Assembly: GCF_024758505.1 (NCBI RefSeq)
Contig: NZ_CP077970.1
Coordinates: 434,001 to 498,000, forward strand
Length of the DNA stretch: 64,000 nucleotides
Direction: 5' to 3'
Source of the DNA: Bradyrhizobium arachidis
Lineage (GTDB): Bacteria > Pseudomonadota > Alphaproteobacteria > Rhizobiales > Xanthobacteraceae
Position numbers and translations under genes: made by a program. Within the stretch, counting starts at the first letter, position 1; every line of letters begins with the position of its first letter. The notes below the pieces were generated by a model. It did no database searches, had not been told where the DNA came from, and worked only from the letters and a program-made list of their open reading frames with translations. Shown here piece by piece: positions 1 through 64,000 of this stretch.

Positions 1-996
1 CAGGCCGCGGCCGATCTCGCGGGTGTCGGGGCCGCGCACGATCACGGCGTCTCCGCGGGCGAACTCGCCCTCGACCTTGATCACACCCGCCGGCAGCAAG
101 CTCGCGCCCGCCCGCAATGCCCTGACTGCGCCGGCATCGATGGTCAGCGTGCCCTTCGGCTCCAGCGAGCCCGCGATCCAGCGTTTTCGCGAGGTCACGG
201 GATTGGCGGGCGTCAAAAACCAGGTGCAGCGGCCGCCATCGGCGATCGCCTGCAAGGGATGCTCGATCTTGCCGGACGCGATCAGCATATGCGTGCCGCC
301 TGTCGTGGCGATTTTTGCCGCCTCGACCTTGGTGCGCATGCCGCCGCGCGACAGTTCGGACTCGGCGTCGCCAGCCACCGCCTCGATGTCAGAGGAAATG
401 CTGTCGACGACCGGGATCAGTTTTGCGTTCGGATTGTTTTTGGGCGGCGAGTCGTAGAGGCCGTCGATGTCGGACAGCAGCACGAGCAGATCGGCGCTCG
501 CCATGGTGGCGACGCGCGCGGCGAGACGGTCATTGTCGCCGTAGCGGATCTCGTTGGTGGCGACCGTATCGTTCTCGTTGATCACGGGGATCGCGCGCCA
601 CTCCAGAAGCTTGCCGATGGTGGAGCGCGCATTGAGATAGCGGCGGCGCTCCTCGGTGTCCTGCAGCGTCACCAGAATCTGGCCCGCGCCGATGCCGTGA
701 TCGCCGAGCACCTCCGACCAGATCCGCGCCAGCGCGATCTGCCCGACGGCGGCTGCGGCCTGGCTCTCTTCCAGTTTCAGCGGGCCACGCGGCAGCTTGA
801 GCTTGCTGCGGCCGAGCGCGATCGAGCCTGACGACACGATCAGGACGTCACGTCCCTCGCGATGCAGCTTTGCGAGGTCGGCGGCAAGCGCGGCGAGCCA
901 GGACGCGCGCACCTCGCCGGCGTCGGAATCGACCAGCAGGGCCGAGCCGACCTTGACGACGATACGGCGGAATTGACTGAGTTCGGGGCTGGCCAT
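1..996 (-). CDS. proB: Glutamate 5-kinase (partial, C-terminus outside window)
   Basis: Phosphorylates L-glutamate to gamma-glutamyl phosphate, the first step of proline synthesis, in the cytoplasm. Translation of the minus strand gives a start [21 protein letters not shown], then SSGSIALGR, the [18 protein letters not shown] segment typical of the kinase, and [17 protein letters not shown]-like domain follows from about residue 275. The frame is open through all 332 codons to the window edge, so only the last part of the roughly 375-residue protein is missing. In related genomes obgE sits directly upstream; here two accessory genes separate them. Confidence 0.95.
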
Positions 997-1194
997 GGCG
1001 CTTGGGACGAATTGCTCTGAATTGGGAGCGGCGGAGCGACAACGCGGCGCCGATGCGTGCTTTTGCAGCAGGACGGTGGCCGGCGCAAGGCGGCAGGGCC
1101 GGTAAAAGGAGCCAGCAAATAGGCCGAACGGCGCTCTTGTCGGTGGCCGCCGGGCCAGTCTATGGCTCGGAGATCAATAACAGGGAGGATGCAC

Positions 1195-2163
1195 GTGGAT
1201 CGCCGCAGCTTCATCGCCGGAGGCCTCTCGCTGCCATGGCTGGCGCAGGCCGGCGGCGCGCAGGCCCAGTCCGGCCCGCTGACCAAAATCATCTTCCCAT
1301 TCTCGGCGGGTGCCGGCGGCGACACGCTATGTCGGCTGGTGGCGCCGCATCTGGCGTCACAGCTCGAGCGCACCGTGATCGTGGAGAACCGCACCGGCGG
1401 CGACGGTCTGATCGGCATCAAGGCGGTGAAGGGCGCCAACCCGGATGGCGCCACCATTCTGGTGACGACGGGTCCCACCATGTATCTGCTGCCGATGGTG
1501 GAGACGACGCCGAGTTTCGACACGGCGAAGGACTTCGTTCCGGTGTCGCAGCTGGCGCGCTTCGAATTCGCGCTCGTGGTGAGCCCATCGATCCAGGTGA
1601 CGGACTTCAAGAGCTTCGTCGCCTGGCTGAAGGCGCATCCGGACAAGACGTCGTTCGGCGTGCCGAGCAACGGCACCATTCCGCATTTCACCGGCTCGAA
1701 GCTGGAGAAGGATCTCGGCATTCCCCTCACGCGCGTGCCGTATCGCGGCACTGCGCCGATCATCACTGATCTGATCGGCGGTCATATTCCCTTCGGCATC
1801 ACCACGCTGGCCGATGCCGTTCCGCAGCACCGCGCCAAGGGTGTGAGGATTCTCGCGGTCTCGAGCGCAGAGCGCTCGCCATTCGTGCCCGAGGTGGCGA
1901 CGTTCAAGGAGAGCGGCATCGATCTCGTGGCGGACGGCTGGTACGGCATGTGGCTTCCCGCCGGCAGCCCGCCGGATTTTGCCGCAAAGCTCAGCGCCGC
2001 TGCAGTCGCGACGCTGGCAAAACCCGAGGTGCAGGAGAAGCTGACGGCGATCGGATTGATCCCGGTCGGCAGCACGGCGGAAGGCTTGTCCAAGCAACTC
2101 GCCGCCGACATCGCCCTCTGGCAGCCGATCGTGAAGGCGACGGGTTACAAGATCGAGAATTAG
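1195..2163 (+). CDS. TctC/Bug-family periplasmic solute-binding protein
   Basis: Substrate-binding protein of the tripartite tricarboxylate transporter (Bug) family, expected to bind a carboxylate in the periplasm. It begins DRRSFIAGGLSLPW, a Tat-type signal, and carries family features IIFPFSAGAGGDTLCRLV and VENRTGGDGLIG. The start is uncertain. An ATG at 1189 directly abuts the GGGAGG ribosome-binding site with no spacing, while the GTG at 1195 has six bases and is preferred (322 aa). No TctA/TctB membrane partners are nearby, which is usual for orphan Bug proteins. The ligand cannot be deduced. Confidence 0.88.
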   Translation: MDRRSFIAGGLSLPWLAQAGGAQAQSGPLTKIIFPFSAGAGGDTLCRLVAPHLASQLERTVIVENRTGGDGLIGIKAVKGANPDGATILVTTGPTMYLLPMVETTPSFDTAKDFVPVSQLARFEFALVVSPSIQVTDFKSFVAWLKAHPDKTSFGVPSNGTIPHFTGSKLEKDLGIPLTRVPYRGTAPIITDLIGGHIPFGITTLADAVPQHRAKGVRILAVSSAERSPFVPEVATFKESGIDLVADGWYGMWLPAGSPPDFAAKLSAAAVATLAKPEVQEKLTAIGLIPVGSTAEGLSKQLAADIALWQPIVKATGYKIEN

Positions 2164-2188
2164 CCGAGTAATACGCACCTTGCTCCGC

Positions 2189-2274
2189 CGTCATGGCCGG
2201 GCTTGACCCGGCCATCCACGGGCTTCCGCGATTGAGGTGAGGCGTGGATGCCCGGGTCAAGCCCGGGCATGACG
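2189..2274. repeat. Intergenic palindromic repeat, family A
   Basis: Two arms of about 32 bases are near-perfect inverted complements: CGTCATG..CCGGGCTTGACCCGG..CATCCACG and its mirror. They are separated by a short AT-richer loop. It lies between the convergent ends of the Bug gene and the sulfatase. Related copies with the same CGTCATG...ATGACG ends occur near 47.5 kb and at the window end. It could act as a bidirectional terminator or a mobile REP-like element. Confidence 0.8.
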
Positions 2275-2299
2275 AGTTGAGAGAGTTGCGCTCCCTTAC

Positions 2300-3934
2300 C
2301 TACAGCTTCGCGCGCTGCGCGATGCCGTCGCGGATGTCGGTGAGCTCTTTCTCGTCCCAGATGCCGATCAAGATGCCGCCCTTCACCTGGAGCTGGTTGT
2401 CGGCATAGGCCGCGATCTTCTCGTTTGACGTGGTGATGTGGCCGCTCGGATGCAGCGCCCAGTCGAACAGGGCGGCCTGCAGCCGCGCGATCACGTCGGC
2501 GCAATCGGGGTCGTCGCCGCGGTCGACATATTCTTCCGGATCGGTTTCGAGATCGTACAGCATCGGGCGGAAGCCGGAGGCGTGGATGTATTTCCAGCGG
2601 CCGTCATACACCATGAACAGGCGGCAGCGCTCGATCGGTTGGTTCAGCTTCAGCCGCACATCCTGCATGGCGTAGTCGTATTCGGAGAACACCACCTTGC
2701 GCCAGTCGGTGGGCTTTTCACCGCGCAGCAGCGGCAGCAGCGAACGTCCTTCGAGAATGTGCGCGGGCACCTTGCCGCCAAAGAAGTCGACGAAGGTCGG
2801 CGCGAGATCGATGCCTTCGACCAGCGCATCGCATGTGGTGCCACGCGTCGCATCGGCCTCCTGCGAGGGGTCGAGGACGATCAGCGGGATCTTTGCGGAC
2901 TGCTCGTGGAACAGGTCCTTCTCGCCCATCCAGTGATCGCCGAGATAGTCGCCGTGATCGGAGGTGAACACGATCATGGTGGTTTCCAACAGGCCGCGCT
3001 CCTCCAGAAATTTCATCAGCACGCCCATCTGGTCGTCGATCTGCGTGATCAGGCCCATATAGGTCGGGATCACCTTGTCGCGGGCATCGTCGCGCGCCAT
3101 GTTGCGGGAATAGCGCATGTCCATGTAGGCGCCGAACACCGGATGTGGGTTCTGCCGCTCGCGCTCGGAGCGGATCGCGGGCAGCATGTCTGATGTCGTG
3201 TACATGCTGTCGTAGGGTTTTGGCGCGATATAGGGCCAGTGCGGCTTGATGTAGGAGAGGTGCAGGCACCACGGCCTGCCGTCGCCCTCGGCCTCGGTGA
3301 TGAAGTCCATCGCGCGCCGCGTCATGTAGGGCGTTTCGGAATGCTCTTCCGGAACGCGCGCGGCCTTGTCGGCGTGAACCAGCAGCCAGCCGTTCTGCAA
3401 GCTTCCGTCGTCGTCGGCGCCGGAATTGGCCCAATGCTCCCACGGGTTCGATGCCTCAAACCCCTGCTTGCGCAGATACTCGTCATATTTCGGACGCGGC
3501 CGTCCGGTCGGGTGCAGCCCGTCATCGCGCTCATAGGGCTCGAAACCGCATTCGGCGACGTGCACGCCGATGACTGACTCCGGCGGGATGCCGAGCGCCT
3601 TCATGCCTTCGAGGTCGGGCGCCATATGGGTCTTGCCGACCAGCACGTTGCGGACGCCGATCTTCTTCAGGTGATCGCCGAGCGTGGGCTCACCGACGCG
3701 CAGCGGCCAGCCGTTCCAGTGCGAGCCGTGCGAGCGCATGTAGCGCCCGGTGTAGAACGACATCCGCGACGGTCCGCAGATCGGCGATTGCACATAGGCA
3801 TTGCTGAACAACACGCCACGCTTGGCCATGGCGTCGATGTTGGGCGTCTTCAGCGTGGGATGGCCGGTGCAACCGAGATAATCATAGCGAAGCTGGTCGC
3901 ACATGATCCAGAGAACGTTTTTCGCGCGCGCCAT
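2300..3934 (-). CDS. Sulfatase-family hydrolase (type I, Cys-type)
   Basis: Alkaline-phosphatase-superfamily sulfatase, 544 aa, probably cleaving a sulfate ester or phosphonate ester. The signature C53-G-P-S-R57 provides the cysteine that becomes formylglycine. The N-terminal metal-binding stretch is NVLWIMCDQLRYDYLG, and the C-terminal metal site is FTSDHGDYLGDHW. The chosen ATG has AGGGG at a good distance; a longer start five codons upstream lacks one. No signal peptide is visible, so it is probably cytoplasmic. With the divergent Bug gene it forms an accessory pair inserted between obgE and proB. The substrate is unknown, and no formylglycine-generating enzyme gene is in the window. Confidence 0.88.
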   Translation of the reverse strand: MARAKNVLWIMCDQLRYDYLGCTGHPTLKTPNIDAMAKRGVLFSNAYVQSPICGPSRMSFYTGRYMRSHGSHWNGWPLRVGEPTLGDHLKKIGVRNVLVGKTHMAPDLEGMKALGIPPESVIGVHVAECGFEPYERDDGLHPTGRPRPKYDEYLRKQGFEASNPWEHWANSGADDDGSLQNGWLLVHADKAARVPEEHSETPYMTRRAMDFITEAEGDGRPWCLHLSYIKPHWPYIAPKPYDSMYTTSDMLPAIRSERERQNPHPVFGAYMDMRYSRNMARDDARDKVIPTYMGLITQIDDQMGVLMKFLEERGLLETTMIVFTSDHGDYLGDHWMGEKDLFHEQSAKIPLIVLDPSQEADATRGTTCDALVEGIDLAPTFVDFFGGKVPAHILEGRSLLPLLRGEKPTDWRKVVFSEYDYAMQDVRLKLNQPIERCRLFMVYDGRWKYIHASGFRPMLYDLETDPEEYVDRGDDPDCADVIARLQAALFDWALHPSGHITTSNEKIAAYADNQLQVKGGILIGIWDEKELTDIRDGIAQRAKL

Positions 3935-4004
3935 GCTTCGCCCCTGCATTTTCTTGATTGTGCGATGCTGCGCTATCGCGCAGGCGAAGACAAGCGGGCG
4001 GCGA

Positions 4005-5622
<1,618 letters not shown>

Positions 5623-5739
5623 GGCTTTCGTCTCGCGATGGCAACACCTATCGGTACCGCGCTGCGAAGGGTGCGACAATCCGTTCAATTCGTTGTGGCC
5701 GGGCTTGTCCCAGCCTGCGAGGCCGTTAAAACGGCGCCA

Positions 5740-6657
5740 ATGCCTCTCTTCAAGAAACTCTCAGCCTACGACGAACGCTCCGCACGGTTGGCCGGCATCG
5801 CCCTGATGCTGCTGTCGATCTTCATGTTCTCGTTCGGCGACGCCATGGGCAAGTTCATGGTGGCGACCTATTCGGTCGGGCAGCTCCTGTTCCTGCGCGC
5901 GATCGCGGCGCTGCTCCTGCTGTCGCCGATCATCTGGCGGCAGCGCCATGAATTCACCCGCCTCGAACGGCCCTGGCTGCAGCTTCTGCGCGTGACGCTG
6001 TCGACGCTGGAGGTCGCGGCCTTCTTCCTTGCGACCGTCTATCTGCCGCTCGCCGACGTCATCACCTATTATCTCGCGGGGCCGATCTTCGTCACCGCCT
6101 TGTCGGCGCTTCTGCTCGGCGAGCATGTCGGCTGGCGGCGCTGGACCGCGATCCTGATCGGTTTTTGCGGCGTGCTGATCGCGCTGCGCCCCTCGGCACA
6201 AACCGTCAGCCTGCCGGCGCTGATCGCGCTCGGCGGCAGCCTGTCGTTCGCGCTGCTGATGCTGATCACGCGCTCCCTGCGCGAGACGCCCGACATCGTG
6301 ATGGCGTCGTCGCAGTTTTGCGGCACGTTCCTGCTCGGCCTCGGGCTCTCTGTGTTCCACTGGGTGCCGCCGACCGGCGGCAGTCTCGTGCTGTTCGCGC
6401 TGGCGGGACTCACCTCGGTCGCGGCGCTGTTCTGCGTCAACCGCTCGCTCAAGCTCGCGCCGGCAAGCGTCGTCGTGCCCTATCAATATTCGATGATCGT
6501 CTGGGCGGTGATTTTTGGCTTCGTCGTGTTCGGCGACGTGCCGTCGATGGCAACCATCATCGGCGCCGCGATCATCATCGGCGCCGGCCTCTACATCTAT
6601 CTGCGCGAGCGTGATCTCGGCCGCCAGGAGGATACGCAGGTGAGCCCGCCGGTTTAG
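5740..6657 (+). CDS. EamA/DMT-family permease
   Basis: Drug/metabolite transporter superfamily exporter with two EamA repeats and about ten membrane helices in 305 aa. Helix 1 is ALMLLSIFMFSFGDAMGKFM; the second repeat begins near ALIALGGSLSFALLMLITRS. The C-terminus is hydrophilic (LREREDLGRQED-like). The frame stays open far upstream, but that extension overlaps the MaoC gene in antisense and has no transporter character, so MPLFKKLSAYDE was chosen. The ribosome-binding site is weak. It probably exports a small metabolite or amino acid. Confidence 0.88.
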   Translation: MPLFKKLSAYDERSARLAGIALMLLSIFMFSFGDAMGKFMVATYSVGQLLFLRAIAALLLLSPIIWRQRHEFTRLERPWLQLLRVTLSTLEVAAFFLATVYLPLADVITYYLAGPIFVTALSALLLGEHVGWRRWTAILIGFCGVLIALRPSAQTVSLPALIALGGSLSFALLMLITRSLRETPDIVMASSQFCGTFLLGLGLSVFHWVPPTGGSLVLFALAGLTSVAALFCVNRSLKLAPASVVVPYQYSMIVWAVIFGFVVFGDVPSMATIIGAAIIIGAGLYIYLRERDLGRQEDTQVSPPV

Positions 6658-6662
6658 CTCTT

Positions 6663-6823
6663 ACCCTCCCCTGGAGGGGGAGGGTCGATCGCGCGAAGCG
6701 CGAGCGGGGTGGGGTGACGGTTTCTCCGCATCGAACACTGCCCGAGTGGAGAGATCACCCCACCCCGTCACGCAATCTCGCTTCGCTCGATCGCATGCCG
6801 ACCCTCCCCCTCCAGGGGAGGGT
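6663..6823. repeat. Large intergenic palindromic repeat, family B (copy 1)
   Basis: The outer arms ACCCTCCCCCTCCAGGGGAG and its complement, themselves partly palindromic, flank a core with the internal inverted pair GGGGTGGGGTGA / TCACCCCACCCC. The core string CTGCCCGAGTGGAGAGATCA recurs in the copy near 52.6 kb. It lies between the convergent EamA and GNAT genes. Confidence 0.85.
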
Positions 6824-6833
6824 GCATCGCTCG

Positions 6834-7427
6834 CTACCGCACCCGTCGTGCGCTGCTCCAGCTCTTCAGCGAGGACCAGACGCCGCGCGACAGGCGAAAG
6901 CTGTCGACCGGGGTTGACGATCCCAGCGCCTCGAAGCGGTGCAGCTCGACACCGCTCCACTGGAAGCCGCACTTTTCCAGCACGTTGCGCGAGGCCGGGT
7001 TGGTGACGCGCGCGCCGGCATAGAGGTGATCCTCCTCGAATTCCTCGAAGAAGAAGTCGATCGCACCACGCGCGGCCTCGGTGCCGTAGCCGCGGCCCCA
7101 ATGCTCGACGCCGAGCCAGTAGCCGAGCTCGGCATTGTCGGGCCTCGAGCGATCGATGCCGACCATGCCGACCGCCGTCTCGTCGTGCTCGATCAGGAAC
7201 ACGCTCTCGCTCCCGAGCTCGGCCGTGGCGCGGATGAACTCGACCGCATGCTCCTGGAGATAGGGATGCGGCAGGCGGCGGGTGTTCTGGGCGATGCGGA
7301 GATCGTTGGCGAGCTGCGAGATGGCCTTGACGTCGGCAAGTGTGGGGCGGCGCAGCGTCAGCCGCTCCGTGGCAACCACGCTCGGTCTCGCCTCGCGCAA
7401 GGTCGTGCTCGAAAAGTCCTGCAACAT
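6834..7427 (-). CDS. GNAT-family N-acetyltransferase (RimJ/RimL-like)
   Basis: Acetyl-CoA-dependent N-acetyltransferase of the ribosomal-protein/antibiotic type, 197 aa. It shows TERLTLRRPTLADV at the start of the fold, ELGYWLGVEHWGRGYGTEA as the acetyl-CoA loop (GRGYGTEA), and NPASRNVLEKCGF near the end. The start at MLQDFSSTTL is favoured by an ACGGAG site; a TTG or ATG up to eight codons upstream is possible. It is downstream of rpmA across a strong terminator. The substrate is unknown. Confidence 0.87.
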   Translation of the reverse strand: MLQDFSSTTLREARPSVVATERLTLRRPTLADVKAISQLANDLRIAQNTRRLPHPYLQEHAVEFIRATAELGSESVFLIEHDETAVGMVGIDRSRPDNAELGYWLGVEHWGRGYGTEAARGAIDFFFEEFEEDHLYAGARVTNPASRNVLEKCGFQWSGVELHRFEALGSSTPVDSFRLSRGVWSSLKSWSSARRVR

Positions 7428-7454
7428 GTCCGGCTCCGTCAACTTCATCAAGTC

Positions 7455-7489
7455 AAAACGAAAAGGGGAGGCCGGTTTCCCGCCTCCCC
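7455..7489 (-). terminator. Rho-independent terminator of rplU-rpmA
   Basis: On the minus strand a GGGGAGG/CCTCCCC stem with inner GC pairing is followed directly by TTTTCGTTTT. It lies about 80 bases past the rpmA stop. A second imperfect GC hairpin (GGACTCCGCCGG arms) sits between it and the stop codon. Confidence 0.85.
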
Positions 7490-7567
7490 TGGAGCCTTCG
7501 ATCTTTTGATCTTAAGGACTCCGCCGGTTTGGTCAGGACCCGGCGGACTCCAAATTTGATCCACCGT

Positions 7568-7837
7568 CTATTCAGCCGCCTCTGCGATCGGAAGTACCGA
7601 TACGAATGTGCGGCCGTTGGCTTTGGCTTGGAACGCGACGCGACCCTCGATCTTGGCGAACAGGGTGTGATCGGTGCCCATGCCGACATTAAGGCCGGGA
7701 TGCCAGGTAGTGCCGCGCTGACGCGCAATGATGTTGCCGGGAATCACGCGCTCCCCGCCGAACACCTTGATGCCAAGGCGCTTGCCCTTTGAATCGCGAC
7801 CGTTGCGCGATGAACCGCCTGCTTTTTTGTGAGCCAT
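7568..7837 (-). CDS. rpmA: 50S ribosomal protein L27
   Basis: Ribosomal protein L27 near the peptidyl-transferase centre. The 89 aa start [20 protein letters not shown] and contain [20 protein letters not shown], both diagnostic. It does not begin with the Firmicutes-type cleavable N-terminal extension. It is the second gene of the rplU-rpmA operon, about 100 bases after rplU. Confidence 0.98.
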
Positions 7838-7939
7838 GGCTCGTCTCCGAAATCCTGCGTATCTCTAGATCAATTCCTTGACGGAATCATTTCACAATTT
7901 CTCACGCATCAATTCGTGAATTGGCGTGATCAAATCTCG

Positions 7940-8326
7940 TTATTCGGCGGCTTCCTTGGAAGCTTCCTTGGCCACCTTCTCCTTCTTCGGACGCGGGCCC
8001 TTGGTGGGCTTGGAGTTGTCCGTCAGGATCTCGGTGACGCGCAGAACCGTGATCTCATCGCGATAGCCGCGCTTGCGGCGCGAGTTCTTGCGGCGGCGCT
8101 TCTTGAACGCGATGACCTTCGGCCCGCGCTTGTGGTCGAGCACCTCGACCGCAACGGACGCACCTGCGACCGTCGGAACGCCCAGGACCGGCGTGTCGCC
8201 GCCGACCACCAGGACTTCATTCAACTGCACGATCGTGCCGACTTCGCCGGCGATCTTGCCTACTTCGAGAACATCATCCGGAGCGACGCGGTATTGCTTG
8301 CCGCCGGTTTTGATGACTGCGAACAT
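7940..8326 (-). CDS. rplU: 50S ribosomal protein L21
   Basis: Ribosomal protein L21, which binds 23S rRNA. The 128 aa begin MFAVIKTGGKQYRVAPDDVL and contain the basic FKKRRRKNSRRKRGYRDEI region. A Lys/Ala/Glu-rich C-terminal tail of about 25 residues goes beyond the E. coli protein, as is common in alphaproteobacteria. It is the first gene of the operon and is preceded by a structured leader. Confidence 0.98.
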   Translation of the reverse strand: MFAVIKTGGKQYRVAPDDVLEVGKIAGEVGTIVQLNEVLVVGGDTPVLGVPTVAGASVAVEVLDHKRGPKVIAFKKRRRKNSRRKRGYRDEITVLRVTEILTDNSKPTKGPRPKKEKVAKEASKEAAE

Positions 8327-8350
8327 CGTTTTTTTCCTTCGTGTTCAATC

Positions 8351-8381
8351 CCGACCTTGCGGACAGTTACGTCCGGGTCGG
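8351..8381 (-). promoter_or_regulatory. Hairpin in the rplU 5' leader
   Basis: CCGACC pairs with GGTCGG, and an inner GGAC/GTCC stem closes a six-base loop, about 25 bases upstream of the rplU start codon. Read on the plus strand the same hairpin is followed by CTTTTTG, so it also resembles a terminator for any plus-strand transcript. A role as a ribosomal-protein leader is inference from its position only. Confidence 0.5.
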
Positions 8382-8669
8382 CTTTTTGTCAGTCGCTATG
8401 GGTTTACGATCCTTGCGCGGATGGGGTTTATCCCATTGAAAATCCACGCAAAAGCAAGCAGCGCGAGAACGCCCCGCGCCGGATCGGCCGGACTTATAGC
8501 CGCTCACGGCCCCGAGTCAAGGAAAACCGGCCGAAAAGGCTCCAAAACCGAGGAATTTGGCCGGCTTTCTACTGTGCATGGGGTTGTTTTCGAAAGTTGC
8601 CCGCATCTGCAACCATCGGGTTCCCGCGCCGTTGTCCCCGCCGAACACGTAAAGCGGGCATGGGCTCCG
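8382..8669. other. Intergenic region between rplU and the ROK gene
   Basis: Divergent intergenic region expected to hold the promoters of rplU-rpmA and of the ROK-family gene. The frame of the ROK gene stays open upstream through here, but the translation has no protein-like character. No RNA gene was seen. Confidence 0.5.
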
Positions 8670-9806
8670 ATGGCAACAGACGAATTGGTCGCGACGACAG
8701 GCATCGCCCAGCACGGCGCGGTGCGGCTGCCGTCGGTGGATGTCGACAGTTTCAACATTGAGATCAAGGACGAAGACGGTTTTCTCGGCGACCGCGCCAG
8801 CAAGGGCGCGTTCCGGGAAATCCTGGACCATTGGCGCAAGCCACTGCGCAAGACCGGGGAGGATCCGTTCGGCGACGAGCCCTCCGAGAAGATCAGCAAG
8901 AAGGTGTTGGACGACATGCTGGTCGGCGACGACACCGAGGCCTCCGCCGTGGTGCACAGCGCGATCGAGGAGTTCGCGCAGGAGCTGGCCTATGTGACGC
9001 GCCGTTTTCTGAAGACCAAGGCCTGGGCCAAGACCGAGCGCATCGTGGTCGGCGGCGGCTTTCGAGATTCCAGGCTCGGCGAGCTCGCGATCGCGCGGGC
9101 CGACATCATCCTGAAGTCCGAGAAATCTGGGATCGACATGGTGCCGATCCGCGCGCATCCCGATGAGGCCGGCCTGATCGGCACGCTGCATCTCGCGCCA
9201 TCCTGGATCTTTGAGGCCCATGACAGCATCCTCGCCGTCGATATCGGCGGCACCAATATCCGCTGCGGCGTGGTGGAAACGCGCTGGAAGAAGGCAAAAG
9301 ACCTGTCGAAAGCTGCGGTGTGGAAGTCCGAGTTGTGGCGTCACGCCGACGACAAGCCGACGCGCGAAGGTGCGGTGAAGCGGCTCACCAAGATGCTGAA
9401 GGCACTGATCACGCAAGCGGAGAACGAGGGTTTCAAGCTCGCGCCCTTCATCGGCATCGCCTGCCCCGGCGTGATCAACGCCGACGGCTCGATCGAGAAA
9501 GGCGCGCAAAACCTGCCCGGCAATTGGGAGAGTAGCAAGTTCAACCTGCCGGCGAGCCTGATCGAGGGCATTCCTGTCATCGGCGAGCACGACACCGCGA
9601 TCCTCATGCACAATGACGGCGTGGTGCAGGGCCTGTCGGAAGTGCCGTTCATGCAGGACGTCGAGCGCTGGGGCGTGCTCACCATCGGCACCGGCCTCGG
9701 GAATGCGCGATTTACCAATCGCCGCAAGGAGAACGGCAAGGACCGGGACTCTACGGAGAACGGCAAGAAGAAAGCCAAGGAAACAAAGGACAACGACAAG
9801 CAGTAA
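8670..9806 (+). CDS. ROK-family sugar-kinase-like protein with circularly permuted motif order
   Basis: A 378 aa protein with ROK/hexokinase-fold motifs. The adenosine-type glycine motif RIVVGGGF (124-131) and the C-terminal-type EAGLIGTLHLA (166-176) come first. Then come the phosphate-1 loop AVDIGGTNIRCGVV (189-202), ACPG (264-267), a base-like GEHDTA (D308) and phosphate-2 LTIGTGLGNARF (337-348). In canonical ROK proteins the GGG and final segments follow the phosphate loops, so this order is permuted. The zinc motif CxCGxxGC and the ExGH motif are absent. A Lys/Glu/Asp-rich tail ends the protein. The ATG at MATDEL was chosen; upstream in-frame sequence is non-coding in character. Sugar kinase activity is uncertain. 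Confidence 0.8.
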   Translation: MATDELVATTGIAQHGAVRLPSVDVDSFNIEIKDEDGFLGDRASKGAFREILDHWRKPLRKTGEDPFGDEPSEKISKKVLDDMLVGDDTEASAVVHSAIEEFAQELAYVTRRFLKTKAWAKTERIVVGGGFRDSRLGELAIARADIILKSEKSGIDMVPIRAHPDEAGLIGTLHLAPSWIFEAHDSILAVDIGGTNIRCGVVETRWKKAKDLSKAAVWKSELWRHADDKPTREGAVKRLTKMLKALITQAENEGFKLAPFIGIACPGVINADGSIEKGAQNLPGNWESSKFNLPASLIEGIPVIGEHDTAILMHNDGVVQGLSEVPFMQDVERWGVLTIGTGLGNARFTNRRKENGKDRDSTENGKKKAKETKDNDKQ

Positions 9807-9974
9807 CCTTGACCGGTTAGGTTAAGGCGGGGATTGCGTTGCGGCGCACGAGCCACTCGCTACGGTCGATCCGTCGTCTCACCTGGCCGGCGAAGCCGCC
9901 CTTCCCGACCAGATTTCAATGAGCGGCACGGGACCGCCGGTGTTTACCGCGTCTGGCGGTCCCACCCCTGGGGT

Positions 9975-10850
9975 TTAACCCCAACCCTGCCGTTGAAAAA
10001 ATCCCGCAATCTCCTCTGCCGCGCGCTCCGGATCCTCGCGATGGGGGAAGTGTCCGACGCCGCTGAACATTGCGAGATCGAGATCGGTGAAGGTTTCGCT
10101 GATACGATCAGTCCAGGCATAGGGAAACAGCGGATCGTGCTCGGCCCAGCGCACGCAGGTCGGCACCGCGATCGGCGGTGATATTGGCGCTTCCCCCTTC
10201 ATCATGGCGACGCGCGCCGCATGGGCCGCGCGATAATGCGCAAAGCCGCCCGCAAGATTGCCATCCTCAAAGAAATTATCGGCGAAGGCATCGAGCACAT
10301 CGTCGAAGGCGTCCTTGCGATGCGACCAGGTCTTGAGGAAATGCGCGATATAGAGCCGGCAGTTTTCGCGCGTCGTGCCGACGAGCTTTGGGGCCATCTC
10401 CATCTGGTGGAACGACTGGTACCAGATGTGGTTGAGCCGGTCGGGCGCCGCCATGCGCGGGCCGATGCCGGGATAGACGAAATCGAAGAAGAACAGCCCG
10501 GCGAGCCGCTCCGGCACACGGCGGGCGAGGGGCTGCATCACGGCGCCGCCGACATCATGGCCGACGACACCGAATCGCGCGATCCCCAGCGCATCCATCA
10601 GGGCCACCATGTCGGTGGCGTGCTGGTCCGGCCCGTAAGGGCCATCAGGCTTGTCGCTGGCGCCGAAACCGCGCAAATCGGGCGCAATCAGCGTGAAGCG
10701 GCCTGAAAGCCGCGTCATCACCGGCTCCCAGGTCAGCCAGAATTCCGGCCACCCATGCAGCAAAAGCAGCGGCTTGCCCTCGCCCAGGCGGGCCACATGG
10801 AAGCTGGCACCATTGGCTGTGACCTTGAGATGCTCCATCTCTGTTCCCAT
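9975..10850 (-). CDS. Alpha/beta hydrolase, epoxide hydrolase/dehalogenase type
   Basis: A 291 aa hydrolase with an aspartate nucleophile: HGWPEFW (32-38, oxyanion HGxP), APDLRGFGASDKP, the nucleophile elbow VVGHDVGG with D99, and a late VGHFPHREDPE supplying the catalytic His. This combination is found in epoxide hydrolases and haloacid/fluoroacetate dehalogenases rather than serine esterases. The frame extends upstream, but that part is the antisense of tRNA-Ser and is not coding. MGTEMEHLKV or, four codons later, MEHLKV is the start. There is no signal peptide. Confidence 0.87.
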   Translation of the reverse strand: MGTEMEHLKVTANGASFHVARLGEGKPLLLLHGWPEFWLTWEPVMTRLSGRFTLIAPDLRGFGASDKPDGPYGPDQHATDMVALMDALGIARFGVVGHDVGGAVMQPLARRVPERLAGLFFFDFVYPGIGPRMAAPDRLNHIWYQSFHQMEMAPKLVGTTRENCRLYIAHFLKTWSHRKDAFDDVLDAFADNFFEDGNLAGGFAHYRAAHAARVAMMKGEAPISPPIAVPTCVRWAEHDPLFPYAWTDRISETFTDLDLAMFSGVGHFPHREDPERAAEEIAGFFQRQGWG

Positions 10851-10957
10851 GCCGCAAAGAGGTGGCGGAATTTCGCCCCAGCCGCCTTGTCTGGCCCGCC
10901 ATCCTCGCCTAGAAGACACCCCGACCACAGGGGCTCTGCCCCCGATTTGGCCCTCAA

Positions 10958-11047
10958 GGAGAGGTGGCAGAGTGGTTGAATGCACCGCACTCGAAATGCG
11001 GCATAGGTGCAAGCCTATCGGGGGTTCGAATCCCTCCCTCTCCGCCA
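10958..11047 (+). tRNA. tRNA-Ser (anticodon CGA)
   Basis: A 90-base class II tRNA with encoded CCA. The acceptor stem GGAGAGG pairs with CCTCTCC, with discriminator G. The anticodon stem CCGCA/TGCGG encloses loop CTCGAAA, giving CGA at 10992-10994. There is a long variable arm, a GGTTCGAATCC T-arm, and a D-arm with GGTTGAA. It decodes UCG serine codons. Confidence 0.97.
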
Positions 11048-11068
11048 TATCGCCTTGAGCCAAGAATC

Positions 11069-11845
11069 CTACGGCCTCACGCCGGGTGCCTCCACCTTCA
11101 TGCCGCGTGCGCGTGACATCAGATAGAGCTCGAGCTCGACCATCTCAGGGGCGCCGTAGTCGTAAGGCTGTGCGCGGATGCCGGTCATGCAGCTTCGCAG
11201 GCGGCGCTGCAATGATCCGAGCGTCTGCCATTCCAGGCGGTAGAGGGGATAGCCGGTCGGGTGGGCCTGCGTGATTGCGGATCCCGCGAGGCGCTTGTCC
11301 CAGTTGTCATCGTGGCAATTCGTGCAGGCGAGATTGAGCTGGCCCTGCCGTCGCATAAAGAGATCGCGCCCGCTGGCGATGAATTGTGCGAGTTGCGGAT
11401 CGCCGCCGGTCTCGATCGGCATCTCGCGCGACTGCCGCGCAACGAAGGCGGTGAGCGCGAGCAGGTCGCGGCTCTCATAGGCGAGCGGGCTCGCCTGCTG
11501 ATGATTGGCCCGGCACAGATTGATCCGCTGCTCCAGGTCGACCAGGCGGCCGAGCGTCTTGTCGAAGGCCGGATAACGCGCGGCAACACCCTTCATGCTC
11601 GTGCGCGCGTCCTGATGGCAATCGGCACAGGCCTTGGCGGCAATGCCGTCCTTGCGAGTCCACAACGCTTCGCCGTCGAGGACCCAGAGCATGCCGGGAT
11701 TGGATGTGTCGTCGTCCTGGATCGCCTTGGTGTCAGGAGCCATGAAACTGTAGCTGGAGCGGCGCTCGGCTTGCGGGATTTCGCCGGCGACCACCGCTTG
11801 AGCCGTTGCCAGCGCAGCGATCGCGATGATGCCCAAAAATCTCAT
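11069..11845 (-). CDS. soxA: Sulfur-oxidation diheme cytochrome SoxA
   Basis: Catalytic subunit of SoxAX, which joins thiosulfate to the SoxY cysteine in the periplasm. A Sec signal ends near AQAVVAGE. Two heme sites follow, CADCH (73-77) and CTNCH (174-178). C111 is a plausible axial ligand, and C219 in RSCMTGIRAQPY is the active-site cysteine. Length 258 aa fits the diheme class. It overlaps soxZ by four bases and is the last gene of the sox block; the usual neighbour soxB does not follow. Confidence 0.95.
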   Translation of the reverse strand: MRFLGIIAIAALATAQAVVAGEIPQAERRSSYSFMAPDTKAIQDDDTSNPGMLWVLDGEALWTRKDGIAAKACADCHQDARTSMKGVAARYPAFDKTLGRLVDLEQRINLCRANHQQASPLAYESRDLLALTAFVARQSREMPIETGGDPQLAQFIASGRDLFMRRQGQLNLACTNCHDDNWDKRLAGSAITQAHPTGYPLYRLEWQTLGSLQRRLRSCMTGIRAQPYDYGAPEMVELELYLMSRARGMKVEAPGVRP

Positions 11846-12162
11846 TCGACGACGATCGACGCCGAGGCGGTCTCGGAAAAGCCGTTGTCACCGATCCATT
11901 CGAACTCGAACTTGCCGCTTTCGGTCGCCGTCGTGAAGAACGTGATGAACGGATTGGCTGATATTGCCGGATAGAGATCGGCACGAAAGATCTCGGCGCC
12001 ATTGTAGCGGCAGGCAAAGCTCGTGATGATGTTGCGCGGCACCACCTCGCCGGACGCGGTGTGGCGATAGCCTGTTTCCATGATGTGCGACATCAGCGTC
12101 TTGATCTCGATCACATCACCGCGTTTGGCCTTCGCCGGCACGTTGATGAGGGCGGCGGGCAT
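11842..12162 (-). CDS. soxZ: Thiosulfate oxidation carrier subunit SoxZ
   Basis: A 106 aa immunoglobulin-like partner of SoxY in the SoxYZ carrier. The family pattern is clear: KRGDVIEIKTLMSHIMETGYR, then IITSFACRYNGAEIFRADLY and a C-terminal FEWIGDNGFSETASASI. It has no signal peptide and is expected to be co-exported with Tat-dependent SoxY. Its start codon overlaps the end of soxY and its end overlaps soxA, indicating translational coupling. Confidence 0.96.
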   Translation of the reverse strand: MPAALINVPAKAKRGDVIEIKTLMSHIMETGYRHTASGEVVPRNIITSFACRYNGAEIFRADLYPAISANPFITFFTTATESGKFEFEWIGDNGFSETASASIVVE

Positions 12163-12641
12163 CAGATCACCTCCTCGGTGCAGGCGGCGAGCGTCACGAC
12201 GATGTCGACGGTGGCCGACCAGAACGTGTCGTCGGATAGCCGCGCGATCGCGACCACCTTCTGGCTGTCGGCGAGGCGGATGCGGGTCGACACCTGCGCG
12301 CGGCCGGCCCGCGGCCCGAGATGGAAGTTGCCGATGTTTGGCTGCGGGTTCTTCTCGTTGAAGACGTGGATGCTCTTCACATAGTCGTTCGCCGTCATCG
12401 GGCTGGTGACGCTTACCGTCATCGGCACCGTGTTGCCGTTCTCGACCAGCGGCGGAATGTCGAGCCTCACCCTACCGGTTCGCACATTGGCTTCACCGAC
12501 GACGTTGCGGATCGCCGCTGACAGCATGGCCGGCGTCGCATCGGCCGGGCGCACTGTGACAACGGGCGCTGTCACCAGCGCGGCCGCGCCGCCGGCGAGG
12601 CCCAAAAACGTTCGGCGCGTGGGTGGGTGAAAGTTCGTCAT
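12162..12641 (-). CDS. soxY: Thiosulfate oxidation carrier SoxY, variant C-terminus
   Basis: SoxY carries pathway intermediates on a C-terminal cysteine. The N-terminus holds a Tat motif (TRRTFLGLAGGAAAL), and the mature domain matches SoxY (VKSIHVFNEKNPQPNIGNF). The usual flexible end is GGCGG, with Cys next to last. Here the protein ends VVTLAACTEEVI, with C154 preceded by two alanines and followed by five residues. The Cys is retained, but the glycine swinging arm is not. It is 159 aa and sits between soxX and soxZ. Confidence 0.93.
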   Translation of the reverse strand: MTNFHPPTRRTFLGLAGGAAALVTAPVVTVRPADATPAMLSAAIRNVVGEANVRTGRVRLDIPPLVENGNTVPMTVSVTSPMTANDYVKSIHVFNEKNPQPNIGNFHLGPRAGRAQVSTRIRLADSQKVVAIARLSDDTFWSATVDIVVTLAACTEEVI

Positions 12642-12650
12642 TCTGCTGTC

Positions 12651-13103
12651 CTAGTCACGCAGCGTCACCAGATACGCCACGATGTCTTCGATCTGTTCCG
12701 CCGACAGGATCGGCTTGCCGCGCCAGGCATTACCGACACGGTCGAATCCGTCCACGCGGTAGTACGACGGCATGATCGTCGCGGCATTGAGACGCGATGC
12801 ATCCACCAGCCGCAACCTCAACTGTCCTTCCGACCAGCGGTTGCCGCTGCCGGACAGATTTGGCGCAAGATCGCCCTGGAACTTCTGCTCGGGGAACGGC
12901 CCGCCGTGACAGAGGATGCACGTCGAGGCGCGTTCGACCACCAGCGCGCGTCCATGCGCCGCGTCGCCATTGGCTCCCGTCAGCGGTTCCGGGATCGCGT
13001 CACCGACGATCGCGTAGGAGTGCAGGCTCTCCTCGGCCTCGGCGGGCCGTGGTGCTGCAAGCCAGGCGATTGCGACGAGCGCTATGGTCGATGCCCTAGC
13101 CAA
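12651..13103 (-). CDS. soxX: Sulfur-oxidation monoheme cytochrome SoxX
   Basis: Monoheme c-type subunit of SoxAX, 150 aa. A Sec signal ends at about AEAEES. The heme motif is CILCHGG (C62, C65, H66), followed by the SoxX pattern GDLAPNLSGSGNRWSEGQLR. The axial Met candidate lies in ATIMPSYYR. Its start overlaps the end of soxF by eight bases. It would pass electrons from thiosulfate conjugation to a cytochrome c. Confidence 0.95.
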   Translation of the reverse strand: MARASTIALVAIAWLAAPRPAEAEESLHSYAIVGDAIPEPLTGANGDAAHGRALVVERASTCILCHGGPFPEQKFQGDLAPNLSGSGNRWSEGQLRLRLVDASRLNAATIMPSYYRVDGFDRVGNAWRGKPILSAEQIEDIVAYLVTLRD

Positions 13104-14367
13104 ACGTGTCCACCGTTATGGCTTTGAACCAGTCCAGCGCCTGTTCCGCCTCGCGTTGGCGCACCTCGCGCGATGCGTCGACGGGGCTCGTGGTTGCTTC
13201 GACCTCGGCGTACTGATCTTCCTTGGGCTGATAGATGCCCTTCAGCGAAAACGCGTAGCTCGGCGCCACCGTGTTGTAGCAGGCGCCGTTGAGCCGCGGC
13301 ATGTCCGCCGGCTTGCCTGTGAAGGCGTTGACGATCGCCGCCGCGCAGGCCTTGCCTTGTGCGCTCGCGGCGGACGCCGATTTCGGGATACCGCCGGCGA
13401 TGGCGGCATCGCCGATGACATGGATGTTGGGCGCGATTTTTGACGCAAAGGTGACGGGATCGATCGGGCACCAGCCGGTGTGGTCGGCGGCGCCGACGAT
13501 CTCGGCGATACGACCGGCGCGCTGCGGCGGAATCACGTTGGCGACCTGTGCGGTGTAGTTGCCGAAATCGGTGACGATCTCGTTGGTCGCGGGATTGACC
13601 GACGTGACGCGCCCGCCCTGCGACAGCGCGATGCGCTCGATCATGCCGGGATAGAGCTCCTGCCAGGCGCGCTCGAACAGCTTTTGCTGCGAATAGCTGT
13701 CCTTGGCGTCGAGAATCAGGATTTTTGAGCGCGGCTTCCGCGCTTTCAGGTAGTGCGCGATCAGGCTGGCGCGCTCATAGGGCGCGGGCGGACAGCGCAG
13801 GGGCGCGGCCGGGACCACGATCGCGACGACGCCGCCATCGTCCATGGCCTCGATCTGCCGCCGCAACACCACCGTCTGCTCGCCGGCCGTCCAGGCGTGC
13901 GGCATTTTTGCTGACGCGGGTTCGTCGTAACCCGGCAGCGCATCGAAGCGTATCTCGATGCCGGGCGCGAGTACCAGGCGGTCATAGGCGAGCGTGCGGC
14001 CGTCGGCGAGGCGGATCGTGCGCGCTTGCGCATCCACCTTCACGGCGGCCTGTGCGACGACCGTGACGCCGTCTGCCGCGATCCTGTCGTAGGTAAAGGT
14101 CTGCTCGGACAATTGGCGCAGGCCCGCGATCACTTCATTGCTGAACGGGCAGGCCACGAATGTCGGGCCCGGCACGATCAGCGTCACCTGCAGTCTTGAA
14201 TCGAGCCGGCGCAGCGCACGCGCGCAGGCCGCGCCGCCAAATCCGCCGCCGATCACGGCGACGCGCGCGCTCCCTTGCGCGAAGGACGGGCATGCCAGCG
14301 CGGCCGCCGCAAGGGCGGCGGCTCCGCGGGCGACATCTCGCCGCGTCGGACGATGCGTGACGGCCAT
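13096..14367 (-). CDS. soxF: Flavocytochrome c sulfide dehydrogenase flavoprotein (SoxF/FccB-like)
   Basis: FAD-dependent sulfide:cytochrome c reductase flavoprotein, periplasmic. The N-terminus has a Tat motif (TRRDVARGAAALAAAA). The Rossmann loop is VAVIGGGFGGAACARAL (37-53). Redox cysteine candidates are C73 in FVACPFSN and C300 in TGWCPIDP. HVIGDAAIAGGIPKSASAA is the second FAD contact. At 423 aa it matches FccB/SoxF. No cytochrome partner (SoxE/FccA) lies beside it. It heads the sox genes, 57 bases after the molybdopterin subunit gene. Confidence 0.92.
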   Translation of the reverse strand: MAVTHRPTRRDVARGAAALAAAALACPSFAQGSARVAVIGGGFGGAACARALRRLDSRLQVTLIVPGPTFVACPFSNEVIAGLRQLSEQTFTYDRIAADGVTVVAQAAVKVDAQARTIRLADGRTLAYDRLVLAPGIEIRFDALPGYDEPASAKMPHAWTAGEQTVVLRRQIEAMDDGGVVAIVVPAAPLRCPPAPYERASLIAHYLKARKPRSKILILDAKDSYSQQKLFERAWQELYPGMIERIALSQGGRVTSVNPATNEIVTDFGNYTAQVANVIPPQRAGRIAEIVGAADHTGWCPIDPVTFASKIAPNIHVIGDAAIAGGIPKSASAASAQGKACAAAIVNAFTGKPADMPRLNGACYNTVAPSYAFSLKGIYQPKEDQYAEVEATTSPVDASREVRQREAEQALDWFKAITVDTFG

Positions 14368-14424
14368 GCGCGATGATCCGAAAGGACGAGCGCGGCGGCC
14401 GCGAGGGGCCGCCGCGCGTCAGTG

Positions 14425-16608
14425 TCAGGCGAAGGTGATGTTCTGGTCGCGCAGCGGGAATGAGCGGACCCGCTTGCCCGTCGCCGCGAAGTAGGCGTTG
14501 AGCACCGCCGGCGCTGCGACGCCGATGGTCGGCTCGCCGACGCCGCCCCAGAACCCGCCGCTCGGCACCATCACCGACTCGACCTTCGGCATCTCGTTGA
14601 TACGCATCGAGTTGTAGGTGTCGAAGTTGGTCTGCTCGATGCGGCCGTCCTTCACGGTGCAGCCGCCATAGAACAGGGCGCTCAGGCCGTAGACGAAGGA
14701 GCCTGCGATCTGCCGTTCCACCTGCGCCGGATTGACGACGTAGCCGGGATCGGTGGACGCGACGATGCGATGCACCTTGATCTTGCTGCCTTCGCTCACC
14801 GAGATTTCGGCCGCACCCGCGACGTAGCTTCCATAGCCCATCACCTGCGCAATGCCGCGGTAGATGCCTTTCGGTGCCGGCTTGTCCCAGCCGATTTTCT
14901 CGGCCACGGCGTTGAGCACGGCCAGGTGCTTCGGATGCTTGCCCATCAGCTTGCGGCGGAATTCGAGCGGGTCCTGGCCTGCGGCCTTGGCCAGCTCGTC
15001 CATGAAGCATTCCATGTAGATCGCGTTGTGGTTGACGTTGACGCCGCGCCAGAAGCCGGGCGGGACGTGCGGATTGCGCATGGAATGCTCGACCAGCAGG
15101 TGGGGCACCGAATAGCCGATCGCGGCTTCGCCCGTTTGGGCGACGCCCTGGAATGCGGCCGGATCCATGCCGTTCTGCAGCGCTTCGGGGCGGACCGAGA
15201 ACAGGATGGATTGTCCTGACAGCCGGTAGTGCAGCGCGACCAGATTGTTGTCGGCATCGAACGCGCCGGTCAGCTTGCATTGCGTGATCGGATGATATTT
15301 GCCGTGCAGCATATCTTCTTCACGCGACCACAATAGCTTCACGGGCGTGCCCGGCATCTGCTTGGCGACCGCGACCGCCTGGCGCACATAGTCGGTCATG
15401 CCGCGACGACCGAAACCCCCGCCGAGCATCTGCTTGTGCACGTCGACTTTCTCCGCTGGCAAGCCGGAAGCCTCCAGCGCTGCTGCGAAGGCGGCTTCGC
15501 CATTCTGCGTGCCGCACCACACCTCGCATTTGTCCGGCGTGTAGAGCACGGTGGCATTCATCGGCTCCATCGTGGCGTGGTTCTGGTAGGGATAGCTGTA
15601 GATGGCCTCCACCTTCTTCGCCGCGCCGGCGATGGCCGCCTTGGCATCGCCGTTCTTGTTGCCGACATAGGCCGGCTGCGCATCGTCGAGCCCCTCCGCC
15701 AGCCACTTTGCGATCGTCTCGCTGGAGACTTTTGCGTTGTCGCCTTCGTCCCAGACGATAGGCAGCGCATCTAGCGCCGTCTTGGCGTGCCACCAGGTAT
15801 CGGCGACGACGGCGACCGCGCTCTCGCCGACTTTCACCACCTTCTTGACGCCCTTCATGCCGGCGATCTTGGCTTCGTCATAGCTTTTCAGCTTGCCGCC
15901 GAATACCGGGCAATCCTTGATCGCCGCGTTCAGCATGCCCGGGAGCTTGACGTCGATGCCGTAGATCATCGCGCCGGTGGTCTTGTCGGCGGTGTCGAGC
16001 CGCTTCAAGCCCTTGCCTGCGATCTTCCAGTCTTTTGGATCCTTCAGCTTGACGTCGGCCGGCGGTTCGAGCTTCGCGGCCGCTTCCACCACCTTGCCGT
16101 AGGTCGTGGTCTTGCCCGACGGCGTGTGGGTGATGACGCTGTTGGATGCCGTGCATTCGGACGCCGGCACCTTCCATTCGTTGGCCGCCGCCTGGATCAG
16201 CATCATGCGCGCGGTGGCGCCGCCCTTGCGGACATAGTCGTGCGAGGAACGGATGCCGCGGCTGCCGCCGGTCGAGAAGTCGCCCCAGACGCGCTTGCGG
16301 GCGACGCTCTGGCCGGGGGTCGGATACTCGGTCGTCACCTTCGACCAGTCGCATTCGAGCTCCTCGGCGACGAGTTGGGCGAGGCCGGTGAGCGAGCCCT
16401 GGCCCATCTCGGAACGGGCGATGCGGATCACCACGGTGTCGTCGGGCCGGATCACGACCCAGGCGTTGACTTCAGGCGAACCGTCGGCCGCGCGCACCAC
16501 TGTCGGGCCGAAGGGAAGGTCGAGGCCGAGTGCGAGGCCGGCGCCGGCCGTGGCCGCGCCGATCACGAACGAGCGGCGATTGAGCTTCGGCATGATGTGC
16601 TGATTCAT
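14425..16608 (-). CDS. Xanthine-dehydrogenase-family molybdopterin subunit (IorB-like), Tat exported
   Basis: Large molybdenum-cofactor subunit related to isoquinoline 1-oxidoreductase beta, 727 aa. The N-terminus NRRSFVIGAATAGAGLALGL is a Tat signal. Cofactor-binding segments include EMGQGSLTGLAQLVAEELE, LGGGFGRRG and a near-terminal GVGEPTIGVA with E692 as the probable catalytic Glu. The start is fixed by GAGGAGG six bases upstream. It follows the iron-sulfur subunit closely. The substrate, an aldehyde or N-heterocycle, is unknown. Its position directly upstream of soxF suggests a shared transcript. Confidence 0.92.
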   Translation of the reverse strand: MNQHIMPKLNRRSFVIGAATAGAGLALGLDLPFGPTVVRAADGSPEVNAWVVIRPDDTVVIRIARSEMGQGSLTGLAQLVAEELECDWSKVTTEYPTPGQSVARKRVWGDFSTGGSRGIRSSHDYVRKGGATARMMLIQAAANEWKVPASECTASNSVITHTPSGKTTTYGKVVEAAAKLEPPADVKLKDPKDWKIAGKGLKRLDTADKTTGAMIYGIDVKLPGMLNAAIKDCPVFGGKLKSYDEAKIAGMKGVKKVVKVGESAVAVVADTWWHAKTALDALPIVWDEGDNAKVSSETIAKWLAEGLDDAQPAYVGNKNGDAKAAIAGAAKKVEAIYSYPYQNHATMEPMNATVLYTPDKCEVWCGTQNGEAAFAAALEASGLPAEKVDVHKQMLGGGFGRRGMTDYVRQAVAVAKQMPGTPVKLLWSREEDMLHGKYHPITQCKLTGAFDADNNLVALHYRLSGQSILFSVRPEALQNGMDPAAFQGVAQTGEAAIGYSVPHLLVEHSMRNPHVPPGFWRGVNVNHNAIYMECFMDELAKAAGQDPLEFRRKLMGKHPKHLAVLNAVAEKIGWDKPAPKGIYRGIAQVMGYGSYVAGAAEISVSEGSKIKVHRIVASTDPGYVVNPAQVERQIAGSFVYGLSALFYGGCTVKDGRIEQTNFDTYNSMRINEMPKVESVMVPSGGFWGGVGEPTIGVAAPAVLNAYFAATGKRVRSFPLRDQNITFA

Positions 16609-16618
16609 GGCTGCCTCC

Positions 16619-17068
16619 TCACGCGCTCGCGGCAGCATGGATCGCCTCGCGCACCTGCTGGAAGGTGCCGCAACGGCAGATATTGGTGATGGCTTCGTTG
16701 ATGTCGTCGTCGGTCGGCTTCGGCTTCTCTTGCAAGAGCGCCGCTACCGCCATGATCATGCCGCTCTGGCAATAGCCACATTGCGGGACATCGCTGGCGA
16801 TCCAGGCGAGCTGCACCTTGTGCAGGGCGCCATTGGCCCCGAGGCCTTCGATCGTGGTGATCTGCTTGCCGGCGGCCTCGGCGACCGTAACGCCGCAGGA
16901 GCGCATCGCGACGCCATCCACGTGCACGGTGCAGGCGCCGCATTGTGCAATGCCGCAACCGTATTTCGTCCCTGTCAGTCCCACATTCTCCCTGATAGCC
17001 CAAAGCAGCGGCGTGTCGTCTTCAACGTCCACATTGATCGTCTTGCCATTGATAGTGAGGCTTGCCAT
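16619..17068 (-). CDS. [2Fe-2S] subunit of the molybdenum hydroxylase (IorA-like)
   Basis: Electron-transfer subunit, 149 aa, with the two iron-sulfur clusters of this enzyme family. The plant-ferredoxin type cluster uses C38, C43, C46 and C58 ([12 protein letters not shown]). The helical type uses C97, C100, C131 and C133 (CGYC ... CRC). The ATG at [10 protein letters not shown] has AGGGGA at five bases. Its stop codon lies within the ribosome-binding region of the large subunit, so the two are coupled. It is probably piggy-backed through the Tat pathway by its partner. Confidence 0.94.
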
Positions 17069-17332
17069 CGCGGTCCCCTGATTCGTCCGATCCACCGATC
17101 GGACTTCGCCACGATGTTGGACTCGAAACTGGAATCGCTCAAATCAAGAAAACGAATGCCGGGGTTGCGGCAACGTTTGGCTACTGCGGGGAATAGAAGC
17201 GAGCGTCGCCACATCGAGATGGCGGCGGGCAGCGGTGGTGGGCGATGCGAACCTGGCTGTTATGGGAAATCCCCACGTCCTGCCTTGACTCTATCTTTGG
17301 TTGTGGAACCATCGCGCCCATTGGATCGGGCG

Positions 17333-18994
17333 ATGCCCGGTCGTCGAGAATTTTTGTTCGCGGCAGTCGCTTCTTTTCAGGTCGTTTCATGCGGGGCCGC
17401 CTTTTTCAGGGGGTGGGAAGCCATGGCGAAGATCGAGCACGTTTTCGTCCTCATGCTGGAGAACCGGTCTTTCGACCACATGCTGGCCTTTTCCGGGTTG
17501 CCTGGCGTCAACCCGCCGCCGTCGAACTTCCATTTTCAATCCGGTGCCGTGGATCAGTTGGACAGCGATCCGCCGCATGAGTTCGACGACGTCGCGGCTC
17601 AGATCGATTCCGGCGCGATGGACGGCTTTGCGGCAAGCGGCGGACCCGACACGATGAAGGGATTCGACGCAGGCTCGCTTCCGGTCCTGCTGGAACTCGC
17701 GGCCAACAACCTCTATTTCGACAATTGGTACTCCTCGATGCCGGGCCCGACCTGGCCAAACCGGCTGTTCGTTCACGCCGCCTCGTCCGGAGGGCTCGAC
17801 AACAGCATGGGCACGCTGGACGTCGTGCGCGCCGTGACCAATCCCGGCTACGCGCTGCAGTTCGAGAACGGTCATGTGTTCGACCGGCTTGCGGCAAAGG
17901 GCGTGTCGTGGCGCGTCTATCATCACCATGGCAGTTTCGACTTCGACTTTCCCCAGGTGCTGGCGCTGAAGGGAATGGTCGACAACCGGAACGACCCGCG
18001 CTTCTTCCGGCACTTCAAGAATTTTGCCGCCGATGTCGCGAGCGGCGACGTTGCCGGCTACACCTTCATCGAGCCGAGCTACGGCCTGCCCTCGTTCAGG
18101 AACGGCAACTCGCAGCATCCCACTGGCACGATCAGCCTTGGCGAGATCCTGATCAAGAAGATGCATGACGCCATCTTCGGCCAGAAGGTCGGCGCGAGCA
18201 GCGCCATGCTCGTCACATGGGACGAGCATGGCGGCTTCTTCGATCACGCAGCGCCACCGGCGGCGACACCGCCCGGCGACAAGCCGCTGAACCACGACAG
18301 GGCCGGCAATCCGCGCAATTGCGCATTCAACGGTTTTGGCGTGCGCGTGCCGGCGGTGCTGATCTCACCGTGGCTTCCGGCGGGCCTGGGCTCGACCATC
18401 TTCGGCAGCAATGCGAGGTTCGATCATTCCTCGGTCGTTCGCGCCCTGCGATCGACGTTTTCGCTCGGTGGCAAGCTGACCAACCGTGACGAAGCCTCGC
18501 CGGACTGGAATGCGGCGCTGCTCGCAAAACCGAGAGGCGTCTCGCTGACCTTGCCGAAGGTCGCGGCGAAGGCGCTTCGCCGGCCTGTTCCCACCGCCAA
18601 GGAGGTCGTCCGGGAGGAGGTGGCGCCGGGCGGCAACGTGCTGGGCACCGCGCAGATCGTCGCCGACATCGATTGGCACACCGCCCAGCGCCTGCATGTT
18701 CCGCCGGTCATCGCCTCGCAATTCGAAGCGAGGATGGCGAAGGCCCACCGCGTCCTGTCCGCTCCCGCCTCCGTGTCCGATGCCGCCGTGGGCGAGGCTC
18801 ATTTGTCGGTGCTGGAATATATCGCCGCCGTGAGAGACCGGGACGAGCGCCTGCGCAAGGCGGAGCAACGGCAGAGCGCGCCGCGCAAGCGATCGCAGTC
18901 CAAAGCCCCGCGCGCTGCGAAGGCACCGGCGAAAAAGCCCGTCCGGAAGACGGCGAAGAAGCTCAAGGCACGCAAGCGGCGAGGCGGGCGCTAA
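17333..18994 (+). CDS. Phosphoesterase (phospholipase C/AcpA family) with basic tail
   Basis: Bacterial phospholipase C-type phosphoesterase. Diagnostic segments are HVFVLMLENRSFDHMLAFSG, SSMPGPTWPNRLFVHAA, VTWDEHGGFFDHAAPP and FGVRVPAVLISPWLP, which supply the metal ligands. From the ATG used here it starts MPGRREFLFAAVASF, a possible Tat signal, giving 553 aa. An internal ATG at 17423 (MAKIEHVF) with GGGTGGGAAG upstream would give 523 aa without export. The last 55 residues are very rich in Lys, Arg and Ala, like histone H1-type tails, which is unusual for the family. It diverges from the molybdenum hydroxylase genes. Confidence 0.88.
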   Translation: MPGRREFLFAAVASFQVVSCGAAFFRGWEAMAKIEHVFVLMLENRSFDHMLAFSGLPGVNPPPSNFHFQSGAVDQLDSDPPHEFDDVAAQIDSGAMDGFAASGGPDTMKGFDAGSLPVLLELAANNLYFDNWYSSMPGPTWPNRLFVHAASSGGLDNSMGTLDVVRAVTNPGYALQFENGHVFDRLAAKGVSWRVYHHHGSFDFDFPQVLALKGMVDNRNDPRFFRHFKNFAADVASGDVAGYTFIEPSYGLPSFRNGNSQHPTGTISLGEILIKKMHDAIFGQKVGASSAMLVTWDEHGGFFDHAAPPAATPPGDKPLNHDRAGNPRNCAFNGFGVRVPAVLISPWLPAGLGSTIFGSNARFDHSSVVRALRSTFSLGGKLTNRDEASPDWNAALLAKPRGVSLTLPKVAAKALRRPVPTAKEVVREEVAPGGNVLGTAQIVADIDWHTAQRLHVPPVIASQFEARMAKAHRVLSAPASVSDAAVGEAHLSVLEYIAAVRDRDERLRKAEQRQSAPRKRSQSKAPRAAKAPAKKPVRKTAKKLKARKRRGGR

Positions 18995-19053
18995 AGCGTT
19001 TTCAAGCGAAGTGGATACCGGTTCGCGTCCAGAAAACGCATCTAAACAAGAAT
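18994..19053 (+). repeat. Dispersed repeat, family C (copy 1), at a stop codon
   Basis: The motif AAGCGTTTTCAAGCGAAGTG, then GATACCGGTTCGCGT and an AAACAAGAAT end, starts at the last base of the phosphoesterase stop codon. An inverted copy with few changes starts at the stop codon of the Hpt gene near 23.5 kb. Confidence 0.85.
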
Positions 19054-19060
19054 TCTAAGG

Positions 19061-19087
19061 CCCCGTTCCGATTCCATCGGAACGGGG
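19061..19087 (+). terminator. Hairpin between convergent genes
   Basis: A perfect 12-bp stem, CCCCGTTCCGAT with ATCGGAACGGGG, and a three-base loop. It lies between the phosphoesterase and EAL genes, which converge. There is no clear T-run, so it may act in both directions with Rho or only stabilise 3' ends. Confidence 0.6.
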
Positions 19088-19133
19088 GCTTAGAGCGTCG
19101 GTCGCGGCACGTCGCGCGTAGCGCGGCGTGCCC

Positions 19134-20348
19134 TCACGCCCCTCCCATCACGGTCCGCGTCAGCGAACTCCGTGCGAACTTCTTCAGCGGCGCCGGCTTG
19201 CCGAACAGATAGCCCTGCACGAGGTCGAAGCCGATCTCGTTGGCGGCGATCAGGTCGGCGCGGCTCTCGATGCCTTCGGCGAGCGCGGGCACGCCGTATT
19301 CCCGGGCGAGTTCGACGATGTGGCGGCACACCGTGCGCTTGAGACGGTCGTTGCCGTTGCCGGTGACGAACTGACGGTCGGCCTTGAGCTTGACGAACGC
19401 GAATTTGTCGATGCCCATGAGTGCCGGCCAATTGGTGCCGACATTGTCGATCGCAACGCCGATATTGTGAAAGCGCACCTCGCGCGCGATCTCGTTCAAA
19501 GGCGCGATCTCCTCGATCACCTCGTCACTGCCGATTTCGATCGTGAGCCCGCGGAACGCCGGGTGTGTCGGCATGCGCCGGCAGAGATCGCGCACGGCTT
19601 GCGGGTCCCGCAGGAATGACGCGGGAAGGTTGATCGAGAGGTCGGTCGCGTTTTGCCGTTCCAGCAGATAGTGCCAGTCGGCGAGGGCCCGCTCGATCAC
19701 GAACTCGGACAAGGCGCGAAAATGCGGATCGTCCGCGTCGGGGATGAAATAGGCCGGCGGCACCACGCCCCAGGTCGGGTGCCGCATCCGCACCAGAGCC
19801 TCGGCACCGTAGCGAACGAGTGTGCGCGCGTTGATCTTCGGCTGGTACCAGAGCTCGAGCCAGCCGGCATGCAGGGCCTCGCCGACATGCACGGCGGGAC
19901 TTGGCGCCGGCTCGTCCGGCAGCAGCACCGCGACCCGGTCGCGCAGCGTCTCGGCCGCGAATGGCGTGGTCAGAGGCAGCAGCATGTCGAGGCCATATTC
20001 CGCGCCGACTTGCTGCACGGCCTTCAGGACGATCGACTCGGGGGCGCCGACGGAAAGAACCTTGCCGCCGAACTGCGCGCGGACCAGCGTTTCGAGGATT
20101 CTGCCGGGCTCCAGTCCGTCGACGGCGATGCCGAGCAGGACAAGGTCCGGCAGCTCGGTGGCGAGCACACCGGTGAGCTCATCGACATGGCCGCATTCGC
20201 TGGTGACGAAGCCGAGATCCTCCAGCACCTCACAGAGGAAAGCGCGCAAGTGCCGCTTGCTATCGACTATGCAGGCGCGCGGCGTGACCTTTCTCCGCCC
20301 AAAGGTCGCAACCTTCCGCTCGACGAGTTCGCCCAGCCCATCTTCCAT
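19134..20348 (-). CDS. Receiver-like + EAL domain protein, both degenerate
   Basis: A 404 aa protein with an N-terminal CheY-like fold (about 22-145) and a C-terminal EAL domain (about 155-395). The receiver lacks the phospho-acceptor: PDLVLLGI has G73 where Asp is expected. The EAL domain keeps EAL (183-185), the Lys in FVKLKAD, AEGIES and VQGYLFGKP. The metal-binding DDFGTG is D301-N-V-G-T-N, and the ELTES motif is EIGSDE. c-di-GMP hydrolysis is therefore doubtful; a c-di-GMP sensor or protein-binding role is plausible. Confidence 0.87.
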   Translation of the reverse strand: MEDGLGELVERKVATFGRRKVTPRACIVDSKRHLRAFLCEVLEDLGFVTSECGHVDELTGVLATELPDLVLLGIAVDGLEPGRILETLVRAQFGGKVLSVGAPESIVLKAVQQVGAEYGLDMLLPLTTPFAAETLRDRVAVLLPDEPAPSPAVHVGEALHAGWLELWYQPKINARTLVRYGAEALVRMRHPTWGVVPPAYFIPDADDPHFRALSEFVIERALADWHYLLERQNATDLSINLPASFLRDPQAVRDLCRRMPTHPAFRGLTIEIGSDEVIEEIAPLNEIAREVRFHNIGVAIDNVGTNWPALMGIDKFAFVKLKADRQFVTGNGNDRLKRTVCRHIVELAREYGVPALAEGIESRADLIAANEIGFDLVQGYLFGKPAPLKKFARSSLTRTVMGGA

Positions 20349-20806
20349 CGTACACCACTCCCGTTCTGTGACGGTCTGATAACGGCGAGCGAGGCTTCAA
20401 ATATGGAGAGCTTGAGATGATTGTTGAATTATCCGAGTAACGTTAAAGCGCGCATCACGTGTAAAATTGTACGAATGTTTTTGAAGAAGTTTTTGCAATT
20501 GACCATTGCCGCGCCGACTGCGTGGAAACCTAACGACATAACCGGTGGTCAGCGGGCGCCGATGAAGTCGAGGCGTCCAAGCGATCGGGCGGCGCCGCAC
20601 GCAGCGCCGCCCAATTGAATAATAGCGGTATCTGTTGCCGGTTTCTGCCTTGTCGTTTTCCACCGCTTTGTTGTCGGTGGTGGATAAAACTCGAATTCGG
20701 TTGCATAAGGTCACAACGCAACTGTGAACCATCTCACAAGTGTCCTGCGACAGTCGCGCTAAGCCTTCCCCAAGGGCCGGGGAGCCGGCCGCCGAGGACC
20801 GCAGCA
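20349..20806. other. Intergenic region, no convincing gene
   Basis: AT-richer than its surroundings in the first 150 bases (TGTAAAATTGTACGAATG and similar), consistent with the EAL gene promoter on the minus strand. No RNA gene, repeat or protein-like frame was recognised. Confidence 0.4.
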
Positions 20807-20905
20807 ATGACGACGCGGCGCATGATGGTCTGGTGGTTCAGGATTGTGTTGTCGGGACGGTTTCTCGACCGCTTCCTCAGTCTGCCGCGCGCGTCGCGGG
20901 ACTGA
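20807..20905 (+). CDS. Possible 32-residue peptide
   Basis: An ATG preceded by GAGGA at eight bases opens a short frame, MTTRRMMVWWFRIVLSGRFL and twelve more residues. It is aromatic and basic with a hydrophobic centre, as in small membrane-associated peptides. It ends seven bases before the stop codon of the convergent hypothetical gene. The support is only the ribosome-binding site and composition, so this is tentative. Confidence 0.3.
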   Translation: MTTRRMMVWWFRIVLSGRFLDRFLSLPRASRD

Positions 20906-20911
20906 TTCCCC

Positions 20912-22075
20912 TCAGGTCTGTCCGATCAGCTTCCGGAACACTGCAGCGCCGTCGGTGACGGCGTCGCGCCCCTTCCATGCGAGATAGGTCAGCCGTCCCG
21001 TTAGCGACTGGTTGCTGCGCAGGCGGCGCGAACCGAGAATGTGGCCGACATTGGCGGGGAAGCGGCTTACTTCGGCGGCCACGAGCGCTGCGATCGCATC
21101 CATCAATTGCTGCAGGCGGACGCCCCACTCCGACTGCTCGATCTCGTCGATGCGCACCTTCAGTGCATATTCGGTGTCGTAGATGTCGGCCAAGAGGTCG
21201 CGGGCGACCAGCACGCGGTTGTGCTTGAGCGCGACCCGCAGGGCCAGGCGCCTGTCGTCGAGCTGGTCCAGCACCATCGAAACCGCGATCGCATAGGGCG
21301 TTGCCGCCACGTCCGCGGCGCTCTTGCTTGCCGCGGCCTTGGTCGCGAGCCGGATCAGGTGCCAGTATGGCTGCAGACGCCGTGCCACCAGCGTGATCGC
21401 AAAGGGCAGGGCGTTCGGATGGGATTTCCTGATGACGTCCAGCAGCACCGTGACCTTCGTCACCTGGCTGTCGTCGAGCTTGCCGATCTGCTCCGGCAGC
21501 TTTGCATTGAATTTCATGAGCGCGTCATGCGAGCGCAACACGTGCAGCATCTTGATGACGTCGTCGAAAGCGGTCCGCGAGGCCGTATATTGCCCGAGCT
21601 TGGCGCGCGATATTTCCTCGCCGTCGGACGAGGCGAGCGTGTTTTCGAGAACCTTGACGACCTTGGTCTGGAAGCCCGAGGCGATCTTCATCGCTTCCTT
21701 GGGATTGTTGGCGTCGGTCTGGTCGGTGACGGCCTTGGTGTAGTCACGCGCCATGGTCGGCAGCAGGTCGCGGCAGATCCATTCCCAGATCGGGGTCAGC
21801 GTGTTGCGCGAGATCCGGCCTGCATTGGCGTGCTCCGGTGCGCCGTCGATCAGAAAGCGTTCGAGCGGCGTGAAGAAGTAGCGCGACGGATTGCTGGCGC
21901 GGGCCAGTGTCGATCCGTCCTTGCGGAATTCGGCGCGCAGCTTGGACTGGATGTCGGACGAGCCCGGCATGTCGATCCCGCACAGCTCCAGCCGCTCGAG
22001 CTCGCTGAGCAGACAGCTCCGCGACAGCGGCGTCAGCTTTTGCAGAAACTCCCAAAGCCGATCGATCTCGTTCAT
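20912..22075 (-). CDS. Conserved-looking helical protein of unknown function
   Basis: 387 aa, predicted mostly alpha-helical and cytoplasmic; no signal peptide, membrane helix or catalytic motif was seen. It starts MNEIDRLWEFLQKLTPLSRS and contains a hydrophilic helical middle (LDDSQVTKVTVLLDVIRKSH) and a basic end. A GGAAG site lies ten bases before the ATG; a TTG three codons upstream is less well placed. It lies between signalling genes and is divergent from the LuxR-type regulator. I do not recognise the family. Confidence 0.8.
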   Translation of the reverse strand: MNEIDRLWEFLQKLTPLSRSCLLSELERLELCGIDMPGSSDIQSKLRAEFRKDGSTLARASNPSRYFFTPLERFLIDGAPEHANAGRISRNTLTPIWEWICRDLLPTMARDYTKAVTDQTDANNPKEAMKIASGFQTKVVKVLENTLASSDGEEISRAKLGQYTASRTAFDDVIKMLHVLRSHDALMKFNAKLPEQIGKLDDSQVTKVTVLLDVIRKSHPNALPFAITLVARRLQPYWHLIRLATKAAASKSAADVAATPYAIAVSMVLDQLDDRRLALRVALKHNRVLVARDLLADIYDTEYALKVRIDEIEQSEWGVRLQQLMDAIAALVAAEVSRFPANVGHILGSRRLRSNQSLTGRLTYLAWKGRDAVTDGAAVFRKLIGQT

Positions 22076-22417
22076 GGCACGCAATCTTCCGCAGCGTTTC
22101 CCGTACGGCTACCCAGCCCGTCACGTGGAGGCATTTGCGCGCTCGCAACTACGGCTAAGAGAAGCAAGCCGCCGTTAATTAATCCGTAAAATGCGGGAAC
22201 CGCGGGGACCGGATCACCCAGGCGGGCCCCAGGAGAGGTTTCCGCGAAAGCCTAAGAATTAGGCAGTTTTCACAACCGGGACGTGGTCTTACCCAAGTAT
22301 TCGCAAGCACTAATTGCGTCACCGCCGCGAGTCTTACGTAAAACTGCTCGATTTACCGTAGTCTTACGGAGCAAAAAGTTAACCACGATTCGGCCCGGGT
22401 TCCGTTAAACGAATCAC
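22076..22417. promoter_or_regulatory. Divergent promoter region with three GTCTTAC repeats
   Basis: GTCTTAC occurs three times on the plus strand, at 22286, 22331 and 22361, the last two exactly 30 bases apart and extended as AGTCTTACG. All lie within 135 bases of the LuxR-type gene start and may be regulator-binding sites. A TTAATTAAT element near 22176 lies closer to the divergent gene. Confidence 0.4.
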
Positions 22418-23041
22418 ATGGGGCATCAGCAAGATACGGCCGCTGATTCGCGGCCGTCGAATTGGTACGACGACAGCTCTTCTCCGCACGGAGAGCTCGA
22501 ACTCTCCCGGCTGAACGGCGCGCGCGCCCAGACGGTTGACGAAGCCGCCGCCGTGATGGCCCGCGAGCTCAACGGTCCGCTGACCGCGCTTCTGCTCTAC
22601 ATGGGCGAGATCAAGCATCACAGCGATCAGCTTGTGTCGGCGTCGGGCGACCGTGCTTATATCCAGCGCGTGGTGGAAAATGCGTTGACCCAGACCGAGC
22701 GTGTCTGCGCGCTCGTCAAGCAGTTCGTCGGCCCGCAAAGGAACGACCTGGCCGCCGTTTCCGTGACCGCAGAGACGGATGCGAAATCCGGCCGCGTGTC
22801 GCCGGGCCCGCGTCCCGTCGGCGTCGAATTGTCGAAGCTGTCCGGCCAGAAGCGGCTCACCAAGCGCGAGCGCGAGGTGCTCCGGTTGATCAGCGAAGGC
22901 TATTCCAACAAGCAGGGCGCGCTGCGGATGCAGATCAGCCCGCGGACGTTCGAAAGCCACCGGGCAGAGGCGATGCGCAAGCTCGGCGCGCGCAACACCG
23001 CGGACCTGGTTCGCGCGGCGCTGCTGCATTTGATCGATTGA
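22418..23041 (+). CDS. LuxR/FixJ-type HTH protein with HisKA-like N-terminal helix pair
   Basis: 207 aa. The C-terminal NarL/FixJ HTH (about 146-207) reads LTKREREVLRLISEGYSNKQ and ISPRTFESHRAEAMRKLGAR. The N-terminal half is not a receiver. Residues 41-105 read MARELNGPLTALLLYMGEIK followed by a second helix ALTQTERVCALVKQF, matching a histidine-kinase dimerisation domain (HELxxPL), but with R49 where His is expected. It is therefore a one-component regulator built on a non-phosphorylatable HisKA-like dimeriser. No clear ribosome-binding site was seen; the start follows the similarity of the frame. Confidence 0.85.
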   Translation: MGHQQDTAADSRPSNWYDDSSSPHGELELSRLNGARAQTVDEAAAVMARELNGPLTALLLYMGEIKHHSDQLVSASGDRAYIQRVVENALTQTERVCALVKQFVGPQRNDLAAVSVTAETDAKSGRVSPGPRPVGVELSKLSGQKRLTKREREVLRLISEGYSNKQGALRMQISPRTFESHRAEAMRKLGARNTADLVRAALLHLID

Positions 23042-23098
23042 GACAGGTTTGAAGAGGGGCTTGACCCCGCCGGATCGCGGCGCGCGGCTCGGCTGTTC

Positions 23099-23344
23099 TC
23101 AGTACAGATCTTCCGCGAAAGGACGGATGCGCGAGCCCGGTCGCAACGCCTTGGGCTCTTCCTTTGCGCTCGGGATGATCGTGATGGTCCAGCGGGGAGG
23201 AATGGCCGATTCCTGCTCCAGCACCGAACGCACGAAGCCGGTCACCGTTTCGCTGCCCGATTTCACCGTCGCCATGCGGCCGTTGAACTGTGCGATGCGG
23301 AAGCGGCGGACTTCTTTCTGGTCCGCGGTTTCATAGGTGAACAT
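23099..23344 (-). CDS. Small conserved-looking protein, unknown function
   Basis: 81 aa, beginning MFTYETADQKEVRRFRIAQF. A strong AGGAGG site six bases upstream supports translation. Composition suggests a small beta-rich cytoplasmic protein (IAQFNGRMATVKSGSETVTG, PRWTITIIPSAKEE). No family was recognised. It converges with the LuxR-type gene and is followed by a 100-base gap with the family C repeat. Confidence 0.7.
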   Translation of the reverse strand: MFTYETADQKEVRRFRIAQFNGRMATVKSGSETVTGFVRSVLEQESAIPPRWTITIIPSAKEEPKALRPGSRIRPFAEDLY

Positions 23345-23450
23345 GGAGGCCCTCCTGGTCTCGCGCGACTATCGCCACCTATGATTAGCCATGTGTGAAA
23401 ATTCTACGCCGTAGAAGTACGGCGGGGTGCGCAGGGATCGTCGGGGCTCC

Positions 23451-23512
23451 AGATTCTTGTTTCGACGCGTTCTTGACGCGAACCGGTATCCACCTCGCTT
23501 GAAAACGTTCTA
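23451..23512 (-). repeat. Dispersed repeat, family C (copy 2), at a stop codon
   Basis: Read on the minus strand: TAGAACGTTTTCAAGCGAGG, then TGGATACCGGTTCGCGTCAA, then AACGCGTCGAAACAAGAAT. It is near-identical to the copy after the phosphoesterase gene, and again begins with the stop codon of the upstream gene. Confidence 0.85.
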
Positions 23513-23887
23513 TCTCGCCGGCTCCTGCGCCAGCGCCGCGGCATAGGCCGCGTCGACCCGGTCCAAGAGGCCGCAATATTCGACGTCCGACAATCTCTCG
23601 ACGCTCGTCTCGAGCTGCACGGCGAGTGCGGCCAGCCGGCGATAGCCGAAGGTTCGCGCGGAGCCCTTCAGCGAATGCGCCTCGCGTGCGATGCGCGTGC
23701 GATGCTGATCGAGCGCGAGTTCCCGGAGCAGCTTCAGGCGCGCATTCGTATCGGCCCAGAACACGTCGCGGACCTCACACGCGCCGCCGTGGCCGATCTC
23801 TCGCACCAGTTCCTCGAACGCAGCAGGCGCGCGCGCAGGCTCGGTGTCGGCGGCCGGCGCCGGCGCGCCGGTGATGGTGTTGAGCAT
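23510..23887 (-). CDS. Histidine phosphotransfer (Hpt) protein
   Basis: A stand-alone Hpt domain of 125 aa with the phosphorylatable His at 71 in REAHSLKGSARTFGYRRL. It would relay phosphate between a hybrid kinase and a response regulator in the cytoplasm. The start MLNTITGAP is preferred over an upstream frame that runs into a short tandem repeat (TGATTCTTAGCAC units). Possible partners in the window are the hybrid kinase at 33.8 kb or CheA-like proteins; this is not shown by the sequence. Confidence 0.87.
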   Translation of the reverse strand: MLNTITGAPAPAADTEPARAPAAFEELVREIGHGGACEVRDVFWADTNARLKLLRELALDQHRTRIAREAHSLKGSARTFGYRRLAALAVQLETSVERLSDVEYCGLLDRVDAAYAAALAQEPAR

Positions 23888-24106
23888 GGTCTTGTCCGTC
23901 CTGATCTTGGCCCTGATTCTTAGCACTGATTCTTAGCACTGATTCTTGGCCGGCCGCCGCCCGCGAGGCGGAGGCTTTTCCGGCTCGCACGTCTACGCCG
24001 CGAAGATTTCGGTTGTCGTAGGGATTAGCCCGGCTTTTTCCGCCGCGTATCAGCGCGGCGTTTACCACGCGCGCCACAGCGGCCGGGCGGCCGCCGCGGT
24101 TGGCGA

Positions 24107-24814
24107 TCATGGCGGCCCGAGCAGCCGTTCGTATTGCATCTTGACCGTCGCGTAGCATTCGCACGCCGTCTGACGCAGTCCGTCCAGATTGTTGATCTGG
24201 ATATGTCCACGGCTGTAGTGGATGTAGTTGGCATGCTGCAGCGTGTTGGCGACCAGCGACACGCTGTTGCGCCGCGCCCCGATCATCTGCGCCAACGCCT
24301 CCTGGGTCAGCAACAGCCGGACGTCGCCGGACAGATCGTGGGTTTGCAGCAGGCACCGCGACAGCCGCGACTCCACCGGATGAGAGGCGTTGCAGCCGGC
24401 GGTCTGCTGGACCTGCGCATAGACGGCGAGGCCATGGCGGACGAGCAGGGTGCGCAGGCTCGCGCTCTGGTCGGCGGCCGCACGCAACTGATCGAGGTCG
24501 AGCACCGACGCCGCTCCGGCGACCAGCACGATCGCGGTGTTCAGCGCGGGCGCTTCGCCCATCGCGGAGTGAGCGCCAAGCAGGCTGTCGCGTCCGATCA
24601 TGGCGACCTGCACGTGCTCGCCCTTGGCGAGGTTCACCACCAGGGAGATGACGCCTCGATGCGGAAAGTAGGCGCGCTTGAGGATTTCGCCCGTTTCGAC
24701 CAGCACGGCTTCGTGCGGCAGGTCGACGGTGCGCAAATGCGCACGAATCAATTCATAGTCGTCCGCCGCCATGGCGGACAGGAAGCCGTTTGGTGGACGC
24801 ACCATCGATTCCAT
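24107..24814 (-). CDS. Crp/Fnr-family regulator (paralogue 1)
   Basis: 235 aa with an N-terminal cyclic-nucleotide-binding-like fold and a C-terminal winged helix. The effector domain contains GEILKRAYFPHRGVISLVVN and GRDSLLGAHSAMG rather than the cAMP-contact RSA motif. The HTH region is LLLTQEALAQMIGARRNSVS. No FNR-type cysteine cluster is present. GGGAGG eight bases before the ATG fixes the start. The end, VKMQYERLLGPP, is shared with the next gene, a tandem paralogue. Confidence 0.92.
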   Translation of the reverse strand: MESMVRPPNGFLSAMAADDYELIRAHLRTVDLPHEAVLVETGEILKRAYFPHRGVISLVVNLAKGEHVQVAMIGRDSLLGAHSAMGEAPALNTAIVLVAGAASVLDLDQLRAAADQSASLRTLLVRHGLAVYAQVQQTAGCNASHPVESRLSRCLLQTHDLSGDVRLLLTQEALAQMIGARRNSVSLVANTLQHANYIHYSRGHIQINNLDGLRQTACECYATVKMQYERLLGPP

Positions 24815-25012
24815 AGCCGCCGCCTCCCGCCTATCCTGGCTGACGAAGCGCCTCTTGCCGCGCAAGTCCCGTCCGCCCTGCGCAGGCTAGGTTCCATCAT
24901 GTGACCGTTGGGATATATTGGCAATTGGGACATTTAGCGCAGTTCCAGGCCCGCCGCTGCGTATGTGCACGTTGGCATGCAGACGAGTGGCAGATAGCCG
25001 GTGCGCGAGGCT

Positions 25013-25723
25013 TCATGGCCCGGTCATCAACAGGCGCTCGTACTGCATTTTGACCGTGTCATGGCACTCACAGGACATTGCGGCCAACGCCTCGGCATCG
25101 ATGATCTCGATCTGGCCGCGGCTGTAGCGGATAATGCCGGTCTGCTGGAGGGTGTGCGCAACGATCGAGACGGCGTTGCGGCGCACGCCGATCATCTCCG
25201 CGAGAAGTTCCTGTGTCAGCGGCAGGGCTGCGCGGTCGCAGAGGTCGCGCGCGCGCAACAGCCAGCGCGACAACCGGGCCTCGACCGGGTGCAGCGTATT
25301 GCACAGCAGCGATTGCTGCACATGCGCCAGCAAGGCCTGCTCATGCCGGGCGACCATGCGATGAAATCGCGCGCTTGCGTCGGCGGCATTCCGGAACACG
25401 GCAAGATCAAGCACCGCCGCCGTGCAGGGAAACAGCACGGTTGTGTCGGTCAGCGCCAGGCCGTCGGCGAGCGCTGCGCCGCCGCCGATGACGCTGTCAC
25501 GTCCGAGCAACGCTACCGCGATGGTTTGTCCCTCGGCGAGGCTGACCGTCATCGACACGGCGCCGTCATGCGGGAAGTAGACCTGTTTCTGCCGGGCACC
25601 CTGCTCGCCGAGGATTGTCGCCCTGGCCATTGCGACGGTCGAGAGGTGAGGTTGCAGCAAGGCGAAGTCAGCCGCGTCGAGCATCTGCAACAATTGGTTT
25701 GGCGGTCGGCCGCTTGCTGTCAT
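25013..25723 (-). CDS. Crp/Fnr-family regulator (paralogue 2)
   Basis: 236 aa, with the same architecture as its downstream neighbour: KQVYFPHDGAVSMTVSLAEG, GRDSVIGGGAALADG, the HTH LPLTQELLAEMIGVRRNAVS, and the end VKMQYERLLMTGP. The two were probably produced by tandem duplication and have diverged throughout. It probably senses something other than cAMP. The start at MTASGRPPNQ was chosen; a TTG twelve codons upstream is possible and neither has a strong ribosome-binding site. Some residues of the HTH differ between the paralogues, so their operators may differ. Confidence 0.91.
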   Translation of the reverse strand: MTASGRPPNQLLQMLDAADFALLQPHLSTVAMARATILGEQGARQKQVYFPHDGAVSMTVSLAEGQTIAVALLGRDSVIGGGAALADGLALTDTTVLFPCTAAVLDLAVFRNAADASARFHRMVARHEQALLAHVQQSLLCNTLHPVEARLSRWLLRARDLCDRAALPLTQELLAEMIGVRRNAVSIVAHTLQQTGIIRYSRGQIEIIDAEALAAMSCECHDTVKMQYERLLMTGP

Positions 25724-26112
25724 GCGATGCTCAACGCTGGTCTTTCTGTTCGGTTGCAATATGTCTTGGATGTAAGGTACAAGTTGTGTGTCGGTCTATA
25801 TTTATTTTAGAGGGCAGACGCCCCGTCGCATTTGCGGCGGAAATGTGGACAGCGTGATTCGCGAAGCCGGGCGGCGGTGCCTGGGTCGCACGCAATGGGC
25901 GGGAGAAAACGGCAAGGGGGCCATCATGAGCTGCATGCTGCCTGACGGCAAGCGACGATGCTGCGGGCTCCCTGGCGTCTTGATGACGCGGGCCATCTCG
26001 GGCGGCTGCCGCCGATTTTCATTCAGCGGTCATCATTCGTATTCCGCGCGACGTTCTCGTTGGAGGGCATGCGCGACATCCAGCATTTCGACTCCAGCCA
26101 AGGGAGAACGGC
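25724..26112. other. Intergenic region, no convincing gene
   Basis: Contains the promoter side of paralogue 2 (AT-rich around TATATTTATTTTAGAGGG). A frame can be translated through it, but the product (Cys/Arg-rich, no motif) looks non-coding. An AGGGAGA element at its end is the ribosome-binding site of the broken receiver gene. Confidence 0.4.
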
Positions 26113-26487
26113 GTGCCCCACGGTTCAATTGTTGGATCGCCGAAGCAGGAAACTCAAACGGGGACAGCAGGTCTGCGCCATATTCTCGTTGTCGACGACG
26201 ACCCGATGGTCTGCATCGCGATCGAGATCTATCTCCAGCGCAATGGTTTTCGGGTTACGAGCGCTGGCGACGGTGAGTCCGGGCTCCGCCTTCTCGAGCG
26301 TGGCGGATCGACCTGATGCTCATCGACATTTCATGCCGCATATGCGCGGTTTCGAGTCGGTCAACTCGGCGCCGCGCGCTGCCTGCGCAAGCCCTTCACA
26401 CCGGCCGCGCTGATGGCCGTGATCAATGAGTGCCTCTCCGAGTCCGTCACCGCTAGCCACGCCACGCACGCCAAGCGACTAGGTTAG
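26113..26487 (+). pseudogene. Broken response-regulator receiver gene
   Basis: The first frame from a GTG reads ILVVDDDPMVCIAIEIYLQR and AGDGESGLRLLERG, the first half of a CheY-like domain, then stops. Shifting frame restores DLMLID, and another shift restores FMPHMRGFESV. A further segment reads RCLRKPFTPAALMAVINECL, the end of a receiver with its conserved Lys, up to a TAG. Around 45 residues between FESV and RCLRKPF are missing. At least two frameshifts and an internal deletion are therefore visible. The intact orphan receiver at 37.3 kb has the same pattern (LDIFMPGMDG, LQKPF). Confidence 0.82.
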
Positions 26488-26942
26488 CGCGCCAGCATCC
26501 CGTCGTCCTCTGGGCTAAGAAATTGTTTACCGCGAATGCATTGCGCGCGCCTCTGCTGCCATGCGCAGTTTGCCTGCCGGCGGCGCGCCGGCGAACGCCG
26601 ACGATTTGATTCGATTTGCGCAGCCTCCGCGCAGCGCCTTCGATCGTCACGCCTTTTTCTATTGCTCCACTCTATCGTCGTCAGGAGGGCTACGCGCGGC
26701 CGATCCTGCACGCGCGGTTGCGGCGCATTTGCCGGAAAGCATCGGCCGGCACGGTCAAATGCTTCAGTTGTCTTCAATATCCGTATTAGCACGGAGGTTG
26801 AAATTAACGGGACCGTGAAAGGGAGTGTCTAACCATTCAGGGGAGAGCACCCCGTTGCTTCTCGATGGTAGCTCAGGCGTCGCCGATTTCTCCGCTTGGC
26901 AACGATGCCGGCCGCGAAGTCCAGGTTTGTAAGGCGTATTTC
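26488..26942. other. Upstream region of the chemotaxis operon
   Basis: About 450 bases with no convincing gene. The last 80 bases continue the cheA frame upstream (MVAQASPISPLGND), but CheA homologues begin at MDDLLREFL, so this is treated as leader. Several GC-rich short palindromes near 26575 were not assigned. Confidence 0.4.
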
Positions 26943-29750
26943 ATGGATGATCTGTTGCGGGAGTTTTTGACGGAGACCAGTGAGAGCCTGGACACCGTGG
27001 ACAACCAGTTGGTGAAGTTCGAGCAGGAGCCGAACAACGCCAAGATCCTGGATAACATCTTCCGCCTGGTTCACACCATCAAGGGGACCTGCGGCTTTCT
27101 GGGCCTGCCGCGGCTGGAAGCGCTTGCGCATGCCGGCGAGACGCTGATGGGCAAATTCCGCGACGGCATGCCGGTGACCGCGGAAGCGGTGACGGTGATT
27201 TTGTCGTCGATCGACCGCATCAAGGAGATTCTGGCCGGGCTGGAAGCGACCGAAGCCGAGCCTGAAGGTGCCGACCGCGACCTGATCGAGAAGCTGGAAG
27301 TGATGGTCGAGCAGGGCATGGCGGCCATGGCGGCAGGTCACGCTGCTCCCGTTGCCGAAGCCCCGCCGCTTGCGCCGGAGATGCCGGCCGCCGGCGAGGC
27401 CAAGGGCAAGGAGATGACCCAGGGCTCGCTGGTCGACCAGACGCTGGAGCGTCCGCTGCGTCCGGGCGAAGTGTCGCTCGACGAGCTCGAGCGCGCCTTC
27501 CGCGAGACCGCGATCGAAGTGCCCGCACCTGTTGCCAAGGTCGAGGTGAAGGCCGCGCCCGCCACGGAGGCGCCGGCGCCCGCCGCCAAAGACGCTGCCA
27601 AGGACACAGCCAAGGACACCAAGGCGCTCAGGGAGAGGGCCGCCGCCAAGAAGTCGATGGCCGACGAGACCCTCGTCGAGGGCGACCGCGTCGCCAACCA
27701 GTCGATCCGCGTCAACGTGGATACGCTGGAGCACCTCATGACCATGGTCTCCGAGCTGGTGCTGACCCGCAACCAGCTGCTTGAGATCTCCCGCCGCAAC
27801 GAGGACACCGAGTTCAAGGTGCCGTTGCAGCGCCTCTCCAACGTCACCGCCGAGCTGCAGGAAGGCGTCATGAAGACGCGCATGCAGCCGATCGGCAATG
27901 CCTGGCAAAAACTGCCCCGCATCGTCCGCGACCTCTCATCCGAACTCGGCAAGCAGATCGAGCTCGAGATGCACGGCGCCGACACCGAGCTCGACCGCCA
28001 GGTGCTCGACCTGATCAAGGATCCCCTGACCCACATGGTGCGCAACTCCGCCGACCATGGGTTGGAGACCCCGGCCGAGCGGCTGGCCGCCGGCAAGGGC
28101 GAGCAGGGCACCATCCGCCTGTCCGCCTATCACGAGGGCGGCCACATCATCATCTGCATCGCCGACAACGGCCGCGGCCTCAACACCGAGAAGATCAGGG
28201 CCAAGGCGCTCTCCTCCGGTCTCGTCAGCGAGGCCGAGCTCGAGAAGATGAGCGAAGCCCAGGTTCACAAGTTCATCTTTGCACCGGGCTTCTCGACCGC
28301 GGCGGCGATCACCTCGGTGTCGGGGCGCGGCGTCGGCATGGACGTGGTGCGCACCAATATCGACCAGATCGGCGGCACCATCGACATCAAGAGCGTGGCC
28401 GGCGAGGGCTCCTCCGTCACCATCAAGATCCCGCTGACCCTGGCGATCGTCTCGGCCCTGATCGTGGAGGCCGCCGGCGACCGTTTTGCGATCCCGCAGC
28501 TCTCGGTGGTCGAGCTGGTGCGGGCCCGCGCCAACTCCGAGCACCGCATCGAGCGCATCAAGGACACCGCGGTGCTGCGCTTGCGCAACAAGCTGCTGCC
28601 GCTGATCCACCTCAAGAAGCTGCTCAAGATCGACGATGGCGCGGCCTCCGATCCCGAGAACGGCTTCATCGTGGTGACGCAGGTCGGCAGCCAGACCTTT
28701 GGCATCGTCGTCGACGGCGTGTTCCACACCGAAGAAATCGTCGTCAAGCCGATGTCGACCAAGCTGCGTCACATCGACATGTTCTCCGGCAACACCATTT
28801 TGGGCGATGGCGCCGTCATCATGATCATCGACCCCAACGGCATTGCCAAGGCGCTCGGCGCCTCCGGCTCCTCGGCCCATGACATGGCCGACGAGAACGC
28901 CGCCCATCACATCGGCAACGGCGAGCAGACCACCTCGCTGCTGGTGTTCCGCGCCGGCTCGAGCCAGCCTAAGGCGGTACCGCTCGGCCTCGTCACCCGT
29001 CTGGAGGAGCTGCCCGCCGACAAGATCGAGTTCAGTAACGGCCGCTACATGGTGCAGTACCGCGAGCAGCTGATGCCGCTGGTGGCCATGGACGGCGTCA
29101 CCATCGCCGCCCAGGGCGCGCAGCCGATCCTGGTGTTTGCCGATGACGGCCGCTCCATGGGCCTCGTGGTCGACGAGATCATCGACATCGTCGAGGAGCG
29201 GCTCAACATCGAGGTCGGCGGCTCAGGCGCAGGCATTTTGGGCTCGGCCGTGATCAAGGGCCAGGCCACCGAGGTGATCGACGTCGGCCACTTCCTGCCG
29301 ATGGCCTTTGCCGACTGGTTCACCCGCAAGGAGATGAAGCCGTCGCTGGCCTCGCAGTCGGTGCTGCTGGTCGACGACAGCGCCTTCTTCCGCAACATGC
29401 TGGCGCCGGTGCTCAAAGCCGCCGGCTACCGGGTCCGCACCGCGCCGACCGCGCAGGAGGGCCTCGCCGCGCTGCGTTCGCAAAGCTTCGACGTGGTGCT
29501 GACCGACATCGAGATGCCCGACATGAACGGGTTCGAGTTCGCGGAAGTTATCCGCGCCGACCACAATCTCACCGCGATGCCGATCATCGGGCTCTCGTCG
29601 CTGGTGTCGCCGGCGGCGATCGAGCGCGGTCGTCAGGCCGGCTTCCACGACTATGTCGCCAAGTTCGACCGTCCCGGCCTGATCGCGGCGCTGAAGGAGC
29701 AGACCGCGACCGCGGCCGGCGCCTCCGAGCTCAGCCGGGCTGCGGCCTGA
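26943..29750 (+). CDS. cheA: Chemotaxis histidine kinase CheA with C-terminal receiver
   Basis: 935 aa hybrid CheA. In order: an Hpt (P1) domain with H44 in LVHTIKGTCGFLGL; a Pro/Ala-rich linker; the dimerisation domain (NVDTLEHLMTMVSELVLTRN); an HATPase with ADHGLETP and GRGVGMDVVR boxes; a first CheW-like domain; a second CheW-like segment (about 660-780); and a CheY-like receiver from about 800 (SVLLVDDSAFFRNML, LTDIEMPDMNGFEF). It autophosphorylates and donates to CheY, with the fused receiver as a possible phosphate sink. It is first in a five-gene plus-strand operon. Confidence 0.96.
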   Translation: MDDLLREFLTETSESLDTVDNQLVKFEQEPNNAKILDNIFRLVHTIKGTCGFLGLPRLEALAHAGETLMGKFRDGMPVTAEAVTVILSSIDRIKEILAGLEATEAEPEGADRDLIEKLEVMVEQGMAAMAAGHAAPVAEAPPLAPEMPAAGEAKGKEMTQGSLVDQTLERPLRPGEVSLDELERAFRETAIEVPAPVAKVEVKAAPATEAPAPAAKDAAKDTAKDTKALRERAAAKKSMADETLVEGDRVANQSIRVNVDTLEHLMTMVSELVLTRNQLLEISRRNEDTEFKVPLQRLSNVTAELQEGVMKTRMQPIGNAWQKLPRIVRDLSSELGKQIELEMHGADTELDRQVLDLIKDPLTHMVRNSADHGLETPAERLAAGKGEQGTIRLSAYHEGGHIIICIADNGRGLNTEKIRAKALSSGLVSEAELEKMSEAQVHKFIFAPGFSTAAAITSVSGRGVGMDVVRTNIDQIGGTIDIKSVAGEGSSVTIKIPLTLAIVSALIVEAAGDRFAIPQLSVVELVRARANSEHRIERIKDTAVLRLRNKLLPLIHLKKLLKIDDGAASDPENGFIVVTQVGSQTFGIVVDGVFHTEEIVVKPMSTKLRHIDMFSGNTILGDGAVIMIIDPNGIAKALGASGSSAHDMADENAAHHIGNGEQTTSLLVFRAGSSQPKAVPLGLVTRLEELPADKIEFSNGRYMVQYREQLMPLVAMDGVTIAAQGAQPILVFADDGRSMGLVVDEIIDIVEERLNIEVGGSGAGILGSAVIKGQATEVIDVGHFLPMAFADWFTRKEMKPSLASQSVLLVDDSAFFRNMLAPVLKAAGYRVRTAPTAQEGLAALRSQSFDVVLTDIEMPDMNGFEFAEVIRADHNLTAMPIIGLSSLVSPAAIERGRQAGFHDYVAKFDRPGLIAALKEQTATAAGASELSRAAA

Positions 29751-29778
29751 CTACGGATAGGGACCAGGGAACATTCCA

Positions 29779-30252
29779 ATGAGCAGCAAGACCCAATCCG
29801 CCGAAGGCGCCATGGTCGAATACGTCACCGCGATGATCGGCGGGCAGTTGTTCGGCCTGCCGATCTCCCGCGTCCAGGACGTGTTCATGCCGGAGCGCGT
29901 CACCCGCGTGCCGTTGTCCTCGCGCGAGATCGCGGGCGTGTTGAACCTGCGCGGCCGCATCGTCACCGTGGTCGACATGCGCGCCCGGCTCGGCCTGCCG
30001 AGGCCGGAGGACGGCAAGATCCCGATGGCGGTCGGCGTCGACCTGCGCGGCGAATCCTACGGCCTCATGATCGACCAGATCGGCGAGGTGCTGCGCCTGC
30101 CCGAGGACGGCAAGGAGGAAAACCCCGTCAACCTCGACCCCCGCATGGCCAAGCTCGCAGGCGGCGTCCACCGCCTCGACGGCCAGCTCATGGTCGTCCT
30201 CGACGTCGATCGCGTCCTCGAACTCGAAACCAAAGTGCAGATGGCCGCGTGA
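29779..30252 (+). CDS. cheW: Chemotaxis coupling protein CheW
   Basis: Couples chemoreceptors to CheA. It is 157 aa with one CheW domain: FGLPISRVQDVFMPERVTRV, the strongly conserved AGVLNLRGRIVTVVDMRARL, and a terminal GQLMVVLDVDRVLELE. It begins 28 bases after cheA. No chemoreceptor gene is present in the window, so the receptors served must be encoded elsewhere. Confidence 0.97.
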   Translation: MSSKTQSAEGAMVEYVTAMIGGQLFGLPISRVQDVFMPERVTRVPLSSREIAGVLNLRGRIVTVVDMRARLGLPRPEDGKIPMAVGVDLRGESYGLMIDQIGEVLRLPEDGKEENPVNLDPRMAKLAGGVHRLDGQLMVVLDVDRVLELETKVQMAA

Positions 30253-30285
30253 GCCCAGAGAACAATTGAAGCCGGAGAGCCAAAA

Positions 30286-30672
30286 ATGAAGACATGTTTG
30301 GTCGTCGATGATTCAAGCGTCGTGCGCAAGATCGCGCGTCGAATCCTGGAAGGCCTCGAGTTCCAGGTGACCGAGGCCGAGGACGGCTCGAAGGCGCTCG
30401 AGATCTGCCAGCAGCAGCTCCCCGACGCGGTGCTGCTCGACTGGAACATGCCGATCATGGATGGCTTCGAGTTCATGGGGCACATGCGGCGCCTGCCCGG
30501 CGGCGACCAGCCCAAGGTGGTGTTCTGCACCACCGAGAACAACGTCGCTCATATCGCCCAGGCACTCAGCGGCGGCGCCAACGAATACATCATGAAGCCG
30601 TTCGACAAGGACATCATCGCCGACAAGTTTGCCGAGGTCGGCCTGATCCCGGTCGGACAAGCGTTTGCCTGA
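30286..30672 (+). CDS. cheY: Chemotaxis response regulator CheY
   Basis: Single receiver domain of 128 aa: CLVVDDSSVVRKIARRILEG, the phospho-acceptor D52 in VLLDWNMPIMDGFEFM, the Thr in VVFCTTENN, and the Lys in YIMKPFDKD. It lies 33 bases downstream of cheW and 44 bases upstream of cheR. It probably controls the flagellar switch or another output of this CheA. Confidence 0.95.
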   Translation: MKTCLVVDDSSVVRKIARRILEGLEFQVTEAEDGSKALEICQQQLPDAVLLDWNMPIMDGFEFMGHMRRLPGGDQPKVVFCTTENNVAHIAQALSGGANEYIMKPFDKDIIADKFAEVGLIPVGQAFA

Positions 30673-30716
30673 GTATTCTGGCCTGAGCGTTCCCAGTAAT
30701 TTGTGAGAGGCGTTCC

Positions 30717-31601
30717 GTGACCCCGACCGAGTATGAGTATCTGCGTAAGTTCCTGAGGGATCATTCAGGTCTCGACCTGTCCGCAGACAAGCAATATCTG
30801 ATCGAAAGCCGCCTGCTGCCGCTGGCGCGCAAGTCCAACCTGTCCGGCATCGGCGAGCTGGTGCAGAAGCTCCAGGCCGGCTCCAGTGCGCTGATCACCA
30901 GCGTGGTCGAAGCCATGACCACCAACGAGACCTTCTTCTTCCGCGACAAGGTCCCGTTCGATCACTTCCGCGAAACCATCATGCCCGAGATCCTCAAGGC
31001 GCGTGCGGCCCGCAAGAGCGTGCGGATCTGGTGCGCTGCCGGTTCGACCGGCCAGGAGCCCTATTCGCTGGCGATGGCGCTGAAGGAAATGGGCGCGGCG
31101 CTGACCGGCTGGCGCGTCGAGATCATCGCCACCGACCTTTCGCAGGAGGTCTTGGAGAAATCCAAGGCCGGCATCTACAGCCAGTTCGAGGTGCAGCGCG
31201 GCCTGCCGATCCAGATGCTGGTCAAGTACTTCAAGCAGACCGGCGAGGCCTGGCAGATCAATCCCGAGCTGCGGGCGATGATCCAGCACCGCCAGCTCAA
31301 CCTGCTGCACGACTTCTCGCAGCTCGGCACGTTCGACGTGATCTTCTGCCGCAACGTGCTGATCTATTTTGACCAGGACACCAAGATCAACATCTTCAAC
31401 CGCCTCGCCCGGCAGATCGAGGGTGACGGCTTCCTGGTGCTGGGCGCCGCGGAAACGGTGGTCGGACTGACCGACACTTTCAGGCCGATTGCGGAGCGGC
31501 GCGGCCTTTACAAGCCCAATGATGCGCGCACAGCGGGCGCCAAGCCCGCCGCCGCCACCATGGTGCCCCGCACGCCGGTCATGGCGGGGTTGCGCGCATG
31601 A
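30717..31601 (+). CDS. cheR: Chemoreceptor glutamate methyltransferase CheR
   Basis: SAM-dependent methyltransferase for receptor adaptation, 294 aa. It has the N-terminal helical CheR domain (YEYLRKFLRDHSGLDLS), FFRDKVPFDHF, the SAM motif IWCAAGSTGQEPYSLAM, and FDVIFCRNVLIYFD. It starts with GTG behind GAGAGG. No CheB methylesterase follows, although cheB often accompanies cheR. Its stop overlaps the next gene by four bases. Confidence 0.96.
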   Translation: MTPTEYEYLRKFLRDHSGLDLSADKQYLIESRLLPLARKSNLSGIGELVQKLQAGSSALITSVVEAMTTNETFFFRDKVPFDHFRETIMPEILKARAARKSVRIWCAAGSTGQEPYSLAMALKEMGAALTGWRVEIIATDLSQEVLEKSKAGIYSQFEVQRGLPIQMLVKYFKQTGEAWQINPELRAMIQHRQLNLLHDFSQLGTFDVIFCRNVLIYFDQDTKINIFNRLARQIEGDGFLVLGAAETVVGLTDTFRPIAERRGLYKPNDARTAGAKPAAATMVPRTPVMAGLRA

Positions 31602-31915
31602 GCGAAGATGGCAAGGGCGTAGAACGTGTGACCTTCAGTCGCGGCTATGATGTCTGCATCATGGCCATCGACGGAACCTGGCGTCGCGACTGCAAGCTCA
31701 ACGCCATTTCCGACACCGACGCGATCCTGACCGTCGAGGGATCGATCCAGGGCTTGAATCTGAAGGAGTTCTTCCTGCTCCTGTCATCGACCGGGCTCGC
31801 CTACCGCCGCTGCGAGCTCGTGCGCGTGAACGGCGCCGAGATGGACATCCAGTTCCTGCGTGGCAAGAACAAGAAGAAGCGCGGCGCCGCCGCCGGTCAC
31901 GACGCAACGGTCTGA
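31598..31915 (+). CDS. PilZ-like small protein coupled to cheR
   Basis: 105 aa with PilZ-type pattern: an N-terminal FSRGYDVCIMAIDGTWRRDC, then LNAISDTDAIL where PilZ has D/NxSxxG, and an end rich in Lys (RGKNKKKRG). The Arg-xxx-Arg and Ser-Gly signature for c-di-GMP is imperfect, so ligand binding is uncertain. The ATGA overlap with cheR shows translational coupling and suggests a role in chemotaxis or motility output. Confidence 0.75.
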   Translation: MSEDGKGVERVTFSRGYDVCIMAIDGTWRRDCKLNAISDTDAILTVEGSIQGLNLKEFFLLLSSTGLAYRRCELVRVNGAEMDIQFLRGKNKKKRGAAAGHDATV

Positions 31916-32053
31916 CCCGCGGCCCTTCGGTCCGATTACTTAAGACGTTGCGTCAGATTTGCTGAAAACATCCGAGCGAATTCGGTGCACGGCTTTACCC
32001 GGTCTAAGCGCGTGCCGTGTATCCATTGCCCGTCTCAATGTCAGGGTACGGCA

Positions 32054-32557
32054 ATGCCAAGAAGTTCCTTCTCCTCCATCCCATCAAACCTGCTGGACGC
32101 GACCGAACGCCGCGCATTGCAGCTCCTCGTGGTCGACGACGACGCCACGCAGCGCAGCCTGATCAGCGTCGCGGCCAAGCAGGCCGGCCACGAGGTGACG
32201 GTGGCGCCGTCGGTTGCGGATGCGATCGGCAAGCTTCGCAGCGCGCGGTTTGACTGCGTCACGCTCGACCTCGTCCTGGAGGATGGCGATGGCATCGACG
32301 TGCTGCGCGAGATGGCGGAGGCGAAGTTCGCGGGCTCCGTGATCGTGATCAGCGGCATGGACGGTCCGCGCCGCTCTGCCGCCCGCCGCTTTGCCCGCTC
32401 GGTCGGCATCGAGCTCCAGAGCCTGCCGAAGCCGCTCGATCTCGCAGCCCTGCGCATCAGCCTCGCCAATCTCGGCAAGACGGCGATGGGGCTGCCCGCG
32501 ACCCATACCTGGGGCGGCGTGGCCGCGAACGCGATCGTGGAACGTCACCGCGCCTGA
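32054..32557 (+). CDS. Orphan receiver-domain response regulator
   Basis: 167 aa. It has a receiver domain with an acidic pair in LLVVDDDATQRSLI, D72 in CVTLDLVLEDGDGID, a Ser in VIVISGMDG and the Lys in SLPKPLDL. There is no output domain; the last 30 residues are a flexible tail. An AGGG site precedes the ATG at MPRSSFSSI. It lies after the che operon with a 138-base gap, so it may have its own promoter. Its kinase is unknown. Confidence 0.9.
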   Translation: MPRSSFSSIPSNLLDATERRALQLLVVDDDATQRSLISVAAKQAGHEVTVAPSVADAIGKLRSARFDCVTLDLVLEDGDGIDVLREMAEAKFAGSVIVISGMDGPRRSAARRFARSVGIELQSLPKPLDLAALRISLANLGKTAMGLPATHTWGGVAANAIVERHRA

Positions 32558-32575
32558 GGCGTGTTCCTCAGGCGA

Positions 32576-32896
32576 TCAGATACGGCCGCCGCCGGGCGGC
32601 CAAGTCGCCGCGGGGGGCTCGTCAGCATCCGTCAGGCATTGCAAGGCCACGTCGAGTCCGGCCTTGCAGGCGCCGAGCGCAGCGCTCGCGGTGGCATAGC
32701 GGGGCGTGAGGTCGTCGAGCACGACGACGTCGGTGGAACCCGCCCGGTCGCCGGCCTCGCGCATCATCGCCGCCTCGATCAGGCGCATGCTGCCTTCGAC
32801 CTGCGCGATAAGATTGCGAAGCTCCGCCGCGATCAACTGACGGCTGTCGCTGTTTGGCACTGCGACGAGAGGTCCCGTGGCTGCATAATTTTGCAT
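32576..32896 (-). CDS. Small helical protein of unknown function
   Basis: 106 aa beginning MQNYAATGPLVAVPNSDSRQ, with a long predicted helix (LIAAELRNLIAQVEGSMRLI) and a Pro/Gly-rich end. CGGAGA seven bases before the ATG supports expression. There is no signal peptide or known motif. It sits between two response-regulator genes, and its end lies 18 bases from the convergent receiver gene. Confidence 0.7.
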   Translation of the reverse strand: MQNYAATGPLVAVPNSDSRQLIAAELRNLIAQVEGSMRLIEAAMMREAGDRAGSTDVVVLDDLTPRYATASAALGACKAGLDVALQCLTDADEPPAATWPPGGGRI

Positions 32897-33047
32897 GGAT
32901 ATTCTCCGTCAATCGTCATTAGTCGCCATGCCGCTACTTGTGCGCTAAGTCTATGTCCCGTACAAATACGGGTGGGCCGAATCCGCGCCGAACGCCATGA
33001 ACGGAAGGCGCGGACGCGAGTTCTCTACTGCCGAATGGATGTGGCAC

Positions 33048-33683
33048 ATGGCCGATAAATCCCCTCGTGGCGAGATCTTTGTAGTCGACGACGATCCTGC
33101 CGTCCGCGACACCTTATCGATGGTCTTGAAGGCGGCCGGCTATGAGGTGATCTGTTTCGCCGATGGAGCGGCGCTGCTCTCCGTTGCGCGAAACCGCACG
33201 CCGGCTGCGATCCTGCTCGACGTGCACATTCCCGGAAAGTCGGGGCTCGACATTCTCAGGGAGTTGCACGGCGAAGACTATCCGGCGCCGATCTTCATGA
33301 TCTCGGGGCAGGGCGACATCGCCATGGCCGTGAGCGCGATCAAGAACGGTGCGCTCGATTTCATCGAGAAGCCGTTCCGTGGCAGCGAGATCGTCAGCCG
33401 GCTCGACGAGGCGATCGGCGCATATGCACGCCGGCAGGCGGAGAACGCCTCGCCGAAATTCGGCTCGCTGCATTTCCCGGGGCGCGAGCCCTTGACCCGG
33501 CGCGAGCGCGAAGTGCTCGAGCAGTTCGCCTCCGGTGCGTCGAACAAGGAGGCCGGCCGCACGCTGGGCATCAGTCCGCGCACCATCGAGGATCACCGCG
33601 CCAACATCATGAAAAAGCTCGGCGCCAGGAACGCCGCCGACCTGATCCGCATCGTGATGACCGCGGCGCAGCGCGCGTCGTAG
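33048..33683 (+). CDS. FixJ-family two-component response regulator
   Basis: 211 aa. N-terminal receiver: IFVVDDDPAVRDTLSMVLKA, D58 in AILLDVHIPGKSGLDI, FMISGQGDIAMAV and the Lys in FIEKPFRG. C-terminal LuxR/FixJ HTH: LTRREREVLEQFASGASNKE and ISPRTIEDHRANIMKKLGAR. Longer in-frame starts exist 17 codons upstream; MADKSPRGE was chosen because the receiver begins immediately after. It converges with the large hybrid kinase, a possible partner. Confidence 0.93.
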   Translation: MADKSPRGEIFVVDDDPAVRDTLSMVLKAAGYEVICFADGAALLSVARNRTPAAILLDVHIPGKSGLDILRELHGEDYPAPIFMISGQGDIAMAVSAIKNGALDFIEKPFRGSEIVSRLDEAIGAYARRQAENASPKFGSLHFPGREPLTRREREVLEQFASGASNKEAGRTLGISPRTIEDHRANIMKKLGARNAADLIRIVMTAAQRAS

Positions 33684-33768
33684 CCTGCACTCACCGCACC
33701 AGGGCCTGTTTCCGGCTTCGAGACTCCGGATGGCGCTATTCGCACGCCCGCAATGACGTTGCTTTGGC

Positions 33769-36700
33769 TCAGCCGTCCAGCGCCTTGCGCAGGATCCGTG
33801 CGAGGTCGGATTTGCGATAGGGCTTTGCCAGCAGCAGCACGCCGGTGTCGAGCCGGCCGTGGTGGATGATGGCGTTTTCGGTGTAGCCGGAGGTGTAGAC
33901 CACCTTGAGGTCCGGCCGTGTCTTCTGGAGTTCGTCTGCAAGCTCCCGGCCGTTCATCTTGCCGGGCATGATCACATCGGTGAACAGCAGATCGAACGGC
34001 TTGCCGGTGGCGACGATCGCGAGCGCCTCGGCGGCGTTCGCGGCCTGGAGCGTGGGGTAGCCGAGCGCCTGCAGTTGCGCGAGCACATAGTCGCGCACCA
34101 GCCGGTCGTCCTCGACCACCAGGATCGTCTCGTTACCGCCCTGAATCGCCGCCGGCGTTATGCCTTCGCTGCTTGCGGCCGGCGTGACGCCGGGTGGCAG
34201 ATACATCTTGATCGTAGTGCCGTGGCCTTCCTCGCTGTAGACCCTGATGTGTCCGGTCGATTGCTTGATGAAGCCGTAGACCATGGACAGTCCGAGGCCG
34301 GTGCCCTTGCCCACGCCCTTCGAGGTGAAGAAGGGGTCGAACACCCGGTCCAGCAGTCGCGCAGGAATGCCGCTGCCGGTGTCGCTCACCGCGATCAGCA
34401 CATAGTGACCGGGACGGATGTCGTTGACGCTGGCGTAAACCTCGTCGAGATACGCGGCACCGGTCTCCAGGATCAGCTTGCCGCCCTCGGGCATGGCGTC
34501 GCGCGCGTTGAGCGCAAGGTTGAGCAGCGCAGTGGTCAACTGGTTGGGGTCGACCGTCGCCACGCAGCTCTCTTCCTCGAACACCGATTCGATCTGGATC
34601 TGCTCGCCAAGCGTGGGCCGCAGCAGCTTTGCGGTGTCGACGATCAGCGCGTTGACGTCGACCTCGCGCGGCTGCAGCGGCTGCTTGCGCGCGAAGGCGA
34701 GCAGGTGCTGGGTGAGTTCGGCGCCGCGTCCGGCCGCCTCGTCGATCATCTTGGTGATGGCCGCAAGCTGCGGCTCCTTCGCCACCGCCTCCGCCAGAAT
34801 CTCGATGGTGCCGGTGATCACGGTGAGGATGTTGTTGAAGTCATGGGCCACGCCGCCGGTGAGCTGGCCGATCGCTTCCATCTTCTCCGAGTGACGCACG
34901 CGCTCTTCGGCGGCGATCTTGTCGGTGAGGTCGCGGATGAAGCCGTTGAATACAAAGCCATCGCGTCGTTTCAGCTCGGTAATGCTGAGCTCGACCTTGA
35001 TTTCGGTTCCGTCACGGCGCACGGCCTCGATTTCGAACCGGCGGCCGAGGATTGCGGCTTCCCCGGTAGCCAGGAAATGCTTCATGCCGGCCGCGTGCGC
35101 GGACCGCCTGGCCTCCGGTATGATCAATGCGGCGAGCTTCCGCCCGATCGCCTCGTTGCGCGGCCAGCCGAAGATATTCGCTGCCTGCGAGTTCCAGTCC
35201 AGAATCGTTCCGCTTTCGTCAATCTGCACAAAGCCGTCGAGCGCGCTCTCCACGATGCCACGCGCCAGTCGCTCGCTTTCGCGCAACGATTCCTGGGCGA
35301 GCCGGGCTTCCGTCATATCGCGCCCGACGAAGTAGAAGCGTTGCACCTGCTCGGAATAGGTGCCGAGCCAGGACAGCCAGACCTCGCGCCCGTCCTTGTG
35401 CAAGCAGCGCGTGTCGGCGAGCTTCGGGCGTTCGCCGCGCCGCAACGCGCGCATCTCCTCGCGGGAGCGCTCCAGATGATCGGGATGGATGAAATCGGCG
35501 CCGCTGCGCCCGACCATCTCCTCAGGCCGATAGCCGAGAATGGCCTCGCTGCTTGGGCTCATCTGAGCGATGGAGCCTCTGGTTTCCATGATCAGGATCA
35601 GGTCCTGCGAGGTGTCGAAGATCCGTCGCCGCTCCTCGAGCTGCTGCGCCAGTGCCCGCTCGGTCAACCTTGCCGCGGTGACGCTGCGGGCGGCTCCGGA
35701 GGCGCCGATGATCTCGCCGGACGAGCCCCTGATCGGCGAGAGACTTAAGGATATCTCCACCGGGCTGCCATCCTTGCGCAGGCGCACGGTCTCGTGGAGT
35801 TCGATCCGCTCGCCCCTGGCGATCCGTCGCAAATTGTCCTTGGCATCCTTGCCGAGATCTGGAGGCAGGATGATTGCGGTCGGCCTGCCGACCGCTTCCT
35901 CCGCCGAATAGCCGTACAGGCGTTCAGCCGCGCCGTTCCAGCCCGTGATGATGCCGTCGAGCGATTGCATCACGATCGCGTCGTCGGAGGATTCCACCGC
36001 GGCGCTGAACAGCCGCTCGCGGGCGGCATGGTGGTCGCGCGCGACTTCGGTGCGACGCCGCTCGAGGATCTCGCGCTGAAGCGCTGCGGTCTTTGCCTTG
36101 GTTTCCTCGAGCATTCGCGCGAAGGCCCGCGCCAGCACGCCAGTCTCGCCCGGGGCGTCGACGGGAATGGTGACGGTATCGCCGCGACCGATGCCCTCGA
36201 CCGCGGCGGTAAGCTGTCCGATCGGCCGGGTCAGCGTGCGAGCGAGGAATACCGCGAGTACGCCGGCGGCCAGGACCGCAATGCCGCCGACCGTCAGCGA
36301 TGTTTTCTGGATCGCCGCGGGTACGCGGTTGAACACCAGGGGAGGCACGGTCTCGATGATCGCCACCCATTCCTTGCCGACGAGCAACGACGGTGCGATC
36401 GCCGCGCCGCCCGTCTGGCCCGACGCGTCGGTGACGAGCTGCGCGAATCCCTCCGACTTCCCAACCGAGGCCGCAAAATAGGGAAAGTCGTTCAGCCAGT
36501 TGTTGGGCTGGCCGTGCATCGAACCGAATTCGCGCGTGCGATCAGGATGCACGAGATAGTCGCCACGTGCGTTCACCAAATAAACCTGTTCGCCCCGATC
36601 CGGTGTGGAGCGGACGCGGTCGAGCATCGTGCGCATGTCGATATTGGCAATGATGATGCCGAATGGCTTGCCGTCCGGTGCGAACAGCGGCGTCGCGACC

Positions 36701-37275
36701 CGCAAGGTCGGGATGTGCAGGGCCGTGGTGCCGCCCTGGTGGCTGGCGAGTTCGAGTGGCGAAACGTAGACTTCGCCCGGCGCAAGCCGGATCGTTTCCT
36801 GGAAATAGATCCGTTCGCCCTTGCGCTGGAGCTCGCTGCTGGTGGCGACACGCACCGCGCCGTTCGGGCCGGAGCGGTCGACCCGGACCAGTTCGCGCTC
36901 GCCGTCGTCGAGACCGATGACGCGAAACTGGGCATAGGCCGGCTTGGCCTCGATCTCCGCGACGAGTCGTGCTGCGAGGCGGTCGCGCCAGGTTTGCTCC
37001 GAAACGCCGTCGACCGCATCGGTGCCGCCGGCCAGATGGGCGCGGATCAGGCCGTTGATGCCAGCGGCGGAGCGATAGCCAAGCAGATCGCCCCGGGCGC
37101 CCGCAACGTAGGACTCGAGGTCGGTTGCCAGGAGGCGCGCATGGGTTTCGACCCGCTCCAGCACCCGCGGGATCACAGCCTGCTTGAGGCTGTGATATCC
37201 CAGCCAGCCGACCGCGGTCACCGTGGCGGCGACCAGAAGGACGATCGCAATCGCGAGCCGGGTTGCGAGCGTCAT
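33769..37275 (-). CDS. Membrane hybrid sensor histidine kinase (dCache-HAMP-PAS-HisKA-REC)
   Basis: 1168 aa. Two membrane helices (LAIAIVLLVAATVTAVGWLG and one near 320-340) bracket a large periplasmic dCache-like sensor. HAMP follows, then three PAS domains (AVESSDDAIVMQSLDGIITG; DTSQDLILIMETRG; IVESALDGFVQIDESG). HisKA has H811 in VAHDFNNIL, the HATPase has SDTGSGIP, FFTSKGVGKGTGLGL, and a receiver carries D1100 in LFTDVIMPGKMNG. GAAGGA before MTLATRLAI fixes the start. It lies 67 bases after a separate receiver gene and was probably cotranscribed with it. Confidence 0.94.
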   Translation of the reverse strand: MTLATRLAIAIVLLVAATVTAVGWLGYHSLKQAVIPRVLERVETHARLLATDLESYVAGARGDLLGYRSAAGINGLIRAHLAGGTDAVDGVSEQTWRDRLAARLVAEIEAKPAYAQFRVIGLDDGERELVRVDRSGPNGAVRVATSSELQRKGERIYFQETIRLAPGEVYVSPLELASHQGGTTALHIPTLRVATPLFAPDGKPFGIIIANIDMRTMLDRVRSTPDRGEQVYLVNARGDYLVHPDRTREFGSMHGQPNNWLNDFPYFAASVGKSEGFAQLVTDASGQTGGAAIAPSLLVGKEWVAIIETVPPLVFNRVPAAIQKTSLTVGGIAVLAAGVLAVFLARTLTRPIGQLTAAVEGIGRGDTVTIPVDAPGETGVLARAFARMLEETKAKTAALQREILERRRTEVARDHHAARERLFSAAVESSDDAIVMQSLDGIITGWNGAAERLYGYSAEEAVGRPTAIILPPDLGKDAKDNLRRIARGERIELHETVRLRKDGSPVEISLSLSPIRGSSGEIIGASGAARSVTAARLTERALAQQLEERRRIFDTSQDLILIMETRGSIAQMSPSSEAILGYRPEEMVGRSGADFIHPDHLERSREEMRALRRGERPKLADTRCLHKDGREVWLSWLGTYSEQVQRFYFVGRDMTEARLAQESLRESERLARGIVESALDGFVQIDESGTILDWNSQAANIFGWPRNEAIGRKLAALIIPEARRSAHAAGMKHFLATGEAAILGRRFEIEAVRRDGTEIKVELSITELKRRDGFVFNGFIRDLTDKIAAEERVRHSEKMEAIGQLTGGVAHDFNNILTVITGTIEILAEAVAKEPQLAAITKMIDEAAGRGAELTQHLLAFARKQPLQPREVDVNALIVDTAKLLRPTLGEQIQIESVFEEESCVATVDPNQLTTALLNLALNARDAMPEGGKLILETGAAYLDEVYASVNDIRPGHYVLIAVSDTGSGIPARLLDRVFDPFFTSKGVGKGTGLGLSMVYGFIKQSTGHIRVYSEEGHGTTIKMYLPPGVTPAASSEGITPAAIQGGNETILVVEDDRLVRDYVLAQLQALGYPTLQAANAAEALAIVATGKPFDLLFTDVIMPGKMNGRELADELQKTRPDLKVVYTSGYTENAIIHHGRLDTGVLLLAKPYRKSDLARILRKALDG

Positions 37276-37342
37276 TCGGTCCTTCACGCTGCTTCGGGTC
37301 CGGTCCTGTATGTTGCGTTGTGCCCCAGCATCCATGTCCATG

Positions 37343-37774
37343 TTATCGGCAGCCGCTGTTGCTATCGGGATCCCGCAACGATGTTGCGGCCTTGCCGCTT
37401 CCCAAGCAGCCATCGACCGCCGCCAGCAACGCATCCGCCCTGAACGGCTTCTGAAGGCTCGCAACCGCGCCGAGCTTGGTCGCCATCTTCAGGAAGTCGG
37501 GTTCGGCATAGGCGTCGGGCGTCACCGAGCGGCCGGAAATGACGATGATCGGGATTGTCGGCCGATGCGCCCGAATGTGGCGCATCGTCTCAAGCCCGTC
37601 CATTCCGGGCATGAATATGTCGAGGAACAACAGGTCGAATTGATCGGTCTCAAACCGCGCGAGACCCATGCGGCCGTCGCCGGCGACCGTCACGCGATGT
37701 CCGGCCCTTTCCAGCAACAGCCGGATGGTGATTTGCACGGCCGGATCGTCATCCACGATCAGGATGTTGGCCAA
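37343..37774 (-). CDS. Single-domain response regulator
   Basis: 143 aa. It begins at a TTG codon behind GGAGGG at eight bases, reading MANILIVDDDPAVQITIRLL. The phospho-acceptor is D52 in LFLDIFMPGMDGLETM, with VISGRS and the Lys in LQKPF following. No output domain. It is upstream of and on the same strand as the hybrid kinase, suggesting a phosphorelay pair. It is the closest intact relative in this window of the broken receiver at 26.1 kb. Confidence 0.92.
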   Translation of the reverse strand: MANILIVDDDPAVQITIRLLLERAGHRVTVAGDGRMGLARFETDQFDLLFLDIFMPGMDGLETMRHIRAHRPTIPIIVISGRSVTPDAYAEPDFLKMATKLGAVASLQKPFRADALLAAVDGCLGSGKAATSLRDPDSNSGCR

Positions 37775-37921
37775 GTCTCAGCCCTCCGAGCACCGAATTG
37801 TTGCGCGGAAACCGCTCAACCTGCAAGCACTTCACGATCAAAAGGGTTCCGCCGGTCGCGGTTTCAGCTCGGAACTTGATGGATCAATGCATGCCGGGAG
37901 GCTAAGCGCCGGCGCCGGGTC

Positions 37922-38650
37922 TCAATCGCTGAGATATTCCGGGTGGCGCTCGCGGATTTTGGCGAGTTCGCTCAACGTGCCCGACAGATGCGTGCGCAGA
38001 TGCTGCTGGGCGGCATCGCCATCGCCGGCCTCGATCGCACGGGTGATCAGCTTGTGGTGGCGCAGGATGTTCTGGGCCTTGCCGGGCGAGGGCAAATGCA
38101 GCCGGCGCAGCCGGTCGATATGGCCGCTACGGCTGCGAACCAGCATCCAGAGATCCTGCTTTTCCGCGGCGGCGTAGAGCTCGGCGTGGAAATCGTTGTC
38201 GGCGGCGATGAAGGCCTCGAAGTCGCCGGCCTTCGCAAATTGCTGCTGCAGCGCGATGGCGTGATCGAGGCGGATGATCAGGGACGTGTCGCGGCCGGCC
38301 GCGAGCAGGCGGACGATCTCCAGCTCCAGTGCCTGACGCAGGAAATGCGCCTGGTGCGCGCGATCGACGTCGATCCGGCTGACCACGGTGGCGTGCTGCG
38401 GAAACACGTCGACCAGGCCCTCTTCCTCGAGCCGCATCAAGGCGTCGCGCACCGGCGTCGAGCTGACGCCGAATTGGCCGGCGAGCTCCGCGCGCGACAG
38501 GGGCGCGCCCGGCGGAAGTTCCAGGGCGATGATCGCATTGCGCAGCCGCTCGAACACCTGCGGCGCGGCCTGCCGGGCGCGATCGAGCCGGGCGGCGGGC
38601 CTTGAGGCGGTCTTTGCGGCCGCGCGCGGCGCGGTGTGGGGTAAGTCCAT
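37922..38650 (-). CDS. GntR-family (FCD) transcriptional regulator
   Basis: 242 aa. The N-terminal winged helix reads VFERLRNAIIALELPPGAPL, ELAGQFGVSSTPVRDALMRL, and the C-terminal FCD effector domain carries the metal-binding pattern ADNDFHAELYAAAE and HHKLITRAIEAGD. It is divergent from the transporter/dehydratase operon. A perfect palindrome lies in the shared promoter region, so it is likely the repressor of that operon, released by the substrate or an intermediate. Confidence 0.94.
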   Translation of the reverse strand: MDLPHTAPRAAAKTASRPAARLDRARQAAPQVFERLRNAIIALELPPGAPLSRAELAGQFGVSSTPVRDALMRLEEEGLVDVFPQHATVVSRIDVDRAHQAHFLRQALELEIVRLLAAGRDTSLIIRLDHAIALQQQFAKAGDFEAFIAADNDFHAELYAAAEKQDLWMLVRSRSGHIDRLRRLHLPSPGKAQNILRHHKLITRAIEAGDGDAAQQHLRTHLSGTLSELAKIRERHPEYLSD

Positions 38651-38673
38651 TGATGGTCCCGCGGGCTTGCCTT

Positions 38674-38699
38674 TGATGCACTAATATATTAGTGCATCA
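38674..38699. promoter_or_regulatory. Perfect 26-bp palindrome, probable GntR operator
   Basis: TGATGCACTAATA followed immediately by its exact complement TATTAGTGCATCA, centred between the regulator and the operon. Two-fold symmetry, AT-rich centre and position match FadR/GntR-type operators. It is about 45 bases upstream of the substrate-binding-protein start. Confidence 0.85.
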
Positions 38700-38744
38700 G
38701 CAGGGTCAACGCGGCGCGACACGGACCGGAGGAAACACACAACA

Positions 38745-39761
38745 ATGATCATGCATCTTCGCAGCCTGGCTGCTGTCACCCTGATCGTCGCAACCGCCTT
38801 GGCGGCGTCCGCGGCGCACGCGCAACAGAAATCCGAGATTGCGCTGTCGCGCCAGCCCGGCATCTTCTACATGCCGAGCCACATCATGGAGAAGCAGAAG
38901 CTGATCGAGAAGCACGCGGCTTCTCTCGGCGTAACGGGCGTCACCACCAAGTGGATCACGTTCTCCGGCGGCGGCGCACAGACCGATGCGCTGCTCGCGG
39001 GCGGCGTCGACATCCTCAACACCGGCACCGGCAATCTGCTGTTGCTGTGGGATCGCACCCGCGGCGGCGTGAAGGGCATCGTCGCGACCTCGGCGCAGCC
39101 GATGACGCTGATCAGCCGCGACCCCAATATCAAGTCGATCAAGGACTTTGGCCCGACCGACAAGATCGCGGTGCCGACCGTCAAGGTCTCGACCCAGGCG
39201 ATCGTGCTGCAGATCGCATCCGCCGAGGCGTTCGGCGCCGACCAATGGTCGAAGCTCGATCCGAACACGGTGCAGCTCGGCCATCCCGACGCCTACGCGG
39301 CGCTCGCAAACCCCAAGCACGAGGTGCACAACCATTTTTCGATCCCGCCGTTCACGTTCCTCGAGCTCAAGAACGTGCCGGGCGCGCATGTCGTGCTGTC
39401 CTCGCCGGACGTGATGGGCGGGCCGCTGAGCCAGGCGCAGTTCTTCACCACGACCAAATTCGCCGAGGCGAATCCAAAAATCATCCAGGCCGTGCGCGAT
39501 GCGACCAAGGAGGCGCAGGACCTGATCCGCAGCGACACCAAGCAGGCGGTCGAGATCTACAAGGAGATCACCGGCGACAAGACCTCGGTCGAGGAGCTGC
39601 TCGACCTCCTCAAGGAGCCCGGCATGATGGAGTGGAATCTCGAGCCGCAGGGCACGATGAAGTTCGCCGCCCATCTGTTCAAGACGGGGACGCTGAAGAC
39701 CCAGCCGAAGGCCTGGACCGACTACTACCTTCCCGTCGCGCATGACCTGAAGGGCAACTGA
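38745..39761 (+). CDS. ABC transporter substrate-binding protein (NMT1/SsuA-like)
   Basis: 338 aa periplasmic binding protein. The Sec signal ends at AASAAHAQQ. The mature part begins KSEIALSRQPGIFYMPSHIM, and GGGAQTDALLAGGVDILNTG is typical of nitrate/sulfonate/taurine/NMT1-type binding proteins. GGAGG lies about 12 bases upstream; an ATG two codons later is also possible. It is the first gene of a plus-strand operon with ATPase, permease and dehydratase, implying import of a small organic acid or lactone rather than sulfonate. Confidence 0.92.
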   Translation: MIMHLRSLAAVTLIVATALAASAAHAQQKSEIALSRQPGIFYMPSHIMEKQKLIEKHAASLGVTGVTTKWITFSGGGAQTDALLAGGVDILNTGTGNLLLLWDRTRGGVKGIVATSAQPMTLISRDPNIKSIKDFGPTDKIAVPTVKVSTQAIVLQIASAEAFGADQWSKLDPNTVQLGHPDAYAALANPKHEVHNHFSIPPFTFLELKNVPGAHVVLSSPDVMGGPLSQAQFFTTTKFAEANPKIIQAVRDATKEAQDLIRSDTKQAVEIYKEITGDKTSVEELLDLLKEPGMMEWNLEPQGTMKFAAHLFKTGTLKTQPKAWTDYYLPVAHDLKGN

Positions 39762-40522
39762 TGGCGCTGCTCGACGTCAGCGGGGTGACGCTGCGCTACA
39801 AGACATCAAGCGCCGTCGTCACCGCGACCGAAAAGGTCTCCTTCACCGTCGACAAGTCCGACCGCTTCGTGCTGCTCGGGCCGTCCGGCTGCGGCAAGTC
39901 GACCCTGCTCAAGGCCGTCGGCGGCTACATGATTCCGAGCGAAGGCCGCATGAGCATCAACGATCGCGAGATCCACGGTCCCGGTGCCGACCGCATGATG
40001 ATCTTTCAGGAGTTCGACCAGCTCCTGCCCTGGAAGACCGTGCTCGCCAACGTCATGTTCCCGCTGCTGACCGCGCGGCGGTTGCCGCGCAAGGAGGCCG
40101 AAGCGCGGGCGCGGGCCTATATCGAGAAGGTCGGGCTCACCCGTGTGGTCGACGCCTATCCGCACACGCTCTCCGGCGGCATGAAGCAGCGCGTCGCGAT
40201 CGCGCGCGGCATGGCGATGGAGCCGGACATCCTGCTGATGGACGAGCCGTTCGCAGCGCTCGACGCGCTGACGCGCAGAACCTGCCAGGACGAGCTGCTC
40301 CAGCTCTGGAGCGAAACCAAGTTCACCGTGCTGTTCGTGACCCATTCGATCGCGGAGGCGATCCGCATCGGCAACCGCATCCTGCTGCTGTCGCCGCATC
40401 CGGGCCGCGTCAAGGCCGAGGTCGTCGACGTCGACAAGGTCTCCAGCCAGGACGGCGGCGCCGGGCGGCTGGAGAAGGAGATCCACGATCTCCTGTTCGC
40501 GACTGACGCGACGGCGCATTGA
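39761..40522 (+). CDS. ABC transporter ATP-binding protein (TauB/SsuB type)
   Basis: 253 aa ATPase. Walker A GPSGCGKST, Q-loop MIFQEFDQLLPWKTV, signature LSGGMKQRVAIARG, Walker B DILLMDEPFAALDALT and the switch His in FVTHSIAEA are all intact. Its start overlaps the end of the binding-protein gene by one base. It energises the adjacent permease. Confidence 0.96.
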   Translation: MALLDVSGVTLRYKTSSAVVTATEKVSFTVDKSDRFVLLGPSGCGKSTLLKAVGGYMIPSEGRMSINDREIHGPGADRMMIFQEFDQLLPWKTVLANVMFPLLTARRLPRKEAEARARAYIEKVGLTRVVDAYPHTLSGGMKQRVAIARGMAMEPDILLMDEPFAALDALTRRTCQDELLQLWSETKFTVLFVTHSIAEAIRIGNRILLLSPHPGRVKAEVVDVDKVSSQDGGAGRLEKEIHDLLFATDATAH

Positions 40523-40533
40523 GGGAGCCTCTC

Positions 40534-41397
40534 ATGAGCGAAGCGAGAATCTTGCTGCGTGATGCGCCGATCGCCGCCGTCGGCGGCGCGGGCGAAGTCG
40601 AGCGCAAGCTGAGCGTGCCTGAATTGTTGTGGAACGACGGCTTTGTCCGCAAGACCGTCATCATTCTGTTTCTGGCGGCAGTCTGGGAGGCCTATGGCGT
40701 CTATCTCGACAATCCGCTGCTGTTCCCGACGCTGCACGACACCTTCGTCACGCTGTTCGACCGCGTGAAGGACGGCACGATCCCGATGCGGGCCTGGACT
40801 TCGCTCAAGGTGTTGTTCATGGGCTACTCGGCCGGCATCGTGCTCGCCGCCATCTTCACCGTGCTCGCGATCTCGACGCGGATCGGCACCGACTTCCTCG
40901 AGACCGTCACGGCGATGTTCAACCCATTGCCGGCGATTGCGCTATTGCCGCTGGCCCTGATCTGGTTCGGACTCGGCAATGGCAGCCTCGTGTTCGTGCT
41001 GATCCATTCGGTGCTGTGGCCGGTCGCGCTCAACACCCATTCCGGCTTCAAGAGCGTGTCGAACACGCTGCGCATGGTCGGCCGCAATTACGGCCTGCGC
41101 GGGCTTCCCTATGTCGCAAAGATCCTGATCCCGGCGGCGTTCGGCTCGATCCTCACCGGCCTCAAGATCGGCTGGGCCTTTGCCTGGCGCACCCTGATCG
41201 CGGCCGAGCTGGTGTTTGGCGTGTCCTCAGGGCAGGGCGGCCTCGGCTGGTTCATCTTCGAGAACCGCAACCTCCTCGATATTCCTGCGGTCTTTGCAGG
41301 CCTCTTGACGGTGATCATCATCGGGCTCTTTGTCGAGAACCTGATTTTCCGCGCCATCGAGCGGAACACCGTCCAGAAATGGGGCACCCAATCATGA
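40534..41397 (+). CDS. ABC transporter permease (TauC/SsuC type)
   Basis: 287 aa inner-membrane permease with about six helices. The coupling segment for the ATPase is in GRNYGLRGLPYVAKILIPAA, followed by GLKIGWAFAWRTLIAAELVF. GAGGGAG before MSEARILL marks the start. An upstream TTG inside the ATPase stop region is less likely. The stop overlaps the start of the dehydratase gene as ATGA. Confidence 0.95.
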   Translation: MSEARILLRDAPIAAVGGAGEVERKLSVPELLWNDGFVRKTVIILFLAAVWEAYGVYLDNPLLFPTLHDTFVTLFDRVKDGTIPMRAWTSLKVLFMGYSAGIVLAAIFTVLAISTRIGTDFLETVTAMFNPLPAIALLPLALIWFGLGNGSLVFVLIHSVLWPVALNTHSGFKSVSNTLRMVGRNYGLRGLPYVAKILIPAAFGSILTGLKIGWAFAWRTLIAAELVFGVSSGQGGLGWFIFENRNLLDIPAVFAGLLTVIIIGLFVENLIFRAIERNTVQKWGTQS

Positions 41398-43130
41398 CCA
41401 AGAAGAAGACGCCCGACCAGCTCCGCAGCGCGCGCTGGTTCGCGCCCGACGATCTCCGCTCGTTCGGCCACCGCTCCCGCACCATGCAGATGGGTTACGC
41501 GCCGGAGGAGTGGAAGGATCGCCCGTGCATCGCGATCCTCAACACCTGGTCGGATGCGCAGCCCTGCCACATGCATTTCAAATCGCGGGTCGACGACGTC
41601 AAGCGCGGCATCCTGATGGCCGGCGGCCTGCCGATCGAGCTGCCGGCGTTGTCGCTGTCGGAATCGCTGCTGAAGCCGACCACCATGCTTTACCGCAATC
41701 TCTTGGCGATGGACGCGGAGGAGCTTTTGCGCAGCCATCCCGTCGACGGCGTGGTGCTGATGGGCGGTTGCGACAAGACCACGCCTGCGCTTTTGCTCGG
41801 CGCTACCTCCATGAACATCCCGGCGATCTATCTGCCCGCAGGCCCGATGCTGCGCGGCAATTGGAAGGGCAAGACGCTGGGCTCGGGCTCCGACGGTTGG
41901 AAATACTGGGACGAGCGGCGTGCCGGAAAGATCTCCGACAAGGACTGGGTCGATATCGAGGCCGGCATCGCCCGCAGCTACGGCACCTGCATGACCATGG
42001 GCACGGCGTCGACGATGACGGCGATCGCCGAAGCCATCGGCATGACGTTGCCGGGCGCCTCATCGATTCCCGCGGCGGACGCCAACCATATCCGCATGGC
42101 CTCCGAATGCGGCCGCCGCATCGTCGAGATGGTCTGGGAGGACCTGACGCCGAAGACGATCCAGACCCGAAAGGCCTTTGAAAACGCCATCGCAGTGGCG
42201 ATGGCCATGGGCTGCTCGACCAATGCCATCATCCATCTGATCGCGCAGGCCCGCCGCGCCGGGCAGGACATCGGGCTCGACGATTTCGAGACCGCGAGCC
42301 GCAAGGTGCCGGTGATCGCAAACGTGCGTCCGAGCGGCGATGCCTATCTCATGGAAGACTTCTTCTATGCCGGCGGCCTGCCGGCGTTGATGGGTGAGAT
42401 CAAGCAGCATCTGCACCTCGATTGCATCACGGTGACCGGCAAGACGCTGGGCGAGAACATCGATGGCGCCGAGGTCCACAACGACGACGTGATCCGTAGC
42501 GTCGACAATCCCATCTACAGGGAGGGCGCGCTTGCCGTCCTCAAGGGCAACCTCGCGCCCGATGGCTGCGTGATCAAGCCGAGTGCGTGCGAAACGCGCT
42601 TCCTCAAGCACACCGGTCCCGCGCTGGTGTTCGACGATTATCCGTCGATGAAGAAGGCGGTCGACGATCCCAACCTCGACGTCACCGCGGACCACATTCT
42701 CATCCTGCGCAATGCGGGCCCGCAGGGCGGTCCGGGCATGCCGGAATGGGGCATGCTGCCGATCCCGACAAAACTCGTGAAGCAGGGCGTGCGCGACATG
42801 GTGCGCATCTCAGATGCGCGCATGAGCGGCACCAGCTACGGCGCCTGCATCTTGCACGTCGCCCCCGAATCCTATGTCGGCGGGCCGCTGGCCCTGGTGC
42901 AGAACGGTGACCGCATCACGCTCGACGTCGCCGCCCGCACCATCAACCTCGATGTCAGCGAAGCCGAGCTCGCAAAGCGCCGCGCCGCCTGGAAGCAGCC
43001 CGAGCGCCGCTTCGAGCGCGGCTATGGCTGGATGTTCTCAAAGCATATCAAGCAGGCCAATGACGGCTGTGACTTCGACTTCCTGGAGACCGGTTTTGGC
43101 GCGCCCATCGGCGAGCCGTCGATTTATTGA
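41394..43130 (+). CDS. IlvD/Edd-family sugar-acid dehydratase
   Basis: 578 aa dehydratase of the dihydroxyacid/6-phosphogluconate dehydratase family. Iron-sulfur ligands are C58 (SDAQPCHMHF), C126 (GGCDKTTP) and C199 (YGTCMTMGTASTM). IPAADANHIR, NVRPSGDAYLMEDFFYAGGL and RISDARMSGTSYG match the sugar-acid branch (arabonate/xylonate dehydratases). It would convert an aldonic acid to a 2-keto-3-deoxy acid. The four-base overlap with the permease ties it to the transporter. The exact sugar is not determinable. Confidence 0.92.
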   Translation: MTKKKTPDQLRSARWFAPDDLRSFGHRSRTMQMGYAPEEWKDRPCIAILNTWSDAQPCHMHFKSRVDDVKRGILMAGGLPIELPALSLSESLLKPTTMLYRNLLAMDAEELLRSHPVDGVVLMGGCDKTTPALLLGATSMNIPAIYLPAGPMLRGNWKGKTLGSGSDGWKYWDERRAGKISDKDWVDIEAGIARSYGTCMTMGTASTMTAIAEAIGMTLPGASSIPAADANHIRMASECGRRIVEMVWEDLTPKTIQTRKAFENAIAVAMAMGCSTNAIIHLIAQARRAGQDIGLDDFETASRKVPVIANVRPSGDAYLMEDFFYAGGLPALMGEIKQHLHLDCITVTGKTLGENIDGAEVHNDDVIRSVDNPIYREGALAVLKGNLAPDGCVIKPSACETRFLKHTGPALVFDDYPSMKKAVDDPNLDVTADHILILRNAGPQGGPGMPEWGMLPIPTKLVKQGVRDMVRISDARMSGTSYGACILHVAPESYVGGPLALVQNGDRITLDVAARTINLDVSEAELAKRRAAWKQPERRFERGYGWMFSKHIKQANDGCDFDFLETGFGAPIGEPSIY

Positions 43131-43133
43131 CGC

Positions 43134-43238
43134 TGTCGTTCCGGGGCGATGCGTAGCATCGAACCCGGAACCTATTTCACCACAGCGTGTGCGGCCCGAT
43201 GGATTCCGGGTTCGCGCTACGCGCGCCCCGGAATGACA
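43134..43238. repeat. Intergenic palindromic repeat inside the catabolic operon
   Basis: TGTCGTTCCGGGGCG at one end and CGCCCCGGAATGACA at the other are inverted. Inner GAACCCGGAA / TTCCGGGTTC arms and short stems GATGCGTAGCATC and GCGCTACGCGC add further pairing. It lies between the dehydratase and RraA-like genes and may set their expression ratio by forming an mRNA hairpin. Confidence 0.8.
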
Positions 43239-43253
43239 AGAGAGTTGAACGAA

Positions 43254-43973
43254 ATGACAAAACTCAGCGACGCCACCCGAAACAAGCTCAAATCCGTCTC
43301 CACCGCCACTGTCGCCACCGCGCTGTTCAAGCGCGGCCTGCGCATCCAGATGATCCAGGATGTGCACCCCGTCGGTCCGGACCAGCCGACCATGGTCGGC
43401 GAAGCCTTCACGCTGCGCTACATGCCGGCGCGCGAGGATCTCAACACCATCGACGTCTTCAAGGACCGCTCCCATCCGCAGCGCAAGGCGGTTGAGGATT
43501 GTCCGGCAGGCAGCGTGCTTGTCATGGACAGCCGCAAGGACGCGCGTGCGGCTTCCGCCGGCGCGATCCTGGTGACGCGGCTGATGAAGCGCGGCGTCGC
43601 CGGCGTCGTCACCGATGGCGGCTTTCGCGATTCCGCCGAGATCGCAAAGCTCGGCATCCCCGCCTATCACCACCGTCCCTCGGCGCCGACCAATCTGACG
43701 CTGCACCAGGCAATCGAGATCAACGTCCCGATCGGCTGCGGCGACGCGCCGGTGTTTCCCGGCGACGTCATTCTGGGCGATGCCGACGGCGTGATCGTGA
43801 TCCCCGCGCATCTCGCCGACGAGATCGCCAACGAGACGTTTGAGATGACCGCGTTCGAGGACTTCGTCACCGAGGAGGTCGGCAAGGGCCGCGGCATTTT
43901 CGGTCTCTACCCGCCGACCGATCCGCAGACGCTCACCGACTTCGCTGCCTGGCGCAAGAAGAACGGCCGCTAG
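43254..43973 (+). CDS. RraA-like / HMG-CHA aldolase family protein
   Basis: 239 aa. The family metal and substrate site is DGGFRD (121-126). CPAGSVLVMDSRKDARAASA, GAILVTRLMKRGVAG and a terminal GDAPVFPGDVILGDADGVIV match the RraA fold shared with HMG/CHA aldolases and oxaloacetate decarboxylases. In this operon an aldolase or decarboxylase acting after the dehydratase is more likely than RNase E inhibition. The start at MTKLSDATR was chosen because the upstream extension is palindromic repeat sequence. Confidence 0.88.
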   Translation: MTKLSDATRNKLKSVSTATVATALFKRGLRIQMIQDVHPVGPDQPTMVGEAFTLRYMPAREDLNTIDVFKDRSHPQRKAVEDCPAGSVLVMDSRKDARAASAGAILVTRLMKRGVAGVVTDGGFRDSAEIAKLGIPAYHHRPSAPTNLTLHQAIEINVPIGCGDAPVFPGDVILGDADGVIVIPAHLADEIANETFEMTAFEDFVTEEVGKGRGIFGLYPPTDPQTLTDFAAWRKKNGR

Positions 43974-44052
43974 AACAGGCCGCGCTCAAATCATTCTACG
44001 TCGAGAAACAGGGCCGGCACTGCCGGCTCCAAGCCAACCAGGGGGAACTCCA

Positions 44053-45144
44053 ATGAATCTGACACGACGCAATCTGTTGGCCGGTGCTGGGGCAGCCGCG
44101 GCTTCCACGCTGCTCGCCCGCACCGCCGGCGCGCAGTCTTTCCCATTCACGCCCAATCAGCGCTATCCCGATCCCGCTGTCCAGATCCTGGATCCCGCCT
44201 TCGCAAAATACCGGCTCTATTCCTCGACGGTCGAGCAGGTCGCGACCGGCATGCGCTGGGCCGAAGGCCCGGCCTATTTCCCGGAGGGTGGCTATCTCCT
44301 GTTCTCCGACATTCCCAACAACCGGATCATGAAGTTCGACGAGAAGACCGGCCAGACCAGCGTGTTCCGCGCCAACGCCAACTACGCCAACGGTAATACG
44401 CGCGACCGCCAGGGCCGCCTCGTCACCTGCGAGCACTCGGTCACCCGCCGCATCACCCGCACCGAGAAGGACGGCAAGATCACCGTGCTGGCCGACAAGT
44501 TCGAGGGCAAGCGGCTGAACGCACCGAACGACATCGTGGTGAAGTCCGACGACAGCATCTGGTTCACCGATCCCTTGTTCGGCATCAACGGCGAGTGGGA
44601 AGGCAAGAAGGAAAAGGCCGAGCAGGTCACCACCAACGTCTACCGGATCGCCAAGGACGGCAAGCTCAGCGCCGTCCTCACCGACCTCATCAATCCGAAC
44701 GGTCTGGCCTTCTCGCCTGACGAGAAAAAGCTCTACATCGTCGAGTGGAAGGGCACGCCCAACCGCAGCATCTGGAGCTACAACGTCAGCGACGATGGTA
44801 CGTTGAGCGGCAAGACAAAACTGATCGACGCCGCCGACCAGGGCTCGCTCGACGGCTTTCGCGTCGACCGCGACGGCAATCTCTGGTGCGGTTGGGGCAG
44901 CAACGGCGCGCTGCAGAGCGAGCCGACGGACATTGGCGGCCGCAAGGTCTTCCAGCTCAAGGGCAAGTCGGAGGATCTCGACGGCGTCATGGTGTTCAAC
45001 CCCGAAGGCAAGCCGCTCGCCTTCATCCGCCTGCCCGAGCGCTGCGCCAACCTATGCTTCGGCGGCCCCAAGAACAACCGCCTCTACATGGCAAGCTGCC
45101 ACTCGATCTACGCGCTGTACGTCGAGGCCCACGGGGCGGTGTGA
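44053..45144 (+). CDS. SMP-30/gluconolactonase-type lactonase, Tat exported
   Basis: 363 aa six-bladed propeller. A Tat motif TRRNLLAGAGAAAAS is present. The metal ligands of SMP-30 appear as E71 in WAEGPAYF, NAPNDIVV, INPNGLAFSPD and DGFRVDRDGN. GGGGGA precedes the ATG. It would open a sugar lactone to the aldonic acid in the periplasm, placing it before import and dehydration by the preceding operon genes. It lies 79 bases after the RraA-like gene. Confidence 0.91.
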   Translation: MNLTRRNLLAGAGAAAASTLLARTAGAQSFPFTPNQRYPDPAVQILDPAFAKYRLYSSTVEQVATGMRWAEGPAYFPEGGYLLFSDIPNNRIMKFDEKTGQTSVFRANANYANGNTRDRQGRLVTCEHSVTRRITRTEKDGKITVLADKFEGKRLNAPNDIVVKSDDSIWFTDPLFGINGEWEGKKEKAEQVTTNVYRIAKDGKLSAVLTDLINPNGLAFSPDEKKLYIVEWKGTPNRSIWSYNVSDDGTLSGKTKLIDAADQGSLDGFRVDRDGNLWCGWGSNGALQSEPTDIGGRKVFQLKGKSEDLDGVMVFNPEGKPLAFIRLPERCANLCFGGPKNNRLYMASCHSIYALYVEAHGAV

Positions 45145-45195
45145 GTTTGGGTAGCGCTGGCAGCCGTTTGGTTAGCTCTCACCAAACGCTCCATT

Positions 45196-45336
45196 GTCGT
45201 CCTGGCGAAAGCCAGGACCCATTACCCCAGGGAGTAGTTTGACGAAGACTGTTAGTTTTTCGCTGTAGCGCGGTACTAGCACTGCGCCCGATCGATAGAT
45301 CACGCGGTATGGGTCCTGGCTTTCGCCAGGACGACG
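45196..45336. repeat. Intergenic palindromic repeat with CGTCCTGG arms
   Basis: The outer arms GTCGTCCTGGCGAAAGCCAG and their complement frame a central region that is not symmetric. It lies between the convergent lactonase and oligopeptidase genes. Confidence 0.8.
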
Positions 45337-45356
45337 ATGGAGGAGGCGCCCTGCGC

Positions 45357-47462
45357 TCACGCCTCCGCCATCCCGACCGCCCACAGCGCGAACGCGTAGA
45401 CGATCGCGACCTCGTCGAGTCGGTCGAAGCGGCCGGAGGCGCCGCCGTGGCCGGCGCCCATGTTGGTGCGGAGCAGGACGGGACCGCCGCCGGTCATGGT
45501 GGCACGCAGGCGCGCGATCCATTTCGCCGGCTCCCAATAGGTGACGCGCGGATCGGTCAAGCCGCCCATCGCGAGGATCGCCGGATAGTCCTTCGCTGCG
45601 ACATTGTCGTAGGGCGAATAGGACAGAATGGTGCGAAAGTCCTTCTCGCTCTCGATCGGGTTGCCCCATTCCGGCCATTCCGGCGGCGTCAGCGGCAAAC
45701 TGTCGTCGAGCATGGTGTTGAGCACGTCGACGAACGGCACCTCGGCCACGATGCCGGCGAACAATTCGCCGGCACGGTTCGCGACCGCGCCCATCAGCAT
45801 GCCGCCGGCCGAGCCGCCATGGCCGACGATGCGTTGTGCACTGGTGTACTTCGCCGCGATCAGTGCGCCGGCGCTGGCGGCAAAGTCGTCGAACGAATTC
45901 GTCTTCTTCTCGCGCTTGCCGTCGAGATACCAGCCCCAGCCCTTGTCGGCGCCGCCGCGGATATGGGCGATCGCGTAAACGAAGCCGCGATCGACCAGCG
46001 ACAGGCGATTGGCGTTGAAGGACGCCGGCATCGCCATGCCGTAGGAGCCGTAGCCGTAGAGCAGCAGCGGCGCGGTGCCGTCGAGCTTCAACCCGCGGCG
46101 ATAGAGAATCGAGACCGGCACCAGCGCGCCGTCATGCGACGTCGCCATGATGCGGGTAGTGACGTAGTCGGCGGCATCGTGGCCGGAGGGAATCTCCTGC
46201 CGCTTGCGCAAGGTGCGCGTCCGCTTCGCCATGTCGTAGTCGTAGACCTCCGACGGTGTCGTCATCGACGAATAGGAGAAGCGCAGATTCGTCGTCTCGA
46301 ATTCGTAGGAGCCCATCGTGTCGAGCGAATAGGCGGCTTCATCGAACGCGATGGCGTGCTCTTCCTTCGTCGTGAGGTCGCGGATCACGATCGCCGGCAG
46401 CGCGTTCGCACGCTCCAGCCGCACCAGATGGCCGGCATAAAGATCGAGGTCGATGATGTAGATACCGGCGCGGTGCGGGATCAGGTCGCGCCAGTTGGTG
46501 CGCTCGGATGCGGCCAGCGGCGCGGTGACGATCTTGAAGTCGATGGCGTCATCGGCATTGGTGAGGATGAACAACTCGTCGCCACGGTCGGCAAGCGAAT
46601 ATTGCACGCCCTCCTCGCGCGCAGCGACCAGCCGCGGCGGAGCGTCGGGATTGGCGAGATCGATCAGCCGCTGCTCAGATGTCTCGTGGTCGCCGCCCGC
46701 GATCACGCAAAAGCGGCCGCTGGTGCTCTCGTGCAGATGGGTGAACCAGCCGGCATCCTGTTCCTCATAGACGAGGCTGTCCTCGGCCTGTTTGGTGCCA
46801 AGCCGGTGCCGCCACACCTGCATCGGGCGGTGGTTGTCGTCGAGCTTGACGTAGAAGAAGCTTTTTGCGTCCTTGCTCCAGACCACGCCGCCATCGGTCT
46901 CCTCGACGACGTCGTCAAAGTCCGTGCCCGTCGCCCAGTCGCGCACGCGGATGGAGAAATATTCCGAGCCCTTGGTATCCGCGCTCCAGGCCTGGAGCTT
47001 GTGGTCGGGCGAATGCCGACTGCCGCCGAACTTGAAATATTTATGGTCCTTAGCGAGCGCGTCGCCGTCGAGAACGATGTGGCTGTCGCCGCCGTCGCGC
47101 GGCATGCGGCCGAACAGCTCGTGCTGGCCGCCTTCGCGGAACTTTCGGAAATAGGCGAAGGCGCCATCCGGCGAAGGAACACTGGAATCGTCCTCCTTGA
47201 TCCGTCCGCGCATCTCCCGCACCAGCGTCTTCTGGAGCGGTGCGGTGTGGCCGAGCAGGCTCTCGGTGTAGACGTTCTCATCCTCGAGATATTTGCGGAT
47301 ATCGGGATCGAGCACCGCGGGATCGCGCAGCACCTCCTGCCACTTCTCGTCCTTCAGCCAGGCATAGTCGTCAGTGACGCTGATGCCGTGCCGGCTGAAC
47401 GAATGCGGCCGCCGCGGCGCGACGGGGGGCTGGGAAGGCTGGCTCTTGGTCGCTTGTGTCAC
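45357..47462 (-). CDS. ptrB: Oligopeptidase B (S9 prolyl-oligopeptidase family)
   Basis: 701 aa serine peptidase with an N-terminal propeller and C-terminal hydrolase. The catalytic triad is S551 in HGGSAGGMLM, D637 in GLTDPRV and H672 in NMGAGHGG. YGSYGMAMPASFN and RGGADKGWGWY are characteristic of oligopeptidase B, which cleaves short peptides after basic residues. It starts with GTG preceded by GAGGA. No signal peptide, so it is cytoplasmic. Confidence 0.95.
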   Translation of the reverse strand: MTQATKSQPSQPPVAPRRPHSFSRHGISVTDDYAWLKDEKWQEVLRDPAVLDPDIRKYLEDENVYTESLLGHTAPLQKTLVREMRGRIKEDDSSVPSPDGAFAYFRKFREGGQHELFGRMPRDGGDSHIVLDGDALAKDHKYFKFGGSRHSPDHKLQAWSADTKGSEYFSIRVRDWATGTDFDDVVEETDGGVVWSKDAKSFFYVKLDDNHRPMQVWRHRLGTKQAEDSLVYEEQDAGWFTHLHESTSGRFCVIAGGDHETSEQRLIDLANPDAPPRLVAAREEGVQYSLADRGDELFILTNADDAIDFKIVTAPLAASERTNWRDLIPHRAGIYIIDLDLYAGHLVRLERANALPAIVIRDLTTKEEHAIAFDEAAYSLDTMGSYEFETTNLRFSYSSMTTPSEVYDYDMAKRTRTLRKRQEIPSGHDAADYVTTRIMATSHDGALVPVSILYRRGLKLDGTAPLLLYGYGSYGMAMPASFNANRLSLVDRGFVYAIAHIRGGADKGWGWYLDGKREKKTNSFDDFAASAGALIAAKYTSAQRIVGHGGSAGGMLMGAVANRAGELFAGIVAEVPFVDVLNTMLDDSLPLTPPEWPEWGNPIESEKDFRTILSYSPYDNVAAKDYPAILAMGGLTDPRVTYWEPAKWIARLRATMTGGGPVLLRTNMGAGHGGASGRFDRLDEVAIVYAFALWAVGMAEA

Positions 47463-47495
47463 TCGGTCCTCGTTGCTTCTCGCCGGAACTCAGCT

Positions 47496-47578
47496 CGTCA
47501 TGCGCGGGTTTGCTCCGCGCATCCATCAAAGACGTGTCTTGAGTCGATGGATTGCCAGGTCAAGCCCGGCAATGACGG
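47496..47578. repeat. Intergenic palindromic repeat, family A
   Basis: CGTCATGCGCGGGTTTGCTC with CATCCATC on one side mirrors GATGGATTGCC and GGTCAAGCCCGGCAATGACG. It has the same frame as the copies near 2.2 kb and at the window end. It lies in the divergent gap between the oligopeptidase and the MBOAT gene. Confidence 0.72.
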
Positions 47579-47712
47579 CCGTAGAAGGCGGTCGATCGCG
47601 GATAATATGGCGACGTGCGCACGAATTGCCAGCGCGGCTTGCGCCAACTCGCCGGGTTGTTGAGGGGCGGCTTGTGTGCTTAAGGGGCCTGTCCCGCCGC
47701 CGGTCCAGCCTG

Positions 47713-49146
47713 ATGCTGTTCAATTCCTATCCCTTCATCCTCCTGTTCTTGCCGGCCGTGCTCGTCGGCTATTTCTGGCTTGGGCGGCGCAGCAATCTGA
47801 CGCCGGTGGTCTGGCTGGCGCTGGCCTCGCTCGCCTTCTACGCCATCGGCAGCTGGCAGTTCGTGGGCTTGCTGCTGGCGTCGATCGCCTTCAACTATGG
47901 CGTGGGCTGGCTCTTGATTGCGGCCAAGCTCAACCCCGCGCAGCGTCGCGCCGCGCTCATCGTCGGCGTCGCCGGTGATCTCCTCGTGCTCGGCGTCTTC
48001 AAATATGCCGGCTTCGTCGCGGAGAACCTCAACGCGTTGTTCGGCACGGGCCTCACGCTTCACATCCTGCTGCCGGTCGGCATCTCCTTCTACACCTTCA
48101 CGCAGATCGCCTTCCTGGTCGATGCCTGGCGCGGCCAGGTGGCAACTTATGTCTTGCCGCATTACGCGCTGTTCGTGACGTATTTTCCGCATCTGATCGC
48201 AGGGCCCATCCTCCACCACAAGGACATGATCCCGCAATTCGAGCGGGAGGAGACAAAGCACCCGCAGGCGCATCTGATTCTGTGCGGCCTCATCATCTTT
48301 GCGATCGGCCTGTTCAAGAAAACCTGCCTTGCCGATGGCATCCAGCCTTTGGTCGCGCTCGCCTTCGATGCGCGCTCGCCGACCTTCGACCAGGCCTGGC
48401 TCGGCGCGCTCGCCTACACCTTCCAGCTCTATTTCGACTTCTCCGGCTATTCCGACATGGCGATCGGCATATCCTTGATGTTCGGCATCTTCCTGCCCGT
48501 CAATTTCAACTCGCCTTACAAGGCCACCAGCATCGTCGAGTTCTGGCGGCGCTGGCACATGACGTTGTCGCAGTTTTTGCGCGACTATCTCTATATCCCG
48601 CTCGGCGGCAATCGCCGGGGGCGCGTGCTGCGCTACGTCAATCTTGTCATCACGATGCTGCTCGGCGGGCTCTGGCACGGCGCGGCCTGGACGTTTGTCG
48701 TCTGGGGCGCGCTGCACGGCGCCTATCTCTGCGTCAATCACGCCTTCAACGCATTGGTGCCGAAAATGCCGTCCGCTCTCACGCGGCCCGCGCGTGTGGC
48801 AGGATTTGCCCTGACATTCCTCGCCGTCGTGGTGGCCTGGATATTCTTCCGCGCCGAGCGGATCGAATGGGCCTGGCGGATTCTTCTCGCCATGACCGAT
48901 CCCACGCAGATCGCCTTCGGGCGCGAGGAGATTGCGGCATTGGTGCTGGTGTCAATCTACGCCGTGCTGGTCTGGTTTGCGCCGAATACGCAAGAGATCA
49001 TGGGCTACGATCATCGCAAGCGCGCGGTCGGTGTCGACATCGCCGTCGAGACCAGCCCGCTGTTGATCTATGGCGCAGCCGCCGCCCTGGCGTTCGGCAT
49101 CCTCGGTATCCAGAGCCACAGCGAATTCATCTATTTCAGGTTCTGA
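47713..49146 (+). CDS. MBOAT-family O-acyltransferase (AlgI/DltB-like)
   Basis: 477 aa with about ten to twelve membrane helices. The N-terminus is MLFNSYPFILLFLPAVLVGY. The family active region reads FWRRWHMTLSQFLRDYLYIP and GGLWHGAAWTFVVWGALHG, with the invariant His at 322. These proteins move acyl groups across the membrane to exopolysaccharides or teichoic acids. The frame extends far upstream but overlaps the oligopeptidase; the Met at MLFNSY is standard. Coupled by a TGATG junction to the following gene. Confidence 0.93.
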   Translation: MLFNSYPFILLFLPAVLVGYFWLGRRSNLTPVVWLALASLAFYAIGSWQFVGLLLASIAFNYGVGWLLIAAKLNPAQRRAALIVGVAGDLLVLGVFKYAGFVAENLNALFGTGLTLHILLPVGISFYTFTQIAFLVDAWRGQVATYVLPHYALFVTYFPHLIAGPILHHKDMIPQFEREETKHPQAHLILCGLIIFAIGLFKKTCLADGIQPLVALAFDARSPTFDQAWLGALAYTFQLYFDFSGYSDMAIGISLMFGIFLPVNFNSPYKATSIVEFWRRWHMTLSQFLRDYLYIPLGGNRRGRVLRYVNLVITMLLGGLWHGAAWTFVVWGALHGAYLCVNHAFNALVPKMPSALTRPARVAGFALTFLAVVVAWIFFRAERIEWAWRILLAMTDPTQIAFGREEIAALVLVSIYAVLVWFAPNTQEIMGYDHRKRAVGVDIAVETSPLLIYGAAAALAFGILGIQSHSEFIYFRF

Positions 49147-50252
49147 TGCGCAAGCCGTTCACACAGGTCAAACGGCTGCTGCTGGCGAGCGTCGCCTTTG
49201 TGCTCGCAGCTAGCGCGCTCAACTACGTCGTCGATCCGCTCCAGCTCTTCCGTCCCTCACGTCTCGTGCCGGCGGCCTATTCCGTCGATACGCGCATGCA
49301 GAACGCCGGGCTGCTCGCGAGCCAGTCGTTCGACACCGCCTTCATCGGCTCCTCGCTCGCGATCCATTTTCGCCAGAGCGACATCGATCGCGCGCTCGGC
49401 GTCCGCTCGCTCAAGCTCGCGATGACCGGCTCCAATTCGCGCCAGCAGGGTTTTGTGCTGGAAGACGCGATCGCGCGCGGCGCAAAGCGCGTGGTGTGGG
49501 AAATGGACGACTGGATCTATGTCGATGCGCCCGCCATCGACGATGACCCCTATTTCTCCGCCGATCTCTATCGCAGGACTGCCAAGGGGCTCGCGTCGTA
49601 TCTCCTCAGCACGGCGACGACCAAGGAATCGCTGGTTTCGCTGCTGCGCGCGATCCCGCCGCTGCATGCGCCGCTCGCCAGCGTCGCGCCCTATCTTCCC
49701 GTCAAATTCGCGCTGTCAGATGTCGACGACATCTACGCGCTGCCGCGGAATTTCGACGTCAGCGCCGGCTACAACGCCAAGCGAACGCTCGCCGCCTTCG
49801 CCTACATCACCGATCCCGTGCGCAGCCACTTCCTCGGCATCGGCTATGATTATGATGCGATGGTCGGCCATTTCCAGCGCGACGCCGTAGGCCTGATCGC
49901 GCGCCATCCCGACGTGACGTTCGATATCTACTTCCCGCCCTATTCGATCCTGCAATATGTCGCGATGCGCGACGCTTCGCCGGCGGCGTTGAAGACCGTC
50001 TACGAGATCACCGCGCTCGTTGCGACCCGCCTGTCGCAGCTCCCCAACGTCCGCCTCTACGACTTCCGCGCGATCAAAGAGGTCACGCACGACCTCGATA
50101 ATTATGGCGACGTGATCCACCATTCGCCGGTGGTGGATGCGAAGGTGCTGACATGGCTGGCGGAGGGGAAGTATCGCGTCGATCCGAGGGCGCCGCTCGC
50201 ATCACTCGACGCGCTGAAGGCGCAGGTTGAGGCGTATCGCGTGCCGCGGTGA
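49146..50252 (+). CDS. DltD/AlgX-like partner of the acyltransferase
   Basis: 368 aa with one N-terminal membrane anchor (LLLASVAFVLAASALNYVVD) and a periplasmic SGNH-like domain. The GSS motif (S69/S70) in FIGSSLAIHFRQSD and a late VIHHSPVVD could supply Ser and His/Asp. Overlap with the MBOAT gene indicates a two-component O-acylation system for a cell-surface polysaccharide. The polymer is not identified and no polymer-synthesis genes are adjacent. Confidence 0.82.
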   Translation: MRKPFTQVKRLLLASVAFVLAASALNYVVDPLQLFRPSRLVPAAYSVDTRMQNAGLLASQSFDTAFIGSSLAIHFRQSDIDRALGVRSLKLAMTGSNSRQQGFVLEDAIARGAKRVVWEMDDWIYVDAPAIDDDPYFSADLYRRTAKGLASYLLSTATTKESLVSLLRAIPPLHAPLASVAPYLPVKFALSDVDDIYALPRNFDVSAGYNAKRTLAAFAYITDPVRSHFLGIGYDYDAMVGHFQRDAVGLIARHPDVTFDIYFPPYSILQYVAMRDASPAALKTVYEITALVATRLSQLPNVRLYDFRAIKEVTHDLDNYGDVIHHSPVVDAKVLTWLAEGKYRVDPRAPLASLDALKAQVEAYRVPR

Positions 50253-50258
50253 TGCTTT

Positions 50259-50411
50259 CCCCTCTCCCCTTGTGGGAGATTGTGGATCGCCGCGTAGCGG
50301 CGAGACGGGTGAGGGGTCTCTCTCCGCATGCCAATCTCTCGCAGTTTAACTTGCGGAGCGAACCCCTCATCCGGCGCTTCGCGCCACCTTCTCCCACAAG
50401 GGGAGAAGGAA
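50259..50411. repeat. Intergenic palindromic repeat with CCCCTTGTGGGAGA arms
   Basis: The arms CCTCTCCCCTTGTGGGAGA and TCTCCCACAAGGGGAGAAGG are inverted. Inner GCGTAGCGGC and GCGCTTCGCGCC stems and GGTGAGGGGT / ACCCCTCATCC arms complete a long foldback. It lies between convergent genes. Confidence 0.82.
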
Positions 50412-50418
50412 GAAGATC

Positions 50419-51606
50419 TTACGCCTCGACCGTCTCGCCGAGATACGTCGCCGCCGCCTCGAGCCCGCCCTTGCCGTGCGGAATCTTCAGCGCGTTCAGC
50501 GCGACCTCGATGACCCCCAGCGTGCCGAGCAGCATCGGCGCGTTGACGTGGCCCATGTGCGCGATGCGGAAGGCCTGGCCGGAGAGATCGCCGATGCCGG
50601 TGCCGAGCACGACGCCGCATTTGTCCTTGCAGTAGCGTTGCAGCACCGCAGGATCATGGCCATTGCCCATGGTCACCGTGGTCACGGTGTTCGAGCGCTC
50701 GCTGGCCTCCGCGATGTTGAAGCCGAGCACCTGGCCCTCCGACCATGCACCGACCGCGCGGCGCGCGGCCTCTCCGAGCAGGCTGTGGCGCCGGAAAGCG
50801 TTTTCAAGCCCTTCCTCGTGCAAGAGATCGATCGCCTTGCGCAACGCGAACAGCAGATGCACCGGTGCAGTGCCGGCATATTTGCGATAATTCTCGGTGC
50901 CCTCGCGCTCGCTCCAGCTCCAATAGGGCGTCGACATGTTTGCCGTCTTGTGCACGTCGAGCGCGCGGTCGTTGGCGGCGACGAAGCCGAGGCCCGGCGG
51001 CGTCATCAGGCCCTTCTGCGAGCCGGACATCGCGACGTCGATGCCCCATTTGTCCATCTCGAACGGCATGCAGCCGAGCGAAGCGACGGTGTCGACCATG
51101 TACAGCGCGGGATGACCGCTCGCCTTGATCGCCTTGCCGATCGCCTCGATGTCGTTCTGCACGCCCGAAGCCGTATCGACCTGGACGACGACGACGGCTT
51201 TGATCTTGTGCTCCTTGTCGCGGCGCAGGCGCTCCTCGACCTCGCTCGGCCGCACCGCGCGGCGCCAGTCGCCCTTCAGCACCTCGACGTCGGCGCCCAT
51301 CAGGGCCGCCGCATTGCCCCAGCCGATCGCGAAGCGGCCGCTCTCCAGCACCAGCACCTTGTCGCCGCGCGACAAAACGTTGCTCAAGGCGGCTTCCCAG
51401 GCGCCGTGGCCGTTGGCGATGTAGATGTAGGACTTGCCCTTGGTCGCGAACAGTTTCGAGATGTCGCTGAGCAGGCTCTCGGTCAGGTCGAGCATCTCTT
51501 CGGAGTAGATGTCGATCGCCGGACGGTGCATCGCCCGCAGCACCTCGTCGGGCATCGTGGTGGGCCCGGGGATGGCCAGAAATTCCCGGCCCGCGCGAAC
51601 GGTCAT
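50419..51606 (-). CDS. Class V PLP aminotransferase (serine/alanine-glyoxylate type)
   Basis: 395 aa. The PLP Lys is K198 in MSGSQKGLMTPPGLGF. IPGPTTMPDEVLRAMHRPAID, YIANGHGAWEAALSNVLS and VDTVASLGCMPFEMDKWGID match serine-glyoxylate/alanine-glyoxylate aminotransferases and related (S)-ureidoglycine-glyoxylate enzymes. It would transaminate glyoxylate in the cytoplasm. Neighbours do not reveal the pathway, so no gene name is assigned. Confidence 0.9.
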   Translation of the reverse strand: MTVRAGREFLAIPGPTTMPDEVLRAMHRPAIDIYSEEMLDLTESLLSDISKLFATKGKSYIYIANGHGAWEAALSNVLSRGDKVLVLESGRFAIGWGNAAALMGADVEVLKGDWRRAVRPSEVEERLRRDKEHKIKAVVVVQVDTASGVQNDIEAIGKAIKASGHPALYMVDTVASLGCMPFEMDKWGIDVAMSGSQKGLMTPPGLGFVAANDRALDVHKTANMSTPYWSWSEREGTENYRKYAGTAPVHLLFALRKAIDLLHEEGLENAFRRHSLLGEAARRAVGAWSEGQVLGFNIAEASERSNTVTTVTMGNGHDPAVLQRYCKDKCGVVLGTGIGDLSGQAFRIAHMGHVNAPMLLGTLGVIEVALNALKIPHGKGGLEAAATYLGETVEA

Positions 51607-51720
51607 TGTTGTTCTTCCTTGGTCATGAAGACGATCTGGTGGGTCGCTGGATTACGCTTTTACGCGCGGGGAACGCTCAAGAAAAGCACGGAAAAGCAGG
51701 GCATTCGGTCGGACCATGCG

Positions 51721-52446
51721 CTATCGCCGGGTCTCGCGGCAGCCGGCGGCTTCCGCATCCTCGACCGAGCAGAACCAGCGGGTGCCCTTGCTGATGCGCA
51801 TCTTGATCTGCGTGTACCAGCGGCTGGTCGGGGTGTGGTAGATGCACTCGCCGGCGCTGTTGACGTTGCCCTTGATGGTGCAGTCGGGCGAGGGCGCGAC
51901 GTCGCCGGAGGCCGAGGCGAGCAACACCGCGTGGGCGCCATCCGGTGGCTTGGTCGCGCCGAGGATCGTCGTCTTCTTGTTGCGCACGCGCCAGTCCCAG
52001 GGCGCGATGAAGGCGCCCTGCCACATGCCGGCTTTTGCTTCGCGCGCGGCGGCTTCGTCGGCTTCGTAATCCTTGGAGATGCGGACAAAGGCGAGAGCCC
52101 AGCCATTCTGCACCAGCCACTTCTGGATGTCCTCGCCGCCGACCTCGCAGCGCGCCACGGTACGGCCGCGCCGGTCGATCGACCTGGTGTGGCAGAGCCA
52201 GGTCTTGCCCTCGGTCTGCTTGATCAGCGCCTCGCGGGCGGCGACGCCGCAGGTCCATCGCTCGCCCTTGGTATTGAGGCAGAGCTGGTCGGCTGATGGC
52301 GCGTCGATGCCGCCGAGCCGGATGCGGGTGTTGCCGATCACGACGGAATCGCCGTCGCGGACCTTGGCCACGCCGGTGATGTCGGCGGCATCGGCAAAGG
52401 ATGGCAGCAGCAAAAGAAAGATCGCGAGCAGGAGGCGTCGAAGCAT
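51721..52446 (-). CDS. Exported thermonuclease-like (SNase) protein
   Basis: 241 aa with a Sec signal ending at SFADAADI. The SNase-like domain shows VRDGDSVVIG (D31, D33), RIRLGGIDAP (R43, D48) and RRGRTVARC (R95). The residue after DAP, Glu in active nucleases, is Ser here (DAPSADQLC), so catalysis is uncertain. A C-terminal cysteine-bearing segment with IYHTPTSRWYTQIKM is a second small domain seen in related exported proteins. The substrate, if any, would be nucleic acid in the periplasm or outside. Confidence 0.82.
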   Translation of the reverse strand: MLRRLLLAIFLLLLPSFADAADITGVAKVRDGDSVVIGNTRIRLGGIDAPSADQLCLNTKGERWTCGVAAREALIKQTEGKTWLCHTRSIDRRGRTVARCEVGGEDIQKWLVQNGWALAFVRISKDYEADEAAAREAKAGMWQGAFIAPWDWRVRNKKTTILGATKPPDGAHAVLLASASGDVAPSPDCTIKGNVNSAGECIYHTPTSRWYTQIKMRISKGTRWFCSVEDAEAAGCRETRR

Positions 52447-52561
52447 GCGGTCCCGTCAGGTGAAATCAGCGCCGATTGACCGCGCAATTGTGGTCGGGAT
52501 TCGGCGAAGGTCCAGCCGCTGCCTAACCTTTGGGCTTTCAACTTCCCGCGATGAAGTCCCC

Positions 52562-52712
52562 ATCCTCCCCTGGAGGGGGGGAGGATCGGTTCGCATGGAA
52601 TGCGAACCGAGGTGAGGTGACAGTCTTTCCGCGTCGAGCACTGCCCGAGTGGAGAGATCACCCCACCCCGCTCGCGCTCCGCGCGATCGACCCTCCCCCT
52701 CCAGGGGAGGGT
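52562..52712. repeat. Large intergenic palindromic repeat, family B (copy 2)
   Basis: Same design as the copy near 6.7 kb: outer CCTCCCCTGGAGGGGG and CCCCCTCCAGGGGAGG arms and the shared core CTGCCCGAGTGGAGAGATCA with CCCCACCCC. It lies between two minus-strand genes rather than convergent ones. Confidence 0.85.
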
Positions 52713-52734
52713 AAGGACGCTGGTGATCCCTTTT

Positions 52735-54465
52735 CTACATACGCCCCGTCATCGCCTTGCGCGCCAGTGCGAGGCCCATCAGCACGAAGGCCGAGGTCAC
52801 CTCGGGGCCGCCGACCAGGATCCGCGTCGGCGTCTTCATCTTATTCCACTCATAGGCGCGGAACGGGCCGCGGCGCCCGCCCTCGCCGAGCTCTGTGACG
52901 ATGCAGTTGAGCGCCGGCGCAAACGTCCTGACGTCGGCGCCGAGATGGCCGAGCGCGATCAGGGCGAGAGCGGCGTCGAACACGTTGATCTCGCCCGCCA
53001 GCATCTCGCCCTGGACGTAGGACAGCACACGGGTGCGGATCAGGTCGAAGGCGCCGTTGGGATCGATCGCCTGCTGCGCCGCAAGGGGCAGCGCGAGATA
53101 GGCGGCATAGCAGCGGCCGAAATAGGCGCTGTAGAGCTCGGGCAGATAGTAGATGTGCGAGCGCGGATTGGCGAAGGCGCCGCTCTCCGCAAGCCGCTTC
53201 TGGAAGGCGATGATGCGATGCACGGTCGCAAGCCGCGCCGGCGTCTCCAGCACCTTCCAGCGCGCGAGATTGCGGAAGGAGACTTCGAGGATGTCGAGGT
53301 TGAGCGTCGGATCGAGATCGTTGCCGTAAGGACGTTCGCCTTTGACGTTGTCGATCCAGGTGGCAACACCGCCCTCATAGTCGATGTTGTCGTTGAGCGG
53401 CACGGTGACGCGCGGCTCGTTGGTGCCGGCGCGCACCTGGTAGCCTTCGTAGAAGTCCAGCAGCGGCTGGTCGAGGATCGGATCGCGCGAGCCCGCCTGC
53501 GTGGCCGCGGAGAAAGAGCAAGCGGTGGTGTCGCAGTCGGGCACGTAGACGCCGAAGCCGAGATCCTGCTTGATCTGCGCGAAGAAGCGCGAGAAGCGCG
53601 GATGCGGCGCGGGCGCCAGCGCCGTAATCACGTCGAAGCGCCGTCCGTCCTGCGCCTTCACCTCTTCGCGGCTGATGTTGATGCAGAAGTCGACCATGTC
53701 GTCGATCGCGCCTTTGGCGGCGGCGGCATCGGCGGGCGAGGCAAGGCCGGTCTCGACATAGGAGAGCAGCGCCTCGATGAAGAACGCGTCGTAATAGGCC
53801 GAGCGGTGGCGGATCTGCACCGGCTCCCACATCGGCTCGGCGATGCCCTTCCAGGGCGGGTGGATGATGCCGCGCGCGCTCGAGCGCGCGATGAAGACGC
53901 GGGCGAGGTTGAACAGCAGCGAGGAGTTCTTGTAGCCGCGCGCGTTCAGTCCGGTCAGCGCCATGATCAGCTCGCGCCCGCGGAAGTCGGGATCGCCGAT
54001 CAGGTTGAAGGCGGCATAGGTCGGCAGGAAGCCGCTCTCGCGGTAGGACCGGAGCAGATGATGTGCGCAGTCGCGGATCACGCTGTCGATGACTGACAGC
54101 GCGGGGGCGTCACGGTTGAAGGCGATCTTCGGCGGGCGCGGATGGTCGAGGTCGATGCTGTCGACGAGGTCGGCGACGGGTGCTCCGACCGCTGCCCAGT
54201 CCGGCTCCTGGTCCTCGCGAGCCCGCCGCAGCGCCTCGCGCAACCGGCCGAGCCGGGCCTCGTCGCGCAGTTCGGGCAGGCCGGCCCGGTTGAGCAGCAT
54301 CCGCAGCGCGGGATTGCCGAGTGCCGTCTTGTAGAATTTTGCGAGATGCGGGTCGCCGGTCACCGGTCCCGCCAGCACGGGATCGCAGACATCATAAAGG
54401 GAGGGGCCGTCCTTCCGCGCCGTCAGCGCGCGGTAGGCGTGACCTGCAAAGTAATGAAAGCTCAT
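52735..54465 (-). CDS. Large protein of unknown function, probably helical toroid-like
   Basis: 576 aa, starting MSFHYFAGHAYRALTARKDG. No signal peptide; the composition suggests many helices with repeated aromatic-rich turns (DIDYEGGVATWIDNVKGERP, HIYYLPELYSAYFGRCYAAY, GEINVFDAALALIALGHLG). These resemble, at low confidence, alpha/alpha-toroid or prenyltransferase-like folds. A frame extension of 47 residues upstream has no support. It stands alone between a repeat and an intergenic region. I do not recognise the family. Confidence 0.75.
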   Translation of the reverse strand: MSFHYFAGHAYRALTARKDGPSLYDVCDPVLAGPVTGDPHLAKFYKTALGNPALRMLLNRAGLPELRDEARLGRLREALRRAREDQEPDWAAVGAPVADLVDSIDLDHPRPPKIAFNRDAPALSVIDSVIRDCAHHLLRSYRESGFLPTYAAFNLIGDPDFRGRELIMALTGLNARGYKNSSLLFNLARVFIARSSARGIIHPPWKGIAEPMWEPVQIRHRSAYYDAFFIEALLSYVETGLASPADAAAAKGAIDDMVDFCINISREEVKAQDGRRFDVITALAPAPHPRFSRFFAQIKQDLGFGVYVPDCDTTACSFSAATQAGSRDPILDQPLLDFYEGYQVRAGTNEPRVTVPLNDNIDYEGGVATWIDNVKGERPYGNDLDPTLNLDILEVSFRNLARWKVLETPARLATVHRIIAFQKRLAESGAFANPRSHIYYLPELYSAYFGRCYAAYLALPLAAQQAIDPNGAFDLIRTRVLSYVQGEMLAGEINVFDAALALIALGHLGADVRTFAPALNCIVTELGEGGRRGPFRAYEWNKMKTPTRILVGGPEVTSAFVLMGLALARKAMTGRM

Positions 54466-54880
54466 AAAATACCTGGTCGCGCGGGGCCTTGCCCAGGTTC
54501 TCCGGCCCGTTCCCAGCAACGCGCCAACGCCCCTGCAAGTGTTTGAAAACATACACGGAATCGTAGGGATTACAAATGTGATTAACGTCACAGCGAAATC
54601 CGGCACGCCGCCTGCATGATGAGAGCTGCAAGGGGGCCGGAGAGGTGAAAAAATGCCCCGTTCCGACGCATCAGATTAACTAACATCTTCAACGGTTTAG
54701 CTGAAATTCTGGGCAATCTATTGCCGGGGAGGTGGGTTCGGGTTAAAGGTTTCTTTGGTGCGGCGCCGCAAATTGCGCGCAATTCGGGGAGACATCCCCG
54801 GCCAATCCCTCAAACCTAAAGACGCTATCGCGCTACTCACCATGTGTGCGCGCCTTTGGCACTGACAGGAATGAACCGAG
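54466..54880. other. Divergent intergenic region, no gene seen
   Basis: AT-richer around GATTACAAATGTGATTAACG, which contains a possible Crp/Fnr-like half-site pattern (TGTGATTAACGTCACA: TGTGA with TCACA, spaced six). That element suits a dimeric regulator. No RNA or protein gene was recognised. Confidence 0.45.
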
Positions 54881-55729
54881 ATGAATGTAAGGCAGCTCGA
54901 TATTTCCCGACGCACGATCGCGGTAGCCGCGGCCCTCATCGGCACGGTCTCGCTCGCGATCGGCGCCCATGCTGCCCTCAACATGCGTGCGCTCGATGCC
55001 GCCAAGGCCGTCTCGACCGAGCAGATCACCGGTTCCATCGGCCATGCCTCGCGCCTCGCGCTGGTCATCGGCAATGGTCATTATCCCGACGCATCCGCGC
55101 CACTGACGCAGTCAATCAACGACGCCCGCGCGCTGTCGGCATCACTTCGCAAGAACGGTTTTGACGTCGACATGGTCGAGGACGCGACCAAGGACGACAT
55201 GGTCCGTGCCGTCAACCGCCTGAAGTCGAGGATCAAGGCCGACAGCGTCGTCATGCTGTTCTTCGGCGGCTACGGCGTGCAGGCCGGCCGCCAGAGCTAC
55301 ATGTTGCCCGTCGATGCCGTGATCTGGAAGGAAAGCGACGTCCGCCGCAACGGCGTCTCGATCGAGAGCGTGCTCGAGATGATGAAGGAGCAGGGCGCGA
55401 AGGCCAAGCTCGTCGTCGTCGACGCGTCCCGCCGTAACCCCTATGAGCGCCGCTTCCGCTCCTACAGCCACGGCCTCGCGCCGATCGCTGCACCCGACAA
55501 CGCACTGATCCTGTCGTCCAACACGCCGGGCAAGGTCGCCGACGACGTCAGGGGCGAGCACAGCGTGCTGGTCAGCGAGCTCCTCAACAATCTCAAGACC
55601 AAGGGCACCGCCGAAGGCGTCTTCAACAAGACCCGCGTCGCGATCTCGCGCGCCTCCGAAGGCGACCAGGTCCCGAGCGTCTCGTCGTCGCTGCTCGAAG
55701 ACGTCCGCTTCAACGAGGCCGGCGGTTAG
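54881..55729 (+). CDS. Caspase-fold (C14-like) protein lacking both catalytic residues
   Basis: 282 aa. An N-terminal membrane or signal segment (SRRTIAVAAALIGTVSLAIG) is followed by a caspase-like domain from about 57: RLALVIGNGHYPDASAPLTQ, INDARALSASLRKNGFDVDM, VVMLFFGGYGVQAGRQSYML and KLVVVDASRRNPYERRFRSY. Active members have SGHG and DACR; here they are GGYG (Y131) and DASR (S183). Surrounding residues are well kept, so this looks like a maintained pseudoenzyme exposed to the periplasm. It has no obvious operon partner. Confidence 0.9.
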   Translation: MNVRQLDISRRTIAVAAALIGTVSLAIGAHAALNMRALDAAKAVSTEQITGSIGHASRLALVIGNGHYPDASAPLTQSINDARALSASLRKNGFDVDMVEDATKDDMVRAVNRLKSRIKADSVVMLFFGGYGVQAGRQSYMLPVDAVIWKESDVRRNGVSIESVLEMMKEQGAKAKLVVVDASRRNPYERRFRSYSHGLAPIAAPDNALILSSNTPGKVADDVRGEHSVLVSELLNNLKTKGTAEGVFNKTRVAISRASEGDQVPSVSSSLLEDVRFNEAGG

Positions 55730-55738
55730 TTCGGATCT

Positions 55739-55884
55739 TGTAGGGTGGGTTAGCCTTGCGATTGCGCGAAGCGCAATTCGCTGGGTGTAACCCACCTCTT
55801 CTCTTTCTTTCCGCGCCGGCAGAAGTGGTGGGTTACGCCCAGCGGACTGCGCTTCGCGCAGCCGCAGAGCTAACCCACCCTACG
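55739..55884. repeat. Intergenic palindromic repeat with TAGGGTGGGTTAGC arms
   Basis: GTAGGGTGGGTTAGC and GCTAACCCACCCTAC are inverted at the ends, with inner GGGTGTAACCCACCT / GGTGGGTTACGCCC and GCGAAGCGCAAT / GCGCTTCGCGC arms. It lies between the convergent caspase-fold and adaptor genes. Confidence 0.85.
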
Positions 55885-55903
55885 AAATCCACGATTTCCT
55901 TCG

Positions 55904-56794
55904 CTACTTCTTCTCCGCGCTCGCCATCACCGGGCGCACGGGATCGCCTTCGCGCAGCAGCGCGCCGGCGCGGGCGACGACGATATCGCCTTCGTTGAGG
56001 CCTTCGCGGACCTCGACCTGGCCGCCGGCCAATAGCCCGGTCTCGACGCGCTTGGTCTCGACGCGGTTGCGCCGGATGACCTGCACCACGGTGCCGGCCG
56101 GGCTGTACTGTATGGCGGTCAAGGGCACCGCGACGTTGCAGCTCTGGCCGGTCTTGATCAGCGCGCGCGCGCTCGAATTGAGCAACAGCCGCCGCGGCGT
56201 CGCGATGCCGATATAGACCATGCCCTGCTGGATGTTCGGCTCGATGGTCGGGCCGATCCGCCGCACCTTGCCGTCGATATCGCCGGCGCCGACGATGCGC
56301 ACGCTCGCCTGCTGGTTGGTCGCGAGCTTGCGGATGTCAGAGGTCGACACCAGGCCGACGAGATCGTATTCGCTGCGCGCGACGATCGAGAACAGCGCCT
56401 CGCCCTTGGCGGATGCCGGCGCGCCGATCTGCGCGGTGGAGGAGGCGATCACGCCGGCAACCGGCGCGGTGACCTGAAGCGTCCCGCCCTCGGGCAGCGA
56501 CAGCCGCGCCAGCACCTGGCCGGCGGTGATGGTGTCGCCGGCCTCCGCCAGCAATTCCGTCACCTTCAGCCCGGGTCGCTCGGGCCGCACCGAAGTCTCC
56601 TCGCGCGCGATGATCGTGCCGGTCGCCTCCACGATGTCGGAGAAGCAGGATTTTGCCGCCTTCAGCACCGTGACGGCCGGCCCCTTCGCGGGCTCCTCAT
56701 CGGCAGCAGGCGCGGCCTGCAGACCAAGGAGAAGCGCGCCGGCGAGCGCGGTGGGAAACAGGTATTTTGGCAAAGGACGGCTGAAAGGACGCAT
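55904..56794 (-). CDS. HlyD/RND-type periplasmic adaptor protein, orphan
   Basis: 296 aa exported adaptor. The signal is at the N-terminus (PTALAGALLLGLQAAPAADE). A lipoyl-like pair of half-motifs occurs in GDTITAGQVLARLSLPEGGT and VTAPVAGVIASSTAQIG, and barrel segments end with VQVIRRNRVETKRVETGLL. It would link an inner-membrane pump to the outer membrane. No pump or outer-membrane channel gene is adjacent, so it may serve a system encoded elsewhere. Confidence 0.85.
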   Translation of the reverse strand: MRPFSRPLPKYLFPTALAGALLLGLQAAPAADEEPAKGPAVTVLKAAKSCFSDIVEATGTIIAREETSVRPERPGLKVTELLAEAGDTITAGQVLARLSLPEGGTLQVTAPVAGVIASSTAQIGAPASAKGEALFSIVARSEYDLVGLVSTSDIRKLATNQQASVRIVGAGDIDGKVRRIGPTIEPNIQQGMVYIGIATPRRLLLNSSARALIKTGQSCNVAVPLTAIQYSPAGTVVQVIRRNRVETKRVETGLLAGGQVEVREGLNEGDIVVARAGALLREGDPVRPVMASAEKK

Positions 56795-56974
56795 CGGGAC
56801 TTCCGCTCAAATAACGCTTGATCGATAGCAGATGGCGGCGCGGCGGGCCATGGGTGGGTCCGGCCTTACGAAACGCAGTGCCGCATCGTCCGCGCGGGGA
56901 GCGCGGGGTGCTCTCAGTTTAGTCGGGGCAGGTGGGTTGAGGTTCGCGGGCGCCGGCGGGATCGCGACCCCGGC

Positions 56975-57145
56975 CTATTTTTCGCCGAGCGGCCGGCCGG
57001 TCGTCCGGCTGATCAGATGCAGCCGCGTGCAGGCCGGGCAGACCACCGAGACATGCGTATCGGCGGCCTCGCCAGCCGCGGCGGTCAGCCGGTGCTGCAC
57101 GTTCATGCCGGTTCGCGGGCATTTGAAGACGATCTGGCGGTCCAT
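56975..57145 (-). CDS. Small zinc-ribbon-like protein
   Basis: 56 aa: MDRQIVFKCPRTGMNVQHRL, then a short loop and VVCPACTRLHLISRTTGR. C9 and the pair C36/C39 give an incomplete ribbon (one Cys in the first knuckle, CPACT in the second). The frame is intact from ATG to TAG, though no strong ribosome-binding site is seen. It lies between the adaptor and lactonase genes, all on the minus strand. Function unknown. Confidence 0.55.
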   Translation of the reverse strand: MDRQIVFKCPRTGMNVQHRLTAAAGEAADTHVSVVCPACTRLHLISRTTGRPLGEK

Positions 57146-57222
57146 TGGGACGGGACTATGACGTCAGATTGCCGCACCCGAAACTACGGTTCACTACGTA
57201 GGTCGGTTCAAGGTTTTCCCGC

Positions 57223-58332
57223 TCAGGGCAGGTTAACCAGCTCCACCCAGTTCGGTTTCTTGCCGGTCGGGTAGGACTTCAGCTTGGTCAGCGCGCCCGT
57301 GGTCTGGTCGATGGCATAGACCGTCATGCTGTCCGAGAGCTCGCCGACGGCGGCGAGGTAGCGGCCGGACGGGTCAATGTTGAAGCCGCGCGGCTGCTTC
57401 TCGGTCGGCACGCTGCCGACAGCGGTGAGCTTGCCGGTGGCCGGATCGACCCTGAAGGCTGACAGCGTCGACGTCGTTCGCTCCGAGGCATAGAGGAAGC
57501 GGCCGTCGGGCGTGATGTGGATGTCGGCAGCCCAGGGCTTACCGTTGAAGCCTTCCGGCAGCGCCGTGGTGCGCTGCATCTCGTCCCATGCGGCGCCCTT
57601 CGTCTCATAGGCGAAGGCTGCGACGTCGCCGTTCAGTTCATGGAGGAGATAGACGTATTTACCGTTCGGATGAAACACGAAGTGCCGGGGTCCCGACTTT
57701 TCCGGCACCTTGGTCAAAGGCGGATCGTTCGGCGTGAGCTCGCCGGTGGTGGCGTTGAGCGCGAAGGTCAGCACCTGGTCGGAGCCGAGATTGGTCGCGA
57801 ACACGAAGCGGTTGTCGGGGGAGGCGAGGATTGCGTGCGCATTCAGACCGGTCGGGATCACCTGCAAAGGCTGGCCGGCGACGCCATCATTGGAAATCGG
57901 ATTCACAGCGATCTTGTTGCCGCCATAGGAGGCGCTGAACAAAAATTTGCCACCGCGGTCGGTCGCCACATAGGCCATGCTGTCCGCGAGCGGTCCGTTG
58001 CCGATGTGCTTGAGCATGCCGGTCTTCGCGTCGATCGCAAAGCTCACCGCGGTGAACGGCTGCGAGCGGACGCCAGCGATCAGCACGCGCTTGTCGGGGC
58101 TGACGGCGAGCGGGGTGGAGGATCCCGGCTTCTCGATGCCGGTGAACGGCGCGGTCTGCACAGCCATCATCTCGCCATTGCCGTCGAGGCGAAACACGCT
58201 GATGTCGTTGCTGTCGGCATTGCCGACATAGGCGAAGGTCTCGGCCATGCCTGCACGGGCTCCGAAGATGAGGGCAATCGCAGCAAGCGGCAGAGCCAAG
58301 GACACCTTCAAGGCGCGGATAGACGTGACCAT
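57223..58332 (-). CDS. Exported beta-propeller lactonase-like protein
   Basis: 369 aa of the 6-phosphogluconolactonase (YbhE) seven-bladed family. The signal peptide is VSLALPLAAIALIFGARAGM, followed by ETFAYVGNADSNDISVFRLD and repeated blades such as HAILASPDNRFVFATNLGSD, GPRHFVFHPNGKYVYLLHEL and WAADIHITPDGRFLYASERT. GGAGG seven bases before MVTSIRALK fixes the start; the longer frame upstream has no family features. An exported form suggests a lactone or unknown ligand rather than cytoplasmic 6-phosphogluconolactone. Confidence 0.87.
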   Translation of the reverse strand: MVTSIRALKVSLALPLAAIALIFGARAGMAETFAYVGNADSNDISVFRLDGNGEMMAVQTAPFTGIEKPGSSTPLAVSPDKRVLIAGVRSQPFTAVSFAIDAKTGMLKHIGNGPLADSMAYVATDRGGKFLFSASYGGNKIAVNPISNDGVAGQPLQVIPTGLNAHAILASPDNRFVFATNLGSDQVLTFALNATTGELTPNDPPLTKVPEKSGPRHFVFHPNGKYVYLLHELNGDVAAFAYETKGAAWDEMQRTTALPEGFNGKPWAADIHITPDGRFLYASERTTSTLSAFRVDPATGKLTAVGSVPTEKQPRGFNIDPSGRYLAAVGELSDSMTVYAIDQTTGALTKLKSYPTGKKPNWVELVNLP

Positions 58333-58670
58333 TGGGCTTCCTCCAGCTTGCATTTGCCATGGGCGGGTTCGCTTCCCTTTGCCATGGCGGTTTGCACGCG
58401 AGGATAGCTGGATGGTTGCCGTTCGACCAAAAGCAATTTTGGATCGATCGATGTCGAAATTGCATCGGTTCGCCTGCGCCACCCCCGGTGGGTGGCGCGG
58501 TGGCAAAGCGCCACACCGCCCGACCGATCGGCCGCCAATGCCGACCAACGACAATGAGCTCGGCCGGGCGGGGCGGGGTGCGCCCACACGCCGCAGCAAG
58601 GCTGGAACGGCTCCGTAACCGGACTGTTCTAGTCTCCTGCAGGCGGGGGGCATTTTTCGGAGGCCGTCAC
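58333..58670. other. Intergenic region, no gene seen
   Basis: GC-rich divergent region between the lactonase and the small membrane peptide. It probably holds both promoters. No repeat or RNA gene was recognised. Confidence 0.4.
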
Positions 58671-58793
58671 GTGTTTTGGATTTATTGGAACACCGCCTGG
58701 TCGATCATCATCAGCGGCATCATGTTCGCGACCATCGTCGCGCATCCCAACGCGGAATTTGCCGAAGTCCGCGCCGCGCGCCAAGACAAGTAA
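58671..58793 (+). CDS. Small single-pass membrane peptide
   Basis: 40 aa, GTG start behind GGAG at eight bases. It reads MFWIYWNTAWSIIISGIMFA, then TIVAHPNAEFAEVRAARQDK and a stop. One hydrophobic helix of about 20 residues is followed by a charged tail. Ribosome-binding site and composition support a real small membrane protein. It ends 38 bases before the stop of the convergent exported protein. Function unknown. Confidence 0.6.
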   Translation: MFWIYWNTAWSIIISGIMFATIVAHPNAEFAEVRAARQDK

Positions 58794-58830
58794 ACACCAA
58801 GACAAGCAAGTACGCTCCGCGCTGTCTGGC

Positions 58831-59190
58831 TTAGATCATGCTGCCCGGCATGAAGCAGCGAATCAGTGCGCGGCCATTGACATAGTACGGCCAGACCATG
58901 GTGCGGCCGACGCGGTTGGGCTCGGTGATCACGGCGTCATTGGGCACGTCGATCCACTCGCCCATCAGCCGCACCCGATAATGTCCGTCGCTGGTATCCC
59001 AATCGACGTCGTCGAGCGCGGTGCCGTCGGCATCGGCGCAGCAGGGGCCGCCGGCCTTGCTGCGCAGGCTCTCGAACCAGCCCTTCAAGGGAGAATTGGC
59101 ATAGCGGCCGTCGTCGCGGGCCTGCGCAAGCGGGGCCCCGATCACGGCCGCGGCCGCAAGCAGGGCGAGTAGCGGGTGGCTGATGGGCAT
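58831..59190 (-). CDS. Small exported protein of unknown function
   Basis: 119 aa with a Sec signal (LLALLAAAAVIGAPLAQARD). The mature part has a Cys pair in KAGGPCCADADGTALDDVDW and a conserved-looking end VWPYYVNGRALIRCFMPGSM. GAGGTG precedes the chosen ATG; an upstream frame adds eight residues. It looks periplasmic with possible disulfides or metal binding. Family not recognised. Confidence 0.78.
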   Translation of the reverse strand: MPISHPLLALLAAAAVIGAPLAQARDDGRYANSPLKGWFESLRSKAGGPCCADADGTALDDVDWDTSDGHYRVRLMGEWIDVPNDAVITEPNRVGRTMVWPYYVNGRALIRCFMPGSMI

Positions 59191-59457
59191 CCTTTCACCT
59201 CGACGGTTTGGCACGCGCGATACCGCCCGGGCGCTCGCCCGGCGCGCACGTGATGCATGTTCGGCTGATGCCCTCCGGCCGGCGGTTCCGGCCCTCAGCG
59301 TCCGGATAACCCGGAGCCTGACGGTTTGATCCTATTGCGGCGCGGGTGCCCGCTTCGGTCAGGCCGCGTGACCGTTCGCTCCGGCGAATTACCGGCTTGA
59401 TGGCGGAGGCGATTCAGCGCAGGGTTGCCCCGATCCGTCGTGAAGGGACTGGGATTC

Positions 59458-60456
59458 ATGGTGATCGCATCGAAGGCGGTAATTGGCGCGCTGTCGTGTC
59501 TGGCGGTGGCTGCAGGCGGCACCGCGTTCGTCTATTACGGCACCGATATCGGGCGCGCGCCGGTCGACACCAAGCGCGAGGCGAAGGCCGAGGCCGGCAG
59601 CATGGCGAAGGCTGAAGTCAAGCCGGTCGCCAAGGCCGAGACCAAGACTGAAGCCAAGGTCGATACAAAACCCGACGCCAGCACGCCGCGCAATCCGCAG
59701 ATCGCATCCGCTGCGCCCGATGCGCCGGTCGCGGCTCAGCCGCCGAAGTCAGGCAGCGCGGCCGTCGCCGCGCTCGGCGAAGCGAAATCCGCGTTGGCCG
59801 ATCTTCCCGCGGCGGCGCCGCCGCCGGTTGCGGAGGATTCGGGTCCGCGCTTCGACGTCGCGCGCGTCGACGAGGATGGCGAGGCGGTGATCGCCGGCCG
59901 CGCCGCGCCGGGCGCGCGGGTGGACCTGCTTCGCGACGGCGAGAAGCACGATACGGTCACGGCCGATGCGAGCGGCCTGTTCGTGATGACCCCGCCGAAG
60001 CTGCCGCCCGGCAATTACAAGCTGACGCTGAAATCGACGGCGCCGGACGGCGCGGTCGCGCAGTCGAAGGCCGGCGTGCCCGTGGCGCTCAATGCGCCGC
60101 CTGCACCGGGGCGCGCCGATCTGGCGAAGGCAGCACAAGGGCCGGCGAAGCAAGCCGCCAAGGAAACGACAAAGGAGTCGACTGCCGCGAAGGACGAGAG
60201 TCCGACCGGCGCGCTCGCGCTCGCCGCGGCTCCGCCGGCTGAGAAGGGCCCCTTGCGGGCGAAGATCGATTCGACGGGATCGACCGCGAGCAGCCGCGTC
60301 GTCTCCCGCGGCGATAGCCTCTGGATGATCAGCCGCCGCACCTATGGCGACGGCGCCGCCTACGCGCTGATCTACAACGCCAACCGCGACAAGATCCACG
60401 ACCCCGACCGCATCTATCCCGGCCAGACCTTCGTGCTGCCGCGCAAGGGAAGGTAA
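59458..60456 (+). CDS. LysM-domain envelope protein
   Basis: 332 aa. An N-terminal membrane anchor (AVIGALSCLAVAAGGTAFVY) is followed by a long Ala/Lys/Pro-rich low-complexity linker. A beta-sandwich-like part (VIAGRAAPGARVDLLRDGEK) lies near 145-205, and a C-terminal LysM domain reads VSRGDSLWMISRRTYGDGAA, then YPGQTFVLPRKG. GAAGGGAC at a good distance supports the ATG at MVIASKAVIG. It would bind peptidoglycan from the inner membrane side. Confidence 0.9.
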   Translation: MVIASKAVIGALSCLAVAAGGTAFVYYGTDIGRAPVDTKREAKAEAGSMAKAEVKPVAKAETKTEAKVDTKPDASTPRNPQIASAAPDAPVAAQPPKSGSAAVAALGEAKSALADLPAAAPPPVAEDSGPRFDVARVDEDGEAVIAGRAAPGARVDLLRDGEKHDTVTADASGLFVMTPPKLPPGNYKLTLKSTAPDGAVAQSKAGVPVALNAPPAPGRADLAKAAQGPAKQAAKETTKESTAAKDESPTGALALAAAPPAEKGPLRAKIDSTGSTASSRVVSRGDSLWMISRRTYGDGAAYALIYNANRDKIHDPDRIYPGQTFVLPRKGR

Positions 60457-60526
60457 GGAGACTTCGCTCCGCTTGCGCGATCTTCGCCTCGCCCCCGCTT
60501 GCGGGGAGAGGCGAAGAAAGGGCGGC

Positions 60527-61243
60527 TCACTCGTCCCCGTTCTCCTCCGGAAAAGGCTTGCCCGCGATCGCCCGCGCATTGTTCTTGGCGAACGCCGCCG
60601 GCACGTCGAACTTGCCGCTTTGCAGATCGTAGCGGCATCGCCAGCCGGTGAGCTCCTTGACGCCATTCCTGGGATGCTTGGCCTCGATCACGCCCGCCAG
60701 CGAAATCACAAGGTAGCGGTTATCAGGCCATGTGACGCCCATCCAGCGATAGGCATCCTCGGTGCCCTTCAGCAGCGCGGCAAAGATGTGGAAGTTGGGT
60801 GGCGAGATCTTCCTGCCATCCGGACCGTTCTTGAAGAACGCCCAGGCAAGGTCGCTGAGCGGCTCCTCCGTCGCGGCCTCGAACCCGCTCTTGCCCTGGT
60901 GGTAGAGAAAGAGCTTTTGATAGCCGGCGCCGATCTTTTGCATCCGCACCAGCCATTGCGAGTCGCTCGTGAAGCGGAAGCCGGCAGGATAATCCAGCTC
61001 GGGCTTCAGCTCGGTCATGTCAGTGCCGCGCCGTGCCCAGATCTGCCATTTGATGTCGAAGTCCTTCGTCTCCTTGATGTACTGCTCGAGTTTGATTGCG
61101 CCGTCAGGAGACGTGAAGGCGAAGTCGGGGTCGTCGCTCAGCTTGTAGTCCGGTCCGGGACCGGAAGCGGCCAGCACGGACGAGGCAAAGGCAAGCAGGA
61201 CGAGCAGCACCAGTGGCAGGGCAAAACGGCGGAGAGTATTCAC
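60527..61243 (-). CDS. Exported protein of unknown function
   Basis: 238 aa with a Sec signal (FALPLVLLVLLAFASSVLAA). The mature part, rich in Lys and aromatics, reads DDPDFAFTSPDGAIKLEQYI, then WQIWARRGTDMTELKPELDY and LTGWRCRYDLQSGKFDVPAA. AAGGA at eight bases favours the GTG start over a TTG two codons upstream. It converges with the LysM gene. Family not recognised. Confidence 0.78.
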   Translation of the reverse strand: MNTLRRFALPLVLLVLLAFASSVLAASGPGPDYKLSDDPDFAFTSPDGAIKLEQYIKETKDFDIKWQIWARRGTDMTELKPELDYPAGFRFTSDSQWLVRMQKIGAGYQKLFLYHQGKSGFEAATEEPLSDLAWAFFKNGPDGRKISPPNFHIFAALLKGTEDAYRWMGVTWPDNRYLVISLAGVIEAKHPRNGVKELTGWRCRYDLQSGKFDVPAAFAKNNARAIAGKPFPEENGDE

Positions 61244-61383
61244 GAGCAAAATCCTTAACCTGCGACGATGCGACCTCGAATATTGGACACCGTGACCCCA
61301 TTACAGGTTCAGTACGGGGAACTTTCGGTTTCTTTCGGAGTCATCTTGGTGACGCGATCCGGCTTGGTTTGGAGGAGGGCCAA

Positions 61384-62694
61384 GTGGGAGGACAGGTGCG
61401 ACAAGGATCGAAAAAGCGAATGAAGACGGCCGCCGGCGGCCTGATTCTGGTTGTCCTGGCGACGCTGCTGCCGGCTGTGGCTGAGGCAGGATTTGGCTTT
61501 CGCGGCGGTCCTGTTGGCGTCGTGCGTTCAGCGATGGGCCGAGTGCTGTCGATCGCCGGCGTCCGTCATGCGCGGATGGCCGCGCGCCATCGCTACGTTC
61601 GCGCCGCCGCAATGCAGCCACGGGATATTCGTCCCGCGACCCGGCCAACCATACGCATGCAAGCCACGGCGATGGCCGCGCTCGCGGGCTGGCAGGGCGG
61701 CCGCAGCACACAAGGCTGGTGGCAGCACGCCGACGGTACGTATGGCTGGGTCGGTCCGCTATTCTGGCCGTTTGCCTATGGCGATCTCTACGACACGGTT
61801 GCGACCGGCAACGCCATGAGCGTCTGGTCCTATGGCTATCGCGACATCAACGCCGCGATCTTCACGCCCTATGCCGCGAGCGATCTCGTGGCTTACGAAG
61901 CCAGCAATCCATCAGGCCGGCGTGGCCGCAAATTCCCGTCGACGCAAGAGCTCTGCAACGCCGACACCGGCGATTTCGCGTCGCTCCCGCCCGAGCGTAT
62001 CGAGCGGGCGATCCAATTGAGCGAGGCGCAACGCGCGGGCCTCGACGAGCTCAACGCCACCTGGGCCTCGGCCGGCGAGACCATCCGCGCCGCGTGTCCC
62101 GCTGACACGCCGGCGACCGCGCTCGACCGCGTCAGGATCATGCAGCGCCGCCTGGAGGCGATGGTCAAGGCGCTCGCCGCCGTGCAGCCGCCGCTGCAGA
62201 AATTCACGAGCCTTCTCGACGACAATCAGAAGGCAAAGCTCAATGCGCTCGCGGTGGATCAGCCCAATGCCGCGCCCGCCCGCACCCACAGGGCTCGTCA
62301 CGCCGTCGCCCGTGAGCCGCAACCTTCGCCTGCAGCAGCCTGCCAGGCCGCGCAGCAAAAACAGGCCGAACTCTCCCTCGAGCAGCAGGCCGCCCAGTTC
62401 GAGACGGTGAAATGGCCGATCGACGAGATCGCCGCGAATCTGCATCTCGACGCGACAGGGCGAGCCACCCTCGACGTGCTGCAGGACACGGCGCTCCGTT
62501 CGCTGGAGTTCCCGCCCTGTCCGCCCGAATCGCTCAAGACGATGCCCGCCCGCCTCAATGCGACCAAGGCACGGCTGGAAACCCTGCTGCAATCCGTCAA
62601 GGACACCAGCGACGCGCTGGACGATTTCTACGTCGGCCTGAGCGACGAGCAGAAGGCGGGATTCGAGGCGATGGGACCGAAGCGCGGGGTGTGA
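61384..62694 (+). CDS. Spy/CpxP-like (LTXXQ) exported protein
   Basis: 436 aa. The GTG start follows GGAGGAGG at five bases and gives the basic n-region GSKKRMK before LILVVLATLLPAVAEAGFGF, a Sec signal. An ATG twelve codons later lacks a good site. The C-terminal half has two copies of an LTxxQ-type helix pattern, IQLSEAQRAGLDELNATWAS and LHLDATGRATLDVLQDTALR. The N-terminal half (WWQHADGTYGWVGPLFWPFA) is aromatic and unique. It may be a periplasmic chaperone or stress protein. Confidence 0.83.
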   Translation: MGGQVRQGSKKRMKTAAGGLILVVLATLLPAVAEAGFGFRGGPVGVVRSAMGRVLSIAGVRHARMAARHRYVRAAAMQPRDIRPATRPTIRMQATAMAALAGWQGGRSTQGWWQHADGTYGWVGPLFWPFAYGDLYDTVATGNAMSVWSYGYRDINAAIFTPYAASDLVAYEASNPSGRRGRKFPSTQELCNADTGDFASLPPERIERAIQLSEAQRAGLDELNATWASAGETIRAACPADTPATALDRVRIMQRRLEAMVKALAAVQPPLQKFTSLLDDNQKAKLNALAVDQPNAAPARTHRARHAVAREPQPSPAAACQAAQQKQAELSLEQQAAQFETVKWPIDEIAANLHLDATGRATLDVLQDTALRSLEFPPCPPESLKTMPARLNATKARLETLLQSVKDTSDALDDFYVGLSDEQKAGFEAMGPKRGV

Positions 62695-62728
62695 CCAAGC
62701 GGGCGTTGCCGCGAGCAACATCGTCTCA

Positions 62729-62913
62729 CCGTCACCCCCGCGCAACGGCCAAGCCGTTGTCGCTGGAGGTGCCGGAGCGAAGCGAAGGCCTCGAAGGGCG
62801 ACGGCCCGGCTGCCGCCTCGGCCGTTCATCCTTCGAGGCTCGCCAGGCGGTGCAATGCACCGCAAGGCTCGCACCTCCAGCGACAATGGCTTCCCCATTG
62901 CGCGGGGATGACG
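62729..62913. repeat. Large intergenic palindromic repeat (CGTCACCCCCGCG arms)
   Basis: CGTCACCCCCGCGCAACGGC and GCACCTCCAGCGACAATGG arms pair across about 185 bases (opposite end: CGCGGGGATGACGG). An inner GGAGCGAAGCGAAGGCCTCG pairs with the CCTTCGAGGCTCG region. It lies between convergent genes. Confidence 0.8.
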
Positions 62914-62949
62914 GGTCTGGCAGTGGTTTGCGTTGAGCGACGATAACCA

Positions 62950-63828
62950 TCACCCGCACGCCCAATCGAACTTCATCTCCTTGAAGTCGAGCTGCGCGTT
63001 GCCGCCGCCGAAATTGTACCCGCCAAAATATTCCTCGAACTCGATGTAGAACGGACTCATGGCCGGTACGGCCTGCGAGGGGCGCATGGTGCCGCCGAGG
63101 TGATTGTGGGCGTGGTCCTTGCCCCATTCGTGCAGGCGGTAGTTTTCCGGTCGCTTGTCGGGACCGTCATAATAGTAATACGGCTGATAGCCGGTCGGCT
63201 CGCCACGATAGTTGAATTCGTCGCGCGGCGCCTTGCCGGCGTTGGGATCGCTCACGCGCGGCTGACGCGCGATCGCACGAGTCTCCGTGAGATCGTCGCG
63301 CGGGGCGTTTGCGAACATCTTCCTGGCATAGGGCAGCGCATTCTCGACGAAGGCGGCGGCGCCGCCGATATCGAGCCAGCGCGGCCGCTCGGCCGTGGCG
63401 AGCGACAGCGGCGCGGGCGGCGTCGCGAACGCGCCGTCATATTCGGCCTTGCTGATCAGGATCGCAGCATATTCGTAGTCGAGAATGTCGGTCATGCGCG
63501 AAAGCCGGGGATGCGCAAGTCGCGCCATCACGGCGTCGCGGATCTCGGGGTCGTCAGGCGCGCCGCCGTCATTGTGGTCGGCCGCGGTCGCAAAGAACGA
63601 GACGGCGACGATGTCCTCGCCATGCACGCGATAGTCGCTCGGCAGCTTGAGGGTGAAGCCGTGCATTAGGGGATAGCCGGTCACAGGATCGAGCGGCCAT
63701 TGCTCCGTCGTGATGCCCGGCGGCAGGCCGAACACCCAGCCATCATCACGTGCGCGGTCTGCGCTCCGGTCCAGCATCTGCAGATCATACGCGCGCGAAG
63801 GCAATGCAAACGCCACGGGTTGCTCCAT
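62950..63828 (-). CDS. Protein of unknown function (weakly DUF1963/YwqG-like)
   Basis: 292 aa from MEQPVAFALPSRAYDL, without a signal peptide. Segments GLPPGITTEQWPLDP, YPLMHGFTLKLP, then aromatic PYYYYDG and EWGKDHAHNHLGGTM and a closing IEFEEYFGGYNFGGGNAQLD are reminiscent of DUF1963-type proteins, in which a Pro-x-x-x-Trp-Pro pattern opens the domain. This likeness is weak. An upstream extension of 23 residues is less plausible. Function unknown. Confidence 0.7.
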   Translation of the reverse strand: MEQPVAFALPSRAYDLQMLDRSADRARDDGWVFGLPPGITTEQWPLDPVTGYPLMHGFTLKLPSDYRVHGEDIVAVSFFATAADHNDGGAPDDPEIRDAVMARLAHPRLSRMTDILDYEYAAILISKAEYDGAFATPPAPLSLATAERPRWLDIGGAAAFVENALPYARKMFANAPRDDLTETRAIARQPRVSDPNAGKAPRDEFNYRGEPTGYQPYYYYDGPDKRPENYRLHEWGKDHAHNHLGGTMRPSQAVPAMSPFYIEFEEYFGGYNFGGGNAQLDFKEMKFDWACG

Positions 63829-63898
63829 CCGACATTGCGAGGCGACCGTTAGTCGTGGCGGGGAAAGATGTGGTTCGGATAGGTGCCGCAATTTCAAC

Positions 63899-64000
63899 TG
63901 TCATCGCCCGCGAAGGCGGGCGATCCAGTATCCCAGAGGCTGTGACGTATACGGAGAAGCCGCGGCGTACTGGATGCCCCGGTCAAGCCGGGGCATGACA
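63899..64000. repeat. Intergenic palindromic repeat, family A, running to the window edge
   Basis: TGTCATCGCCCGCGAAGGCG and GATCCAGTA on one side, TACTGGATGCCCCGGTCAAG and ATGACA at the other, form the inverted pair. The ends match the two other family A copies in outline. Confidence 0.75.

Follow-up and report, generated by a model that had tools for sequence, protein, structure and literature searches.

A probable circularly permuted kinase of the ROK family in Bradyrhizobium arachidis

Why do the motifs of an ROK-type kinase stand in an unusual order in a protein of Bradyrhizobium arachidis, and would a chain arranged in this way still be a kinase? The question arises from an open reading frame in a 64 000-nucleotide stretch of contig NZ_CP077970.1 (hereafter the window). 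Its translation shows, in this order, VVGGG (residues 126–130), EAGLIGT (166–172, overlapping HPDEAGLIG at 163–171, between GGG and DIGGTN), DIGGTN (191–196), ACPG (264–267), GEHD (305–308) and IGTGLG (339–344), followed by a charged tail up to residue 378. We take DIGGT, GTGxG and GGG to be the phosphate-1, phosphate-2 and adenosine motifs respectively.

Pfam analysis matched the protein to the ROK family (PF00480) with 32.8 bits against a cut-off of 22.9, over profile positions 2–154 of 294 only. Matches to NCBIfam kinase models were found from residue 181 onward only, every one under its cut-off, and a PHROGs search gave no match. Besides the score above the Pfam cut-off, the features of ROK membership that were present were the two phosphate motifs, the adenosine motif and the ND, and those absent were the linear order, CxCGxxGC and ExGH. 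The protein resembles known ROK members (N-acetylmannosamine kinase and ROK glucokinases) in its DIGGT, PG, ND, GTGxG, GGG and C-terminal helix motifs and has ROK kinases among its fold matches, but its halves appear circularly reordered, the zinc motif is lacking, ExGH is not conserved, and there is an insertion before the ND together with a conserved segment (W223/H225/R232). The hexokinase (PF00349) and glucokinase (PF02685) families share the superfamily fold, but they are not permuted and the window protein scores higher to ROK.

Relatives of the protein were compared in two alignments. A1 contains 18 rows, the window protein included, hand-chosen from 52 genome-search loci independently of any motif. 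A2 contains 50 rows, the window protein and 49 relatives from 80 loci; the loci were found by the patterns HND[AG]V[VA]QG and T[IV]GTGLGNA, and these motifs are therefore conserved in A2 by construction. The family alignment has 68 rows, with the window protein in twice (as the window and as L005). Every one of the 50 A2 rows, with the window protein among them, matched the Pfam ROK family at E <= 0.01, and weak matches to Hexokinase_1 and Glucokinase were obtained for 21/50 and 2/50 of these rows. The features of the gene, all on the + strand, are as follows.

8670..9806 (+): complete open reading frame of the putative permuted ROK-like protein, 378 residues plus stop; Pfam ROK over residues 188–363 only
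8703..9209 (+): residues 12–180, predicted counterpart of the canonical ROK C-terminal half (hhalign, residues 72–177 to ROK columns 203–302; N-half model)
8712..8717 (+): H15-G16, close to the new N-terminus and aligned with the start of the canonical ExGH substrate loop (in A1, H15 in 16/18 rows with 2 gaps, G16 in 14/18)
8787..8792 (+): G40-D41, invariant in 68/68 rows; D41 aligned with the canonical GCxE Glu, in a region where the alignment is uncertain
9051..9059 (+): GGG 128–130, adenosine motif, first in order here and late in canonical ROK (translation, alignments)
9156..9200 (+): HPDEAGLIGTLHLAP, residues 163–177, predicted counterpart of the canonical C-terminal helix motif (profile comparison, global alignment)
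9201..9230 (+): junction, residues 178–187, from former C-terminus to former N-terminal strand (rotation scan peak, cuts 180–186)
9231..9728 (+): residues 188–353, predicted counterpart of the canonical ROK N-terminal half (Pfam, hhalign, global alignment)
9240..9257 (+): DIGGTN 191–196, phosphate-1 motif (translation, alignments)
9462..9470 (+): CPG 265–267 (family alignment)
9507..9527 (+): QNLPGNW 280–286, aligned with the canonical ROK NLP segment
9582..9593 (+): GEHD 305–308, taken as the catalytic ND in the preliminary description; D308 variable (D in 7/18 rows of A1 and 16/50 of A2)
9609..9617 (+): HND 314–316, opposite the ND of canonical ROK; D316 would be the catalytic base (model, alignments)
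9687..9704 (+): GTGLGN 340–345, phosphate-2 motif; the conserved chain stops shortly afterwards (translation, alignments)
9729..9803 (+): charged tail, residues 354–378 (model confidence low; varies among relatives)

Profile and structural comparison of the two halves

The order GGG, DIGG, PG, HND, GTG was found in 18/18 rows of A1 and 50/50 rows of A2. A profile of canonical-order ROK proteins was built from 36 sequences, namely nine short ROK proteins, four of the L169 type, 21 fructokinase-like proteins, L049 and L185. In hhalign comparisons with this profile, the native order gave two matches, residues 185–352 on ROK columns 8–152 (E = 1.5e-14) and residues 72–177 on ROK columns 203–302 (E = 3.6e-5). 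With the halves swapped, a single alignment of 286 columns was obtained (E = 4.7e-19), so that joining the former termini and rotating the chain brought both halves into alignment over the whole length. A global alignment to canonical ROK passed through all motifs.

In a rotation scan of the family alignment against the ROK profile, the native order scored 107.9 over 142 columns. The score peaked at 139.9–140.4 over 285 columns for cuts at 180–186, with lower values on the flanks (129–130 at cuts 132–168, 121 at 192 and 105 at 204). As controls, 20 shuffles of the first-half columns scored 106.9–112.2 and the reversed first half scored 108.0; the canonical ROK alignment itself was best unrotated (251.7) among the 7 positions tried. 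The preliminary description had proposed a permuted motif order, and the profiles bear this out, as the halves match ROK separately in swapped order and rotation at 180–186 joins them with a score above 20/20 shuffles. It had also proposed that the normal C-terminal helix runs straight into the normal first strand, which agrees with a scan peak that falls on the junction at residues ~178–187. Taken together, these sequence profiles strongly support a circular permutation.

Smaller profiles gave a partial picture. The 21 fructokinase-like proteins, which were those of 30 loci that came through a motif filter, had made up an earlier profile that also placed the halves in swapped order in separate runs (N-half, E = 5e-5; C-half, E = 1.5e-4); with this set alone, swapping the halves left two separate matches that did not merge. 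The N-half matched the nine short ROK proteins alone over GGG only (E = 0.078), and the four L169-type proteins alone over the C-terminal helix only (E = 9.6e-4). The latter four (L169, L170, L171 and L173), canonical-order ROK proteins from other families of the phylum, gave the best match to the C-terminal half when each of three sets was tried on its own (E = 1.8e-15) and share the NLP segment and the ND with the window protein, but they have the normal order and the zinc motif. The short proteins (L176–L184), which come from the same bacterial family as the window and have 223–259 residues as trimmed, also lack the zinc motif, and their NDAxMQ resembles HNDxVVQ, but their order is normal and their match to the C-terminal half is weaker (E = 7.7e-11). 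These short proteins also match NF045942, the model for polyphosphate glucokinase, with scores under its cut-off. When the halves of the window protein were swapped in silico, its Pfam ROK match was not lengthened (8–174 of 352 residues); with this single-sequence HMM test failing, profile–profile comparison was required.

An AlphaFold2 model built from 50 sequences had a pLDDT of 85.9 and a pTM of 0.84, with residues 1–11 and 354–378 below 50, and placed HND (314–316) at a strand–helix junction. Foldseek searches against the PDB, which align sequentially, matched the full model to N-acetylmannosamine kinases and other ROK kinases over 164–185 columns with a TM to the query of 0.27–0.35, as expected if only half of the chain aligns sequentially. 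The ROK match with the best rmsd was 2yhy (168 columns, rmsd 2.7, E = 3.6e-5). The top match and three more of the 50 listed were tandem two-domain hexokinases (5hfu, 1dgk and 5hex twice; 405–432 columns, rmsd 29–35), and single-domain human glucokinase aligned over 145–203 columns. The query may here span the junction of two tandem hexokinase copies, as a permuted query should; this lends the permutation weak support, since long alignments (about 266–341 columns, poor rmsd) were likewise obtained with non-tandem proteins, namely exopolyphosphatases and Hsp70-like chains, and aligned ranges are not part of the search output. The model and the fold searches are compatible with a circular permutation.

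Active-site and substrate-region residues

The preliminary description took GEHD for a catalytic ND changed to HD and proposed altered catalysis on that ground. D308 of this segment varies among relatives, however, and a true ND, N315-D316 within HNDGVVQGLSE, aligns with the canonical ROK ND and is kept in 18/18 rows of A1. The same holds for H314, D191, GGG, GTG and N345, and in a larger alignment (51 rows, with the window protein in twice) HND was found at no less than 97%. Thus the ND is retained rather than replaced, and of the two parts of the earlier reading the permutation is well supported and the altered catalysis through HD is not.

The absence of the zinc motif, also part of that description, was confirmed by CxCG in 0/68 rows. 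The Glu and His of the ROK ExGH motif align to R19 and S22, both variable, in a part where the alignment is uncertain. D41, opposite the Glu of canonical GCxE, is invariant (18/18 rows of A1, and all rows of the family alignment). That neither the zinc motif nor the Glu and His of ExGH are retained suggests altered substrate binding. At the other end of the chain, the charged tail is not a conserved part, since its pLDDT is below 50 and many relatives finish shortly after GTGLGN; A2 rows are trimmed at match ends, and A2 lengths were excluded from this comparison.

Distribution and genomic context

With the window protein as the query, matches were found in 116/198 genomes of the same bacterial family (E <= 0.001; some in pieces or fragments only), and two genomes of the window's genus (G105 and G122) carry two near-full copies each. 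At the class level 17/385 genomes matched, among them one (G393) with a weak match to a canonical-order ROK, and at the phylum level 36/398 matched, 14 of the 36 weakly (E = 2e-5 to 4e-4). Four of these 14 were read as proteins, and all four had the canonical order with the zinc motif; a fifth weak locus (L172) yielded no protein with the extraction pattern. A scan of named genomes gave at least 565 confirmed relatives among at least 595 pattern matches. The 80 kept were the nearest to L057, a first sequence of the Betaproteobacterial type, and came mostly from Acidovorax, Variovorax and kin, with some from Bradyrhizobium and Afipia; those of Acidovorax and Variovorax keep the swapped order. 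The most diverged of the near-full family matches is a full-length relative with 43% identity, L186 (G121:C110:19889-21933); in this one genome a gene of the glucokinase family (PF02685) lies ~100 bases away, on the same strand as L186. The genome of the window, a single contig of 9.43 Mb, has four ROK matches, the permuted gene included, and one standard glucokinase.

The permuted gene reads away from rplU (L21, 7940–8326, − strand) and rpmA (L27, 7568–7837, − strand), which lie divergent and upstream of it. Beyond them, in the region 4005–8326, Pfam analysis showed an Obg GTPase (4005–5045, − strand), a GNAT acetyltransferase and an EamA transporter. A sigma-70-like promoter pattern had no match at 8320–9950. 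Elsewhere in the window, Pfam matches showed a sulfatase with an SGSH-type C-terminal domain (2300–3949, − strand) and a sulfur-oxidation-like cluster (11069–14367, − strand) with a SoxA/TsdA-type cytochrome (11069–11845) and a flavocytochrome c sulfide dehydrogenase flavoprotein (13096–14367); the small open reading frames between these two are presumably SoxZ/Y/X-like. A tRNA-Ser (CGA) at 10958–11047 (+ strand) lies antisense inside the 5′-extended part of the open reading frame listed for an alpha/beta hydrolase (9975–11063, − strand), and the real start of the latter is therefore probably downstream of the tRNA.

The neighbours of 21 loci (the window and 20 others) were analysed using a custom crude gene caller, which recognised the target in 19/21 loci and missed it in L186 and L195. 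Among 72 neighbouring proteins, relatives were common only to the pairs window/L200, L190/L201 and L198/L202, and no partner conserved across lineages was found in these loci that could name the substrate. Across 81 loci (80 named and the window), context was common within lineages, with the rplU open reading frame at 16 and other neighbours at up to 37. The permuted gene thus behaves as a single gene, since its neighbours are conserved only within lineages and not between them.

Two specific identities were also considered. Replacement of glucokinase was rejected, as the presence of the permuted gene was independent of that of glucokinase in the 198 genomes (65 with both, 51 with the permuted gene only, 49 with glucokinase only and 33 with neither; p = 0.66). 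Identity with polyphosphate glucokinase was likewise rejected, with 0/100 genomes giving a match over the cut-off of that model; polyphosphate glucokinase chemistry is possible for the permuted protein.

Proposed explanation and its alternatives

We think it likely that the protein is a naturally circularly permuted ROK-branch member of the actin-like (hexokinase/HSP70/actin) fold and an ATP-dependent kinase with a changed substrate pocket. The old C-terminal helix would be linked to the old first strand through residues ~178–187, and the chain would now begin and end within the substrate/zinc loop, at a point flanked by the GTGxG hairpin and the ExGH segment; the profiles and the model suggest that the chain refolds into a two-lobed kinase. 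By analogy with canonical ROK enzymes, ATP would be bound through DIGGTN, GTGLGN and GGG, and D316 of HND would act as the base that activates a hydroxyl group of a small substrate. The loss of the zinc motif and ExGH, together with an invariant D41 where GCxE has its Glu, may have left a different or simplified substrate pocket. The protein is thus most likely an active kinase, its substrate loop remodelled, that acts on a small molecule, probably a sugar or sugar derivative.

The permuted fold could instead belong to a protein that is a kinase no longer, an ATP-binding regulator, sensor or scaffold that kept the nucleotide motifs and lost phosphotransfer, like the ROK repressors. The loss of ExGH and the zinc motif and the lack of a conserved metabolic operon would suit such a protein, as would the other three ROK matches in the genome, which sit in proteins that look regulator-like by eye. 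However, HND, DIGG, GTGLGN and GGG are invariant in 18/18 rows of A1, which exceeds what would be expected of a non-catalytic protein, and a DNA-binding domain was detected by Pfam neither in the window protein nor in any of the 50 A2 rows. We regard a regulatory role as unlikely.

Far less probable is an ordinary ROK kinase half behind an unrelated N-terminal domain, with the GGG and helix motifs there by chance. Pfam detects the C-terminal half only, as such an arrangement would predict, and the N-half alone gives weak fold matches. Residues 1–184 modelled alone reached a moderate pLDDT of 70.9, and among the 50 Foldseek matches listed for this model none had E <= 0.001 and the lowest E-values belonged to two CntL entries, which are unrelated. 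The N-half gave no Pfam match, and its profile gave four chance-level matches against PDB sequences, with no kinase among them. Nevertheless, the N-half profile aligns with the absent half of ROK in the expected columns of the 36-protein profile (E = 1e-5), and the joined score exceeds every shuffle. The highest-probability match of the 50 listed for the half-model was the ROK glucokinase 3vgk (probability 0.96, TMq 0.48, E = 0.12), with other ROK kinases within the top 22. Both the profile match and the moderate half-model are consistent with the N-terminal 185 residues being the C-terminal half of an ROK fold, as the preliminary description had expected.

That two incomplete ROK genes were fused, or that the assembly is at fault, is scarcely credible and already contradicted: tandem duplication with loss of the outer halves could give the swapped order, and the gene is in pieces or fragments in some genomes (for example G114, G136, G143, G179, G186 and G189), but relatives are single, full-length genes with the same order and common invariant residues in many genomes of more than one class, and the single-chain model is confident.

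Natural circular permutation is known for other folds. In the portions available of the open-access literature on ROK, glucokinase/hexokinase and ASKHA permutation, no report of a permuted ROK protein was found, and the available parts of PMC1079889, PMC2213659 and PMC4471445 are not about one. Such proteins are probably filed in databases as ordinary or partial ROK proteins, since the Pfam domain model spans only half of the protein. With moderate confidence, we see in this family a widespread natural permutation in which the ROK/hexokinase fold was opened at the substrate loop, and which would have given rise to a new kinase class with a substrate of its own and with the ATP site and the catalytic ND kept. 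If such a permutation of a two-lobed kinase is natural and conserved, it would indicate how much re-wiring the actin-like fold can bear, and new ends at the place where ROK enzymes recognise their substrate would make the family a natural experiment on whether new specificities can arise through permutation.
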